Positions 1 to 64,000 of a DNA stretch of 64,000 bases are shown in pieces. Below the pieces are notes generated by a model. It saw nothing but the letters and a program-made list of their open reading frames with translations, ran no database searches and was not told where the DNA came from. The stretch's first letter is position 1, and every line of letters starts with the position of its first letter. The stretch covers positions 310,001-374,000 of the forward strand of contig NZ_SZPX01000001.1 in NCBI RefSeq assembly GCF_005217605.1. The letters are read 5' to 3'. The DNA is from Sulfurimonas crateris. Its GTDB lineage: Bacteria > Campylobacterota > Campylobacteria > Campylobacterales > Sulfurimonadaceae. The translations under genes were made by a program, and so were the position numbers.

Positions 1-882
1 ACCGCCTACTGCATTTACAAATTGGTATCCCATACTCTCTTGAACAAAAATAACTAGATTTTTAGGTTTATCACTCTTAAAATGAGTTTTTTCGATTCTT
101 GAGAAAACAGATTTCTTATCATCGCTCTTAATATCAAGTCTTTTTTTAACTCGTGCCAAAGCTTCTTTTATATCCATTTTTCCATACTGTTTAACTTCAC
201 CGCCCTCATGTACGGCATTGCTGTAGATGGCATAACTTATGCTGTGAAGCGAGTTTTTTGTTATCTCGTTTACCATTCTGTTTGTCGAGAACATGGCATC
301 TGATATATTAGCCCCTCTATGTCCAAATGATGAGCGAACACCTATGAACAGCAGTGCCAAGATAGGTAAAAATATTGCAATTCTTTTTATATAAGAAGTC
401 TCAAATAGTTTTAAAAAATCATCTTTTACATGTTTTAGATAAAAGTATACAAACACCCCTATCATCATAAAGGCTATAAGCAGTTCTGCCTTATAGTCTG
501 CAAATATCATCGCAAAAACTTCTTTGGGGTATATCAGATACTCAACAAAGAGATAATTCGGTCTTACATCGTACTGTGCTATAAAAGGAAATGTTGCATT
601 CTCTATGTATATTGCAAGTGAAAATATCACTAAAAAGTAATACCTTAAAAAACTATTTGCAATATGTTTAAGTTTTACGGGAGTAAAAGATAGAACTATA
701 AGAGGGATAACCAAAAGTATAGAAGCTGTAATAGTATCCATTCTCAAACCGTATATAAATGTCAGCCAGTAATCAACACCGCTGTTTTTAAAATTGTCGA
801 AATATAGGATAAATAAAAACAGTCTTCCTATAAAAAATATAAATATCAAAAGTAAGTAGTACTTAAATAGTTTTTTTAACAT
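1..882 (-). CDS. LTA synthase-family sulfatase / phosphotransferase, partial (C-terminus outside window)
   Basis: Reading frame open from ATG at 882 to the window edge (294 codons, no stop). The N-terminal half has about five hydrophobic membrane segments. It is followed by a periplasmic linker and the start of an alkaline-phosphatase-superfamily domain, visible as KNLVIFVQES, where the Glu-Ser is the usual first metal-ligand strand. The family (LtaS/EptA/OpgB-like) transfers phosphoglycerol or phosphoethanolamine groups to envelope glycans or lipids. It is divergent from a homologous gene starting at 1060, so the two probably form a paralogous pair. The substrate cannot be told from the sequence, and the catalytic Thr region lies beyond the window. 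Confidence 0.8.
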   Translation of the reverse strand, partial: MLKKLFKYYLLLIFIFFIGRLFLFILYFDNFKNSGVDYWLTFIYGLRMDTITASILLVIPLIVLSFTPVKLKHIANSFLRYYFLVIFSLAIYIENATFPFIAQYDVRPNYLFVEYLIYPKEVFAMIFADYKAELLIAFMMIGVFVYFYLKHVKDDFLKLFETSYIKRIAIFLPILALLFIGVRSSFGHRGANISDAMFSTNRMVNEITKNSLHSISYAIYSNAVHEGGEVKQYGKMDIKEALARVKKRLDIKSDDKKSVFSRIEKTHFKSDKPKNLVIFVQESMGYQFVNAVGG

Positions 883-939
883 GTGTGTTTTGCCTTTGTC
901 TGTTTTAGAGCAGAAAGATATAGTTTTTTCATTACATCG

Positions 940-992
940 ATATGAACTTAAAATGAATTTTTGTTCATATTTAAGATGAAAAAAACTTCATC
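940..992. repeat. Two inverted repeats in the divergent promoter region
   Basis: ATATGAAC (940-947) is mirrored by GTTCATAT (963-970), and GATGAA (975-980) by TTCATC (987-992), the latter followed by a T-run. They lie between two divergent envelope genes. They could be an operator plus a small terminator-like hairpin; no function is proven. Confidence 0.45.
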
Positions 993-1059
993 TTTTTTTC
1001 ATTCCTGCTTCATATCTTTTTTTTAATATTTCGTAAATTTTTATTAAAGGATATTGCTT

Positions 1060-2985
1060 ATGAAAGAAAACAGAGCAAATAGGTATAGTTTCATAAATCT
1101 GATTTTTTGGCTTTTTTTAATTATTTCGGCTATTACAAGAACAGTGCTTTTGGTTAAATCTATCGATACAATAGAGCTCTCTTTTGTGGAGATTGCAAAA
1201 ATATATCTGATCGGGGCGTTTTATGATTTTGTAAGTGCCGGTTATCTGGTTATCCCTTTTGTGCTTTATCTCTTTTTTATGCCACAAAAGTTTTTTAGCC
1301 ATACTGCTCATCGTTACGTTACCTACGCGTTTACATATATTTTACTTTTCGGAGCCGTTTTTTTGGCATTTAGCGAATGGTTTTTCTGGGAGGAGTTTAG
1401 CGTTAGGTTTAATTTTATTGCAGTTGATTATCTGGTCTATACAAAGGAGGTAATAGGAAATATACGAGAGTCATATCCTATGGGTATACTGCTCAGTGTT
1501 ATAACAGCTATCTCGGGAGTGGTTTTTTATGTTCTTTATAAGCTTGATTATATTGAAGATATTTTAAATACCAAAAGCACTATCAAACAGCGTCTAAAGC
1601 CAACATTTATCTACCTTTTAATTCCGGCTATCTCTTTTGCTTCCGTTACTGATAATTTTTCAAAAATCTCCAAAAACCAATATAACAATGAACTTACTAA
1701 ATCCGGTTTGTACTCTCTTCTTGCGGCGTTTAGAAACAATATGCTTGATTATGATAAGTTTTATATAACTGATAAAGAGGAGAGCGTATTGGCAAACCTG
1801 AAAAAAGAGATAGACAGCAATAGCTCTGCTTTTTTAAATTCAAATGATATAACAAGAGATATAATCAAGTCGGGTGAAGAGAAGGATTATAATATCGTGA
1901 TGATAGTTGTTGAGAGTTTGAGCGGCAAATTTCTCAAAGCATTAGGCGCAGAAAAAGAGCTGACTCCAAACTTGGATTCTTTGGCAAACGAAAGTCTATT
2001 TTTTACCAATTATTATGCAACCGGTACACGAACGGTTAGAGGAATGGAAGCGATTACTCTATCGGTGCCGCCCACACCCGGACGTTCAATAGTCAAACGA
2101 CCAGATAACCACAACATGTTCTCAAGCGGATTTATTTTTAAAAACAAAGGATATGAGACAAAGTTTATATACGGCGGGCACGGCTATTTTGACAATATGA
2201 ATGAATTTTTTTCAAATAACGGATTTGATATTGTCGATAGAACAGATTTTAGCGATGAGGAGGATACTTTTCATACTGTTTGGGGAGTTTGCGATGAGGA
2301 TTTGTTAAACAAGACTTTAAAAGAGGCTGACTCCTCATACAAAGCCCATAAACCTTTTATGAGCTTTGTTATGACGACATCAAATCACAGACCTTATGAT
2401 TATCCTGATGGGAAAATTGATATTCCCTCTCATACAGGAAGAGACGGAGCCGTTAAATACATGGATTATGCTATCGGGGAGTTTATGAAAAAAGCAAAAG
2501 ATAAGCCATGGTTTAAAAATACTATTTTTGTAATTGTTGCGGACCACTGCTCTACAAGTGCAGGAAAAACAGAGATCCCTCTTGATAAATATCGTATTCC
2601 GATGATAGTATATGCGCCCGAGATATTAAAAGCTCAAGTTGTCGATAAAGTTGCAAGTCAAATTGACATAATGCCTACTCTGTTTAGTGTGCTAAACTGG
2701 TCATATAAAAGCAAGTTTTACGGTAGTGATATTTTAAGTCCATCTTTTAAAGAACGAGCGTTAATCGGTACCTACCAAAAACTTGGACTTTATAAAGAGA
2801 ACAAACTTGTTGTTTTGTCTCCTGCAAAAAAGATTAAAAGTTATGAGGTTGTTGAACAAGACTTATATGACACAAAGTACAAAGAGATTCAAATAGACAG
2901 AAATCTTGAAGCAGAGATAGTGAGCTATTATCAAGGAGCGAGTACTCTTCACAAAAAAAGGCTAGACAGATATGAGTGGCAATAG
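1060..2985 (+). CDS. LTA synthase-family sulfatase (phosphoglycerol/phosphoethanolamine transferase-like)
   Basis: 641 aa inner-membrane enzyme. Four to five N-terminal membrane segments (about residues 10-155) precede a soluble periplasmic domain. That domain contains YNIVMIVVES (first metal site), the TGTRTVRG segment carrying the likely Thr nucleophile, SNHRPYD and VADH (distal metal ligands). ATG 1060 is chosen because AAAGG lies 9 nt upstream; an in-frame TTG at 1054 is less likely. The 3' end overlaps the PAP2 gene by 14 nt, which suggests translational coupling. The pairing with a lipid phosphatase fits an envelope-decoration module in which a phospholipid donates the head group; the exact acceptor is unknown. 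Confidence 0.85.
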   Translation: MKENRANRYSFINLIFWLFLIISAITRTVLLVKSIDTIELSFVEIAKIYLIGAFYDFVSAGYLVIPFVLYLFFMPQKFFSHTAHRYVTYAFTYILLFGAVFLAFSEWFFWEEFSVRFNFIAVDYLVYTKEVIGNIRESYPMGILLSVITAISGVVFYVLYKLDYIEDILNTKSTIKQRLKPTFIYLLIPAISFASVTDNFSKISKNQYNNELTKSGLYSLLAAFRNNMLDYDKFYITDKEESVLANLKKEIDSNSSAFLNSNDITRDIIKSGEEKDYNIVMIVVESLSGKFLKALGAEKELTPNLDSLANESLFFTNYYATGTRTVRGMEAITLSVPPTPGRSIVKRPDNHNMFSSGFIFKNKGYETKFIYGGHGYFDNMNEFFSNNGFDIVDRTDFSDEEDTFHTVWGVCDEDLLNKTLKEADSSYKAHKPFMSFVMTTSNHRPYDYPDGKIDIPSHTGRDGAVKYMDYAIGEFMKKAKDKPWFKNTIFVIVADHCSTSAGKTEIPLDKYRIPMIVYAPEILKAQVVDKVASQIDIMPTLFSVLNWSYKSKFYGSDILSPSFKERALIGTYQKLGLYKENKLVVLSPAKKIKSYEVVEQDLYDTKYKEIQIDRNLEAEIVSYYQGASTLHKKRLDRYEWQ

Positions 2986-3637
2986 GCAAATTATAGTTAC
3001 AATATTTTGCCTTTTTGCTCTTTTTCTTCTTTTTGAGTTTACAAATATAGATGTATTTGTGCAAGAGTTTTTTTATGATGAGGTTATACAAAAATGGCTT
3101 TTATCGCATCAAAAAGGAAGTTTGTTAGATACACTTTTTTATACGGGCATTAAAAAAGTAATTATAGTTTTTGGAGTTTTTATTTTATTTTTGTATCTGT
3201 ACTCCTTTAAAGATTCTGTACAGACTTTAAAAGAGTACAGAAGAGGATTGTTGACAGTATGGCTGAGTATAGCAGTTGTTCCCCTCGTTGTCGGAGCCTT
3301 AAAAGCGATCTCAAATGTGCCTTGTCCATGTGACTTTGAACATTTTGGAGGAGGCTATCCATACATAAGAGTCCTTGATGCGATGCCACAAGAGATTGTA
3401 AAAAAATTCAAGTGTTATCCTGCCGGTCATGCAAGCGGTGGTTTTGCTCTTATGTCGCTATTTTTTCTTTTTAAAGAGCCAAAAAATAGATATATTGCTC
3501 TTGTTACGGCAATTACAATCGGCTGGAGTATGGGATTGTATAAAATGTTAATAGGACATCATTACTTAAGTCACACTGTAATAACTATGGTTTTAGCATG
3601 GCTTTTGATATTGCTGATCTATAAAATTGTAAAATAA
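2972..3637 (+). CDS. PAP2-family membrane phosphatase
   Basis: 221 aa with about five membrane segments. The PAP2 motifs are present in divergent form: K-x6-CP where KxxxxxxRP is usual, PAGH (PSGH), and GHHYLSH (SRxxxxxHxxxD). From memory, the CPCD / PAGHASGGFAL / MGLYKMLxGxHxLSH pattern marks a recognised PAP2 subfamily, so these changes are probably not inactivating. Family members remove phosphate from lipids such as lipid A, phosphatidic acid or undecaprenyl pyrophosphate. It overlaps the upstream transferase by 14 nt and is probably co-transcribed with it. Confidence 0.8.
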   Translation: MSGNRQIIVTIFCLFALFLLFEFTNIDVFVQEFFYDEVIQKWLLSHQKGSLLDTLFYTGIKKVIIVFGVFILFLYLYSFKDSVQTLKEYRRGLLTVWLSIAVVPLVVGALKAISNVPCPCDFEHFGGGYPYIRVLDAMPQEIVKKFKCYPAGHASGGFALMSLFFLFKEPKNRYIALVTAITIGWSMGLYKMLIGHHYLSHTVITMVLAWLLILLIYKIVK

Positions 3638-3709
3638 ATATTGCATTTTGAAATATTATTTCGCAACAAATATTTTTTTAATTACAATAGTAGTTAAAAA
3701 AGGCATAGG

Positions 3710-4054
3710 ATGATCTTAGGCAGATGCCCATATTGTGAGGATGGTTCCATTGAGGTGCGTGACAAAGAGGTTTGCGGTAAAAAGGTTAAGCTCTATGCCT
3801 GTAGCAACGCTCACTGGAAAACCGAGGATGGCGAGATGTTCGAGCTTAGAGATGATGCTTCGTGTGACTTTCGTATCTGGCAGAACTCACTTGCAAAATA
3901 TGGAAAGTGGCTTACATATAAAGAGGTAAGAGAGCTTTTGGAAAACGAGGCTATTGAAGTTGAGCTTCTTAGCAAAAAATACGGCAAAAAGATCTACTAC
4001 AACAAGCAGATAGTCTTAAATCCAGAGTACGGAGTGAGTGTTTTGTGGGATTAA
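3710..4054 (+). CDS. Zinc-ribbon protein of unknown function
   Basis: 114 aa. It opens with a CPYC pair, and further cysteines lie near residues 22 and 31, resembling a topoisomerase-type zinc ribbon. The remainder is charged and soluble with no signal peptide. Start ATG 3710 has AGG immediately upstream, and a TACAAT box lies near 3682. It is a monocistronic-looking gene between the PAP2 gene and the alpha operon. I do not recognise a specific function; nucleic-acid binding is only an inference from the zinc ribbon. Confidence 0.7.
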   Translation: MILGRCPYCEDGSIEVRDKEVCGKKVKLYACSNAHWKTEDGEMFELRDDASCDFRIWQNSLAKYGKWLTYKEVRELLENEAIEVELLSKKYGKKIYYNKQIVLNPEYGVSVLWD

Positions 4055-4132
4055 GCTGTAGTAAAAAAGAGTAAAAGTAGATAATCTTATATAAAACATA
4101 ATGCTTTAATAAATCTTTTACATTTATTTGTG

Positions 4133-4138
4133 TATAAT
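4133..4138 (+). promoter_or_regulatory. -10 box of the alpha-operon promoter
   Basis: TATAAT preceded by TG, about 135 nt upstream of rpmJ. No good -35 is visible, but the upstream DNA is T-rich, as is typical of Campylobacterota promoters. The long 5' leader (about 4145-4272) could carry regulation by S4, the known repressor of alpha operons. Confidence 0.6.
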
Positions 4139-4272
4139 CCTCATCCGCTTTGCTGTTTTGACATTACAGTTGAGTATTTTTACCTATGTAGAGATATATA
4201 GATAAAAGTATTGGCAAGCAGATATAGATGCTTGCCTAAATGCAGCAAAGAATTAAATACAGGAGACTTTCA

Positions 4273-4386
4273 ATGAAAGTACGCGCTTCAGTAAAGAAGA
4301 TGTGTGATGACTGTAAAGTTATCAAACGCAAAGGCATTGTTAGAGTAATCTGCAAAGTCAAAAAACATAAACAGAGACAAGGATAA
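4273..4386 (+). CDS. rpmJ: 50S ribosomal protein L36
   Basis: 37 aa. It is the zinc-binding form with CDDC, a third Cys and a His in the standard C-x2-C-x12-C-x5-H pattern, and is rich in Lys/Arg. AGGAG lies about 8 nt before the ATG. It is first in the alpha operon, 2 nt before rpsM. L36 stabilises 23S rRNA near the L7/L12 stalk base. infA, which often precedes rpmJ, is not upstream here: the preceding gene is an unrelated zinc-ribbon protein, so the operon is detached from spc/secY. Confidence 0.95.
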
Positions 4387-4388
4387 TC

Positions 4389-4751
4389 ATGGCTCGTATT
4401 TCTGGTGTTGATTTACCTAAAAAGAAAAGAATTGAGTATGGTCTAACATACGTGTACGGTATAGGTCTTCATGCTTCTCGCAAGATCCTAGATGCTACTG
4501 GTATAGACTATAACAAAAGAGTTTACGAACTTAGCGAAGATGATGTTGCTGCGATCACAAAAGAGATCCGTGCAAATCACATTGTTGAAGGTGATCTTCG
4601 TAAGCAAGTTGCAATGGACATTAAAGCACTTATGGACCTAGGTTCATACAGAGGTCTTCGTCACCGTCGTGGTCTTCCATGTCGTGGTCAAAAAACTAAG
4701 ACAAATGCGCGTACTCGTAAGGGTAAACGTAAAACTGTCGGCGCAGCATAA
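4389..4751 (+). CDS. rpsM: 30S ribosomal protein S13
   Basis: 120 aa with the S13 signature: [25 protein letters not shown] at the N-terminus and the [25 protein letters not shown] tail. It sits in the 30S head and contacts S19, the P-site tRNA and the 50S subunit (bridge B1). It is in the alpha operon between rpmJ and rpsK with 2 and 10 nt gaps. Arginine is mostly encoded by CGT, the bias of highly expressed genes here. Confidence 0.97.
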
Positions 4752-4761
4752 GGATTAACAG

Positions 4762-5154
4762 ATGGCAAAAAGAAAAGCTGTTAGAAAAAAAGTAGTAAAG
4801 AAAAATATTGCACGTGGTATCTGCCACATCTCTGCATCATTTAACAATACACTTGTAACTATTACAGACGAAATGGGCAACATGATCGCTTGGAGCTCTG
4901 CAGGTAGTCTTGGTTTTAAAGGTAGCAAAAAATCTACTCCGTTCGCGGCTCAGGCAGCTGTTGAAGCAGCAGTAGAGAAAGCTCAAGTACATGGTATTAA
5001 AGAACTTGGTATTAAAGTTCAAGGTCCAGGTTCAGGTCGTGAAACAGCAACTAAAGCTGTTGGTTCAATAGAGGGTATCCGTGTTACATTCATGAAAGAT
5101 GTTACACCTTTACCACACAATGGTTGTCGCGCACCTAAGCGCCGTAGAGTTTAA
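4762..5154 (+). CDS. rpsK: 30S ribosomal protein S11
   Basis: 130 aa. It shows the S11 core ([27 protein letters not shown]) and the conserved [16 protein letters not shown]-terminus. S11 lies on the 30S platform near the mRNA exit and helps shape the E/P site. The start at 4762 follows AAGGATT by about 7 nt. It is third in the alpha operon. Confidence 0.97.
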
Positions 5155-5165
5155 GGAGATTACTG

Positions 5166-5792
5166 ATGGCAAGATATAGAGGTCCAGTAGAAAAAATCGA
5201 AAGAAGATTTGGAGTTAGCCTTAACCTAAAAGGGGAGCGTCGTTTAGCAGGTAAGTCTGCATTAGAGAAACGTCCTTATGCTCCGGGTCAACATGGTCAG
5301 CGTCGTAAAAAAGTATCTGAATACGGTTTACAGTTAAATGAAAAGCAAAAAGCAAAATTCATGTACGGTGTTTCTGAGAAGCAATTCCGCGCACTATTCG
5401 TTGAAGCTAAAAGAAGAGAAGGAAACACGGGTACAAACCTTGTTACTTTGATCGAGCAGAGATTAGACAACGTTGTTTACAGAATGGGATTTGCATCAAC
5501 TCGTCGTTTTGCACGCCAGCTTGTAACACACGGTCACATCCTAGTAGATGGCAAGAAATTAGATATTCCTTCTTACCGTGTAAGACCTGGACAAAAAATT
5601 GAAGTTCGTGAGAGCAGCAAAAACAACTCTCAGATCGTTCGTGCTTTAGAGCTTACAAACCAGACTGGTTTAGCTCCATGGGTTGATATCGATGCTGATA
5701 AAAAATTCGGTATCTTTACTCGTCTTCCAGAGCGTGAAGAAGTTGTTATACCTGTAGAAGAGCGTTTAATCGTTGAGCTTTACTCGAAATAA
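5166..5792 (+). CDS. rpsD: 30S ribosomal protein S4
   Basis: 208 aa. Primary 16S rRNA binder and, in other bacteria, translational repressor of the alpha operon. The N-terminus lacks the zinc-binding cysteines, so this is the zinc-free form. An S4 RNA-binding domain is visible near residues 95-155 ([27 protein letters not shown]). AAGGAG precedes the ATG. It lies between rpsK and rpoA. Confidence 0.97.
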
Positions 5793-5821
5793 TAGTTAAA
5801 AATATAAAAGGCGTAAGAGAC

Positions 5822-6814
5822 ATGAAAAAGATTAAAACTACTCCACTTGCTCCTCAAGAGTTTGAGGTAGAGCAGATTAGTGAGAATGAAGCTAATATAA
5901 TGGCGTATCCTTTTGAGACTGGATATGCTATATCTTTAGCTCATCCACTTCGCCGTTTTTTGTTAAGCAGCTCGGTAGGTTATGCACCGGTAGCTATTAA
6001 AATTGAAGGTGCTAAGCACGAGTTTGACTCAGTGCGCGGTATGCTTGAAGATATCTCAGATTTTATTTTAAATCTAAAAGAGATCAGATTTAAGCTACTT
6101 GGTGATGCTACAGAGGCAGAAGTTAATTACAGCTTTGCAGGTCCTTGTACTATTAAAGGCGGCGACCTTACAAATAGCGAAGTGGAAGTAGTAACACCGG
6201 AGTTTCATTTAGCAACTCTAAATGAGGATTCAGTGCTTAACTTTAAGATCAAAATCGCACAAGGTATCGGTTATGTTGCTAGTGAGGATACTCATGATGG
6301 ACTAGACGAAGGATACATCGCTTTAGATGCATACTTCACTCCTGTTCGCAGCGCGACTTACAAAATAGAGAACGTACTGGTAGAAGATAACCCTAACTTT
6401 GAGAGAGTTGTAATGAACATTAGAACTGACGGACAAATTTCTCCGTTGGACGCGTTTAGAAACTCACTTGAAGTTATGTATGCTCAACTAGCTGTATTTA
6501 ATAGCGAAATTAGCGTTAAATCTCCGACTACTATTGAGAGAACTGAAGAGAGCCCGGACCTTAAAAAACTAACTATGCATATTGATAACTTAGGTTTGAG
6601 TGCAAGAAGTTTCAACTGTCTTGACCGCTCGAACATCAAACTTATAGGTGAAATAGCGTTGATGAGCACAAATGACCTCAAAAACGTAAAGAACCTTGGT
6701 AAAAAGTCATATGATGAGATCGTTGAAAAACTTCAAGAGTTTGGATATGAAGTTGGAGGCGATCTTTCAGATGAGATCGTTAGTGGATTAAAAAAGAAAA
6801 TCGAAGCTTTATAA
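5822..6814 (+). CDS. rpoA: DNA-directed RNA polymerase alpha subunit
   Basis: 330 aa, normal size. The N-terminal dimerisation domain includes [27 protein letters not shown]. The C-terminal domain (about residues 255-325) has the helix-hairpin-helix [19 protein letters not shown], which binds UP elements and activators. Expected position in the alpha operon between rpsD and rplQ, 29 nt after rpsD. It acts in the cytoplasm as the assembly scaffold for beta and beta'. Confidence 0.97.
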
Positions 6815-6837
6815 GCTTTTAAAAAGAGGAATTATAG

Positions 6838-7188
6838 ATGAGACATCGTCATGGATACCGTAAACTAGGTCGTACAAGCTCACACCGTGCTGCTTTACTT
6901 AAGAACCTAAGTATTTCGTTAATTGAACATGGTAAAATTGAAACTACTGTTATGAAAGCAAAAGAGTTACGCTCTTATATTGAAAAACTTATTACTGCTG
7001 CAGGTAAAGGTGATTCAAATGCTCATAAAGCAGTATTTGCGGCGCTTCAAAGTAAAGAAGCAACTAAAACTTTAGTAAATGAGATAGCTCCTAAGTATGT
7101 TGATCGCCCGGGAGGATACACTAGAATCACTAGAACTCGTATCCGCCGTGGTGATGCTACTACTATGGCATTCATCGAGCTTGTTTAA
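6838..7188 (+). CDS. rplQ: 50S ribosomal protein L17
   Basis: 116 aa, with the [24 protein letters not shown] start and the [18 protein letters not shown] signature. It binds near the polypeptide exit tunnel. Last gene of the alpha operon, with AGAGGA upstream. The gap downstream holds a copy of the r-protein intergenic element whose hairpin may end or process the transcript. Confidence 0.97.
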
Positions 7189-7198
7189 TTAAGTACAC

Positions 7199-7256
7199 AA
7201 AAGGAACAAAGTCCCTTTTGCTACGCTAACGCTGAGTTTTACCCACAGGGCATAAA
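7199..7256 (+). repeat. Ribosomal intergenic element, copy A
   Basis: A hairpin at 7199-7219 (AAAAGG, A.C mismatch, A-T pair, loop CAAAG) is followed by the core TACGCTAACGCTGAGTT at 7222-7238. Same order and spacing as the copy at 37711-37768. The 3' half of the core block is degenerate compared with the other copies. It lies just after rplQ. Confidence 0.7.
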
Positions 7257-7361
7257 GACTCGGCGTCAAGCCCACGCACAGCAAAGCCGTGCTTTTTAGC
7301 CCTTTCATATACATAATAAAACTTCCCAATTCTAAAATACTTTAATAAAAAGTGAGACATT

Positions 7362-8582
7362 ATGAGTAATTTTGCATTTGGAACTTATAGAATAAGTGAT
7401 ATAAATCCTCAGCATATAGAAGCCCTAAAAGAGGCTATAGAATCCGGCATAACGATGATAGACACATCTTCAAACTATATGGACGGCGGCGCAGAACGCG
7501 CTATTGCAGTTGCCCTTAGAGAGTTCGACGAAGATAAAAAAGATGAAGTTGAGATCGTAAGCAAGTTTGGTTATATTCAGGGCTCAAACCTCAAAGAGTA
7601 TAAAGAGAACCCTTCTGAAGATGAAGTCGTAAAGTATAGCGAGGAGTGTTACCACTCTATCTCAAAATCATTTATGCATGAGCAGCTAAGCGCTTCACTA
7701 GAGCGCCTGGAGATGGAGAAAATAGGCTGCTACCTTATCCACAATCCTGAATACTATATTTTAGATGCTATCAACAGAGGCACTCCAAAAGATGAGCGTC
7801 TTGATGAGATGTACAAAAGATTGCAAGAGGCTTTTGTAGGACTAGAAGAGGAAGTAAAAAGCGGCAGAATCGGCTCTTACGGCATCAGTTCAAACAGCTT
7901 TTCACTTCCGCATACCAGTGATGAGTTTTTACCTTATGAAGATCTGCTCACACTCGCCTACAATGCGGCTATGATAGTCGGAAACAGAACTCACAGCTTT
8001 GCGACCATAGAGCTTCCTATAAATCTCTTAGAGAGAGAGGGGCTTAAGTGTGCTTCTTGGGCAAAAGAGAACGGTCTTAGAGTTTTGGCAAACAGACCTC
8101 TAAACGCAAAACATAACGAGATGATGTTTCGTTTGGCAGATTACGATGAGAGCAAGGATTACTACACATACTTCAATGAGCTGATGGAAGTCTCCGACAA
8201 TGAAGCGCTAGAGCCTCTGTACAATCTTTTAGAGCAGTTGGATGCTACCAAGCACAAATTTGGATGGATAGGCGACTATGATGTTTTTCTATTTGCGCAG
8301 ATCATCCCTCATATTAAAAAAGTCCTTCAAAAGATAGATGAGGAGAACAGCAAAACATTGGTGGAGTTTATTGATCTTTATCTTGGCGAATACAGAAAGA
8401 TGGTCGCTTACGAGTGCTCAAAAAGAACCAGAGTTGAGTTAAAAGAGTTCTTTAAAGAGTGCAGTGGCTCGATGCAGGAGTGCGCATTGAACTATTTAAG
8501 AAACAATGAAAATGTCGATTATATTCTTGTTGGTATGAGAAGACCTTCATATGTGTATGAAATTCTTTCTTTGGATAGATAG
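7362..8582 (+). CDS. Aldo/keto reductase family protein
   Basis: 406 aa, longer than the usual 280-350. The N-terminal barrel shows GTYRISDINP, GITMIDTSSNYMDGGAE (Asp and Tyr of the catalytic tetrad), VSKFGY (Lys) and LIHNPEYY (His), so all four catalytic positions appear present. The C-terminal GMRRPSYVYEIL is typical of the family's cofactor end. It should be an NADPH-dependent oxidoreductase of the cytoplasm; substrate unknown. A central segment (about 255-345) has no obvious match to classical members. Single gene with its own weak SD (GTGAG). Confidence 0.75.
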   Translation: MSNFAFGTYRISDINPQHIEALKEAIESGITMIDTSSNYMDGGAERAIAVALREFDEDKKDEVEIVSKFGYIQGSNLKEYKENPSEDEVVKYSEECYHSISKSFMHEQLSASLERLEMEKIGCYLIHNPEYYILDAINRGTPKDERLDEMYKRLQEAFVGLEEEVKSGRIGSYGISSNSFSLPHTSDEFLPYEDLLTLAYNAAMIVGNRTHSFATIELPINLLEREGLKCASWAKENGLRVLANRPLNAKHNEMMFRLADYDESKDYYTYFNELMEVSDNEALEPLYNLLEQLDATKHKFGWIGDYDVFLFAQIIPHIKKVLQKIDEENSKTLVEFIDLYLGEYRKMVAYECSKRTRVELKEFFKECSGSMQECALNYLRNNENVDYILVGMRRPSYVYEILSLDR

Positions 8583-8662
8583 CTTCTATTTTTTATGACT
8601 TGTTAAGCAATATTTGCATATCTTATGAAAACAATAAAAGATATAAATTATGAAGGATGGGC

Positions 8663-8938
8663 ATGATACCATTTACAGATGAAGAGTTGATGAATCCGGT
8701 AAAGAATGTTATAGATAAGGTTCGTCCATCTTTAGCCCTTGACGGCGGAGATATAGAGTTTATAACAGTTAAAAACTCAAAAGTCTACATACAACTAAGA
8801 GGCGCATGCGTTGGATGTGCCAGCAGCGGTACTACTTTGAAGTATGGCGTAGAGAGACAGTTGAAAATGGATATTCATCCCGAACTAACGGTAATAAATG
8901 TGCCGATCGGCATGGAAAACGATATAGATAATTTATAA
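8663..8938 (+). CDS. NFU-type iron-sulfur carrier (NifU C-terminal domain)
   Basis: 91 aa consisting of a single NFU domain: VRPSLALDGGDIEFI and the CVGC motif that binds a transferable 4Fe-4S cluster. ATG 8663 is preferred because GAAGG lies 6 nt upstream; ATG 8657 directly abuts that SD. It delivers Fe-S clusters to apoproteins in the cytoplasm. Followed 19 nt later by a TPR gene, probably an operon with murE. Confidence 0.88.
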   Translation: MIPFTDEELMNPVKNVIDKVRPSLALDGGDIEFITVKNSKVYIQLRGACVGCASSGTTLKYGVERQLKMDIHPELTVINVPIGMENDIDNL

Positions 8939-8957
8939 ATATATTAAAGGAGAGAAG

Positions 8958-9548
8958 ATGGCAATAAGTAAACATAAAATATTATCGCAAGCTAAAGATA
9001 GTTTCTCCAAATCAGATTATAAAAATGCGTTGGAGAAGTTTGCAGCAGTACTGCAAAATTTTCCAAATTCAAAAGAGGCTTACAACGGTGTTATACTCGC
9101 AGAGATGGCGCTAAGCGGAGAGGGCGGTGCAGAGGCTCTTTTTGATTATTATGAGATTTTAAAAGAGGAAGACAAAGAGCAGGCAGACATCATTATGAGC
9201 GATATCTTGCAAAATATGGACGGCTCAATGGAGAAGCTCAGTGAAGTCTTCGCACAGCCTATCCGCGACAGAATAGAGTTTGAAGACGGTATTTTGTATA
9301 AAGATTTTAAAGCGTTGATAGACTCTGGAGAGAGCTTTAAAGAGACTTTTGAGAACATCATGTTCTCTACAAGAGTCATCATCACCCAAAAAGAGGATTT
9401 TGCAGACTTCTTGGATAGTCTAATAGAGCACGGTTTTGCAGAGATGGCTTTGACATACTTGGAAAATGCTCTAAGCGTTTACCCGAGTGATGCACTCCTT
9501 AAAAAACTGCTTAAAAAGCTGGCAAAGGGCAAAAAAGTTGAAAATTGA
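8958..9548 (+). CDS. TPR-repeat protein of unknown function
   Basis: 196 aa, all helical. The N-terminus reads as a tetratricopeptide unit (AKDSFSKSDYKNALEKFAAVLQNFPNSKEAY) and the C-terminus as another (AEMALTYLENALSVYPSDALLKKLLKK). No signal peptide, so cytoplasmic. A strong SD (AAAGGAGAG) precedes ATG 8958. Its end overlaps murE by 11 nt, implying coupling to peptidoglycan synthesis genes. A scaffold role is plausible but not shown. Confidence 0.75.
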   Translation: MAISKHKILSQAKDSFSKSDYKNALEKFAAVLQNFPNSKEAYNGVILAEMALSGEGGAEALFDYYEILKEEDKEQADIIMSDILQNMDGSMEKLSEVFAQPIRDRIEFEDGILYKDFKALIDSGESFKETFENIMFSTRVIITQKEDFADFLDSLIEHGFAEMALTYLENALSVYPSDALLKKLLKKLAKGKKVEN

Positions 9549-10833
9549 ACTACCTGAAGAGGAGTTTAGGTATATAACCGAAAATTCACTAGAGTGTGAC
9601 AAAGAGACGGCGTTTGTTCTGAGTGCTCAAAATGAGAAGTACCTCCAAGACGCAAAAGAGAGAGGTGCTCACTCGATCATAAGCATAAAAGATGTTGCTA
9701 AACTCTTCGGCGTAGACAATATAAAAATTGTCGGCATTACCGGAACAAACGGCAAGACGACAACTGCAAGTGCAATCTACTCATTTTTACTAGACCTCGG
9801 TTACAAGGCTGCAATGCAGGGAACTCGCGGTTTTTTTATGAACGATGAGCTTATCGAGGGCAAGAGTTTGACAACGCCCTCGGTTCTAAATACATACAAA
9901 CATATCTACCAAGCCGTAGCGGCTGGATGCGACTTTTTTGTAATGGAAGTAAGCTCTCATGCGATCGCTCAAAAAAGAGTTGAAGGGCTAAACTTTGAAC
10001 TTAAAATTTTAACAAATATCACTCAAGACCACTTAGACTACCACAAGACCATAGGCGAATATATAGCCGTAAAAAACAGCTTTTTTCAAGATGACTGTAA
10101 AAAACTTATAAACAAAGATGAGACAAAAGCGTCGTTCAATGTCAAGAACACATTTACATACGGTATTGAGAATTCAGCGACTTACAGACTTATAGCGTAC
10201 TCGCTTAACAATGCTACAAGCGGGATCATCCAAAATATAAAAGATGTAGTTCCCTTTACAGCATCTCTGCATGGGTTTTTCAACCTCTACAATCTTATGG
10301 CTGCCATTGCGGCAACCCATATCTTAACAGGTAAGAAGCTTGAAGAGGTCTGTGAGGTCGTGGACAATTTTGCAGGCGTGAGCGGCAGAATGGAGCAGGT
10401 AAGCGAAGTTCCAAATGTCATAGTAGATTTTGCGCATACGCCAGACGGCATACAGCAGGTACTCAATGCACTAAAAGAGAAAGAGCTTTTAGTTGTCTTT
10501 GGAGCAGGCGGAGACAGAGACAGAAGCAAAAGACCTCTAATGGGAAAAGTTGCTGCAAGCTTGGCAAAAAAGCTCTATATTACAAGTGATAATCCTAGAA
10601 ATGAAGATCCTCAGGCGATAGTAGATGATATTTTAGAGGGTATTGAAGACAGAAGTATTGCCAGCGTTGAGCTAAACAGAAAAAAAGCTATAAAGATGGC
10701 GCTTGATGAGCAGCAAGAGGATGAAGTGGTAGTTATCCTTGGAAAAGGGGATGAATCTTTTCAGATAATCTACGATGAAAAATTCCCTTTTGATGACAGG
10801 GAAGTAGTAAGAGAGTTACTAAAAATAAGTTAA
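9538..10833 (+). CDS. murE: UDP-MurNAc-tripeptide ligase (adds meso-diaminopimelate)
   Basis: 431 aa. ATP-dependent Mur ligase adding the third residue of the peptidoglycan stem peptide in the cytoplasm. Visible are the P-loop GITGTNGKTTTAS, HTPDGIQQVL, and the DNPRNEDP motif that marks DAP- rather than lysine-specific enzymes. Start chosen as TTG 9538, with AAAGGG 8 nt upstream and the protein then beginning (M)KIELPEEEF. An in-frame upstream start at 9487 would lie deep inside the TPR gene. Shorter than E. coli MurE, as is usual in Campylobacterota. Confidence 0.92.
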   Translation: MKIELPEEEFRYITENSLECDKETAFVLSAQNEKYLQDAKERGAHSIISIKDVAKLFGVDNIKIVGITGTNGKTTTASAIYSFLLDLGYKAAMQGTRGFFMNDELIEGKSLTTPSVLNTYKHIYQAVAAGCDFFVMEVSSHAIAQKRVEGLNFELKILTNITQDHLDYHKTIGEYIAVKNSFFQDDCKKLINKDETKASFNVKNTFTYGIENSATYRLIAYSLNNATSGIIQNIKDVVPFTASLHGFFNLYNLMAAIAATHILTGKKLEEVCEVVDNFAGVSGRMEQVSEVPNVIVDFAHTPDGIQQVLNALKEKELLVVFGAGGDRDRSKRPLMGKVAASLAKKLYITSDNPRNEDPQAIVDDILEGIEDRSIASVELNRKKAIKMALDEQQEDEVVVILGKGDESFQIIYDEKFPFDDREVVRELLKIS

Positions 10834-10889
10834 ATCCTTAAATAAAAAAACTTATTTTTGAGCATTAATATTTATGAGATAATTTTTGC

Positions 10890-10895
10890 TATAAT
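10890..10895 (+). promoter_or_regulatory. -10 box before the ferredoxin-panD operon
   Basis: TATAAT followed by TGCG, 26 nt before ATG 10922, with AAGGA (10909-10913) in between. It likely starts the run 10922-15767. Confidence 0.6.
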
Positions 10896-10921
10896 TGCGA
10901 AAAATATTAAGGACGGGACTT

Positions 10922-11296
10922 ATGGGAATTCCTCAACCGGCATTTTACATATTTAAATGTGAACAATCTGCTCCTCCGGGCATGCCTAAACCATCATGCG
11001 TAACACCGCAGACACAGGATCTGTTTCAGCATTTGGCACAGAAATTGATGAAAGAGGGCATAATGGGAACGGTACAGCCTATACGTACATCATGTCTAAA
11101 CCGCTGTACTTCAGGTCCGGTTATGTTGGTAGAGCCTGGACATTTTATGTATGCAGCGCTTACTAAAGAGAAAATTGATAGAATTATAGAAGAACACATC
11201 GTCGGTGGCAAAGTGGTTGAAGAGTTTTTGATCAGTTCCGAAGTGTGGGACGAACCGATATCGCCGTGCGATATGAAAAAACAGATGGGAATGTAA
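10922..11296 (+). CDS. Thioredoxin-fold [2Fe-2S] ferredoxin-like protein
   Basis: 124 aa. Four cysteines in the pattern C13 ... C (PKPSC) ... C-x3-C (SCLNRC) match the thioredoxin-like [2Fe-2S] ferredoxin/NuoE fold. ATG 10922 is supported by AAGGACGG 9 nt upstream. It is the first gene of a tightly packed run, 3 nt before panD. Probably a soluble electron carrier; the redox partner cannot be inferred. Confidence 0.75.
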   Translation: MGIPQPAFYIFKCEQSAPPGMPKPSCVTPQTQDLFQHLAQKLMKEGIMGTVQPIRTSCLNRCTSGPVMLVEPGHFMYAALTKEKIDRIIEEHIVGGKVVEEFLISSEVWDEPISPCDMKKQMGM

Positions 11297-11299
11297 AAA

Positions 11300-11665
11300 A
11301 TGACAATTGAGATGTTGTACAGCAAAATTCATCGTGCTACGGTAACTGATGCCAACTTAAACTATGTTGGCTCGATCACTGTAGATGAGGAGCTTTTAGA
11401 AGCTTCAAAGATGAGAGTTGGACAAAAAGTTGAGATACTTAACATCAATAACGGTGAGAGATTTTCAACATATATTATTTTGGGTGAACGCGGCAAAAGA
11501 GACATCTGTTTAAACGGTGCAGCTGCTAGAAAAGTTCACAAGGGCGATAAAGTCATTATAGTTGCATACGCAACTTATGACGAAAAAGATCTAGAGACAT
11601 ATAAGCCAAGAGTTGTTCTTGTTGATGAGAATAACGACATCGAAGAAATTTTAGAAGAGATCTAA
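11300..11665 (+). CDS. panD: Aspartate 1-decarboxylase
   Basis: 121 aa. Makes beta-alanine from L-aspartate for pantothenate and coenzyme A. The self-cleavage site Gly24-Ser25 (YVGS) that generates the pyruvoyl group is present, as are K9 ([18 protein letters not shown]) and the [16 protein letters not shown] segment. The partner gene panC is elsewhere in the window (43715). 3 nt gaps on both sides place it in an operon with ybaB. Confidence 0.95.
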
Positions 11666-11668
11666 GAG

Positions 11669-11986
11669 ATGTTTGGCAATTTGGGCGACATGGGCAAGAT
11701 GCTTGAAGGAATGCAGGAAAATGCTAAGAAACTTCAAGCTGAGCTGGAGTCCAAAATTTTTAAAGTAAAAAGCGGCGGCGGCATGGTCGAAGTGAGCATA
11801 AACGGAAAAGGCGAGGTTATCGATATAAATATCGACGACTCGCTTCTTGAAGACAAAGACTCTCTTCAGATTCTGCTTATCGGAGCTATAAATGATGCAA
11901 ATAAAATGGTAGAAGATAACAGACAAAACAGTGCTTTGGGTATGCTTGGTTCAATGGGTGGTGCAAATCCATTTGGGGCGAAGTAA
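11669..11986 (+). CDS. ybaB: YbaB/EbfC-family nucleoid-associated protein
   Basis: 105 aa. The N-terminal helix (LGDMGKMLEGMQENAKKLQAELESK) leads into the typical SGGGMVEVSINGKGEVIDINID strand pair. These dimeric 'tweezers' proteins bind DNA in the nucleoid. Three nt after panD and directly abutting the next gene (stop TAA then GTG). Confidence 0.9.
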   Translation: MFGNLGDMGKMLEGMQENAKKLQAELESKIFKVKSGGGMVEVSINGKGEVIDINIDDSLLEDKDSLQILLIGAINDANKMVEDNRQNSALGMLGSMGGANPFGAK

Positions 11987-12967
11987 GTGCTTAGGCTGCT
12001 TTTAGCGCTTAACCTTCTTTTTTTAAACCTTTATGCATGTAAAGGCGGCTTTGACTCCTGCAGATTAAAAGTCGTAGATGCAAACGTCATAAAGGGAAAC
12101 TCTCTTCATATACCACTCAAAAACAATCAAAAACTTATCTTTTCCACAACAACACCAAACGCAAAAATAATCAAACATGACCCATATCTCTCGCTCTATC
12201 TTGTAGAGGATAACAATTGTTTCAAATACCCTTTTAGAGTAAATATAAATCAGTCACTTGGGACTTTCGGTGTTGATAAAAACAGCGTTATCGAGGGAAA
12301 GATTCTAAAGAGACAGATAGGGCTTAACAGCTTCGCACTATTTAGCGAACCGCTATCTGCACCGAGTGTGCTTCTAAACAGCTGTTGTGCCATAGAGGGG
12401 ATCGTGACAGAGCGCGGAATAATTGAAAAAGAGTATATAGAGAGATTTTTAAAAGTAAAAAAGGTAAATTACGGTGATTTTGGAGTAAGAGTAAAAGATG
12501 TCGGCTCAGATGTTGTCGTTTTTAGCTCTAACCCATTTATAGAAGGTAACAGATTTAAAAAAGGCGACATAATAGTTGAGCTAGACGGTAAAAAAGTCAA
12601 AAACAGCGCCTCATTTATGAGAGATGTTCTCTTTAGCGAGATCGGCTCTGTTCACAGTGTCAAAATAAGACGAGGTGATGAGCTTCTAACTTTTAGCGCA
12701 AAGAGCCAAAACAGATTAGGCGGCGGTTATTTAAGCGATACCTTTTTAGAGTTTTTGGGAATATCGTTCGATAAGAATCTTTTTATCATCAAAATAGAGA
12801 AAAAAGCCCAGCAATACGGTCTAAAACTGGGCGATCAACTACTTCAGGTAAACAAAAAGAATGTAAGGCAAGAGGGAGATATATTGGAGATAATCGATAA
12901 TAGAAATAAGAGTGCCGATCTTCTTTTTGAAAGAGAGCATTTTCAGTTTTTTGTGAAAGTAAATTAG
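11987..12967 (+). CDS. Secreted PDZ-domain protein
   Basis: 326 aa. GTG start directly after the ybaB stop; GGGG about 10 nt upstream serves as a plausible SD. The N-terminus is a signal peptide (LRLLLALNLLFLNLYA). There are two PDZ-like segments, about residues 150-240 (NRFKKGDIIVELDGKKV) and 255-320 (YGLKLGDQLLQVNKKNV), and no protease catalytic motif. Probably a periplasmic binding or scaffold protein. A similar gene sits between ybaB and ispA in Campylobacter, as I recall; function unknown. Confidence 0.75.
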   Translation: MLRLLLALNLLFLNLYACKGGFDSCRLKVVDANVIKGNSLHIPLKNNQKLIFSTTTPNAKIIKHDPYLSLYLVEDNNCFKYPFRVNINQSLGTFGVDKNSVIEGKILKRQIGLNSFALFSEPLSAPSVLLNSCCAIEGIVTERGIIEKEYIERFLKVKKVNYGDFGVRVKDVGSDVVVFSSNPFIEGNRFKKGDIIVELDGKKVKNSASFMRDVLFSEIGSVHSVKIRRGDELLTFSAKSQNRLGGGYLSDTFLEFLGISFDKNLFIIKIEKKAQQYGLKLGDQLLQVNKKNVRQEGDILEIIDNRNKSADLLFEREHFQFFVKVN

Positions 12968-12979
12968 GTAGAATTCGAT

Positions 12980-13825
12980 ATGCAAAACTTTGAGAATTTT
13001 TTAATAGATCACTTGCCTGTTTCAAAGAGTATACATCCGACTTATGAAGAGGCTCTGCAAAAGATGTTGATCGCCGGCGGGAAGAGATTTCGTCCTGCTC
13101 TTTTGCTAGGTGTGGTAAATGCGTACAATCCGCTTCTGATTGGCGGAGCATATCACGCAGCTTATGCAGTTGAGCTATTGCACACTTACTCTCTTATTCA
13201 TGATGATCTCCCTGCAATGGACAACTCGCCGTTAAGACGCGGAGAGCCGACTCTGCATGTGCTTTATGACGAGGTAACTGCCATACTGGCAGGCGATGCA
13301 TTGAACAGTTACTCTTTTGAAGTTTTAAGTAACGCTCCGTTTTCCGACTACACAAGAGTAGCTCTTGTAAGAGAGCTTGCAACTAGCGGCGGTTTAAACG
13401 GTATGGTCTTAGGTCAGGCGATAGACTGTTACTTTGAAAACAGACCTTTGAACATAGAGGATGTAAAAGTTCTACACACAAACAAGACGGCAAAACTAAT
13501 AGCAGCTTCGCTTAAGATGGGTGCGATCATTGTCGGTCGTGAAGATCTGGCAGATACTCTTTATGATTTTGGTGTAAGACTTGGAGTTTTATTTCAGATT
13601 CAAGATGATATTTTGGATGTGACGCAGAGTTCGGAGGAAGCTGGAAAATTGACAAACAACGATGAGTCAAAAAACAGTTTTGTAACGCTTCTTGGACTTG
13701 ATAAGGCACTTAAAGAGGCAGATGAGTTGGCAGATACGCTTACAAAAGAGATGGACGGGTTTGATGAGAAGTTAAGAAACGAGCTCTCTCCACTCCTGAC
13801 ACACTATATAAACAGACATAAATAA
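12980..13825 (+). CDS. ispA: Polyprenyl (farnesyl/geranylgeranyl) diphosphate synthase
   Basis: 281 aa trans-isoprenyl synthase. Both aspartate-rich motifs are present: DDLPAMD (first, Mg-binding) and DDILD (second), plus GGKRFRPALLLG. Condenses IPP with allylic diphosphates for quinone and undecaprenyl precursors. Chain length is inferred from size only. Twelve nt after the PDZ gene and 19 nt before tkt, an order also seen in Campylobacter. Confidence 0.9.
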   Translation: MQNFENFLIDHLPVSKSIHPTYEEALQKMLIAGGKRFRPALLLGVVNAYNPLLIGGAYHAAYAVELLHTYSLIHDDLPAMDNSPLRRGEPTLHVLYDEVTAILAGDALNSYSFEVLSNAPFSDYTRVALVRELATSGGLNGMVLGQAIDCYFENRPLNIEDVKVLHTNKTAKLIAASLKMGAIIVGREDLADTLYDFGVRLGVLFQIQDDILDVTQSSEEAGKLTNNDESKNSFVTLLGLDKALKEADELADTLTKEMDGFDEKLRNELSPLLTHYINRHK

Positions 13826-13844
13826 ATTAAACAAAGGCAATAAT

Positions 13845-15767
13845 ATGGGTAATAATGCAATGCGTCAAAAAATGGCAGACACTATAAGATTTTTAGCGGC
13901 AGATATGGTTCAAGCGGCAAACTCAGGACATCCGGGCGCACCAATGGGTCTCTCAGACATTGCGGTTGTTTTAAGCGAACACTTAAACCACAATCCTAAA
14001 AACCCATCTTGGCTAAACCGTGACAGATTGGTATTCTCAGGCGGACACGCAACTGGACTTATCTACTCTCTTTATTACCTTTGGGGCTACGGTTTAACTA
14101 TTGAAGATCTGAAAAACTTTCGCCAGTTAGACTCAAAAACTCCAGGGCATCCGGAATTTGGACATACAGAGGGTGTTGAGATAACAACAGGTCCTCTTGG
14201 ACAGGGTGTTGCCAACGCTGTAGGTTTTGCTATGGCTTCAAAATTTATGGGCGCTCAGCTAAATTCTGACACTGCAAACGTTATAGATCACAATGTCTAC
14301 TGTTTATGCGGAGACGGCGACTTAGAAGAGGGTGTAAGCTACGAGGCGTGTTCAATCGCAGGACATAACAAGCTTGACAATCTGATCCTTATCTATGACT
14401 CTAACCGCATTACGATAGAGGGTTCGACCGATCTGAGCATAAGTGAAAATATCCGCATGAGATTTGAGTCTCAAGGCTGGGATGTTTTAGAGTGCAACGG
14501 ACACGATTTTAATGCGATTGACACTGCAATTACGACTGCAAAAACAAATAAAAAACCGACGATAATAATTGCAAATACTACTATTGCCAAAGGCGGCGGA
14601 AAGCTTGAGGGTTCTCACCACTCTCACGGTGCTCCTCTTGGAAATGATGTTATTGCCGAGGCAAAGAGCGCTTGTGGATTTGATGCGACAAAATGTTTTC
14701 ATGTAGATGAAGATGTTATGGCTCGTTTTAGATGTGCGATCGAGAAGGGTGACTTAGCGGAGCGTGAGTGGATACACTCTCTTAAAACACTTCCGCTAAT
14801 GGAACAAAACGAGACGTTAGATGCTCTTCAAAACCCGGATTTTTCAAGAATCCAGTGGCCGACTTTTGAGAAAGCCGATGCTACAAGAAACACAAACGGA
14901 AAAATATTAAACGCTATTGCAAAAGCTCTTCCAAACTTTTTAGGCGGAAGTGCGGATTTAAGTCCGTCAAACAAAACAGAGCTTGTCGATATGGGCGTTT
15001 ATCCAAAGGGAAGAAATATCTACTTTGGTATCCGTGAACATGCTATGGCTTCAATTACAAATGCTATCGCTCTTTACGGACCGCTAATGCCATTCTCTGC
15101 GACATTCTTTGTCTTCTCGGACTACCTAAAGCCTGCTGCAAGAATTGCCGCTTTAACGGGAATACAGCACTTCTTTATCTGGACGCATGACAGCATCGGT
15201 GTAGGTGAAGATGGACCAACTCACCAGCCGATCGAGCACTTAAGCCAGTTCCGCGCGCTTCCGAACTTCTACGTTTGGAGACCGGCAGACGGGCACGAGA
15301 ACGTCGAGGCGTGGAAAACAGCTTTAAATATGAAAAAATCTCCGTCAGCTTTTGTCTGTTCACGTCAAAATCTCTCACTTCTGCCATCGGCTGTAAAAGG
15401 GAGCGCAGCTAAAGGCGGCTACCTTCTTGCAAGTGATGAGGGAGCGACTATTACCTTAATGGCATCAGGTTCGGAAGTGGAACTAGCTCTTAAGGTCAAA
15501 GATGCTCTAAATGAAAAGGGAACCAAAGTAGATGTTGTCTCTGTTCCGTGTTACGATCTCTTCATTGAGCAGGAGAAAGCATATATAGACTCGATCATTA
15601 AGCCAGAGAGTAAAAAAGTGGCTATCGAAGCGGCTCGCGGCTTAGAGTGGTACCGCCTTGCAGATGAGGTTATCGGAATGGATACATTCGGTGCCTCTGC
15701 TCCTGCAGATAAGCTCTTTGCAAAGTTCGGCTTCTCTGTAGAAAATATTCTCTCTACTATCAAATAA
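13845..15767 (+). CDS. tkt: Transketolase
   Basis: 640 aa, a full-length thiamine-diphosphate enzyme of the non-oxidative pentose phosphate and Calvin-type carbon shuffles. Seen: the TPP motif GDGDLEEGVSYEA...NKLDNLILIYDSN, GHPEFGHTEGVEITTGPLGQG, the catalytic Glu region (FGIREHAM) and the pyrimidine-domain HDSIGVGEDGPTHQP. Last gene of the run starting at 10922, closed by a GC hairpin. Cytoplasmic. Confidence 0.96.
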   Translation: MGNNAMRQKMADTIRFLAADMVQAANSGHPGAPMGLSDIAVVLSEHLNHNPKNPSWLNRDRLVFSGGHATGLIYSLYYLWGYGLTIEDLKNFRQLDSKTPGHPEFGHTEGVEITTGPLGQGVANAVGFAMASKFMGAQLNSDTANVIDHNVYCLCGDGDLEEGVSYEACSIAGHNKLDNLILIYDSNRITIEGSTDLSISENIRMRFESQGWDVLECNGHDFNAIDTAITTAKTNKKPTIIIANTTIAKGGGKLEGSHHSHGAPLGNDVIAEAKSACGFDATKCFHVDEDVMARFRCAIEKGDLAEREWIHSLKTLPLMEQNETLDALQNPDFSRIQWPTFEKADATRNTNGKILNAIAKALPNFLGGSADLSPSNKTELVDMGVYPKGRNIYFGIREHAMASITNAIALYGPLMPFSATFFVFSDYLKPAARIAALTGIQHFFIWTHDSIGVGEDGPTHQPIEHLSQFRALPNFYVWRPADGHENVEAWKTALNMKKSPSAFVCSRQNLSLLPSAVKGSAAKGGYLLASDEGATITLMASGSEVELALKVKDALNEKGTKVDVVSVPCYDLFIEQEKAYIDSIIKPESKKVAIEAARGLEWYRLADEVIGMDTFGASAPADKLFAKFGFSVENILSTIK

Positions 15768-15773
15768 TCTCTT

Positions 15774-15790
15774 GCGGGCAGCTTGCCCGC
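15774..15790 (+). terminator. Hairpin after tkt
   Basis: Seven-bp perfect GC-rich stem (GCGGGCA/TGCCCGC) with a 3-nt loop, 7 nt after the tkt stop. It lacks a U-run, so it may be a weak terminator or a 3'-end stabiliser. Confidence 0.55.
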
Positions 15791-15963
15791 TCAAAATAAC
15801 CAATCAGCATAAAAATCCTCATTACTCTTTTGTAACAAACAATTTTATACATAAATTACTTTTTATCACAAAACATACAAAAAAATATTATTTTATTGAA
15901 ATTTAATATCAAATTTATATTAATAAAGTAAAATTTAACATCTTAAGTTAAAAGGAGTTAGAA

Positions 15964-16215
15964 ATGAAGTTGTTGTCACTATTAATCATAGGTACCGTTC
16001 TGTCTTTTGGAGCGGTAGATATTAACAAGGCGGATAAAGCAGAACTGATGGGCATTAAAGGTGTCGGTGAGGCAAAAGCAAATGCTATTCTAGAGTACAG
16101 AAAAGCAAACGACTGTTTTAGCAATATAGAGGAGCTAAAAGAGGTCAAGGGGTTTGGCGATAAATTTTTAGAAAATAACAGAGATGCCATTACTGCAAGC
16201 AGCTGCAGCAAGTAG
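15964..16215 (+). CDS. ComEA-like helix-hairpin-helix protein
   Basis: 83 aa. Signal peptide MKLLSLLIIGTVLSFGA, then the HhH pair DINKADKAELMGIKGVGEAKANAILEYR and FSNIEELKEVKGFGDKFLE, as in ComEA DNA receptors for natural transformation. Two late cysteines. SD AAAGGAG is 6 nt upstream. Together with comEC and pilin-like genes in this window it suggests a DNA uptake system, though ComEA-only proteins can serve elsewhere. Confidence 0.8.
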   Translation: MKLLSLLIIGTVLSFGAVDINKADKAELMGIKGVGEAKANAILEYRKANDCFSNIEELKEVKGFGDKFLENNRDAITASSCSK

Positions 16216-16221
16216 AGCAGA

Positions 16222-16890
16222 TCACCTCTTTAAAAAGCATCCTACACCGTAGGGCTTTTTAGAGTAGAACTCTTTGCCGTGTTTAACTATCAGGGCATGA
16301 AACTCCTGATAGATGGTGAGCAGTTCTCTCTCATCTTTCACACACTCTCTTATAGAGCTCTCCATCATACTTTTTATCTCTGCATATTTTGTTTTTTCAT
16401 CTATTAGACCAAGCTCAAGCATAAGCCTTTTTGTGTATGCATCCACTTTAAACTCTGGCTGATTATATCCGTAGAGAAGCATGGAGTCAGCCGTCTCTTC
16501 ACCGATGCCAACAATATCTAAAAGCGCTTCTCGCGAGGGGGTAGCACCTCCAAGAGAGTTATAAAATTTGATAAATTCTAAAATATATCTTGTTTTTTGG
16601 TTGAAGTAGCCTGATGGTTTTATTGCTTCTTTTAGCTCATTTATATTCATTGATTCTATCGCTTTAGCGTTTATGGCATTTTTTATATGTAGATTTTCTA
16701 GAGATTTTACAACCGATGTGAATGTCGTGTTTTGGGTAAGAATTGAGCCTAGGCAGACCTCAAAAATCTCTCTCTCGTCTCTTGGAAAAGTGTAGTCTAG
16801 TTTATGGTACCCATAGCCTGTTATAGGCCACCAACCCTGCGGACCATAATTTTTATACAATGTTTTGTAGATGTTATATATTTTGTTCAT
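16222..16890 (-). CDS. HhH-GPD DNA glycosylase, MagIII-like (3-methyladenine glycosylase)
   Basis: 222 aa, endonuclease III superfamily. Seen: WWPI near the N-terminus, GSILTQNTTF, the HhH motif DIVGIGEETADSM and the catalytic Asp in VDAYTKR. The Lys of bifunctional endonuclease III is Glu here (GIGEE), and the C-terminal four-Cys iron-sulfur cluster is absent. Both features match Helicobacter MagIII, which is a monofunctional alkyl-base glycosylase. Starts in a 4-nt overlap with the upstream permease gene, so co-transcribed with it. Confidence 0.8.
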   Translation of the reverse strand: MNKIYNIYKTLYKNYGPQGWWPITGYGYHKLDYTFPRDEREIFEVCLGSILTQNTTFTSVVKSLENLHIKNAINAKAIESMNINELKEAIKPSGYFNQKTRYILEFIKFYNSLGGATPSREALLDIVGIGEETADSMLLYGYNQPEFKVDAYTKRLMLELGLIDEKTKYAEIKSMMESSIRECVKDERELLTIYQEFHALIVKHGKEFYSKKPYGVGCFLKR

Positions 16891-17795
16891 AAATATGTCA
16901 GCACCTTAACACCCGCAAAAATAGCCCCCATAAAAATAACGGATGAGATGAAGACAAGAGCTGTCACTACTTTTGGTTTGCAGTCGTAGAGCGAGGCAAA
17001 GTTTACGTTTGCAATAGCTAGCGGAACCATAAGTTCTATAAAGATTATCCCTTTTAGCATAGAGTCAAGTTCAATGTTATAGAGAACCAAAAAAGCGATG
17101 CCTGGCAGAAATAGAAATTTTGTGCTCATAACCCAGATAGTGAGCCTTTTGCTAATCTCGTTTATCTTTGTGCCGTAGAGATAGATGCCGAACAAAAAGA
17201 GCTGCATAACGATGGAAGCGTAAGCCCCCATCATAAGCATCTTCATTATCTCTTCGCTTGGTTTGTAGTCGTTGAGACTTAAAAATATTGCTGCACCAGC
17301 CGCCCATAAAATAGGGAGTTTTACTATATTTTTCAGCGAGGTCTTAACGTCAAAGCTTCCTCTTGAGTAGTAGTAAACACCGATCGTGTAGACTACAAAT
17401 ACGTTCATAAGGTTAATTACCGTCGTGTAGGGTATGGACTCTTCGCCGAATATTGCTATGTTTAGAGGGATGCCTAGATTCCCTGTATTTCCGATGATCG
17501 CTGCAACTGCTGCTATAGAGTACTCTTTTTTATCTTCAAAGAGTCTCTTTGCGACAAGTGCAGAGATGATCAGAACCAACAGAACTATAAATAGGTAGAT
17601 GGAGGGTGCGAAAAAGAGCGTTGCATCGACCGGGCGGATAAGAAGCCCCCAGAAAGTAAGAAAAACCTGCAGAAAATAGACATTTATAAGTGTTATGGTC
17701 TTATCATCAATTGCCTCTTTGAAGCTCATCTTTGCGACAAAGCCGATGACGATAAATATGTAGATAGCCAAAATTGAAAATATTATTGAACTCAT
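16887..17795 (-). CDS. Auxin efflux carrier (AEC)-family permease
   Basis: 302 aa with about ten membrane segments in two halves; family members include malonate and other organic-acid transporters. GNTGNLGIPL matches the conserved N-x2-N-x2-P region of AEC proteins. ATG 17795 is chosen because a TATAAT box (17802-17807) sits exactly 6 nt upstream; a longer reading frame would have to run through the promoter. No SD is visible, so the mRNA may be leaderless. Substrate unknown. Overlaps the glycosylase by 4 nt. Confidence 0.8.
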   Translation of the reverse strand: MSSIIFSILAIYIFIVIGFVAKMSFKEAIDDKTITLINVYFLQVFLTFWGLLIRPVDATLFFAPSIYLFIVLLVLIISALVAKRLFEDKKEYSIAAVAAIIGNTGNLGIPLNIAIFGEESIPYTTVINLMNVFVVYTIGVYYYSRGSFDVKTSLKNIVKLPILWAAGAAIFLSLNDYKPSEEIMKMLMMGAYASIVMQLFLFGIYLYGTKINEISKRLTIWVMSTKFLFLPGIAFLVLYNIELDSMLKGIIFIELMVPLAIANVNFASLYDCKPKVVTALVFISSVIFMGAIFAGVKVLTYL

Positions 17796-17801
17796 GGAGC
17801 G

Positions 17802-17823
17802 ATTATAGCAAATAGTGTATAAT
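17802..17823. promoter_or_regulatory. Back-to-back promoters for the permease and thioredoxin genes
   Basis: Minus-strand TATAAT at 17802-17807 and plus-strand TATAAT at 17818-17823, separated by 10 nt. The minus promoter would start RNA at the A of ATG 17795; the plus one has a normal leader with AAAGG before ATG 17850. Confidence 0.6.
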
Positions 17824-17849
17824 TCCCCACCAAAAAAAGGCGACATAAG

Positions 17850-18170
17850 ATGCAGACAACAGAAGATATAGAAAAAATTATAGAAGATAATCAGGCTGTA
17901 ATGCTCTACTTTTCAGCACCAACATGTAACGTCTGCCATGCGCTAAAACCAAAGCTCTTGGATGCTATCGAGAGTAACTTCGGCGAGTTTAAAGTTGTAA
18001 GCATAGATACTTCGTTTGAACAGGAGATTGCCGCTCATTTTAGTGTTTTTGCTATCCCTACCGTTTTGGTTTTTTTGGGAGGCAGAGAGTTTTTAAGAAA
18101 GTCACGCCACATGAGCGTTGATGAGGTCGTGCGGGAGATAAAACGACCTTACGAAATTATGATGAGCTAG
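17850..18170 (+). CDS. Thioredoxin-family protein
   Basis: 106 aa, single thioredoxin fold, no signal peptide. Active site is CNVC (FSAPTCNVCHALKP) rather than CGPC, and the cis-Pro is present (FAIPTVLVF). A cytoplasmic disulfide reductase or redox-sensing variant. Ends 2 nt from the convergent methyltransferase gene. Confidence 0.85.
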   Translation: MQTTEDIEKIIEDNQAVMLYFSAPTCNVCHALKPKLLDAIESNFGEFKVVSIDTSFEQEIAAHFSVFAIPTVLVFLGGREFLRKSRHMSVDEVVREIKRPYEIMMS

Positions 18171-18171
18171 G

Positions 18172-18921
18172 CTATTTCATAAAAGCGATAAGCGAAGCGG
18201 TAACCGCAACATTTAAAGACTCAACACCGCGGTTCATTGGAATGCTTATAGAGTCGTTGCAGAGTTTTTCAACCTCTTTTGAAACGCCGTCACTCTCGTT
18301 TCCTAGAACAAATATGGACCTATCGCTCTTTTTTATATCGTAGATGCTGTTTTTTGCATGTGAAGAGAGCAGATATATTTTTGTCTCTTTTAGCTCTTTT
18401 AATATCTCATCAAGCGTGTTGCAGTAGTATATTGGAAGTTTAAAAAGCGTTCCCGCACTCGCTTTTATGACAAGCGGAGAGATTTTAGCGCTGCTTTTTT
18501 TAGGAAGAATTATCCCATCTACATAACCGCCTGCACATGAGCGGATAATCATTCCGAGATTTTGAGGATTTTGGATGCTCTCAAGGGCAAGGAGTTTAAA
18601 GCTTTTGAGGTTTTTTATCTCATTTGCGCTTTGGTATGATGAAGCGATAATGTCTATTGCCACTCCTTGGTCCTGTTTGGCGTTTTTGCTGATGCGGCTC
18701 AGAGCATTTTTGTCGTGGTAGGCTACTTCTATGCCTCTTTTTTTTGCAAGCCCTAAAATGGTCTCTACCGCACCGTCAGGCTTGTTTGAATTTGACATGT
18801 GGAGTTTGTGTATTGCGATATTATCATCCTGCAAAACTTCTATAACGACATTTCTGCCATAGAGCGTGATTATCTTCTCAAAATATGCTTTTTTGTTTTT
18901 GTACTCTTGTGAATCTTCCAA
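18172..18921 (-). CDS. TrmH/SpoU-family RNA 2'-O-methyltransferase
   Basis: 249 aa. An N-terminal substrate-binding domain (RNVVIEVLQDDNIAIHKLHM) is followed by the SpoU knot: ALESIQNPQNLGMIIRSC, FVLGNESDGVSKEV and SIPMNRGVESLNVAVTASL, the three SAM/trefoil motifs. It is probably RlmB-like (23S G2251) or a tRNA Gm methylase. Start set at TTG 18921 because AAAAGGG lies 5 nt upstream and a TAAAAT -10 box lies at 18948-18953; an open frame extending to 18999 runs through that promoter. Confidence 0.82.
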   Translation of the reverse strand: MEDSQEYKNKKAYFEKIITLYGRNVVIEVLQDDNIAIHKLHMSNSNKPDGAVETILGLAKKRGIEVAYHDKNALSRISKNAKQDQGVAIDIIASSYQSANEIKNLKSFKLLALESIQNPQNLGMIIRSCAGGYVDGIILPKKSSAKISPLVIKASAGTLFKLPIYYCNTLDEILKELKETKIYLLSSHAKNSIYDIKKSDRSIFVLGNESDGVSKEVEKLCNDSISIPMNRGVESLNVAVTASLIAFMK

Positions 18922-19052
18922 AATCACCCTTTTGTTTATATGATGGAATTTTACACTATTTTGTTTTATTGAAAGTAAAAAAAAGTAACTACACGACAAG
19001 AAGCATATATTTCAAAAAATTATAGTACACTTAAGAAAAATCGGAGAGCTTG

Positions 19053-19664
19053 ATGGATAGTAGAATAGATGAGATAGCCGCGCAAATAAAAACTCTTGAA
19101 GATGAACTTATGGCGGAGCTTAGAAAAAAGCAGGATGAGTTTTTTTACACGCTTGAGGATAAGAAGGTCAAGTTTCAAGAGAGTGTTATAGATGAAGGAA
19201 GAGCAAAGATTGTAAGTTCCATAAAGTATCTCTCCTCCTTTCCTGTTTTGGCAGTTTTAACGATACCGTTTATCTGGTCGATGATGATCCCTGCGCTTCT
19301 TGTCGACATCTTTGTTACTATCTTTCAAACAGCCTGTTTTCCTATATACAAGATACCAAAAGTCAAAAGAAGTGATTATGTAATGATGGATAGACACAAT
19401 CTATTTTATCTTGACAGAGTTGAGAAGATAAACTGTTTGTATTGCGAGTATTTTAACGGTGTGATAGGCTATACAAGAGAGATAGCAGCCAGAACAGAGC
19501 AGTTTTGGTGTCCTATAAAACACTCAAAACCTCAAAAAGATATGCACTCAAGATATGAGAAGTTTTTTGATTTTGGAGATTTTCAAAGGTATAGAAAAGA
19601 GCTAAAGGAGAGAAGATCTGATTTTAAAGATCTGCAAGAGGAGACAGAAGCAACTAAATCTTAA
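19053..19664 (+). CDS. Conserved membrane protein of unknown function
   Basis: 203 aa. A coiled-coil N-terminus (about 1-50, [23 protein letters not shown]) leads to two hydrophobic segments (about 58-100). A soluble part then carries CLYC and a later Cys (FWCPIKH), possibly a metal or disulfide site, and the tail is charged. GGAG precedes ATG 19053. Twenty nt before the copper ATPase gene, possibly an operon. No function recognised. Confidence 0.65.
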
Positions 19665-19684
19665 TTAATAAGGATGGCAGCAAT

Positions 19685-21823
19685 ATGGAAAGTATAGATA
19701 CTGAATTAACCGAGTACACATGTCCGATGCATCCGGAAGTGGTGCAAAACGAGCCGGGTTCCTGCCCGAAGTGCGGCATGGCGCTTGAGCCTGTTGTAGC
19801 AAAAGCAGCAGAAGAGAAAAATGAAGAACTCATCGATATGAGCCGCCGTTTTTGGATCAGTGCCGCACTTACCCTTCCTCTCTTTATTTTAGCAATGACA
19901 GCCGACATGATGCCTTCACTTCTGCCTGATGGTTTAAGCATGAAACTGGTTCAATATATAGAGTTTTTTCTAGCCACTCCTGTCGTTTTGTGGGGTGGAT
20001 GGCCCTTTTTTGTTAAAGGGTACAACTCTCTTAGAACAATGAACTTAAATATGTTCACTCTTATCGCACTCGGAGTTTTGGCTGCATGGCTTTACAGCAT
20101 GGCCGCACTTTTTATGCCCAATCTGTTTCCGCAGATGATGCACACGGCTGATGGTCTGGTTCATGTCTATTTTGAAGCCTCCGCCGTCATCACGACGCTT
20201 GTTCTTCTTGGTCAAGTACTTGAACTGCGCGCCCGTTCTCAAACAAACAGTGCTATTAAGCTGCTGCTGGAACTGGCTCCAAACAAGGCGCGGGTTGTTC
20301 AAGAGGATGGAAGCGAAGAGGATATGCCAATAGAGCATATAAAAGTCGGAGATATTTTGCGTATTCGTCCAGGTGAAAAAGTGCCAGTTGACGGAGTAGT
20401 GATAGAGGGCAAGAGCAATGTGGATGAGTCAATGGTCACAGGCGAGCCCCTTAGCGTTGCCAAATTTAAAGGCGAGAGCGTTATAGGCGCCACTCTAAAC
20501 GCAAACGGTACGCTTCTTGTGCAAGCCCAAAAGGTTGGTTCAGAGACACTTCTTTCACAGATCATAGAGATGGTATCACATGCACAACGCTCACGCGCAC
20601 CCATACAAAAACTTGCAGATATCGTTGCAAGTTACTTTGTTCCTGCCGTCGTTCTTATCGCGCTTGTTACGTTTGTTGCGTGGTGGATATTCGGACCCGA
20701 GCCGAAACTTGCATTTGCAGTTGTAGGAGCCGTATCGGTTTTGATCATTGCATGTCCGTGCGCACTGGGTCTTGCTACGCCTATCTCTATAATGGTCGCA
20801 ACAGGAAGAGGCGCTATGGCGGGAGTATTGATTAAAGATGCCCAAGCACTGGAGACTATGGAGAAGGTGGATACTTTGGTGGTGGATAAAACCGGTACGC
20901 TTACGGAGGGTAAACCTAAGCTTATCTCAGTATATGCAGAAGATGGATTTAGCGAGGATGAGCTGCTGCTTCTGGCTGCAAGCTTAGAGCGGGCAAGTGA
21001 ACATCCATTGGCAGATGCTATTGTAGAGGGTGCAAAAGAGAGAGGTGTTGAGCTTAAGAAAGCCGATGAGTTTGAGACCATAAACGGAATGGGCATTACA
21101 GGTAATGTAAATGGGCGCAGAGTTGCAGTTGGAAACACAAAACTATTTGAGAAATTGGGTATAGAGAGCAGTAGGCTCTCGGATAGAGTTACTATAGAGA
21201 GAAGTGAGGGCAGAATTGTTATATTAGTTGCAATTGATTCAAAGGCCGCAGGATTTATCGCTGTCGCAGACCCTATAAAAGCTTCCAGTGCAAAAGCTAT
21301 CCAAGATCTACATAGCAAGGGAATAAGAGTAGTAATGCTTACAGGCGATAATCGTGCGACAGCAGAGATTGTGGCAAAACAATTGGGTATAGATGAGGTT
21401 CATGCAGAGGTGTTGCCGCAGGAAAAGGCCGATGTAATCAAAGAACTTCAATCTCATGGACATATTGTGGCAATGGCGGGTGATGGCATAAATGATGCTC
21501 CTGCACTTGCCCTCTCTAATGTAGGTATCGCTATGGGAACAGGTACGGATATCGCAATGCACAGCGCAGACATAACATTGGTAAAGGGTGATCTGCGTGG
21601 TATTGTCAGAGCCAGAGCATTAAGCAGAGCGACTATGCGAAACATCAGGCAGAACCTCTTTTTTGCCTTCTTTTACAACTCAGTAGGAATTCCTATTGCG
21701 GCAGGAGTGCTTTATCCGTTTTTAGGTCTGCTGCTCTCTCCGATGATAGCAGCAGCGGCGATGAGCTTTAGCTCGGTATCGGTCATAGCAAACTCTTTAA
21801 GGTTGAGAAAAACAGAGTTATAG
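19685..21823 (+). CDS. copA: Copper-exporting P1B-type ATPase (CopA-like)
   Basis: 712 aa. The N-terminus is a short heavy-metal-binding domain (YTCPMHPEV...[12 protein letters not shown]) instead of a GMTCxxC ferredoxin-like domain. Then come eight membrane segments, the CPC metal site (C357-P-C359), DKTGTLTEG with phosphorylated D401, SEHPLADA, and [12 protein letters not shown]7 YN and TM8 M-x2-SS match Cu(+) pumps. Exports copper across the inner membrane. Ends 6 nt into the convergent yaaA. The TonB receptor at 60472 carries copper motifs too. Confidence 0.92.
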
Positions 21824-22549
21824 ATGTGTGATATTGTAAACGATCTCGGTTTTGTTCTTTATGACCTTGATCTCTTCAACGCTTAGTCCATCTATCTCTA
21901 ATGCCATAAACTCTTCTCTGGAGTTTATGCCGTTTTGCGCAACTGCACGAAGAACCAAACCTCTGTAGGCCTTTGCCCAGTGGCTCACCGTCTTGCCACC
22001 TTTTAAAAACTTCAGAGTTGTGTAGGGCTTTTTAACTTCGTAAAATTTGTCATAGTATCCTGCGCGCAGATCCAGTATCTCACAGTTCGCAAGATATAGG
22101 TCGAGCTGATACGAGAATCTGTCCTTATAAAATTTATCCGGCACAAAACTGCCTATATTGTTTCCCTGTTTTACTTTGTAGTTTGCTATTGTGTCTCCTC
22201 CTAGCAGAGGGCCGTAAAGGTTTGAGAATATAATAGTGTTTGATTTTGCCAGCTCCTTTGCTTCACTTTTAAGTGAATCAAAATCAAGATACTCATAAGC
22301 TACGCCGTCATATCGCTCGATCGCGGACATAAGGCCAGAGTTGAAGATATCGCAGATATATGGCTCGCAGTCGCTGAATTTTTTAAAACCAAAGAGCTCT
22401 TTTATGGCTTCTGCATCAGCGCTGTTAACAATCTTGTTATATTCATTCAATATCTCTTCTCTGGCACTATTTGAACCGAGCAGTTCATTTTTTGACTCAT
22501 TACCTCCGGTTTTTTTGCTCTCAGCAGGTGAAAATAGTATTTTTAACAT
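21818..22549 (-). CDS. yaaA: YaaA-family peroxide stress protein
   Basis: 243 aa, DUF328/UPF0246. Seen: [12 protein letters not shown] at the start, [23 protein letters not shown], and [13 protein letters not shown] in the conserved core. In E. coli YaaA lowers free intracellular iron during peroxide stress and binds DNA. Overlaps the convergent copA end by 6 nt. Cytoplasmic. Confidence 0.85.
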
Positions 22550-22652
22550 CTAAAAGGGACCTTTGCAATATAGATAAACTAGAAAAATATGAGAAAATAA
22601 TAGCCAATTTTACCTAAAGAGTGAGATATGATAAATTTTTAGTAAAAAACTC

Positions 22653-22681
22653 TTGACATTGAAAATATATTGCACTATAAT
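22653..22681 (+). promoter_or_regulatory. Strong sigma-70 promoter for the tRNA/tuf cluster
   Basis: TTGACA (22653-22658), a 17-nt spacer and TATAAT (22676-22681): a perfect consensus and the only one with a good -35 that I found in the window. It is followed 17 nt later by tRNA-Thr. Confidence 0.85.
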
Positions 22682-22698
22682 TCTGGCTCAAATTCGAT

Positions 22699-22775
22699 GC
22701 CGACATAGCTCAGTTGGCTAGAGCAGCTGATTTGTAATCAGCAGGCCCGGGGTTCAAATCCTCGTGTCGGCACCA
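22699..22775 (+). tRNA. tRNA-Thr (anticodon TGT)
   Basis: 77 nt including encoded CCA. Acceptor GCCGACA/TGTCGGC pairs perfectly, anticodon stem CTGAT-ATCAG with TGT, and T-loop GGTTCAAATC. First of a row of tRNAs before tuf. Confidence 0.95.
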
Positions 22776-22819
22776 TTGAATTTTGAATATTAGAAACAGT
22801 GTTAGACCGGATATATTCT

Positions 22820-22904
22820 GGTGAGATAGTCAAGTGGCCAACGACGGCGGACTGTAAATCCGCTCCCTACGGGTTCAGAGGTTCGACTCCTCTTCTCACC
22901 ACCA
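22820..22904 (+). tRNA. tRNA-Tyr (anticodon GTA)
   Basis: 85 nt with the long variable arm expected for bacterial tRNA-Tyr. Acceptor GGTGAGA/TCTCACC is perfect, anticodon GTA is at 22854-22856, and CCA is encoded. Confidence 0.95.
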
Positions 22905-22918
22905 TTTCAATGGCACAT

Positions 22919-22995
22919 GCGGGCGTAGCTCAGTTGGCTAGAGCGTCAGCCTTCCAAGCTGAGGGTCGAGGGTTCGAGTCCCTTCACCCGCTCCA
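22919..22995 (+). tRNA. tRNA-Gly (anticodon TCC)
   Basis: 77 nt. Anticodon TCC at 22953-22955, T-arm GGGTTCGAGTCCC, CCA encoded. The acceptor stem has one C6-A67 mismatch. Confidence 0.93.
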
Positions 22996-23171
22996 TTGAA
23001 GATTCTGGAAGCTGAAGTACAAATTCAACCTACTTCATACTTTTAATGTTTTGTATATTATATAGTTAATATATATTTACATACTTATCTACACAAAATT
23101 TACTGATATTTAAAATATTTTAAAAATTATGCAATTATTGCTTTGTTTTAGTCAGGCTATATTTATTTTAT

Positions 23172-23246
<75 letters not shown>

Positions 23247-23295
23247 CAGTATAAAGTATAGTTTAAATTTAAGCAATAATTGAATAATTTTTGGG

Positions 23296-23301
23296 TACAA
23301 T
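23296..23301 (+). promoter_or_regulatory. -10 box of tuf
   Basis: TACAAT 35 nt before the tuf ATG, followed by GGAGG (23327-23331). It could provide tuf transcription independent of the tRNA promoter. Confidence 0.5.
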
Positions 23302-23336
23302 TCCATTTCTATTCACAAATTAAGTCGGAGGACACT

Positions 23337-24536
23337 ATGGCAAAAGAAAAGTTTGAGCGTAATAAACCGCACGTAAACATTGGTACTATTGGTCACGTAG
23401 ACCACGGTAAAACAACACTGACAGCTGCAATCACTGCAGTACTAGCAGTAACTAACGGTGCAAAAATGATGGATTATGATGCAATCGACAATGCTCCAGA
23501 AGAGCGTGAGCGTGGTATCACAATCGCAACTTCACACGTAGAGTATGAAACAAATAATCGTCACTATGCACACGTTGACTGTCCAGGTCACGCGGACTAC
23601 GTTAAGAACATGATTACTGGTGCTGCTCAGATGGACGGTGCTATTCTTGTTGTTTCTGCAGCAGATGGTCCGATGCCACAGACACGTGAGCACATTCTTC
23701 TTTCTAAGCAAGTTGGTGTTCCTTATATCGTTGTTTTCATGAACAAAGAAGATATGGTTGACGATGAAGAGTTATTAGAGCTAGTTGAGATGGAGATTCG
23801 TGAACTTCTTGACACTTATGACTTCCCGGGTGACGATACTCCAATCGTTGCAGGTTCTGCTCTTAGAGCTCTTGAAGAGGCAAAAACTGGTACTCTTGGA
23901 CCATGGTCAGAAAAAATTCAAAAGCTAATGGCTGAAGTTGATGCATACATCCCTGAGCCGACTCGTGAAACTGATAAAGATTTCTTAATGCCAGTTGAGG
24001 ATGTTTTCTCAATCTCTGGACGTGGTACAGTTGTAACTGGTCGTATCGAACGTGGTATCGTTAAAATAGGTGATACTATTGAAATCGTTGGTATCCGTGA
24101 TACTCAAAAAACTACTGTTACAGGTATTGAGATGTTCCGTAAAGAGATGGATCAAGGTGAAGCAGGCGATAACTGTGGTATTCTTGTTCGTGGTATCGGT
24201 AAAGATGATGTTGAGCGTGGTCAAGTACTTTGTAAGCCGGGTACTATCAATCCTCACACTAAATTTACAGCTGAGATCTACGTACTAAGCAAAGAAGAGG
24301 GTGGTCGTCATACTCCATTCTTTACTAACTACCGTCCACAGTTCTACGTTCGTACTACAGACGTTACAGGTGCAATTTCTCTACCAGAAGGTACTGAGAT
24401 GGTTATGCCAGGTGACAACGTAAGTATTACTGTTGAATTAATTCACCCAATCGCTATGGAAAAAGGTACTAAGTTCGCTATCCGTGAGGGTGGACGTACT
24501 GTTGGTGCTGGTGTTGTAGCTGAGATTCTTGCATAA
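23337..24536 (+). CDS. tuf: Elongation factor Tu
   Basis: 399 aa. GTPase that delivers aminoacyl-tRNA to the ribosome. G-motifs: [17 protein letters not shown] and MNKEDMVDD. The beta-barrel domains end in the conserved [15 protein letters not shown] 23337 follows GGAGG by 5 nt; an in-frame TTG at 23280 overlaps the promoter. Arg codons are mostly CGT. A 9-bp hairpin directly follows the stop. Confidence 0.98.
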
Positions 24537-24554
24537 TTCGGAACTTTCCGAATT
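24535..24554 (+). other. Hairpin between tuf and rpmG
   Basis: AATTCGGAA paired with TTCCGAATT around a 2-nt turn, beginning inside the tuf stop codon. No U-run, so more likely an mRNA processing or stability element than a terminator. Confidence 0.45.
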
Positions 24555-24581
24555 TGCAAAATCCTTTAAAAGGTTAATAAC

Positions 24582-24734
24582 ATGAGAGAAGCAATACATT
24601 TAGGATGTGAGAAGTGTACTCGTCGTAACTACCACACAACTAAAAATAAAAAAACTCACACTGAGAAATTTTCAGTTAAGAAATATTGTAAGTTTTGTCG
24701 TGAACACACAGTTCATAAAGAGATGAAACTCTAA
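24582..24734 (+). CDS. rpmG: 50S ribosomal protein L33
   Basis: 50 aa. Zinc-ribbon form with two CxxC pairs (CEKC and CKFC). AAAAGG lies about 6-10 nt before the ATG. Usual position between tuf and tRNA-Trp/secE. Component of the large subunit near the E site. Confidence 0.95.
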   Translation: MREAIHLGCEKCTRRNYHTTKNKKTHTEKFSVKKYCKFCREHTVHKEMKL

Positions 24735-24786
24735 TATAGTTGCAATTTAAGCTTAAGTCTTTTGACTTGGCTTTTTTGTTATATGC

Positions 24787-24862
24787 AGGCGTATAGCTCC
24801 AATGGTAGAGCACCGGATTCCAAATCCGGGTGTTGGGAGTTCGAGTCTCTCTACGCCTGCCA
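24787..24862 (+). tRNA. tRNA-Trp (anticodon CCA)
   Basis: 76 nt. Acceptor AGGCGTA/TACGCCT, anticodon CCA at 24820-24822, encoded 3' CCA. Usual position between rpmG and secE. Confidence 0.95.
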
Positions 24863-24863
24863 C

Positions 24864-24905
24864 ATTAATTATTTGTAAAGCTTTAGGGCTTTATCTGTAA
24901 TTAAT
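24864..24905 (+). other. Hairpin between tRNA-Trp and secE
   Basis: ATTAATTA (24864-24871) pairs with TAATTAAT (24898-24905), enclosing an AAAGC/GCTTT stem. It probably marks tRNA 3' processing on the polycistronic transcript. Confidence 0.4.
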
Positions 24906-24924
24906 GAGAGCTGGGGAAGTTTAA

Positions 24925-25104
24925 ATGAATCTAGGTACACATATAAGAAATGCGAAAATAGAGCTGAGCAAGGTTATTTTTCCTACAAAAGGTCAAGTAA
25001 AACAAGCTTATATCTCAGTTGTAATAGTTGTCGCTGTTATAGCTGCTTTTTTAGCGTTAATTGATTTAATTATGTCATCAGTTATGTCAGCAATCTTAGG
25101 TTAA
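24925..25104 (+). CDS. secE: Preprotein translocase subunit SecE
   Basis: 59 aa. A short amphipathic N-terminus (IELSKVIFPTKGQVKQ) and one membrane helix (VVIVVAVIAAFLALIDLIM), the typical single-span SecE. Clamps SecY in the SecYEG channel. Lies between tRNA-Trp and nusG, the usual order; GGGGAAG lies upstream of ATG 24925. Confidence 0.93.
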   Translation: MNLGTHIRNAKIELSKVIFPTKGQVKQAYISVVIVVAVIAAFLALIDLIMSSVMSAILG

Positions 25105-25113
25105 GGAGTAGCA

Positions 25114-25656
25114 GTGGAGGAAAAAAAAAGTAATCATCAGTGGTACTCTATACAGACATACGGAAATGAGAGAACTGTCCGTTTAGCAATCTTAAATATG
25201 ATTGAAGAGATGGGACTGCAGGATAGAATAACAGATGTTATCGTTCCTACGGAAGATGTAATAGAGGTAAAAGAGGGAAAGAAAAAGATATCTGAGAGAT
25301 CTCTCTACTCAGGTTATGTTTTTGCAAGAATTGACCTCAATAAGGAGATCCAGCATCTCATACAGACTATACCAAAGGTCTCAGGATTTATCGGTGAAGC
25401 GAATATACCGACACCGCTAAGCGAACATGATATCAATGTGATTCTTGATCGTGTTCAAAACCGTGCGGCACCTAAGCCAAAAGTATTTTTTGACAGTGGT
25501 GAGACTGTACGTATTATTGACGGTCCGTTCGCAAACTTTACGGCAACCGTAGATGAGTATGATTTAGAGCATGGAACTCTAAAGCTTAACGTTTCAATTT
25601 TCGGTAGAGCAACTCCGGTTGATATCTCTTACACGCAAGTTGAAAAGATAATTTAA
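25114..25656 (+). CDS. nusG: Transcription termination/antitermination factor NusG
   Basis: 180 aa. NGN domain (WYSIQTYGNERTVRLAILN...LYSGYVFARIDL) then a C-terminal KOW domain (ETVRIIDGPFANFTATVDEYD). Couples RNA polymerase to Rho and the ribosome. GTG start at 25114 with AAGGAG 5 nt upstream. 9 nt after secE. Confidence 0.96.
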   Translation: MEEKKSNHQWYSIQTYGNERTVRLAILNMIEEMGLQDRITDVIVPTEDVIEVKEGKKKISERSLYSGYVFARIDLNKEIQHLIQTIPKVSGFIGEANIPTPLSEHDINVILDRVQNRAAPKPKVFFDSGETVRIIDGPFANFTATVDEYDLEHGTLKLNVSIFGRATPVDISYTQVEKII

Positions 25657-25663
25657 TTAGGAA

Positions 25664-25768
25664 TAAACTACGCTAACTTTAGATTTTTCTATAAAAATTT
25701 AATGTTAGCGTAGTTTAAAGCGACTAGTCGCGCGAGCATTCTGCTGAAGAAAACTTAGCGTTAGCGTA
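25664..25768. repeat. Ribosomal intergenic element, copy B, with extra inverted repeat
   Basis: The 35-nt block lies at 25734-25768 on the minus strand. Upstream is a separate 14-bp inverted repeat (25664-25677 with 25704-25717) built from the same TACGCTAAC core in both orientations, enclosing 26 nt. It fills the nusG-rplK gap. Confidence 0.75.
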
Positions 25769-25822
25769 GCAAGCTGGACTCTGTTCAGATTGCGTTAAGT
25801 AAAATAATAAAAAGGAAAGAAG

Positions 25823-26248
25823 ATGGCAAAGAAAATATTAGGCTACATCAAGCTGCAAATTGAAGCTGGAAAAGCAACACCTGCACCTCCAGTTGGACCT
25901 GCTCTAGGACAACGTGGTGTTAATATCATGGAATTTACTAAAGCATTTAACGAAAAAACAAAAGATAAGATGGGATTCAAAGTTCCTGTTATTATCACTG
26001 TTTACACAGATAAGAGCTTTACTTTTATTACTAAGCAGCCACCGGCATCTGCACTTTTAATGAATGCTGCAGGACTTAAAAAAGGTTCTGATAACGCACT
26101 TAAGAACAAAGTTGCAAAGATCACTCGTGCGCAGCTAATGGAAGTTGTAGATAGAAAAATCGAAGATTTAAATACTGACGACAAAGATATGGCAGCAAAT
26201 ATTATTGCCGGCTCAGCTCGTTCTATCGGTATAGAGATCGTAGACTAA
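25823..26248 (+). CDS. rplK: 50S ribosomal protein L11
   Basis: 141 aa. Starts with the L11 signature [30 protein letters not shown] and ends with [10 protein letters not shown]. Binds the GTPase-associated centre of 23S rRNA. AAAGGAAAG precedes ATG. First r-protein gene after nusG. Confidence 0.97.
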
Positions 26249-26314
26249 AAATAAAATATCATCGACCACAGTGATATAAAACTTTGTGGCAGAATTTCAC
26301 AGGAGAATTTGATA

Positions 26315-27007
26315 ATGAGTAAAAGATATAAACAACTAATAGAAAAAATTGATACTACAAAAACATACGGTGTTGATGAAGCGTCAAGTGTAGTAAAAAA
26401 TTTGGTAAGTGCTAAGTTCGATGAAACAGTTGAAGTAGCACTTAACTTAAACGTGGATCCTAGACACGCAGACCAGATGATTCGTGGTGCGATCGTACTT
26501 CCTCACGGAACTGGTAAAACTGTTCGTGTTGCAGTTTTTGCTAAAGGTGCTAAGGCAGATGAGGCAAAAGCAGCGGGCGCTGATATAGTTGGAACTGATG
26601 ATTTAGTACAGCAGATCAAAGATGGTATCTTTAACTTTGATATCGTTGTTGCTGCACCTGACTGTATGGGTCTAGTTGGTCAAATCGGTCGTATTCTAGG
26701 GCCAAAAGGTATGATGCCTAACCCTAAAACAGGTACTGTAACTCCAGATGTTGCAACAGCTGTTAAAAATGTAAAGGGCGGTCAGGTAAATTTCCGTGTT
26801 GATAAAAAAGGAAATATACATGCAGGTATCGGTAAAGCTAGTTTTGATGCTGATAAAATAGCAGAGAACCTCTCATCTTTTGTTCAAGCTATCAACAAGC
26901 ATAAGCCATCTTCTGCAAAAGGTCGTTACATCAAAAACGGAGCACTTAGTTTAACTATGAGCCCTGCTATAAAACTTGATGTAATGCAGCTAGCTGATAT
27001 CAAATAA
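26315..27007 (+). CDS. rplA: 50S ribosomal protein L1
   Basis: 230 aa. L1 stalk protein, and in other bacteria translational repressor of rplK-rplA. Seen: VNLRHPDQ-like region as [23 protein letters not shown], and [18 protein letters not shown] 26315 has AGGAG 9 nt upstream; a TTG at 26309 lies too close to it. Confidence 0.96.
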
Positions 27008-27020
27008 TTATAGTAATTTT

Positions 27021-27160
27021 TAGTGCTTTATTCGTAAAGCACTATCAAGTTACTACTTTGGTAACTGCATTTTATGGACTGAAGATATAGGAGCGAAAGC
27101 TTAATCTGTCAAATCTGATTTGATACTCCTGTTGAAGTATTGTCTGGAAAGGAGATATTC
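27021..27160 (+). promoter_or_regulatory. Structured leader upstream of rplJ (candidate L10 autoregulatory leader)
   Basis: Begins with a perfect 10-bp stem capped by TTCG (27021-27044), then a second hairpin (27048-27066). A purine-rich stretch GGAGCGAAAGC follows before the rplJ SD (AAAGGAGA). L10(L7/L12) binding to this leader controls rplJL in many bacteria; a covariance-model search would confirm it. The first hairpin may be a 3' end of rplKA mRNA. Confidence 0.5.
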
Positions 27161-27161
27161 T

Positions 27162-27641
27162 ATGACAAAAACACAAAAAGCTGAAATTATTGAAGTACTT
27201 TCAAATGAGTTCAAAGAGGCTCAAAGTGTAATCTTTTGTGATTATAAAGGCCTTAGCGTTTCTAAACTTGAGAGTTTAAGAAAAGCTGCTCGTGCTAAAG
27301 ACGCAAAAGTTCAAGTTGTTAAAAATACTTTGGCAACAATTGCACTAAGCAATGCTGAGCTGACAGGTGTTGAATTAAAAGACACTAACATTTTAGTATG
27401 GGGTTCTGACTCGGTTGCTACTTCTAAAATAGCTGCTGATTTCGCTAAAGATAACGACAAGTTTGTGATTAAGTCTGCTTATGTTGATCGTGCACCTGCT
27501 GATGCTGCTAAAGTTGAAGCGTTTGCTAAACTTCCTGGCCGCGAAGAGCTTCTTGCTATGCTTGCTGCTACTTGGATGGCACCGATTACATGCTTCACGA
27601 TCGGACTTGATGCGTTAAGACAAAAAAAAGAGGAAGCTTAA
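27162..27641 (+). CDS. rplJ: 50S ribosomal protein L10
   Basis: 159 aa. Anchors L7/L12 dimers to the ribosome. Seen: IFCDYKGLSVSKLESLRKAAR and VVKNTLA in the rRNA-binding domain, and a C-terminal helix for L12 binding. ATG 27162 is set by AAAGGAGA 6 nt upstream; the longer frame from 27120 has no SD. Confidence 0.95.
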   Translation: MTKTQKAEIIEVLSNEFKEAQSVIFCDYKGLSVSKLESLRKAARAKDAKVQVVKNTLATIALSNAELTGVELKDTNILVWGSDSVATSKIAADFAKDNDKFVIKSAYVDRAPADAAKVEAFAKLPGREELLAMLAATWMAPITCFTIGLDALRQKKEEA

Positions 27642-27693
27642 TAGCTTTTAACAAAGAGATGATTGAATCATCAATGAAATCGTATTAGTAGAC

Positions 27694-27748
27694 GGGCTTC
27701 CTGCCGAAGGAAACTAAGCGTTAGCGTAGATATCGGAATTACTTCCGA
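27694..27748 (-). repeat. Ribosomal intergenic element, copy C
   Basis: Minus-strand 35-nt block 27694-27728, with a TCGGAA/TTCCGA hairpin (27733-27748) at the position where copies A and D also carry a hairpin. Fills part of the rplJ-rplL gap. Confidence 0.7.
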
Positions 27749-27761
27749 CATCGTAAAAGAT

Positions 27762-27786
27762 AAATGAAGAGGTTCTCTTCATTTTT
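27762..27786 (+). terminator. Attenuator-like hairpin before rplL
   Basis: Ten-bp perfect stem AAATGAAGAG/CTCTTCATTT with a 3-nt loop and TT downstream, 28 nt before the rplL start. It may attenuate or be a processing site that lets rplL be made in excess over rplJ. Confidence 0.55.
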
Positions 27787-27813
27787 ATAAAATAAAAATT
27801 AAGGAGCTATATT

Positions 27814-28185
27814 ATGGCTATAACTAAAGAAGATGTATTAGAGTTTATTTCAGGACTTTCTGTACTAGAACTTGCTGAATTGGTAAAAGAGTTTGAAGAG
27901 AAGTTCGGCGTATCTGCACAGCCTGTTGCTGTAGCTGGTGGTGCTGTAGCTGGTGGTGCTGCTGCTGAAGAGCAAACAGAATTCAACGTTATTATTACTG
28001 ATGCTGGTGATAAGAAAATTAACGTAATTAAAGTTGTTCGTGCTCTTACAGGTCTTGGACTAAAAGAGGCTAAAGAAGCAACAGAAAACGTACCTTCAAC
28101 AGTTAAAGAGGGTGTAGATAAAGAGACAGCTGAAGATGCTAAAAAGCAACTTGAAGAAGCTGGTGCAAAAGTAGAAGTTAAATAA
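27814..28185 (+). CDS. rplL: 50S ribosomal protein L7/L12
   Basis: 123 aa. N-terminal dimerisation helices, an Ala/Gly/Val hinge (about residues 37-50) and the C-terminal factor-binding domain ([33 protein letters not shown]). Multi-copy stalk protein recruiting EF-Tu and EF-G. AAGGAGC before ATG. Confidence 0.97.
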
Positions 28186-28196
28186 TTTCTGCTTTA

Positions 28197-28281
28197 GAGG
28201 AGACGCAGAGATAACTCTCTGCTAATCCTCAATTTTTGGGCGCTTTTACGAATGGATTTCAGTCTCTTCGTAAAAGTGCCC
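28197..28281 (+). promoter_or_regulatory. Two stem-loops between rplL and rpoB
   Basis: The first (28197-28230) has GAGGA/TCCTC and GCAGAGA/TCTCTGC helices around a small internal loop. The second pairs 28238-28252 with 28267-28281: 15 bp with one G-U. No U-run follows, so this resembles the RNase III-processed spacer known between rplL and rpoB in E. coli more than a terminator. A further CTTAATC/GATTAAG hairpin lies at 28361-28380. Confidence 0.6.
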
Positions 28282-28405
28282 TTATGTCGTTAATAAGCAC
28301 TATAAAATAAGCTCTGATTTTGAGCTCAAAAAATTGCCCTGGGACGCTTGGGCATGACACCTTAATCAATTAAGATTAAGTCTTAAAAACAACTCATCGA
28401 GGTAG

Positions 28406-37064
<8,659 letters not shown>

Positions 37065-37089
37065 TCTTCGTATATCTAAAAGAACTCTG

Positions 37090-37243
37090 CCTCTTGCACT
37101 GATGCAAGAGGTCTCTATGCCTTAAACTCCTAAGCTCTCTACAATAAGCAGCTATAATTTCTCACATAAAATTCTATATATTAATTAATACTTAAAATAA
37201 GCTAACTTTAATCACTTTTTTTATAAGATTACGCGTCTATAAC
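37090..37243 (+). promoter_or_regulatory. Hairpin after rpoC and candidate rpsL promoter
   Basis: Nine-bp stem CCTCTTGCA/TGCAAGAGG (37090-37111), without a strong U-run, 26 nt after rpoC. A TATAAC -10-like box lies at 37238-37243, before the rpsL leader. This suggests the str genes have their own promoter. Confidence 0.5.
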
Positions 37244-37297
37244 TCCCTAGAGAATAGCGAGTTAAATTCTACTGGAAAAATTAAGTAAAGGAATTGT

Positions 37298-37672
37298 ATG
37301 CCTACAATCAATCAATTGATTCGCAATGAGCGTAAACGTGTGATTAAGAAATCAAAATCACCTGCTCTTGTATCATGTCCACAGCGTCGCGGTGTTTGTA
37401 CTCGTGTTTACACGACAACGCCTAAAAAACCTAACTCGGCTTTAAGAAAAGTTGCAAAGGTTCGTTTAACTTCAGGTTTTGAGGTTATCTCATATATCGG
37501 TGGTGAGGGTCACAACCTTCAAGAGCACTCAATCGTTCTTGTTCGTGGCGGTCGTATCAAAGATTTACCGGGTGTTAAGTATCACATCGTACGTGGTGCA
37601 CTAGATACTGCAGGTGTTGCTAACCGTACTGTTGCTCGTTCTAAATACGGAACAAAACGTCCTAAAAAATAG
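37298..37672 (+). CDS. rpsL: 30S ribosomal protein S12
   Basis: 124 aa decoding-centre protein. [13 protein letters not shown] and the [10 protein letters not shown] loop keep the Lys residues whose change gives streptomycin resistance, so wild-type. AAAGGAA before ATG. First gene of the str-type cluster rpsL-rpsG-fusA; tuf is elsewhere (23337). Confidence 0.97.
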
Positions 37673-37710
37673 TCCCTATTTTTTAGGAACCTAAACATTA
37701 ATTAGTACGC

Positions 37711-37768
37711 AAAACGAGCAAAGCCCGTTTTATTACGCTAACGCTAAGTTCACTTCAGCAGTGGGCTC
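37711..37768 (+). repeat. Ribosomal intergenic element, copy D
   Basis: Hairpin 37711-37731 (AAAACG, A.C mismatch, G-C pair, loop CAAAG) followed by the 35-nt block at 37734-37768. It matches copy A position for position, with two compensatory base-pair changes in the stem. Lies between rpsL and rpsG. Confidence 0.75.
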
Positions 37769-37858
37769 ATGAAACTAGTTTCATTTGAAATTGAGTTTTA
37801 GTGAAAAGCTGAAAAATATTAAGCTAGCACAGGATATATCTTAAGTGATATATTTTGA

Positions 37859-38362
<504 letters not shown>

Positions 38363-38373
38363 TAGGATAAATT

Positions 38374-40464
38374 ATGGCAAGATCACATAAACTAGAAGAC
38401 GTAAGAAACATCGGTATTGCTGCTCACATTGATGCGGGTAAAACCACAACGACTGAGAGAATTCTATTCTACACAGGTCGTGAGCATAAGATCGGTGAGG
38501 TTCATGACGGCGCTGCTACAATGGACTGGATGGAGCAAGAACAAGAGCGTGGTATTACAATTACTTCAGCTGCAACAACTTGTGAATGGGACGGCAAGCA
38601 GATTAACATCATAGATACTCCGGGCCACGTTGACTTCACAATTGAAGTTGAGCGTTCTATGCGTGTACTTGACGGTGCTGTTTCAGTTTTCTGTGCAGTT
38701 GGTGGAGTTCAGCCACAATCTGAGACTGTTTGGAGACAGAGAAACCGTTACGGTGTTCCATCTATCGTTTATGTAAATAAAATGGATAGAACAGGTGCAA
38801 ATTTTTATGCAGTTGAAGAACAAATTCGTACTCGCCTAAAAGGAAATCCGGTTCCAATTCAGATACCAATAGGTGAAGAAGATGGCTTTAAAGGTATTAT
38901 AGATCTTGTTAAGATGAAAGCGATAGTTTGGGATATAGATGCTGCAATGGGTTCAAATTACCATGTAGAAGAGATTCCTGCTGATTTAGCTGATAAAGCT
39001 GCAGAGTATCGTGAAAAACTTATTGAATCTATATCTGAAGCTGATGGTAACGAACATCTTGCAGAAAAATATCTAGAGGGTGAAGAACTAACTAATGATG
39101 AGATAATTGCAGGTATTAAAGCTGCTACGATCGGTATGCATATCGTTCCAATGGTATGTGGTACATCATTTAAAAACAAGGGTGTTCAGACACTTCTTGA
39201 TGCTGTTGTTGCATATCTTCCAGCTCCGACAGAAGTTGCTGCTATTCGCGGTACGATGATGGATGATGAAGAGGTAGAAGTTGTTGTTGACTCTTCTGAC
39301 AAGGGAGCATTTGCATCTCTAGCGTTTAAAATTATGACTGACCCATTCGTTGGAACACTGACTTTTATCCGTGTTTATCGCGGTTCACTGGAAGCAGGTT
39401 CATTCGTCCATAACTCTACAAAAGATAAAAAAGAGAGAATAGGCCGTATCGTGAAGATGCACGCAGTGAAACGTGAAGAGGTAAAAGAGATCTACGCAGG
39501 TGAGATAGGTGCAGTTGTTGGTCTTAAATATACAACTACCGGTGATACTCTTTGTGATGCTTCGGATCCTGTTGTTCTAGAGCGTATGGATTTCCCTGAG
39601 CCGGTTATCTCTGTTGCTGTTGAGCCAAAAACAAAAGCAGATCAAGAGAAGATGGGACTAGCACTTGGTAAGCTTGCTGCAGAAGATCCATCTTTTAGAG
39701 TTCACACTGATGAAGAGACTGGTCAGACTATTATTTCAGGAATGGGTGAGTTACACCTTGAAATTCTTGTAGATAGAATGAAAAGAGAGTTCAAAGTTGA
39801 AGCTGAAGTAGGTGCTCCGCAGGTTTCATACCGCGAGACAATCAGAAATGAAGTTTCTCAAGAGTATAAATACGCTAAGCAGTCTGGTGGACGTGGACAA
39901 TTTGGACATGTATACCTTAGAATCAAGCCGGGTAAAGCTGGTGATGGATTTATCTTCCACAACGAGATCAAAGGTGGTGTTATTCCAAAAGAGTACATTC
40001 CTGCAGTTGAAAAAGGTTGTGAAGAGACTATGGCTAACGGTGTTCTTGCAGGTTATCCTATGGAAGACGTTGAAGTTACACTTTATGATGGTTCATTCCA
40101 CGAAGTCGACTCTAACGAGATGGCATTTAAACTTGCTGCATCTATGGGCTTTAAAGAGGGTTGTAGAAAAGCAAATCCTGCGATTCTAGAGCCGATTATG
40201 AAAGTTGAAGTTGAAGTTCCTGAAGATTATATGGGTGACGTTATCGGTGACCTTAACCGTCGTCGTGGACAGATTAATGCAATGGGTGATAGAGCAGGAA
40301 ACAAAATTGTTGATGCTTTCGTTCCTCTAGCTGAGATGTTTGGTTACTCAACTGACCTTCGTTCTGCTACTCAAGGTAGAGCAACGTACGCTATGGAATT
40401 CGATCACTATGAAGAAGTTCCAAGAAATGTATCTGAAGAGATCATTAAAAAGAGAAACGGCTAA
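38374..40464 (+). CDS. fusA: Elongation factor G
   Basis: 696 aa translocation GTPase. G-motifs [30 protein letters not shown] and NKMDRTGA; domain [19 protein letters not shown]-terminal [12 protein letters not shown]. Eleven nt after rpsG and closed by a clear bidirectional-type terminator. Confidence 0.98.
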
Positions 40465-40475
40465 ACCGCTATAAA

Positions 40476-40505
40476 AAATGCCTCCTACTTATAAAGGAGG
40501 CATTT
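40476..40505. terminator. Terminator after fusA
   Basis: Perfect 11-bp stem AAATGCCTCCT/AGGAGGCATTT with an 8-nt loop, T-rich on both sides. It separates fusA from the convergent small membrane gene and could serve both. Confidence 0.8.
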
Positions 40506-40541
40506 ACTACAAACTATCTACAAAAAATCAAAATCTTACGA

Positions 40542-40778
40542 TTAATTAGTTTTATTTCTATTTTTTAAATAAGATAAAAACTTTACTACTGCTCTTAAAG
40601 CTAGTATAATTATATAGACAGCGGATGTCCAAAGAAGCGGATGCAGAAAATTTCCACGCTCCATCATCAAAGAAGCTCTCTGCATAGGCGAAGTTAAGAG
40701 GTCTGAGTGCTGTAAAAGAGATAGCACCAACAAGATTGACAGGAAGTAAATAAGTTCAATTTTTATTTTTTTAATCAT
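40542..40778 (-). CDS. Small two-helix membrane protein, unknown function
   Basis: 78 aa. Hydrophobic helices at about 8-22 and 45-65, Lys/Arg-rich ends. ATG 40778 is chosen because a TATAAT box (40785-40790) stands exactly 6 nt upstream and no SD is visible, so the mRNA may be leaderless. A longer in-frame extension would overlap the promoter. No homologue recognised. Confidence 0.55.
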   Translation of the reverse strand: MIKKIKIELIYFLSILLVLSLLQHSDLLTSPMQRASLMMERGNFLHPLLWTSAVYIIILALRAVVKFLSYLKNRNKTN

Positions 40779-40830
40779 AACGCAATTATATCTACTATAA
40801 TTAAAAAAATAAAAAAAATCAGGCAAAAAA

Positions 40831-41496
40831 ATGAAAACAATTATAGCAATATCTCTTCTCTCATTAACTCTCTTTGCTAAAAACCCTTCAGTGTACTCTC
40901 AATTGGGTGATATAATTTACGATAACTCAACAGCTATAGAAAAATTATCAGAGATTGCAGAGCTTTCAAACTATAAAAAAGAGATACAAGAGTATATAAA
41001 AGATGTCAACATTACAAAAAAAGATGGATTTGCCATCGAGTCCGGAGATAGAAGCGTAGATGACACGCACTATTTGAAAAAGCTAAGGGAGCTTTACAAA
41101 AAAGATAGAAATTTTTTAAGGATCTCAAAAATCAGTTTTGAAGAGTCAATGCAAAAGAGTAACGTTAGACTTTTTGAGCAGCTGATCAATTCCGAGATTA
41201 TAGAGTTAGATGAGTATGAGAGACGCATTGTAGAGTTCTATACTACCCATAAGGACGAGATATCACTCCCACCAGAGGTAAAACTATTTGTTGAAGAGGC
41301 TCTTAAAAAGCGCAAGAGTGAAATAGAGGCGAGAGAAGCCGCAAATAAGAGAGATAGTGAAGCCGAGAGGATAAGATGGCTTAGAGAGAAAGACAAAGAG
41401 AGAGAAGAGAGAAAAATAAAGCAGCTTGAAGAGGAGCTGCTTAAAAAAAAGAGAGAGATCAGAGAGTATCAAAAAGAGGAGCTGCTAGGTAGCTGA
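40831..41496 (+). CDS. Secreted coiled-coil protein of unknown function
   Basis: 221 aa. Signal peptide MKTIIAISLLSLTLFA, then an alpha-helical region and a strongly charged Glu/Lys/Arg coiled coil from about residue 155 to the end (RKSEIEAREAANKRDSEAER...LEEELLKKKREI). Likely periplasmic. A TATAAT box lies at 40796-40801. The end overlaps convergent bpt by 12 nt. No function recognised. Confidence 0.65.
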   Translation: MKTIIAISLLSLTLFAKNPSVYSQLGDIIYDNSTAIEKLSEIAELSNYKKEIQEYIKDVNITKKDGFAIESGDRSVDDTHYLKKLRELYKKDRNFLRISKISFEESMQKSNVRLFEQLINSEIIELDEYERRIVEFYTTHKDEISLPPEVKLFVEEALKKRKSEIEAREAANKRDSEAERIRWLREKDKEREERKIKQLEEELLKKKREIREYQKEELLGS

Positions 41497-42204
41497 CCAA
41501 ATTGGCTCTTCATATATTGTAGGTCTTCCCTCAAGCGTCAGATAGGGCTTGTAGTGAGATTTATATGCTAAAGATGGGCAATCTTTTACGTAGTATCCTA
41601 GGTATATCCATCTCTTTTTGCTTCTTTTTGCAAATGTTATCTGATTATATAAAGAGAGTCTTCCTAGCGATAAGTGTGTATAAGCAGGATCATAGTAGAA
41701 GTATATAGAAGATATCCCGTCTTCTAAAATATCGATAAGATCAACTCCTATAAGTTCATCGTCCAAAAAGTATAAAACCTCATAACCGAAATCGTTATGG
41801 GCATCAACAAAAGAGTTATAATAGCTCTGTGCAGATGAGGGCGTATGATCCCACCCTTTTTTCTCATTCATAAAAAGATGATATTTTTCAAATAGTTCCA
41901 GGTGTGCTTTGCTGATCGTAGGTCTTTGAATATAGCTTTTAACATCGGAAGCTTTTCTTATAACTCTTCTTTGAGATGAGGAGAATTTGAAATTTTCAAC
42001 ATCTATTTTTATACTTTTGCACTCATCACAGGCAGGGCAGATAGGTCTGAAGTACATCTTACCGAATCTTCTATATCCGCGCTCTATGAGATCTTGACAG
42101 TAATCAACTGAACACTCGTCAATGACTTTGTAGTGCGTTGTCTGATTCATATCAGGCAAGTAGGAGCATTTGTCGCTTACTCTAAACTCTTTAAGTATAT
42201 TCAT
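41485..42204 (-). CDS. bpt: Aspartate/glutamate leucyltransferase (N-end rule)
   Basis: 239 aa, ATE1/Bpt family. Seen: the N-terminal CSYLP and RRFGKMYFRPICPACDECKSIKIDV cysteine cluster, and the C-terminal IYFYYDPAYTHLSLGRLSLYNQI...YLGYYVKDCPSLAYKSHYKP signature. It attaches Leu to proteins with N-terminal Asp/Glu, marking them for ClpS/ClpAP degradation. Standalone gene; promoter TATAAT near 42232. Cytoplasmic. Confidence 0.92.
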   Translation of the reverse strand: MNILKEFRVSDKCSYLPDMNQTTHYKVIDECSVDYCQDLIERGYRRFGKMYFRPICPACDECKSIKIDVENFKFSSSQRRVIRKASDVKSYIQRPTISKAHLELFEKYHLFMNEKKGWDHTPSSAQSYYNSFVDAHNDFGYEVLYFLDDELIGVDLIDILEDGISSIYFYYDPAYTHLSLGRLSLYNQITFAKRSKKRWIYLGYYVKDCPSLAYKSHYKPYLTLEGRPTIYEEPIWSAT

Positions 42205-42246
42205 ACTCGAAGTCTGACATAATTATTATTATAAAAAGGTATATAA

Positions 42247-42588
42247 ATGAAAGAGATATTTAAAAAATATAAAATTATAATATTTAGGACAGCAGGTGCA
42301 GTTATGTTAGTTGTAGGGTTTGCATTGTACTTCTGGATCTCTCCAAAAGAGGTTGCAACCCAAAACGAGATAGCTGCTGCTAACGTTGCCAGAATGGAGG
42401 CGAGTGTGCGCGGCAGTTCTTCGTCTACAAATCAGAGGCAGGAACCTTCTTCTTCAAAGTTTGTTGAAGAACTTAAAAATGCTCAAAAGAAACAGATACA
42501 GTATATGACCATTTTAAGTATGGTTTTTGGAGCTGTTTTTCTGGGCTATAGCTTTATCTCTAAGCCTAAGAGCGATTCTGAGATATAA
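42247..42588 (+). CDS. Small membrane protein with two helices
   Basis: 113 aa. A first membrane helix near 13-30, a soluble Ser/Gln-rich linker and a second helix near 86-103. AAAAGG before the ATG. The last 23 nt overlap the convergent prfB gene. No recognisable family. Confidence 0.6.
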
Positions 42589-43663
42589 GCACATCCTCTA
42601 TCATCTTATCTATATCGCCATCCAGTATAGCGCTGACATTTGAGTATGCTACGTTGCTTCTTGTATCTTTTATCTGCTGATATGGCTGCATAACGTAAGA
42701 GCGTATCTGGTGCCCCCATCCTATCTCACTTTTTGCAACACCGTCTGCTTCAGCTTTTTGTGCTTCAAGTTCAAGTTCATATAGTCTTGATTTTAGCATC
42801 TTCATAGCGGTCGCTCTGTTTTTATGCTGACTTCTGTCATTTTGGCACTGAACAACTACGCCTGTGGCAATGTGCGTGATTCTTATAGCAGATTCTGTTT
42901 TGTTAACGTGCTGCCCGCCTGCACCGCTTGAACGGTAGGTGTCTACACGAATATCTTTATCCTCTATCTCGATGTTAATGTCATCGTCTATTTCAGGAGA
43001 TACCATAACAGAGCTAAACGAGGTGTGTCTTTTGGCATTAGAGTCAAAAGGTGATATGCGCACGAGCCTGTGGATGCCGTTTTCAACTTTTAGATATCCG
43101 TAGGCATTCTCACCTTTGATAAGCAGCGAGACATCTTTTATGCCAGCTTCATCACCTGCTTGGTAGTCGAGAAGTTCAACGCTCCATCCGCGTCTCTCTG
43201 CAAATCTTTTGTACATTCTAAGAAGCATAGATGCCCAGTCTTGAGACTCTGTTCCGCCGGCTCCGGGGTGAATTGATAAAATGGCATTGTTAGCATCCGT
43301 CTCTTCGCTCAGCAATACCTCTATCTCCATGGCGCGGATAAAATCTTCAAGCTCTTCGGCCCCATCAAAACACTCTTTTATGGAATCCTCATCACTCTCC
43401 TCTTTCGCCATCTCATAGAGCTCTTTTGCATCATCAAGAGCATCTTTTGCAACGTTGTATTTTTTTAGTTTTCTCTCACACTGCGTCTTCTCTTTTTGCA
43501 CAACCGCAGCATTTGCAGCATCATTCCAAAAGTCTTGAGAGTTTTCAAGCTCCGAGATCTCATCAAGACGCTCTTGAAGTTTATGAGGCTCAACTACGCC
43601 TGTGATATTGTTCATCTTTTTTGAAAGGTTTTTTAAAAGCTCTGTATATTCGTAATTATCCAT
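42566..43663 (-). CDS. prfB: Peptide chain release factor 2
   Basis: 365 aa. The SPF tripeptide ([13 protein letters not shown]) gives UGA/UAA recognition, and GGQ ([14 protein letters not shown]) triggers peptide release. The frame is continuous from ATG 43663, so the programmed +1 frameshift used for autoregulation in many bacteria is absent. GGA upstream of the start. Divergent from panC, with promoter elements in the 50-nt gap. Confidence 0.96.
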
Positions 43664-43681
43664 AAAATCAATCCAATAGTG

Positions 43682-43687
43682 TATAAT
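43682..43687 (+). promoter_or_regulatory. -10 box of panC
   Basis: TATAAT in the context GTGTATAATTGC, the same extended form seen before several other genes here, 27 nt before the panC start with GAGG in between. Confidence 0.6.
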
Positions 43688-43714
43688 TGCGATTATATTA
43701 AATTGAGGCTTAAA

Positions 43715-44560
43715 ATGAAGATTATTTCTAGTCCGCAAGAGTTAAAAGAGCACCTTAAAAGTATAAAAAACTCTATTGGTTTTCAAGGAAACCAAAGTAT
43801 TGGTTTTGTACCGACAATGGGAGCTCTGCATGAGGGTCATATCTCACTTATAAAGAAGGCAAAAGAGCAAAATGAGACTGTAGTCGTCTCTATATTTTTA
43901 AATCCGACGCAGTTTTTAAAGGGTGAAGATCTGGATAAGTACCCCAAAAAAGATGAAGCCGACAAGAAGATATGCGAGATAAGCGGTGTTGATGTTCTTT
44001 TCTTCCCTCAGCCAAGTGATATGTATGGAGCCGATGAAGTCTCGATCCTTGCACCAAAGGTTAGAGGCTATGTCTTGGAGGGAGAGAGTAGACCGGGGCA
44101 CTTTAACGGTGTTTTAACTGTTGTCATGAAACTATTTAACATCGTAAACCCGACAAGGGCATATTTTGGCAAAAAAGATGCACAGCAGTTAAACCTTATC
44201 TCCTTGATGGTCAAGCAGTTTTTTATGAGTGTTGAAATAATTCCAGTTGACACGGTTCGTGAAAAAGATGGTTTGGCACTTAGTAGCAGAAACGCATATC
44301 TTAGAAAAGATGAGAGAGCTGAGGCTCTTAAAATTTCATCCTCTCTTAGACTCTCAAGTGCTATGGTCAGTAGAGGAGTTCTGGATGCAAAAGAGATAAA
44401 GAGCGCCATGAGAGAACTTTTAGCACCGTTAGAGATCTTTTATGTAGAGATTTTAGACCGTGAGTTTAATCAGCTCTCAAAGGTTGAGATCGGTAATACG
44501 GTAATTTTAGTTGAGGTAAAAGTGGGAGCTACAAGACTACTTGATAATATCTGGCTTTAG
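43715..44560 (+). CDS. panC: Pantothenate synthetase
   Basis: 281 aa. Joins pantoate and beta-alanine using ATP. Seen: [19 protein letters not shown] (HIGH-like), [16 protein letters not shown] and the KMSKS-equivalent [11 protein letters not shown] 43715 has GAGG about 7 nt upstream; the longer frame crosses the promoter. Its substrate comes from panD at 11300. Ends 24 nt inside convergent pbpB. Confidence 0.96.
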
Positions 44561-46312
44561 GTAGCCCTCTTCAACTAGTGTGTCAACTATATTTTTAAAG
44601 ACAGGTACTGCCGTTTGAGCTGCAAACTGGCTTTTTTTAGGTCGGATAACAATTGTTCCGATGGTGTATCTGTTATTCTTATCATTCGCAAAACCTAAAA
44701 AAGCCGTGTTATATTCGTTGACATACTTTCTATCTTCAACAATGTGTGCTGTTCCTGTTTTTCCTCCAACCTCTAAGCCGTCAGTTTTGGCTTTTACGCC
44801 TGTTCCTTCATTGACCGTTTTGATTAAGATCTTTTTTACTCTGTGCGCAGTTGAACTTTTTATTACTTGAGGCTGTTCCTGTTTTGGTATATCGATCTCT
44901 CTGTTGTAGTGATCTATAAAAGATTCCACCACTCTTGGCGTAACCATCCTTCCGTTGTTGTTAAAGACGCTGTATGCGCGGATAAGTTGCATCAGGTTTG
45001 CACGCATACCGTATCCGTAGGAGCAGGTAGCCTTATAGATCTCATTTTCAAGCTGCATTATATGAGGAACGGAACCTGCCTTTTCATAGACAAGATCAGG
45101 CGTAGATTTTGACGCAAAACCGAAATCAAGCAGACCTTGATTGAATGCAACTCCAGAGAGCTTTTGTGCAAGCTGTGCAATTCCGATGTTTGATGAGTGA
45201 ACGATCACATTTTCGGCACTTAACCAATCAAACTTATGCTCATCTGTTATAACTTTTTTTCCGATCTTGTAGCGTCCGTTATGCCCGTTTACCAGATCAT
45301 AAGGATTGACAAGTCCTTTATCTAAAAGGAGAGCAAACGTGATGGTCTTTATAACACTCCCAGGCTCAAAGCTGTACTCGATCATGGAGCTGTTTAGGGA
45401 AGGATAATCACTTTTTTGTATGGCTTTTGGCATAAATCTGTTTGAGCTTGCCATGGTGATGACTTTAGCGCTTTTTGTATCCATTACCGCAGCTATCACC
45501 TCTCTAGCTTCTAGTTCAATCTTCATCCTGTCGAGCATCTTCTCTACTCTTAGTTGAAGAGCGATCGGTATATTTAGTTTTACGTCAAGCCCCTTTATCT
45601 CTGGTTTTGTAAAACTATCTTTGTTTAGGATGATATAGCCGTTCACATCTCTTTTGCCTTGGCTTAGTTCATCTTGTTTTGCCTGAAGTTCATTTTCAAA
45701 CTTTTTCTCTATCCCCTTGACACCTTTGACGTATGTGTATCCGTCATCTTCAACTTTATGAGGGTAGCCTATGATGGGTGTTAAAAGTTTGCCATAAGGG
45801 TACTCTCTGCTCTCTCCGCTCTCAATAATGCTAAGACCGTGGAGTGAAGTTCTGCCTGTTATTGGATTTTTTCTCTCAACAAAAACATTTAGTCGTCTAA
45901 GCTCGTAAGCCAACTGCTTGAGATATTGTGCCGCTTTTTGTTCGATGTTATAGCTAAGAACTACAACCCCTTTTTGCTTGCTTATCTTCTTTTTTATCTC
46001 TTTTGCGTCAATACCTGAGTAGATGCTAAATAGTTCTATAAAAAGGTCTCTCTTTTTTGGGTCTATATAGTGAGTGTTTACGACTGCTTTATAAAGTTTT
46101 ACTGTAGAAGCTATATGAAATCCATCAGCACTTATGATGGAGCCCCTGATGGCTTTTGAGCTCTCTTTTGTATAGAGAGATGGGAGGTCGCGCGGCTTTA
46201 GCGTGGTTAGAAGCATAACGCCTAAAAATAGTAAAAATCCAAGAACGATCAGTGAATAGAGTATAAATATCTTTTTACTTTTGTTCTCTGTGTTTGCATT
46301 TTGGTTGTTCAT
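44537..46312 (-). CDS. pbpB: Class B penicillin-binding protein (FtsI/PBP2B-like transpeptidase)
   Basis: 591 aa. A single N-terminal membrane helix (about 15-36), a PBP dimerisation domain (about 50-220), then the transpeptidase: S319-V-I-K322, SSN and GGKTGTA. Cross-links septal or side-wall peptidoglycan in the periplasm. Campylobacter has the same gene order downstream of flgB-flgC-fliE. It lies after a strong terminator, so it probably has its own promoter near 46320-46370. Confidence 0.9.
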   Translation of the reverse strand: MNNQNANTENKSKKIFILYSLIVLGFLLFLGVMLLTTLKPRDLPSLYTKESSKAIRGSIISADGFHIASTVKLYKAVVNTHYIDPKKRDLFIELFSIYSGIDAKEIKKKISKQKGVVVLSYNIEQKAAQYLKQLAYELRRLNVFVERKNPITGRTSLHGLSIIESGESREYPYGKLLTPIIGYPHKVEDDGYTYVKGVKGIEKKFENELQAKQDELSQGKRDVNGYIILNKDSFTKPEIKGLDVKLNIPIALQLRVEKMLDRMKIELEAREVIAAVMDTKSAKVITMASSNRFMPKAIQKSDYPSLNSSMIEYSFEPGSVIKTITFALLLDKGLVNPYDLVNGHNGRYKIGKKVITDEHKFDWLSAENVIVHSSNIGIAQLAQKLSGVAFNQGLLDFGFASKSTPDLVYEKAGSVPHIMQLENEIYKATCSYGYGMRANLMQLIRAYSVFNNNGRMVTPRVVESFIDHYNREIDIPKQEQPQVIKSSTAHRVKKILIKTVNEGTGVKAKTDGLEVGGKTGTAHIVEDRKYVNEYNTAFLGFANDKNNRYTIGTIVIRPKKSQFAAQTAVPVFKNIVDTLVEEGYLKPDIIK

Positions 46313-46378
46313 ATTTTAGCTGTCTTGGTTTTTTAATGGATTATAGCATCTTATGCTAATGAAGTGTGTTAATAAAAA

Positions 46379-46403
46379 GCTACGAAAGAAGTTCTTTCGT
46401 AGC
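46379..46403 (-). terminator. Intrinsic terminator of the flgB-flgC-fliE operon
   Basis: Minus-strand 11-bp perfect stem GCTACGAAAGA/TCTTTCGTAGC with a 3-nt loop followed by TTTTTATT, 15 nt after the fliE stop. It separates the sigma-54 flagellar unit from pbpB. Confidence 0.88.
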
Positions 46404-46417
46404 AATAAAAGTTAGGT

Positions 46418-46717
46418 TTAGAGTTGAGTTCTGCCTAGCTCTTTGTAGGCACTTAGCGCTTTGTTGCGAATTTCTAGCATAAGCTTCATACTGGTTTCTG
46501 CTTTTCCGATGGCAAGTGCAGCTTGGTGCAGATCTTTGACCTGTCCCGTTGCCATATCACCGACCGCCTTGTCACCCTTTTCTTGAAGTTCGTTAACTTC
46601 ATTGATGGCAGATTTAAGTGTTTTGGCAAAATCCTCACCGCCAACACCCTCTATCTTACTTTTTTGTTTTAACAGATCGGCGGAGGAGATGCCTGAAATG
46701 TTCTCAATACTACTCAT
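46418..46717 (-). CDS. fliE: Flagellar hook-basal body protein FliE
   Basis: 99 aa. Links MS ring to rod. Seen: the GEDFAKTLKSAINEVNELQEKGDKA helix and the C-terminal SMKLMLEIRNKALSAYKELGRTQL signature. 13 nt after flgC. Exported through the flagellar type III system without a cleavable signal. Confidence 0.95.
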   Translation of the reverse strand: MSSIENISGISSADLLKQKSKIEGVGGEDFAKTLKSAINEVNELQEKGDKAVGDMATGQVKDLHQAALAIGKAETSMKLMLEIRNKALSAYKELGRTQL

Positions 46718-46730
46718 AATATACCTCTAC

Positions 46731-47225
46731 TTATTGCAACAGCGAAATTGCGCTGTTTGCCATGTTTTTAGAACTCTCGAAAGCCGCGACGTTGGCTTGA
46801 TAACTTCTAGTTGCTTCTACTAGATCGGCCATTTCGATAACAGGATTAATGTTAGGGTATGCCACATAGCCGTTAGCGTCTGCATCAGGATGATTCGGCT
46901 CATACTTTAAGTTGGGCTCTCTGTCGTCGCGTGAGATCTTATCAACTATAACGCTCATTATAGCAGGATTTACCTTTTTACCGAATTCACCCTCATTTAG
47001 CGGGTCTTGATATTTTGCACTCTCACTCATGCCATTGATTGCTTTGTTGAACTCTTCATTGAAGTTTATCGCTTTAAATACGACCTCTTTTCTTCTGTAT
47101 GGTCCGCCCTCGTCAGTTCTGGTCGTCTGAGCGTTTGCAATGTTTTGAGAGATTGTATTTACACGAACTCTCTGGGCAGATAGTCCGTAACCGCTGATAT
47201 CAAAACTGCTTAAAAAATTTGACAT
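46731..47225 (-). CDS. flgC: Flagellar basal-body rod protein FlgC
   Basis: 164 aa. N-terminal rod motif FDISGYGLSAQRVRVNTISQNIANAQTTRT and C-terminal YPNINPVIEMADLVEATRSYQANVAAFES. Proximal rod subunit. Second gene of the operon, 9 nt after flgB. Confidence 0.96.
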   Translation of the reverse strand: MSNFLSSFDISGYGLSAQRVRVNTISQNIANAQTTRTDEGGPYRRKEVVFKAINFNEEFNKAINGMSESAKYQDPLNEGEFGKKVNPAIMSVIVDKISRDDREPNLKYEPNHPDADANGYVAYPNINPVIEMADLVEATRSYQANVAAFESSKNMANSAISLLQ

Positions 47226-47234
47226 AATTTACCT

Positions 47235-47666
47235 TTAACTAACTTTTGAAGACGCATCTATTACGCTCTTGTAGATGCCTGAATTTTTCTTCATGGCATT
47301 AACCAGAGCATTAAACATAATGGAGTTTTTGCTCATCTCTGTTGTTTCAACATCAAGATCCACACTGTTGCCGTCATTTCTTGCCATATGCCCGTCTCTA
47401 AAGAATCTCTTTGGCATATATGAGCTCTTCTCATCCAAGAGCGGCAGATGCGCTCCGTCTGTTTGAGCCATCTGAAGCTTTGGAGTGTTTTTGTTTAAAA
47501 TTTGTGCTCTTTGCTCTGAGAGCGCATCTTCAAAACTTATATCTCTTGGTCTGTAAAAAGGAGTGTCCGCGTTTGCAATGTTTGAAGATATCATATCCTG
47601 ACGCATCGCTCTGTAGTCAAGCGCTTTTGCGGCAAGATGCTGTGAAGCTGAAACTTGTATGCTCAT
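47235..47666 (-). CDS. flgB: Flagellar basal-body rod protein FlgB
   Basis: 143 aa. KALDYRAMRQDMISSNIANADTPFYRPRDISFEDAL is the typical rod N-terminus, and the C-terminal heptad pattern (MFNALVNAMKKNSGIYKSVID) is present. AAGGAG about 8 nt before ATG. First gene of the sigma-54-driven rod operon. Confidence 0.95.
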   Translation of the reverse strand: MSIQVSASQHLAAKALDYRAMRQDMISSNIANADTPFYRPRDISFEDALSEQRAQILNKNTPKLQMAQTDGAHLPLLDEKSSYMPKRFFRDGHMARNDGNSVDLDVETTEMSKNSIMFNALVNAMKKNSGIYKSVIDASSKVS

Positions 47667-47698
47667 TGGGAACTCCTTTTATTTATTTGTAGTTCTAC

Positions 47699-47715
47699 AA
47701 GCAATTAAAGTTCCA
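47699..47715 (-). promoter_or_regulatory. Sigma-54 promoter of flgB-flgC-fliE
   Basis: TGGAACTTTAATTGCTT on the minus strand: GG and GC exactly 10 nt apart, and TTGC 4 nt after the 7-nt -24 element. This is the canonical -24/-12 arrangement. Predicted start near 47688, giving a roughly 22-nt leader. RpoN control of rod genes is known in Campylobacter. Confidence 0.85.
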
Positions 47716-47819
47716 AAATATATAACAAATCTATTTAAGCGTATATTAATGACATCTGCTTCATAATGTTCATTAAGGTTGCAAGAGTAACCCAAATTTT
47801 TTATCTACAAGGAGTTCTT

Positions 47820-48266
47820 ATGAAAAGAGCTGGTTTTACTATGATCGAGTTGATCTTTGTTATAGTTATTTTAGGTATTTTAAGTGCTGTTGCGCTTCCA
47901 AGATTGGTCGGTGTTGCAGAAGACGCAAGAATTGGAACTGTTGAGGCTTTCGTAGCGACTCTTAACAGAAGTGCCGGACCTACAATGTGGTCTAATACAA
48001 TGAGAAGTGCTACTCCTGGTTCAGTGGTAGGGCTTCAGCTAGAAGACTTTATTGATATTCCTGCAGGCATAACTATTGATGTTAATAATCTTGGTGGTTG
48101 TGGGGATAATGACAACAATACTTCTACCTTTAATGGTGGAGCTATAGCTACTGTTAATTCTTTAACTAATGTAGAGACTATATACTGTGAAGACGGTAAC
48201 GGTGTAGATGCACCAAGATTTAGTTTTGCAGAAAATGACTATAACTTGTCTGTACAAGCTAACTAG
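47820..48266 (+). CDS. Type IV pilin-like / pseudopilin protein
   Basis: 148 aa. Class III signal KRAG^FTMIELIFVIVILGILSAVALPRL with Gly before Phe+1 and Glu+5, as processed by a prepilin peptidase. The C-terminal half is Asn/Gly-rich with two Cys that could form a disulfide loop. AAGGAG 5 nt before ATG 47820; the longer frame to 47766 would break the signal. Probably part of a DNA-uptake or type II-like pseudopilus. Confidence 0.85.
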   Translation: MKRAGFTMIELIFVIVILGILSAVALPRLVGVAEDARIGTVEAFVATLNRSAGPTMWSNTMRSATPGSVVGLQLEDFIDIPAGITIDVNNLGGCGDNDNNTSTFNGGAIATVNSLTNVETIYCEDGNGVDAPRFSFAENDYNLSVQAN

Positions 48267-48278
48267 GGTTTATTTTCC

Positions 48279-48307
48279 CTCGTTCCCACGCTCCCGCGTG
48301 GGAATGC
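48279..48307 (+). repeat. REP-like palindrome, copy 1
   Basis: CTCGTTCCCACG...CGTGGGAATGC, a 29-nt imperfect palindrome immediately after the first pilin-like gene. Its form matches a widespread bacterial REP type, as I recall. Confidence 0.8.
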
Positions 48308-48371
48308 ATATAAAAGTAGTTATTTTTAAGTTATTTTCGAATGATTTTAAAATTATTACTCAAGGTTTGTT

Positions 48372-48788
48372 ATGAAATTTTCTCGCGCTTTTACTATTAT
48401 AGAACTTGTTTTTGTCATAGTAGTTTTAGGCATACTTATGAGTATAGCCCTGCCTAAGTTAAGCGATACTGTTGTACAGGCTGATATTGCAAAAGGGCGT
48501 GGTGATGTTGCGACCATCCGCTCTGCTATAGCAAATGAGAGAAAAAGCAACGTGATAAGAGGAAGTGCATCTTATCCAACTACGCTTGATGACGCTACCG
48601 GACTTTTTGGTGCAATTCTGACATACCCGATGACAAATAGTGCTACCTCAGGCAATTGGAATAAGACAGCTGACAATCAATATAGATTTTATATCGGTTC
48701 TACGCCAACGACTTTTACATATGATCCTGATACTGGAATATTTACGTGTACGTCTGGCTCCAATAACTGCGACGATTTAGTTGATTGA
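48372..48788 (+). CDS. Second type IV pilin-like / pseudopilin protein
   Basis: 138 aa. Signal SRA^FTIIELVFVIVVLGILMSIALPKL with Glu+5 but Ala instead of Gly at -1, which some prepilin peptidases tolerate. C-terminal Cys pair (FTCTSGSNNCDD). Bracketed by REP-like palindromes in the same orientation. A paralogue of the preceding gene; likely a minor pseudopilin. Confidence 0.8.
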   Translation: MKFSRAFTIIELVFVIVVLGILMSIALPKLSDTVVQADIAKGRGDVATIRSAIANERKSNVIRGSASYPTTLDDATGLFGAILTYPMTNSATSGNWNKTADNQYRFYIGSTPTTFTYDPDTGIFTCTSGSNNCDDLVD

Positions 48789-48802
48789 TATTTATTTTCT
48801 AT

Positions 48803-48884
48803 CTCGTTCCCACGGTCTACGTGGGAATGCAGAGCATGTCAGTAATTTAAAATAGAGACTCCCACGCAGGAGCATGGGAGCGAG
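48803..48884. repeat. REP-like palindromes, copies 2 and 3 (inverted pair)
   Basis: Copy 2 (48803-48830) has the same orientation as copy 1. Copy 3 (48857-48884) is inverted, so the two form a BIME-like pair. Copy 3 ends 9 nt before the priA TTG start, and its GGGAG may act as part of the ribosome binding region. Confidence 0.78.
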
Positions 48885-48893
48885 ATAAAAAAA

Positions 48894-50741
48894 TTGAACT
48901 ACTACAACATAACACTCCTTAACTCTCCGTTAGATGCCTTTACCTACCAAAGCCAAAATACCATAGATATCGGCACAAAAGTAAAAGTAAAATTTAGAAA
49001 CAGGGAAGTTTATGGGGTTGTGCTTGCCTCATGTAAAGAGCCCGATTTTAAAACAAGCGATATATTAGAGATCAGCGACTCCATCTACTCACAAAAACAG
49101 ATCTCCCTTGCCAGATTTATCTCAACTTACTATTTTTGTTCACTTGGGGAAGCGTTTGGGGTTATGTTGCCTTATGAGTCTGGTGTGCATTCCCACGCGG
49201 AGCATGGGAACGAGAGAGTGTTACCGCAGATAACTCTTTCAACCAAACAAAACGAAGCACTGGAATTTTTGAAAAAGCACAAAACTGCACTCCTCTTTGG
49301 CGATACGGGAAGCGGAAAAACAGAGATATATATGAAGTACTTTGAAGAGATGATGGAGCAGAAGAAGCGCTCTATATTTCTTATGCCAGAAATTTCTCTT
49401 ACTCCACAGATGAACCAGAGACTCCATAAGCATTTTGGGGATGCAGTCGTTATGTGGCACTCAAAGCTCACACCAAAACAGAAAAAAGAGTCTCTGAGAA
49501 AAATTCATGACGGAAGTGCGAAGATTATAGCAGGTCCTCGTTCTGCGCTGTTTCTGCCAGTGAAAGATTTAGGGCTGATAGTCGTAGATGAGGAGCATGA
49601 TGAGAGCTATAAATCATCTTCACGCCCTCGTTACAATGCAAGAGATATTGCCATCTATATGGGAAAAATATATGATGTTGGCGTTGTTTTGGGAAGTGCT
49701 ACGCCGAGTTTGACGACCTATGTAAAGTTTCCACATTTTAGACTTAGAGGCGGGCACTTTAGCTCTAAAAAAGAGTTTTTGTATGAGCGTTCAAGCGAAA
49801 AACTCTCGCCCATCATACTGAATAGTCTGCAAAAAACGCTAGAAGCAAAAGAGCAGGCGATACTTTTTCTGCCTACTCGTGCAAACTTCAAGTATCTTAT
49901 CTGCTCTGATTGCGGGCATACATATAAGTGCGAATTTTGCAGTGTCGGGATGAGCATTCATCATAAAACGAGGTCTATAAATTGCCACTACTGCAACTTT
50001 GCTCTCTCAATCCCGCAGGAGTGTTCGGAGTGTAAAAGCCCGAATCTTATAAGTTCAAGACTTGGGACGGCGGAGGTTGTAAAAGAGATACAGAGTGAGT
50101 TTGATGAGGTAAATGTAGAGCAGTTTGACAGAGATGTCATTACAACAGCAAACAAGCTAAAGGAGGCACTAAAACGATTTAACGACAAAGAGATAGATAT
50201 ACTTGTCGGAACGCAGATGATAAGCAAGGGGCATGATTATCATGGCGTCTCTTTAGCCGTTGTTTTAGGGCTTGACAATATGCTAAATATGAGTGATTAC
50301 AGAGCAAGAGAAAAGGCGCTCTCCACACTTGTTCAAGTAGCTGGAAGAAGTGGGAGAAAAGAGAGTGCAAAAGTGCTTGTTCAAACATTCAACGAAGATT
50401 TTTTTAATGCATACATAGAGAGATATGAAGATTTTTTAGAGGATGAGAAAGAGTACAGAAAAGAGCTCTATCCGCCCTATAAAAAATTGTGCCGTATTCT
50501 CTTTTCACACAAAAACGGCATTAAAGCAAGCGAAGCTATGCAACAGATGCAAGAGTCTTTAAGAAGGTTTTCAAATGTAGAGATAGTCGGGTTTGGAAAG
50601 TGCGGCATTGAGCGGGTTGCCGATAAGTACAGATTTGAGATACTTCTGCGTTCAGATAAAAGCACCGATATCATTAAAGCTATTTCTGCATGTAAGAACA
50701 CTATGGCAGAAGTAGATATGGACCCTATCGAATTTGGCTGA
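48894..50741 (+). CDS. priA: Primosomal replication restart helicase PriA
   Basis: 615 aa. Superfamily 2 helicase restarting stalled forks. Seen: Walker A GDTGSGKTEIY, DEEH, GSATPSL, the zinc-binding cysteines (CSDCGHTYKCEFC...CHYCNFAL...CSECKSP) and motif VI QVAGRSGR. TTG start at 48894 has no clear SD apart from GGGAG inside a REP palindrome. Residues about 98-107 (HSHAEHGNER) are encoded by a REP-like element. Overlaps the Nudix remnant by 17 nt. Confidence 0.92.
   Translation: MNYYNITLLNSPLDAFTYQSQNTIDIGTKVKVKFRNREVYGVVLASCKEPDFKTSDILEISDSIYSQKQISLARFISTYYFCSLGEAFGVMLPYESGVHSHAEHGNERVLPQITLSTKQNEALEFLKKHKTALLFGDTGSGKTEIYMKYFEEMMEQKKRSIFLMPEISLTPQMNQRLHKHFGDAVVMWHSKLTPKQKKESLRKIHDGSAKIIAGPRSALFLPVKDLGLIVVDEEHDESYKSSSRPRYNARDIAIYMGKIYDVGVVLGSATPSLTTYVKFPHFRLRGGHFSSKKEFLYERSSEKLSPIILNSLQKTLEAKEQAILFLPTRANFKYLICSDCGHTYKCEFCSVGMSIHHKTRSINCHYCNFALSIPQECSECKSPNLISSRLGTAEVVKEIQSEFDEVNVEQFDRDVITTANKLKEALKRFNDKEIDILVGTQMISKGHDYHGVSLAVVLGLDNMLNMSDYRAREKALSTLVQVAGRSGRKESAKVLVQTFNEDFFNAYIERYEDFLEDEKEYRKELYPPYKKLCRILFSHKNGIKASEAMQQMQESLRRFSNVEIVGFGKCGIERVADKYRFEILLRSDKSTDIIKAISACKNTMAEVDMDPIEFG
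49187..49214 (-). repeat. REP-like palindrome, copy 4, inside priA
   Basis: GCATTCCCACG...CATGGGAACGAG, the same 28-nt palindrome type as copies 1-3, in the inverted orientation. It is translated in frame within the PriA N-terminal domain, just before the helicase core. Confidence 0.82.
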
Positions 50742-50939
50742 TGTTGTCAAAGAACCAGTAAAACGCCATCATTACTCCTGTCGTCTTTTGATAGCTCTCA
50801 TTAAACATAAACTCTTTTGCCTCTTTGGTCGGAATGTAGATAACCTCTATATCTTCATCATCTAATCCGCCTCCATCGTTTACCCTCATAGAATCATCAC
50901 ACTCGGCATAGTAGAGAGTTTGAAAGGTTGTGTTGGCAT
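50725..50939 (-). pseudogene. Nudix hydrolase remnant, C-terminal part
   Basis: About 70 codons (FQTLYYAECDDSMRVNDGGGLDDEDIEVIYIPTKEAKEFMFN...) matching the C-terminus of ADP-ribose/sugar-nucleotide pyrophosphatases of the Nudix family. No start or Nudix box precedes it. The N-terminal part lies at 52170-52355 on the same strand, beyond the fic gene. Confidence 0.75.
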
Positions 50940-50968
50940 AAATATTAAATTTACTTGATATGGGAAGA

Positions 50969-51009
50969 TGATACAATTTAAAGCCATAAATGTATCAAAA
51001 AATGATACA
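50969..51009. promoter_or_regulatory. Operator-like TGATACA repeats at the fic promoter
   Basis: TGATACA (50969-50975), its inverse TGTATCA (50991-50997) and TGATACA (51003-51009). The last one overlaps the TACAAT -10 box (51006-51011), itself exactly 6 nt before the fic ATG. The arrangement suggests repression, possibly by the Fic protein's own C-terminal helix-turn-helix. Confidence 0.6.
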
Positions 51010-51017
51010 ATAAATTC

Positions 51018-52151
51018 ATGAAAACAGATCAAAGCACAGCTTCTTTAGAAAATGAATTAAAATGGATATGGCAGAGCAGTAACTTTCCAAATTTTACTTA
51101 TGATAATGTCAATCTTGATAGTCTGACTTATAAGTTTGGTCAGCTTAAGATGGTAGAGAATTTTATGAATCGGAGCGATTCAAATGAATTGCTACTTGAG
51201 GTACTTCTTGATGAGGCAATAGCAACATCCGCTATTGAAGGGGAAATACTTCAAAGATCATCGGTTCGTTCATCTATCAATAAGCTTTTAAAACTTGGAC
51301 TTGAAGATGATTATAGTTATACCGTACAATCTGATAATCTAATAGAGATACTCATAGATGCAAAATCAAATAAAGAGCCATTAACTAAAAAAAGATTATC
51401 TGCATGGCATAAAGCACTTTTTCCTACAGGAAGCTCAGGATTAAGAGATATCACAATAGGCGCATACAGAAATGATGCCCAAGATATGCAAATAGTATCT
51501 GGTCCTTGGGAAAAAGAGAAAACTCACTACATAGCACCACCATCAAGTAGTATAGATAGACTCATGGAAGATTTTTTAAAATGGCTCAACACTAAAGATG
51601 AACAAAACAGTATCTATAAAGCTATAGTAGCTCATCTTTACTTTGTACTAATACACCCATTTGACGATGGAAACGGAAGAATCGCTAGAGCCATAACTGA
51701 TTATGTACTAGCTGGGTCAAATTTGGCAAATGCAAAGTTTTATTCTATCTCTACCATTATTTATAAAAATAGAAAAGAGTACTATGATGTTCTGGATTAT
51801 GTTTGTAAAAATACAAATCAAGATATTACACTATGGATAGAATGGTTTGTAAAACTTCTTGAAATATCTATCGATGAAACCCTTCAAAAAGTCGAAGTAG
51901 TACAAACAAAAGCAAAGTTTTGGGATAAACACAGAGCTGAAAAATTAAATGACAGACAAAAAAAAGTGATACTCAAAATGCTCTCATATCTTCCAGAAAA
52001 ATTTGAAGGTGGTATGAGGGTAAATAAATATATGAGCTTAACCAAATCCCAAAGACTCACAGCTAGTAGGGATATAGCAGATTTAGTTCAAAAAGGAATC
52101 TTTGAGAGTTTTGGAAAAGGTCGGGGTGTATATTATGAACTTAAAATATAA
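51018..52151 (+). CDS. Fic-domain protein with N-terminal inhibitory helix and C-terminal winged helix
   Basis: 377 aa. The N-terminus (residues 1-90, LKWIWQSSNFPNF) resembles the DUF4172 Fic-associated domain and holds the inhibitory motif T70-S-A-I-E74-G75, so class II autoinhibition is expected. The Fic core has the full catalytic motif HPFDDGNGRIAR (H213), implying AMPylation of an unknown target. The C-terminal part (about 315-377) reads as a winged helix. Accessory gene: it occupies the gap in a broken Nudix gene, lacks an SD and has operator-like repeats. Confidence 0.88.
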   Translation: MKTDQSTASLENELKWIWQSSNFPNFTYDNVNLDSLTYKFGQLKMVENFMNRSDSNELLLEVLLDEAIATSAIEGEILQRSSVRSSINKLLKLGLEDDYSYTVQSDNLIEILIDAKSNKEPLTKKRLSAWHKALFPTGSSGLRDITIGAYRNDAQDMQIVSGPWEKEKTHYIAPPSSSIDRLMEDFLKWLNTKDEQNSIYKAIVAHLYFVLIHPFDDGNGRIARAITDYVLAGSNLANAKFYSISTIIYKNRKEYYDVLDYVCKNTNQDITLWIEWFVKLLEISIDETLQKVEVVQTKAKFWDKHRAEKLNDRQKKVILKMLSYLPEKFEGGMRVNKYMSLTKSQRLTASRDIADLVQKGIFESFGKGRGVYYELKI

Positions 52152-52169
52152 GGTGTTAACTGAATAAGT

Positions 52170-52355
52170 TTATGCACGAAGCTGCTTTACAAGAACAAAA
52201 GCATCTTTTTCTCTGTGCCAAAGCAAAATGGCAACACTGTCATGCGTCACAACGGCTTCCCATTTTCTGCTGATCCCTTTGGCAGAGTAGTTTATTAAAA
52301 TGGGTTTTACGAAATTTGGTTCTTTAAGAGTTTGAACCCGTTCTATCTTGTACAC
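52170..52355 (-). pseudogene. Nudix hydrolase remnant, N-terminal part
   Basis: 61 codons from GTG 52355 (GGAG 6 nt upstream) to a TAA directly after KQLRA. The sequence YKIERVQTLKEPNFVKPILINYSAKG...WEAVVTHDSVAILLWHREKDAFVLVKQLR is the typical N-terminus of a Nudix ADP-ribose pyrophosphatase. The Nudix box and the rest of the middle are gone. Overlaps the upstream M23 gene by 32 nt, so it is still transcribed with it. Confidence 0.78.
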
Positions 52356-53532
52356 ATAGCTCTCCGTTATAAAAGTAGCAGACACTCTGCGGTGCACCGA
52401 CTCTTGCAAATTTTGTCTCATTTGCAATATGCAGATTTATGCTCTCGTCATAGTTTGATTTTAGCTGCAGAAATGCTGTTTTTTCCTTGCCCGAGAGTTT
52501 TTTGGTTGCAACTTGAACTACGCGAAGAGGATCAATGGCTCGGTTGTTTTTATATAGTCCAAAATGGAGATGCGGACCGGTTGAGAGCCCGGTACTTCCG
52601 ACATAACCGATGATCTGACCCTTTTTTACATAAGAGCCTTTTCTAATACCTTTTCTAAATGAGCTTTGATGTGCATATAGACTCATATAGCCATCTTCAT
52701 GTTGAACTTTTATCAGTTTGCCATACCCTCTTGTTTCTCCTATAAAGATGACTCTTCCGCTTCCTGCAGCTGCGATTGGAGTGCCTCTTGAAGCAGCATA
52801 ATCAACTCCCAAATGGGCACGATATTTTTTCAAAACAGGATGAAATCTTCTTTTTGTAAAGCGTGAAGATATTCTAGCTCCTCTTACCGGATTGCCAAGC
52901 AGAAAACCCTCTATCTCTTTTGCATCTTCATTATAAAATCTGCCGTCGTCATTTAAGTAGATGTAGTGCTTTTTGCCTCTCATCTCTATCATTGCGGCTT
53001 TTAGTGTCGGCATGGAGAATGGCTTTCCAAGACGATATTTCTGCTCATATATCATCGCCAATGTATCACCTTTGCGAAGGTCTCTTTTGAAGTTTAGCGA
53101 GTGTTTAAAGCTTGAGACAAAAATGGTTGCAAGTTTAACAGAACCCGTCTCTTTTATAATGTCAAGATATGGTGAGTGCTCTATTTTTAGGGTAAATGCC
53201 TCGACTCTTGTCTCGCTGATTATAGGCAGCGTCTCAAAAAAGTACTCAGCGTTATTTTTGTAGATGTGGATCTGCAACTCATCATTTAGAGGTATAAAAA
53301 CTTGAGAAATTTCCCCGTTTTTCTCTTTTGATATCTGGTAGTGAACGCCTGAATAGATCTCTTCGGTAAGTTGTTGCTCATCTTCATCCAAGTTGTAGTA
53401 GAGCGGTTTTAGCGGAAGGGAGTTCTTCTCTAAAAACATAAGGTATGTCTCGCCGTTGTTCCAGCGGTAAGTCTCGACCTGTGCCCCAAAAAGGGATGTT
53501 GCAAATATAAAAAATATAAAAAATCGTCTCAT
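52324..53532 (-). CDS. M23-family peptidoglycan endopeptidase
   Basis: 402 aa. Signal peptide MRRFFIFFIFATSLFGA, a long N-terminal domain, then the M23 core: HLGVDYAASRGTPI (zinc His and Asp) and HLHFGLYKN, with the other catalytic His in YMSLYAHQ. Cuts peptide cross-links in the periplasm; relatives in Campylobacter and Helicobacter (Pgp3/Csd types) set helical cell shape. ATG 53532 is chosen since a longer frame has only TTG. Divergent from the PgbA-like gene. Confidence 0.88.
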   Translation of the reverse strand: MRRFFIFFIFATSLFGAQVETYRWNNGETYLMFLEKNSLPLKPLYYNLDEDEQQLTEEIYSGVHYQISKEKNGEISQVFIPLNDELQIHIYKNNAEYFFETLPIISETRVEAFTLKIEHSPYLDIIKETGSVKLATIFVSSFKHSLNFKRDLRKGDTLAMIYEQKYRLGKPFSMPTLKAAMIEMRGKKHYIYLNDDGRFYNEDAKEIEGFLLGNPVRGARISSRFTKRRFHPVLKKYRAHLGVDYAASRGTPIAAAGSGRVIFIGETRGYGKLIKVQHEDGYMSLYAHQSSFRKGIRKGSYVKKGQIIGYVGSTGLSTGPHLHFGLYKNNRAIDPLRVVQVATKKLSGKEKTAFLQLKSNYDESINLHIANETKFARVGAPQSVCYFYNGELCVQDRTGSNS

Positions 53533-53646
53533 AAATATAACCGTAAATGTAAAATTTTTCAAAATAATTTTAAAACTCTAACAAAATTTGCCTTAGTGTG
53601 AGGTTTGTTTGCTATAATCGCACTATATTAACTATAAAGTAGAAAA

Positions 53647-54480
53647 ATGAAGCAGATAGTTGTCCTTTTAATTGTAGCCTTAGAGCTTTTTGGAGTTGTT
53701 GTAAAATCCCCTGTTATTGGAATAAATGAGGATGCAACAGAAGTTACGATCGAGATTGAAAAGATCGATGTTGGGGTGAGCGGTTTTATCGTTCACGGGA
53801 TCGATGGAGAGCATACTACCATCTTAAAAAATGCCGTAGTGAAGAGTTTTGATGAGAAGAGCAAAACTGCAAAAGTAGCTATCAGCGAATTTAATGCACT
53901 AAGCAGCAGCGCCCTGCCAAGCGGAAGATGGGATGTTAAAGTCGGTGATACGGCTGTTTTGGCTTTTGGTTATACAAGAGCTCTTCTTATTGCTCCAAAC
54001 GAAGATATATACTACAGAGTGACAAAAAGTTCAAATGTTCAGTGGATACATCCGGACATTTTTGCTACTGTTCTATCGTTTAACGGACACCCCACGCCAC
54101 TTAGAAGTGATTTTACCCAGATGAGCAAAATCTCGTCTGTGGGCTTGGTTTTTATCTATCTGGATGAGAGAGTCTATACGCTAGATGCAAAAAGCTTTAA
54201 AATATTGGCTATTACGGATGCAAAACTAGAGCAAAAAGAGGTAAACCTTCCTTTTTATATGAGAGTCCCTGAAATTGATGCCAATTGGTGGGGAGAGGGA
54301 AGTGACGAGCTCGAAGAGTATGAGCCTCACTACTATGAACTGATGGTAAAAGCAAATCCAGCTAACAAAGAGCTTTATGAGATAGTAAAAAGCGGCGGTG
54401 AAAAACTAGAAGATATAGTTGAAGAATTTGATTTTGAAGGGAAAAAAGATGATAGAAAAAAAACATTTGGACTATTTTAA
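53647..54480 (+). CDS. PgbA N-terminal-domain protein (periplasmic, unknown role)
   Basis: 277 aa. Signal peptide MKQIVVLLIVALELFG; beta-rich domain known from Helicobacter plasminogen-binding PgbA N-terminus, with the acidic tail missing the Lys-rich end of PgbA. A free-living relative is unlikely to bind plasminogen. Promoter TATAAT near 53614. The 3' end overlaps glcD by 32 nt. Same order as in Campylobacter (M23, this gene, glcD, yihY). Confidence 0.75.
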   Translation: MKQIVVLLIVALELFGVVVKSPVIGINEDATEVTIEIEKIDVGVSGFIVHGIDGEHTTILKNAVVKSFDEKSKTAKVAISEFNALSSSALPSGRWDVKVGDTAVLAFGYTRALLIAPNEDIYYRVTKSSNVQWIHPDIFATVLSFNGHPTPLRSDFTQMSKISSVGLVFIYLDERVYTLDAKSFKILAITDAKLEQKEVNLPFYMRVPEIDANWWGEGSDELEEYEPHYYELMVKANPANKELYEIVKSGGEKLEDIVEEFDFEGKKDDRKKTFGLF

Positions 54481-55834
54481 GAGCGTTGTTGGTGATGAAA
54501 ATATCTATAGCGATAAAGCACATCTAATAGCCTACTCTTATGATGCAACTCGTGAGCACTTTGAGCCAGATGCCGTTATATTTCCAAGAGATGAGGATGA
54601 TATAAGCAAGGTTTTAAAGTACTGCAACGAACATAGAATCGTTATAGTTCCCCGCGGAGCGGGAAGCGGTTTTACAGGCGGAGCACTTCCAAGCAGCGGC
54701 GGAGTTGTCCTTGCTATGGAAAAACATATGAATAAAATCCTAGAGATCGATATGAAAAATATGGTCGCGGTCGTTCAACCGGGTGTGATAAATATGGACT
54801 TGCAGCGTGCCGTCGAAGAGGTCGGACTCTTTTATCCGCCCGATCCTGCTTCTCAGGAGTACTCAAGCATAGGCGGGAATGTCAGCGAAAATGCAGGCGG
54901 TATGAGAGCTGCAAAGTATGGCATCACGAAAGATTACGTTATGGCAACTCGCGCCGTGCTTCCAAACGGCGACATTATTAAAGCTGGAAAAAGAACCATC
55001 AAAGATGTGGCAGGTTATAACATCAGCGGTATCTTAATAGCTTCAGAGGGGACTTTGGCAGTTCTAAGCGAGATCACTCTAAGACTTATCCCTAAACCTA
55101 AGATGACAAAAACGGCGATGGGTATCTTTAATAGTGTGAGCGATGCTATGAATGCCGTATATAAAACTATGGCAAGCGGTGTGACACCTGTTGCTATGGA
55201 GTTTTTAGACAACTTGACCATCCGTGCGGTTGAGCAGACTTTCAAAAAGGGTCTTCCTGTTGATGCGGGCGCACTTTTGGTAACAGACGTGGATGGAAAT
55301 TTGGAAGATGATCTTGATTTTCAACTCGCCGTGATTGAGAAGGTCTTTAAAGAGAACGGCTGTTATGAGTTCAGAATAGCAAAAGATAAAAAAGAGGCGG
55401 GCGATCTCTGGTTTGCAAGACGCAACGCTTCTCCTGCGCTTAGTGTTTACGGAAGTAAAAAACTAAACGAAGATGTTACCGTTCCGCGCTCAGCTCTGCC
55501 TGAACTTTTAGAGAAGTTTTATGCGATAGCCGACAAATATAATGTAAAGATTCCTTGTTTTGGGCATACCGGAGACGGCAACGTTCATACGAACGTAATG
55601 GTTGATGGAAAAGACCCTGAGCAGGTAAAAATCGCTTACCAAGCAATAGAAGAGGTGTTTCAGGCAACCGTCGATCTTGGAGGAACATTAAGCGGAGAGC
55701 ATGGAATAGGGCTTGCAAAAGCACCATATATGTCTATGGCATTTACGCCTGAAGAGATGGCACTTTTTAAATCTATAAAGATGGCGTTTGATCCAAACAA
55801 TATTCTAAACCCTGCAAAGATGGGATTGAGTTAA
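54449..55834 (+). CDS. glcD: FAD-linked glycolate/D-lactate oxidase subunit GlcD
   Basis: 461 aa. FAD-binding type 4 domain with PRGAGSGFTGGALP and SSIGGNVSENAGGMRAAKYG; C-terminal FAD-linked oxidase region with CFGHTGDGNVHTN and GEHGIGLAKAPYM. Oxidises 2-hydroxy acids (glycolate or D-lactate). ATG 54449 has GAAGGGA about 8 nt upstream. GlcE/GlcF are not adjacent, so D-lactate dehydrogenase is equally possible. Confidence 0.9.
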   Translation: MIEKKHLDYFKSVVGDENIYSDKAHLIAYSYDATREHFEPDAVIFPRDEDDISKVLKYCNEHRIVIVPRGAGSGFTGGALPSSGGVVLAMEKHMNKILEIDMKNMVAVVQPGVINMDLQRAVEEVGLFYPPDPASQEYSSIGGNVSENAGGMRAAKYGITKDYVMATRAVLPNGDIIKAGKRTIKDVAGYNISGILIASEGTLAVLSEITLRLIPKPKMTKTAMGIFNSVSDAMNAVYKTMASGVTPVAMEFLDNLTIRAVEQTFKKGLPVDAGALLVTDVDGNLEDDLDFQLAVIEKVFKENGCYEFRIAKDKKEAGDLWFARRNASPALSVYGSKKLNEDVTVPRSALPELLEKFYAIADKYNVKIPCFGHTGDGNVHTNVMVDGKDPEQVKIAYQAIEEVFQATVDLGGTLSGEHGIGLAKAPYMSMAFTPEEMALFKSIKMAFDPNNILNPAKMGLS

Positions 55835-55840
55835 AAAATA

Positions 55841-56749
55841 ATGCAAGCAGTAAAAAGTAAAGTTTTTAAACTCTATAAACATTTGAAACTTTTTATAACT
55901 TCGTTTATAGATAGAGATCTTACTTTTTATGCTGCAAGTCTTAGCTTTTATACAATTTTTACGCTTATACCGCTTCTTATAATCGTACTTACACTATTTA
56001 CCTCTATGCCAAACTTCTCAGAGCACTACGGGAAGATACAAGAGTTTATTTTCTCAAACATTATGCCGGTTAACTCCGAGGCACTGATGGGGCATATAAA
56101 CTCATTTTTGCAAAATTCGGTTAAGATGAGCATGGTTAGTTTTGCAGTGATTATCGTATCTTCACTCCTCTTTTTTCAAAACTTCGAGTATATAGCCAAT
56201 AAGATATTTCATGCAAAAAATAGGGGGCTTTGGCAGTCTGTAACTACGTTTTGGACTCTTTTGACACTAACACCAATAGGACTTGGTCTCTCTTTTTATA
56301 TAACAGGTTACGCTGCTTCTTTGATGGCAAGCAACGAGTATACATCAGGGATAAATATTTTGCCTTATGTTCCGTATCTCATTATTTGGGCGCTGTTTTT
56401 TCTTATATTTCAGATATCTGCCAATACAAAGATCCATGCAAAAGCTTCGTTAATAAGTTCTTTTATAATATCTATAGTATTTAGTATTGCCAAAAACGGC
56501 TTTATCTACTACGTTTTTTATAACAAGGCCTATGCAACCATGTATGGCTCTTTCTCCATAGTTATGTTTCTGTTTTTGTGGATATATGCGTCGTGGATAA
56601 TCTTTGTCTATGGGCTAAAACTGTGCTACATGATAAATCGCGTATATGAAAAGAGAGCAGCCAAAGAGCAAGAGCGCGTAGAGAACTCTCCTGCTAAAGA
56701 TAGCTCCGAGACTAAGCAGGATATAGAAGAGAAAAAGATATTGGTTTAA
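55841..56749 (+). CDS. yihY: YihY/BrkB-family inner-membrane protein
   Basis: 302 aa with six membrane segments. Seen: DRDLTFYAASLSFYTIFTLIPLL and MYGSFSIVMFLFLWIYASWIIFVYGLKL, the family hallmarks. Once called RNase BN; that assignment was later withdrawn, and the true role is unclear. The charged tail (about 265-302) is encoded entirely within a 135-nt antisense overlap with comEC. Six nt after glcD. Confidence 0.88.
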   Translation: MQAVKSKVFKLYKHLKLFITSFIDRDLTFYAASLSFYTIFTLIPLLIIVLTLFTSMPNFSEHYGKIQEFIFSNIMPVNSEALMGHINSFLQNSVKMSMVSFAVIIVSSLLFFQNFEYIANKIFHAKNRGLWQSVTTFWTLLTLTPIGLGLSFYITGYAASLMASNEYTSGINILPYVPYLIIWALFFLIFQISANTKIHAKASLISSFIISIVFSIAKNGFIYYVFYNKAYATMYGSFSIVMFLFLWIYASWIIFVYGLKLCYMINRVYEKRAAKEQERVENSPAKDSSETKQDIEEKKILV

Positions 56750-57883
56750 GCCTGCCAGAACTCCTTCTTTGCCTAGATTTAGAAGCCAAAGAAGAGCAGG
56801 GTCGAAAATATCTCCAAAACCTATAAAATGAATAAATATGCTCAGAGGGTAAAAAAGAGTAAAGAGCATAGTCCAGATAATCGAGAGCGGATGGTAGATG
56901 CTGAAGTTCTCAAAGATGGCTAAAGAGAATGGAAGCATCAAGAGATAGACCCAAAGAGGCAGAAGCAGGAATTGCCATGTTTTGCTTAAATCTTTAAAGT
57001 GGATAAGAAATAAAAAGATGTAAAAAACCCCGCTCGCGGATAGCCAAAAGCCCAGTGAGAAGAAGAGCCTTGGAAAGAGGGAGAGAAGGAGCAGAACCGT
57101 TATAAACAGAGTCTGCATCGAGACTATTTTAATTCCCCTGTCATAGAGCACAAACCCCACAATCAACATTCCAAAAGCTCGGATAAGAGATGGCGGAGAA
57201 TCCAAAAAGAGCATATAGGCAAAAAGAAGCAGACCGACTATAACAAAGAGATCTCTTTTTGAGTTTCTGTATGGAAAAAATCTATCTTGCATATAGCCGT
57301 AAATGGGTCTTAAGAAAAAGAAGAGAAGAGCGCTTAGTACTCCCAGATGAAAGCCGCTGATTGCAAGAAGATGTGAGACTCCTAGTGTTGAGAAGCTTTT
57401 TTGCAGCTTAAAATCAAGCGGAGTTGCAGTGTATAGGGCTTGGTAGATGTTTGTTATCTCTTTTTCTTTATGTGAAGATGAGATAAATTCGTTCAGGCTC
57501 TGTTTTGTACTTTTTGCTTCATTTATCTTGATGATCTTGCTTGGTCCGTAAAATGTTGTGAGGTATTTGTAAAAATCCAGATCTTTTGGCCAAACTTCGA
57601 GTTGTATCTCTTGGTTTTTAATATCTTGAAGCGATTTTTTCGCGGTTGTGTAAAAGACCAGACCATCTGAGCTTTTTAGTTTTAGTACCTGATATGTTCT
57701 GTTGTTTTTGCTCTTTACATACTGCTTTAAAACAGTAGCATCTACAAGAGCCGAGTCAAAAACTATGAATTTTTGATACGCCCTGTACTCTAAAAAAAGA
57801 GAGATAAGAAGGATAATAAATGAGAGTAAGGCAAAGAGCAGAAGATCTCGCTTTGAGGTAAAAAGTGAGACCCTCTCTATCAT
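56615..57883 (-). CDS. comEC: ComEC/Rec2-family DNA-uptake channel (short form)
   Basis: 422 aa with about ten membrane segments. The competence core HLLAISGFHLGVLSALLFFFLRP is clear, together with SPPSLIRAFGMLIVG. There is no metallo-beta-lactamase domain, as usual in Campylobacterota. Translocates single-stranded DNA across the inner membrane. Starts 4 nt after dnaB; the 3' end is antisense to yihY for 135 nt. Confidence 0.88.
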   Translation of the reverse strand: MIERVSLFTSKRDLLLFALLSFIILLISLFLEYRAYQKFIVFDSALVDATVLKQYVKSKNNRTYQVLKLKSSDGLVFYTTAKKSLQDIKNQEIQLEVWPKDLDFYKYLTTFYGPSKIIKINEAKSTKQSLNEFISSSHKEKEITNIYQALYTATPLDFKLQKSFSTLGVSHLLAISGFHLGVLSALLFFFLRPIYGYMQDRFFPYRNSKRDLFVIVGLLLFAYMLFLDSPPSLIRAFGMLIVGFVLYDRGIKIVSMQTLFITVLLLLSLFPRLFFSLGFWLSASGVFYIFLFLIHFKDLSKTWQFLLLPLWVYLLMLPFSLAIFENFSIYHPLSIIWTMLFTLFYPLSIFIHFIGFGDIFDPALLWLLNLGKEGVLAGLNQYLFLFYILLSLGAIFSRRVLYALLLFGCSLFIYAIYHVAQF

Positions 57884-57887
57884 CTAT

Positions 57888-59333
57888 CTAGAGAGGCGGC
57901 ATTGATACCGAATCGTTGCCGATGTTAATGTTTGCAGAGCGTGTATCTACATTTTCATAGACAGTCTCCACGGCTCTAGGCACTCCATCGACAAAGCGTG
58001 TAAGCTTCTTTTGAAAAACAAGTTTTACATGCCCCGTAGGACCGTTTCTCTGCTTGCCGATGATGATCTCCGCATCCTCTTCCTCTTTTTCAATGTAGGT
58101 AGGAGTAAACTCTTTACCCTCCGCTTTTGCAGCTTTTTCGCGCTCTTTCTCCTCTTTGTAGAGGTAAACGTCATCGCGGTAGACAAATAGGATGATATCC
58201 GCATCCTGCTCGATAGAGCCGGACTCACGGATGTCACTAAGCATAGGGCGTTTGTCGTTTCTGCTCTCTAGTCCGCGGTTTAACTGTGAGAGCGCGACGA
58301 TAGGCATATTGAGTTCACGAGCAAGCATCTTTAGCCCGCGTGAGATCTCCGAGACCTGCAGGTGTCTGTCTTGGCTTCCGACTCCCTGCATGATCTGCAG
58401 GTAATCTATTACCGCTATCTCTATCTCTGGATGCTGATTTTTTAGTTTTCTAAGTTTTGAGCGGAGCTGGTTTATGTTTATGCTTCCTTGATCATCGACA
58501 AAAAGTTTTGCATGATTCATCTTATCTATCGCGCCGTTTAGCGAACTCCACTGATCATCGTTCATATCTCCGACACGCAGTTTTTGCAGTGGGATAGATG
58601 TCTGTATGGAGAGAAGTCTTAGCATCAACTGCTCTGCCGGCATCTCTAGTGAGAAGAACGCAACGCCTTTGCCTTTTGTAATAAGACTATTCACTGTGTT
58701 AAGGATAAAGGATGTTTTTCCCATTGCGGGACGTGCGGCAACGATGACAAGGTCTCCTTTTCCAAAGCCCGTGGTCATCTTGTTCAGCTCATGAAAACCT
58801 GTATCGACTCCGACAAGCACATTGTTGCCGCGAGCCTTCATCTCTTTGATGTACTCCATAGTGTCAAAGGTCATCTTAGGAGAGTCTTTAAAGTCGCTTG
58901 TCTGGTTGTCTTGGGTTATCTCGTATAGCTTTTTCTCGACTATATCTATAACTTCGGCACTTGGAAGCTCCTCTTCTACAGTTACTCTTTTTATCTCTGT
59001 TGTGAGTGTGAGAAGATGGCGTTTTAGCGATTTGTCTTTTATCTCATCAACGTACGCTTTTGTGTTTGAGATAGGGTTTGCAGAGAGGATCTCAAGCATA
59101 ACGCTCTCATCAAACTTTTTCATCTTGATGAGCTCTTTTTTTATAAACTCCTCATCTATCGGCTGATCTTTTTGCAGAAGAAGAGTCATCGCTTTAAAGA
59201 TGTCCTGATGAGCAGGAAGATAGAAGTCATCCCGTCTTAGGGCAACGCTTAACTCATCAAACTGGCTTGGTTCAAAAACTATTGAACTTAAAATAGAACG
59301 CTCAAAAGCGAGATTGTATAGATTTTCCTGCAT
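57888..59333 (-). CDS. dnaB: Replicative DNA helicase DnaB
   Basis: 481 aa. N-terminal DnaG-interacting domain (about 1-105), then the RecA-like core with Walker A AARPAMGKTSFILN, Walker B IAVIDYLQIM, ALSQLNRGLESR, and DIRESGSIEQDADIILF. No intein. Shares one base with the ispG stop and lies 4 nt before comEC, giving an ispG-dnaB-comEC operon. Confidence 0.97.
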   Translation of the reverse strand: MQENLYNLAFERSILSSIVFEPSQFDELSVALRRDDFYLPAHQDIFKAMTLLLQKDQPIDEEFIKKELIKMKKFDESVMLEILSANPISNTKAYVDEIKDKSLKRHLLTLTTEIKRVTVEEELPSAEVIDIVEKKLYEITQDNQTSDFKDSPKMTFDTMEYIKEMKARGNNVLVGVDTGFHELNKMTTGFGKGDLVIVAARPAMGKTSFILNTVNSLITKGKGVAFFSLEMPAEQLMLRLLSIQTSIPLQKLRVGDMNDDQWSSLNGAIDKMNHAKLFVDDQGSININQLRSKLRKLKNQHPEIEIAVIDYLQIMQGVGSQDRHLQVSEISRGLKMLARELNMPIVALSQLNRGLESRNDKRPMLSDIRESGSIEQDADIILFVYRDDVYLYKEEKEREKAAKAEGKEFTPTYIEKEEEDAEIIIGKQRNGPTGHVKLVFQKKLTRFVDGVPRAVETVYENVDTRSANINIGNDSVSMPPL

Positions 59334-60394
59334 TACTCTTTCTCTTTCGCCATTTTTTCTACTTCGTCGACAAATCTGTCAACAAGCTCGCTCTCATCAA
59401 GGTTTGCTACAACCTCACCCTTTACCATAACAAGCCCTTTGCCTTTGCCGTACGCAATAGCCACATCTGCATGGGCCGCTTCGCCTATGGCGTTAACTAC
59501 GCATCCCATTACAGAGACGTTCAGAGGTGCTTTTATGTGGGAAGTACGTCTCTCTATCTCTCCGACAGCAGTTACCAGATCAGCTTCAATTCTTCCACAA
59601 GTAGGGCATGAGATAATGTTTAGCCCATCCTTTGCCGCTCCGCTGTCTTTGAGGATCGCACGCGCGACGTTTATCTCCTCTTCAAGCTCTCCGGTAATGC
59701 TTACTCTCATAGTATCGCCAATACCGTCAAGCAGAAGCGCGCCAAGTCCGATAGAGCTTTTAACAGTTGCATGAAACAGGGTTCCCGCTTCGGTAACTCC
59801 AAGATGAAAAGGGTAGCTGTTTTTTGGACGCAGCATGCGGTAAGCATCAACGGTTCTTTGCACATCGCTGGCTTTTAAAGAGATTTTTATGTCATCAAAC
59901 CCAAGGTCTTCTAAAAATTTGATGTTGTACTCGGCAGATGCCACCATACCCTCAGAAGTTTGCCCATACTTATTTAAAAACTCTTTTTCAAGACTTCCTG
60001 CATTTACGCCGATACGAATAGGAATATTGCGCGCCTGACAAGCTTTTACAACTTCTTTGACACGCTCTTTTGAGCCTATATTTCCCGGATTTATGCGGAT
60101 ACAGTCTACGACTTCTGCAGCTACAAGCGCTAAACGGTGGTTGAAGTGAATATCTGCGATAAGCGGAAGAGAGATCTGCTCTTTGATCGATTTGAGTGCA
60201 AGAGCATCTTCCATCTCTGGAACTGCAACGCGGACAATGTCGCACCCTGCAAAATGAAGCCTTTTTATCTGCTCTACCGTTGTCTCTATATCCGAAGTTT
60301 TTGAAAACGTCATAGACTGCACGCTAATAGGCGCATCACCGCCTACCGCAACACTGCCGACAAATATCTGTTTGGTTTGGACTCTTTTTATCAT
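59333..60394 (-). CDS. ispG: 4-hydroxy-3-methylbut-2-en-1-yl diphosphate synthase
   Basis: 353 aa. Penultimate step of the MEP isoprenoid pathway; [4Fe-4S] enzyme. Seen: [43 protein letters not shown] and [10 protein letters not shown] with the cluster cysteines. ATG 60394 has TAAAAT (60401-60406) exactly 6 nt upstream and no SD, so a leaderless message is predicted. First gene of the operon with dnaB and comEC. Confidence 0.95.
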
Positions 60395-60433
60395 GGAGAG
60401 ATTTTAGCTTGTTTGGGATAAAAAGGTGCTTTA

Positions 60434-60468
60434 TTTTTTTCTACATGTAGATTGCATGTAGAAAAAAA
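60434..60468. repeat. Inverted repeat between ispG and the TonB receptor
   Basis: Fourteen-bp perfect inverted repeat (7 T then CTACATG, mirrored by CATGTAG then 7 A) around a 7-nt loop, 3 nt from the TonB receptor stop. Probably the transcript end of the receptor gene, although the U-run lies within the stem. Confidence 0.6.
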
Positions 60469-60471
60469 GTC

Positions 60472-62454
60472 TTAGAATTTAAAAGTAAGATTTGTGTAGA
60501 AGTATCTTCCCGGTTCGTTTAGAAGCATAGTGTCTGAGCCTGCACTCAATAAAATGAGATCGGCATATGTGTTGGATGCTGCGTATGTTTTGTCAAAAAT
60601 ATTGTTAACACCAACGCTTATTTCAGCATGCTTGTCTATCTTGTGCTTGATTTTTGCATTGTAGATACTCCAGCCGCTAAGTTTTTGTTCACCGTTGTCG
60701 CTGTCTATCTTATCCCAATTATCCGAAGCCTGCATCTCAAGAGTCGCTACCGAATTGTTCATATACTCATAGTTTAGAGAAATATTCCCTCTTAAAGGTG
60801 CAATATCTGCCAGATCTTCATCTACTCCTGCTGCAACATCATCTTTTTTGCCGACTTTGTAAGATACACCCATACTAACAACAAGAGCGTCCGTTGCATA
60901 GATGGAGCCGCTTAACTCTGCGCCGTAAACATTTGCGTCTATGTTGTTAAAAGTATTTCCTATTTTGGTGTAGTAGATATAATCTTCAAGCATGGAGTAA
61001 AAAGTTTTTGCTTTAAGAGTAAAACTTTCATATGTTGCTTCATAACCAAGGTCAATCTCTCTGTTCTTTGTCTGTTTAAGATTTTCATTTCCTATCTGAG
61101 GAGTACCAAGATAGAGCTCTCTCGCATCGGGAACACGTGATGATGAGCCAATACCCAAAAAGATTTTGTTTTGTGCACTAAGTGTGTACGTGGTCATGAT
61201 GTTTGCACTTAGTGCATTGTAGTCGTTTGCGCTTTTGCTTGGATCATCCGGCGTTATCTCAGTTGAGTCAAATCTTGCACCTGTTTCTATTTTTAAATCG
61301 CCAAAACTCTTCTCTGCTTTTGCAAAGATTGCTCTGTTTTCTGTTTCGGTGTGCGTAAGACTCACCACATGTGCATTCTCAACTCCCGTAGTTGCATCAG
61401 TGCCATATTTTTCACCCTCCCATGTTCTTCTGCTTCCATCAAGACCAAGTAAAAACTTATAAGAGTCTAGCTCAAAGCTGTTTTTTAGCTTTACGCCTTG
61501 CATAGATGTTTTGAGATGGTTTGTATTGTAAGTTGCTGCACCTGAAACTCTAAACTTGGTATCCATCGGATGGTCAACGTCTGAGTAGTAGTACTGGATG
61601 TTTAGATTTTTGTAGTTGTTTGTCAGGTTGTCAATATTATACTCAATGCTGTAGATATTTGAGTCATCGTACGCGGCGTCCATTTGAGAGTTTCCGTAAA
61701 GTACATCATCGCTTCTGTTTCCCGTATAGCTTAGACGAAGTTCCTGATCTTCAAGAGTTTTGATGTAAATTTTAGACATAACACTTTTTTTTGTGTAGGC
61801 ATCAATGTCTTTATATTTTGTTTGATAAGCGGTTGTACCAGGGGCCAAACCCTCTAAAATAGCCTTGTCAAGCTGCTCAGCGATCGTATTTCCGTCGCCG
61901 TCTTCATATTGCCCGCTTGACTCATGTGAAAAGCTAAGAAGCGCGCGAACTCTATCTGTACCTCCGCTAACACTTGCGCCTATCTTTTTATAGCCCCAGC
62001 TTCCAAGACCGAAGTTTACCTCTCCTTTAAGCTCTTTTGTGGGCTCTTTTGTCGTTATCTTTACGCCGCCGCTAAGAGTTCCGAAGTTCTCAACGTCGTA
62101 AGGTCCTTCTATGACCTCCACCTCTTCGATCTGATTTGTAACGATGTGTGAAATCGGGGGATCCATTCTGTTGATACATGCACCAAAAACTTTCGTGCCG
62201 TCAACATCAACGGAGATATTGTCTCTTTTTTGACCTCTAATGTAGATGTCGTTTGCAATACCACTTCGGCGGTTCAAATCGATACTAGGTACACTCGAAC
62301 TTAAAGCCTGAGCCAAATCTGCAGATACTTGAGCATTTTGGCTTACCTCTGTGATTGTTGTGGATTCAACGCTTATCTTAGGGAGCTGTATCTCATTGGC
62401 ACTCAAAAGTGCTGCCGTTATTAACGATAGTGAAATGATTTTTCTGTTTATCAT
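60472..62454 (-). CDS. TonB-dependent receptor, copper type (OprC/NosA-like)
   Basis: 660 aa outer-membrane beta-barrel with signal peptide (MINRKIISLSLITAALLSA), a plug domain (about 25-140) and a barrel ending in aromatic F (YFYTNLTFKF). The plug has C93-x3-M97 (GACINRMDPP) and the barrel H295-P-M297 (DHPMD). From memory these match the CxxxM and HxM copper ligands of Pseudomonas OprC and the denitrification copper receptor NosA. AAGG lies before ATG 62454. A monocistronic gene; copper import for N2O reductase is an attractive inference. Confidence 0.85.
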   Translation of the reverse strand: MINRKIISLSLITAALLSANEIQLPKISVESTTITEVSQNAQVSADLAQALSSSVPSIDLNRRSGIANDIYIRGQKRDNISVDVDGTKVFGACINRMDPPISHIVTNQIEEVEVIEGPYDVENFGTLSGGVKITTKEPTKELKGEVNFGLGSWGYKKIGASVSGGTDRVRALLSFSHESSGQYEDGDGNTIAEQLDKAILEGLAPGTTAYQTKYKDIDAYTKKSVMSKIYIKTLEDQELRLSYTGNRSDDVLYGNSQMDAAYDDSNIYSIEYNIDNLTNNYKNLNIQYYYSDVDHPMDTKFRVSGAATYNTNHLKTSMQGVKLKNSFELDSYKFLLGLDGSRRTWEGEKYGTDATTGVENAHVVSLTHTETENRAIFAKAEKSFGDLKIETGARFDSTEITPDDPSKSANDYNALSANIMTTYTLSAQNKIFLGIGSSSRVPDARELYLGTPQIGNENLKQTKNREIDLGYEATYESFTLKAKTFYSMLEDYIYYTKIGNTFNNIDANVYGAELSGSIYATDALVVSMGVSYKVGKKDDVAAGVDEDLADIAPLRGNISLNYEYMNNSVATLEMQASDNWDKIDSDNGEQKLSGWSIYNAKIKHKIDKHAEISVGVNNIFDKTYAASNTYADLILLSAGSDTMLLNEPGRYFYTNLTFKF

Positions 62455-62548
62455 ATAATCAACCTTAATTTTTAAAATTAATTTATTATATAAATATAAT
62501 GTTACAAATATGTTAAATTTTTACTATTTTGTATGTTAGAATTGCGAC

Positions 62549-62689
62549 ATGAGTAAAATAGAAAAGATAAAACGAATCATATTGATAATTTTGGGGCTAA
62601 GCCTTTCGGCTTATTTGGTCTATAGCGGCTTTGCCATTTTAGCTGAGGAGGACCTTGCTAGCAAAGTTCATAGTGACGCAGTGAAGTGA
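62549..62689 (+). CDS. Possible 46-aa single-helix membrane protein
   Basis: Short frame beginning MSKIEKIKRIILIILGLSLS, one hydrophobic helix (residues 9-32) and a polar tail. A TAGAAT box (62537-62542) lies exactly 6 nt before the ATG, as in five other genes here, and no SD is visible. The last 51 nt are antisense to the end of aguA. Real gene or chance frame; conservation would decide. Confidence 0.35.
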   Translation: MSKIEKIKRIILIILGLSLSAYLVYSGFAILAEEDLASKVHSDAVK

Positions 62690-63634
62690 GCCGTGCTGTT
62701 TTATAAGTGAGAAGCAGTTAATTCCGACAATATCTTTCTCAGGGAATGTTTCTCTAAAGATCTCTAACGCCTCATCATCTTGTTTGACACCGTAAGTAGG
62801 GACTAGAACCGCACCGTTTACAAACAGAAAGTTTGCATATGTTGCGGGAAGTCTCTCTCCTTCAAAGTAGCAAGCATCGCTCATCGGAAGTGCTATAAGT
62901 CTAAATCCATACTCTTTAGAAAATATTTTCAGTTCATCTTCCATCAGTTTTAGCTCGCCAAAGTGCTCATCGCTCTCATCCGTGCATTTAACGTACATTA
63001 TGCTTTTCTCGTCGATAAATCTAGCCAGAGTATCGACATGTGAGTCTGTATCATCACCTGCCAAGTAGCCGTGATTTAGGTATAAGATCCTACTCATTCC
63101 AAACTCTTCTCGAAGCCTTTTTGTCATCATCTCTTTATTGACCGAAGCATTTCTGTTTTTGTTAAGTATACACGCCGAGGTCGTAAGGATTGTATCGATG
63201 CCGTTGCTCTCTATAGCGCCTCCCTCTAAGATGAGGTCTACTTTTTTGAGCTCTTTGTTATAGCATCTTTTGATCTCGCCGCTCATGGCGTTGTCCTTTG
63301 AAGCTTCAAACTTTCCTCCCCATCCCGTGAAAGTAAAATCGAGCATTTTTGTGGTGTTGTCCTCTTCGATACATAAAACAGAGCAGTCTCTAGCCCATGT
63401 ATCGTTTGTCTCATACTCCACAAAGTAGAGGTTTTGAGTATTGCTAAATCTGCTCTTTACACTCTCTACATTTTCACAAACGACCAGACACTCTTGGTAC
63501 TTTGTGATCTCGTTGATAATGTTTACAAAAGTATTTTGAGCCTCTTGTAAATAGTCGACCCAGTCGCTCTTTTCATGAGGGAAAATAATTTGTGTAAAAC
63601 TCTGTTCCTCAAACTCTGCAATTAGTCTTCTCAT
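62639..63634 (-). CDS. aguA: Agmatine deiminase
   Basis: 331 aa, guanidino-group-modifying fold. Converts agmatine to N-carbamoylputrescine. Seen: YETNDTWARDCSVL (substrate Asp), LEGGAIESNG, GDDTDSHVDTLARF (catalytic His/Asp) and the nucleophilic Cys in GSLHCVTMN. AAGGA lies 11 nt upstream of ATG 63634. Divergent from alr; polyamine synthesis from arginine. Cytoplasmic. Confidence 0.92.
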   Translation of the reverse strand: MRRLIAEFEEQSFTQIIFPHEKSDWVDYLQEAQNTFVNIINEITKYQECLVVCENVESVKSRFSNTQNLYFVEYETNDTWARDCSVLCIEEDNTTKMLDFTFTGWGGKFEASKDNAMSGEIKRCYNKELKKVDLILEGGAIESNGIDTILTTSACILNKNRNASVNKEMMTKRLREEFGMSRILYLNHGYLAGDDTDSHVDTLARFIDEKSIMYVKCTDESDEHFGELKLMEDELKIFSKEYGFRLIALPMSDACYFEGERLPATYANFLFVNGAVLVPTYGVKQDDEALEIFRETFPEKDIVGINCFSLIKQHGSLHCVTMNFASKVLLS

Positions 63635-63650
63635 CTGCTATAATTTCCTT

Positions 63651-64000
63651 ATGGCTTATATAATTTTAAATAAAAATAGTTTTTTTAATAATCTTGACAT
63701 TATCTCTAAAAGTACCAAAGGAAGAGATAAAATAGCTCTTGTTTTAAAAGATAATGCGTATGGACACGGACTTTTAGAGATAGCATCTTTGGCAAAAGAG
63801 TATGGCGTCAAAAAAGCGGTTGCAAGAACATCCAAAGAGGCCGAAGCGATATACGATTTCTTTGAGTACATCTTGGTTTTAGCAGAGATCCCCTCGTCAA
63901 AAAACGATAAGATAAGATATACGATAAATGATATAAACAGCATAGATAAATTTCCTCAAGGTGCAAAAGTTGAGTTAAAAGTAGATACGGGAATGCATCG
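63651..64000 (+). CDS. alr: Alanine racemase, partial (3' end outside window)
   Basis: 116 complete codons. The PLP lysine motif is ALVLKDNAYGHGLLEIA, and LKVDTGMH near the edge is the conserved barrel strand. Supplies D-alanine for peptidoglycan, so it joins murE and pbpB in wall synthesis. TATAAT (63639-63644) stands 6 nt before ATG 63651 with no SD, so a leaderless transcript is predicted. Confidence 0.9.
   Translation, partial: MAYIILNKNSFFNNLDIISKSTKGRDKIALVLKDNAYGHGLLEIASLAKEYGVKKAVARTSKEAEAIYDFFEYILVLAEIPSSKNDKIRYTINDINSIDKFPQGAKVELKVDTGMH

What the first reader, a model, noticed from the sequence alone, without database searches (positions are those of the whole stretch)
50725..52355. 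A Fic gene has replaced the middle of a Nudix hydrolase gene
The Nudix N-terminus (52170-52355) and C-terminus (50725-50939) lie on the minus strand, with a plus-strand fic gene between them. About 70 residues including the catalytic Nudix box are missing, so this is replacement or insertion with deletion, not simple splitting. The host gene was coupled to the M23 peptidase gene. No transposase or obvious direct repeats mark the event.
Basis: partly seen in the sequence, partly recalled or inferred. Interest (0 to 1): 0.75.

Follow-up and report, generated by a model that had tools for sequence, protein, structure and literature searches.

The report
Incoming Fic gene interrupts Nudix gene
A bacterium acquired a single Fic (protein-modifying enzyme) gene together with what looks like its own control switch, and it landed inside a dispensable Nudix enzyme gene and destroyed it; the event is real but of an ordinary kind, while the switch shared by many related Fic genes is the more useful result.

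Summary
The two ends of a NudK/NUDT14-like Nudix gene (YffH/AdpP subfamily) flank a complete fic gene on the other strand. In relatives the gene is one frame; the window lacks 63 codons, including the Nudix box, and carries 1,250 bp instead. No other copy was found in the genome; its one other PF00293 hit is an RppH. The gene is dispensable: 44 of 135 genus genomes have no match, and in 17 of 20 readable loci M23 follows priA without it. The remnants show no decay, so the event is recent. The arrival is a class II DUF4172-Fic-winged-helix AMPylator with relatives at other sites in Campylobacterota and Thiotrichaceae MAGs. With the gene travels an upstream array of alternating half-sites TGATACNATTA at 18/16-bp spacing; 28 of 36 homologues read have two or more. 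I predict it is the Fic protein's own operator. Reading: horizontally acquired, autorepressed, probably growth-arrest or defence-type Fic, inserted by illegitimate recombination (inferred). The replacement is ordinary; the operator rule is a modest, testable result.

The parts
48894..50741 (+). priA (primosomal helicase; name recalled from the sequence), intact neighbour; overlaps the Nudix 3' end by 17 bp
   Evidence: ORF; its C-terminal part served as anchor, found in 25 of 31 genomes and read
50725..50922 (-). Nudix C-terminal remnant (65 codons from QTLYYAE plus stop)
   Evidence: 71% identity to residues 117-184 of the G011 orthologue
50923..50968 (.). 46-bp junction stretch of unassigned origin (donor flank or filler) between Nudix and the first half-site
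   Evidence: 50915-50990 matches only itself in the own genome; by eye not shared with the upstream regions of fic relatives
50969..50979 (+). predicted operator half-site 1, TGATACAATTT; its TACAAT is the second hexamer of a promoter-like site (9 of 12, TG before it)
50987..50997 (-). predicted operator half-site 2, TGATACATTTA on the minus strand
51003..51013 (+). predicted operator half-site 3, TGATACAATAA; with half-site 2 it forms the palindrome TATCAAAAAATGATA at 50993-51007
51018..52151 (+). fic gene, 377 aa: DUF4172 (residues 16-93) with TSAIEG, Fic (121-231) with HPFDDGNGR, predicted winged helix (312-375)
   Evidence: Pfam; model; fold match
52152..52172 (.). 21-bp junction stretch of unassigned origin; supplies the in-frame TAA that ends the Nudix N-part
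52173..52355 (-). Nudix N-terminal remnant, 61 codons from GTG
   Evidence: 72% identity to residues 1-67 of the G011 orthologue
52324..53562 (-). Csd3-like M23 peptidase gene, intact, upstream partner of the lost Nudix gene
   Evidence: PF01551, PF18059, PF19425

Best explanation
A horizontally acquired, self-contained fic gene (gene plus its own operator-promoter, within a 1.25-kb stretch) replaced 189 bp in the middle of a dispensable nucleoside-diphosphate Nudix hydrolase gene, recently and with no recombinase gene left beside it; probably by illegitimate or homology-facilitated recombination of incoming DNA (inferred). The Nudix enzyme is dead because its Nudix box is gone. The arrival encodes a class II AMPylator held in check by its own inhibitory helix (motif shown, effect known from relatives) and, most likely, by autorepression: its C-terminal winged helix binds the conserved half-sites TGATACNATTA at its own promoter (inferred). 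By analogy with relatives it acts as a stress- or phage-triggered growth-arrest enzyme (inferred, least certain).
For: Split orthologue with 63 codons missing. Fic relatives at 64-83% identity occur in Campylobacterota and in Thiotrichaceae/Marithrix MAGs, mostly among different neighbours: in a comparison of 11 loci only G080-G110 share two neighbours, L062 and the own paralogue's locus share one, and there is one further weak pair, L064-L065. The shared unit is the ORF plus about 50 bp upstream (by eye). The 14-nt core TCAAAAAATGATAC is present unchanged in all nine sequences compared, while four-fold codon sites match the window at 36-55%. Half-sites: 88 in 36 upstream regions against 13.3 (largest 26) in shuffles; 24 in eight plasmid-borne homologues not used to define the motif. 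The fic is under purifying selection: dN 0.10, dS 1.12 to L062. The remnants deviate at 4 of 35 and 1 of 36 conserved columns, within the range of 29 intact orthologues. ComEC and DprA families hit, Ku does not. A class II Fic with HTH that represses its own promoter through palindromes is published (CccR, PMC9755527, passages).
Against: No same-species strain with an empty site and no donor flank was available, so exact ends and a single step are not shown; 46 and 21 bp at the junctions are unassigned. Binding and promoter use are untested. The motif was read off the same sequences it was counted in, and these are related; the shuffles do not correct for that. 5 of 36 upstream regions have no half-site and 3 have one; the none group includes the close relative L063, though it does hold the palindrome. 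In the plasmid set one of eight has none, the two hits of L107 are out of register, and two of the eight have identical hits. The bare pattern TATCANNNNNTGATA occurs once in the window but 16 of 100 shuffles also have it; a one-mismatch copy of the palindrome core lies elsewhere in the genome and the reversed control pattern also had one match. G080 and G110 may be one inherited insertion. The defence role rests on family resemblance.
Confidence: 0.7

Rival explanations
1. Two separate events: the middle of the Nudix gene was deleted first, and the fic came in later at the damaged site.
For: 44 of 135 genus genomes have no match to the gene; in 17 of 20 readable loci of such genomes it is gone and no fic is there.
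Against: The remnants show no decay, leaving little time between the two events; one event is simpler.
Confidence: 0.2
2. The fic was carried in by a mobile element (transposon, integron cassette, integrase island) whose own genes were later lost.
For: Homologues lie on Campylobacterota plasmids, two of those read with an integrase nearby, and the G008 relative has an integrase gene within 2 kb.
Against: No recombinase ORF between the remnants (ORFs of 50 aa or more); no direct repeat beyond chance at the junctions; undecayed remnants leave little time to lose an element's genes.
Confidence: 0.08
3. Assembly or binning artefact: a fic fragment was joined into the Nudix gene by mistake.
For: No reads were available; the genome is in 11 contigs.
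Against: The locus lies far inside a 495-kb contig; completeness 100, contamination 0.23; the next Fic in the genome is only 44% identical; 63 codons are missing, which a simple misjoin does not explain.
Confidence: 0.03
4. The two Nudix parts are still used as small separate peptides.
For: Both frames are open and look like intact orthologues.
Against: The Nudix box is absent from both; recent age explains the openness.
Confidence: 0.02

Closest known systems
CccR of Yersinia pseudotuberculosis (PMC9755527; search listing and passages seen)
   Same: Class II Fic with C-terminal HTH; reported to repress its own promoter by binding palindromes near the -35 and -10 boxes
   Different: CccR is a secreted T6SS effector acting on FtsZ; secretion was not looked at here; sequence, operator letters and spacing were not compared
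Fic protein 2 of PDB 8CIL (PMC10628234; passages seen)
   Same: Best PDB sequence hit (E 6.5e-84) and best fold hit (TM 0.86 by query length, 40% identity); DUF4172 + Fic + HTH, with TSAIEG and HPFDDGNGR reported too
   Different: Reported as a host-directed effector that bound random DNA; no own operator named in the passages seen
SoFic single-gene anti-phage system (PMC12249575; first of four parts read)
   Same: Class II Fic with a C-terminal domain; PADLOC SoFic model hit at 8.9e-50. PMC10628234 ascribes a DUF4172 domain to SoFic as well (passage)
   Different: NCBIfam SoFic score 66 against a cut-off of 550; Pfam SoFic-like C-terminal domain not hit. An AS1-like small antitoxin gene was not searched for; (50 aa or more) lists no plus-strand ORF starting between the fic stop and 52332
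TIGR00052 YffH/AdpP Nudix family, NUDT14/NudK-like
   Same: The intact G011 orthologue scores 141 bits against a cut-off of 79.55 and hits NUDT14 and NudK in PDB
   Different: The window copy lacks the Nudix box and is a pseudogene

Membership tests
DUF4172-Fic-wHTH class II AMPylators | DUF4172 and Fic domains over Pfam cut-offs | tested here: met
   64.8 bits (cut-off 25) and 62.4 bits (cut-off 24)
DUF4172-Fic-wHTH class II AMPylators | Catalytic HPFxxGNGR and N-terminal inhibitory TxxxEG-type motif (motifs recalled and as given in PMC10628234) | tested here: met
   HPFDDGNGR and TSAIEG in the translation; I73 E74 G75 and H213 P214 D217 G218 N219 G220 R221 invariant in 34 aligned sequences
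DUF4172-Fic-wHTH class II AMPylators | C-terminal winged helix | tested here: met
   predicted helices 312-322, 335-342, 346-358 and strands 362-365, 372-375; mean pLDDT 89.3; full-length fold match 8cil. Predicted, not solved
Autorepressing Fic (CccR-like) | Fic binds palindromes in its own promoter and represses it | not testable with these tools
   conserved half-sites found; binding needs an experiment
SoFic (NCBIfam NF046030, Pfam PF21248) | score over 550 bits; SoFic-like C-terminal domain | tested here: not met
   66 bits; PF21248 not among the hits at E up to 1, while the second Fic of G008 has it
SoFic (PADLOC) | hit to the SoFic model | tested here: inconclusive
   168.1 bits, E 8.9e-50; no cut-off given by the tool
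Nudix YffH/AdpP | intact Nudix box | tested here: not met
   box absent from the window copy, present in the G011 orthologue
Transposon or cassette insertion | direct repeats at the ends and a recombinase | tested here: not met
   longest shared word 6 bp, chance level; no recombinase ORF between the remnants

The most novel reading that the evidence does not exclude
DUF4172-Fic AMPylators of Campylobacterota and Thiotrichaceae spread as one-gene units that carry their own repressor and its cognate operator: an array of alternating 11-bp half-sites (18/16 bp apart), some overlapping a -10-like hexamer, so that a toxic enzyme is self-silenced wherever it lands, even inside another gene, and can be released from repression by phage or stress.
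Probability: 0.4. Interest if true: 0.45.

Novelty: new member of a known kind. Interest (0 to 1): 0.3.

Why it matters
It is a clean, recent example of a single accessory gene replacing the core of a dispensable gene with no mobile element beside it; the undecayed remnants date it. More useful is the conserved upstream array: it gives a direct binding and reporter test for a protein family in which autorepression was the subject of one paper (CccR) among the few that my searches listed.

Tried and rejected
Same site in relatives: of 25 priA loci read only the window has this fic. G088 has a small Fic-type ORF about 0.7 kb after priA (type by eye); taken as coincidence, not tested. Viral contigs: 2 stretches matched a pattern, neither a relative. 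Phage records: 23 with a match, all below 60% identity, one covering at least 80% of the query. Junction stretch 50915-50990: only itself in the own genome. Integron-like GTTAAC words beside the window fic and in L062 were noticed by eye and dropped, not tested. Promoter and terminator scan: 12 promoter-like sites against 6.8 in shuffles, 3 terminator-like against 0.6; apart from the site in half-site 1 not used. Recognition helix against operator type: the subclade with other palindromes is lower in the whole wHTH (0.37 against 0.43 identity to the window), not in the recognition helix (0.56 against 0.53); no clean support. A first, narrow test of the junctions (50941-50972 against 52149-52176) showed no shared word of 5 bp or more; the wider test replaces it and also found one 7-bp inverted word (50936 and 52169), not tested against chance.

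Rows left out before counts: L065, L069, L070 and L050 from the 36 upstream regions (fragments or uncertain start); L065 and L069 also from the nine; of 35 usable homologues 33 plus the window went into the alignment (L050 and L051 left out); of the ten best plasmid hits eight were read (H2 and H5 left out). Of 44 genomes without the Nudix match 26 were asked for priA.
Full report
What is there. The window lies in contig 1 (495 kb) of a 2.2-Mb genome in 11 contigs with reported completeness 100 and contamination 0.23. On the minus strand an M23/Csd3-like peptidase gene ends at 52324. A Nudix frame starts at GTG 52355, runs 61 codons to 52173 and meets a TAA in the unassigned junction stretch. 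A second minus-strand piece, 65 codons from QTLYYAE (first base 50922) to the stop 50725, is the Nudix C-terminus. Between them, on the plus strand, is a complete fic gene, 51018-52151. Against each of nine intact orthologues measured 63 codons are missing, the Nudix box among them; 1,250 bp stand in their place.

Intact locus. The best orthologue, in G011, is one 188-aa protein between M23 and priA. Of 135 genus genomes 91 have a match; only the window's genome and G094 have it in two pieces, and G153 and G155 have one internal stop. The G011 protein belongs to TIGR00052 (141 bits, cut-off 79.55), with NUDT14 and NudK among its PDB relatives. No other copy was found in the own genome: the intact protein finds only the two remnants, and the one PF00293 hit is an RNA pyrophosphohydrolase.

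The gene is dispensable. 44 of 135 genus genomes have no match, 26 of the 79 of good quality. I asked 26 of these 44 for priA: 6 gave none, 20 did. In 17 of the 20 the M23 gene follows priA, from a 17-bp overlap to 293 bp apart, with no Nudix match between. G063 and G088 have other genes there and G079 ends at the contig edge. Among the 25 loci read, the two closest to the window in the PriA part besides G011 (83.0%) are G020 (84.2%) and G004 (82.9%), and both have lost the gene.

Age. At columns conserved in at least 70% of the orthologues, the window's N-part deviates at 4 of 35 and its C-part at 1 of 36; 29 intact orthologues deviate at 0-12 (median 5) and 0-17 (median 3). In a simulation neutral change at 5% of sites adds 7.3 deviations on average, at 10% 14.1. 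Absence of stops alone says little (44% and 21% of runs at those rates). The insertion is recent compared with the divergence from the relatives read, the nearest of which has 84% identity in the PriA part.

The arrival. The Fic protein has DUF4172 and Fic domains over Pfam cut-offs, HPFDDGNGR and TSAIEG, and a C-terminal winged helix in a confident model (mean pLDDT 89.3). Its best fold match is PDB 8CIL over nearly the full length (TM 0.86). It hits PADLOC's SoFic model (8.9e-50) but fails NCBIfam's SoFic cut-off (66 against 550 bits) and the SoFic C-terminal Pfam domain is not hit. So I file it in the DUF4172 branch and say that it works like CccR and SoFic. It is under purifying selection (dN 0.10, dS 1.12 against L062).

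Distribution. 46 of 135 genus genomes hold a relative at E up to 1e-30, the window's own included. The closest are L062, a Sulfurovum MAG (83%), then G095, G008 and G082 (69-72%), G080, G110 and two Thiotrichaceae/Marithrix MAGs (64-66%). Neighbours: AAA and TOTE primase-helicase genes in L062; an integrase, a second Fic and HipA in G008; others judged by eye from translations. A comparison of 77 ORFs of 80 aa or more in 11 loci found shared neighbours for G080-G110 (two genes, 78-84%), for L062 and the own paralogue's locus (TOTE primase gene, 64%), and one weak pair, L064-L065 (37%). So most copies sit in different places, but G080 and G110 may share one old insertion. More distant relatives (41-47%) lie on Campylobacterota plasmids (ten best of 992 plasmid records). 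The own genome has a second Fic (42-44%) at C1:441494, outside the window, beside AbiEii and TOTE primase genes.

The operator. Upstream of the fic the close relatives share about 50 bp and, by eye, nothing further out. The core TCAAAAAATGATAC is unchanged in all nine sequences compared, though four-fold sites match the window at only 36-55%. The unit I propose is an 11-bp half-site TGATACNATTA, alternating in direction at 18- and 16-bp steps: -49, -31 and -15 in the close group, about -73, -55, -39 and -21 in a more distant one. Allowing two mismatches there are 88 hits in 36 upstream regions against 13.3 (largest 26) in shuffles; 28 regions have two or more, 3 one, 5 none. The motif was read off these same sequences, which are related, so this number overstates the case. 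In eight plasmid-borne homologues not used to define it there are 24 hits and 7 of 8 have two or more; but two of the eight have identical hits, and those of L107 are out of register. Among 51 long ORFs of the window the mean is 0.25 and fic has the most, 3. The exact palindrome core occurs once in the genome and once more with one mismatch; the reversed control had one match. The looser TATCANNNNNTGATA occurs once in the window, and 16 of 100 shuffles also hold it, so the support is conservation, not rarity. A subclade that includes the own paralogue has other sequences there.

Mechanism. Shown: the Nudix gene is split and lacks its catalytic box; the fic is intact, has relatives across distant taxa and is accompanied by a conserved upstream array. 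Inferred: the winged helix binds the array and represses the promoter, as published for CccR, where mutating the palindromes abolished binding and raised expression (PMC9755527, passages). Inferred with less support: release leads to AMPylation and growth arrest, as reported for SoFic (PMC12249575, part 1 of 4). Entry by illegitimate or homology-facilitated recombination fits the lack of direct repeats beyond chance and the ComEC and DprA hits without Ku, but was not shown; for that literature only a search listing was seen.

Verdict. The event is an ordinary gene replacement in a gene that the genus often lacks. The operator array is the part worth following. My searches for papers on DUF4172 Fic proteins (3 papers), CccR (5 papers) and Fic autoregulation by palindromes (3 papers) showed CccR as the one clear case of an autorepressing class II Fic; the library holds only part of the literature.

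Noticed in passing
G000:C1:441494-442603 (L076), outside the window: A second DUF4172-type Fic in the same genome, beside AbiEii and a TOTE conflict-system primase gene, with a different upstream sequence; the closest relative of the window's Fic (L062) also sits near a TOTE primase gene.
   Followed up: partly
window 56660-57415 (-): A ComEC-type competence gene lies about 4.5 kb from the insertion.
   Followed up: no
L098 (G088), about 0.7 kb after priA: Another genome has a small Fic-type ORF next to priA (by eye).
   Followed up: no
priA loci among L080-L103: Repeated loss of the same Nudix gene in the genus, with M23 and priA left end to end in 17 of 20 loci.
   Followed up: partly
L051-L055, L058, L076, L114 upstream of fic: A Fic subclade with few or no TGATAC half-sites; some members have other inverted repeats there (for example in L052, L053).
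   Followed up: partly
L089 (G153): Both M23 and Nudix frames are broken next to priA; decay or sequence error not told apart.
   Followed up: no
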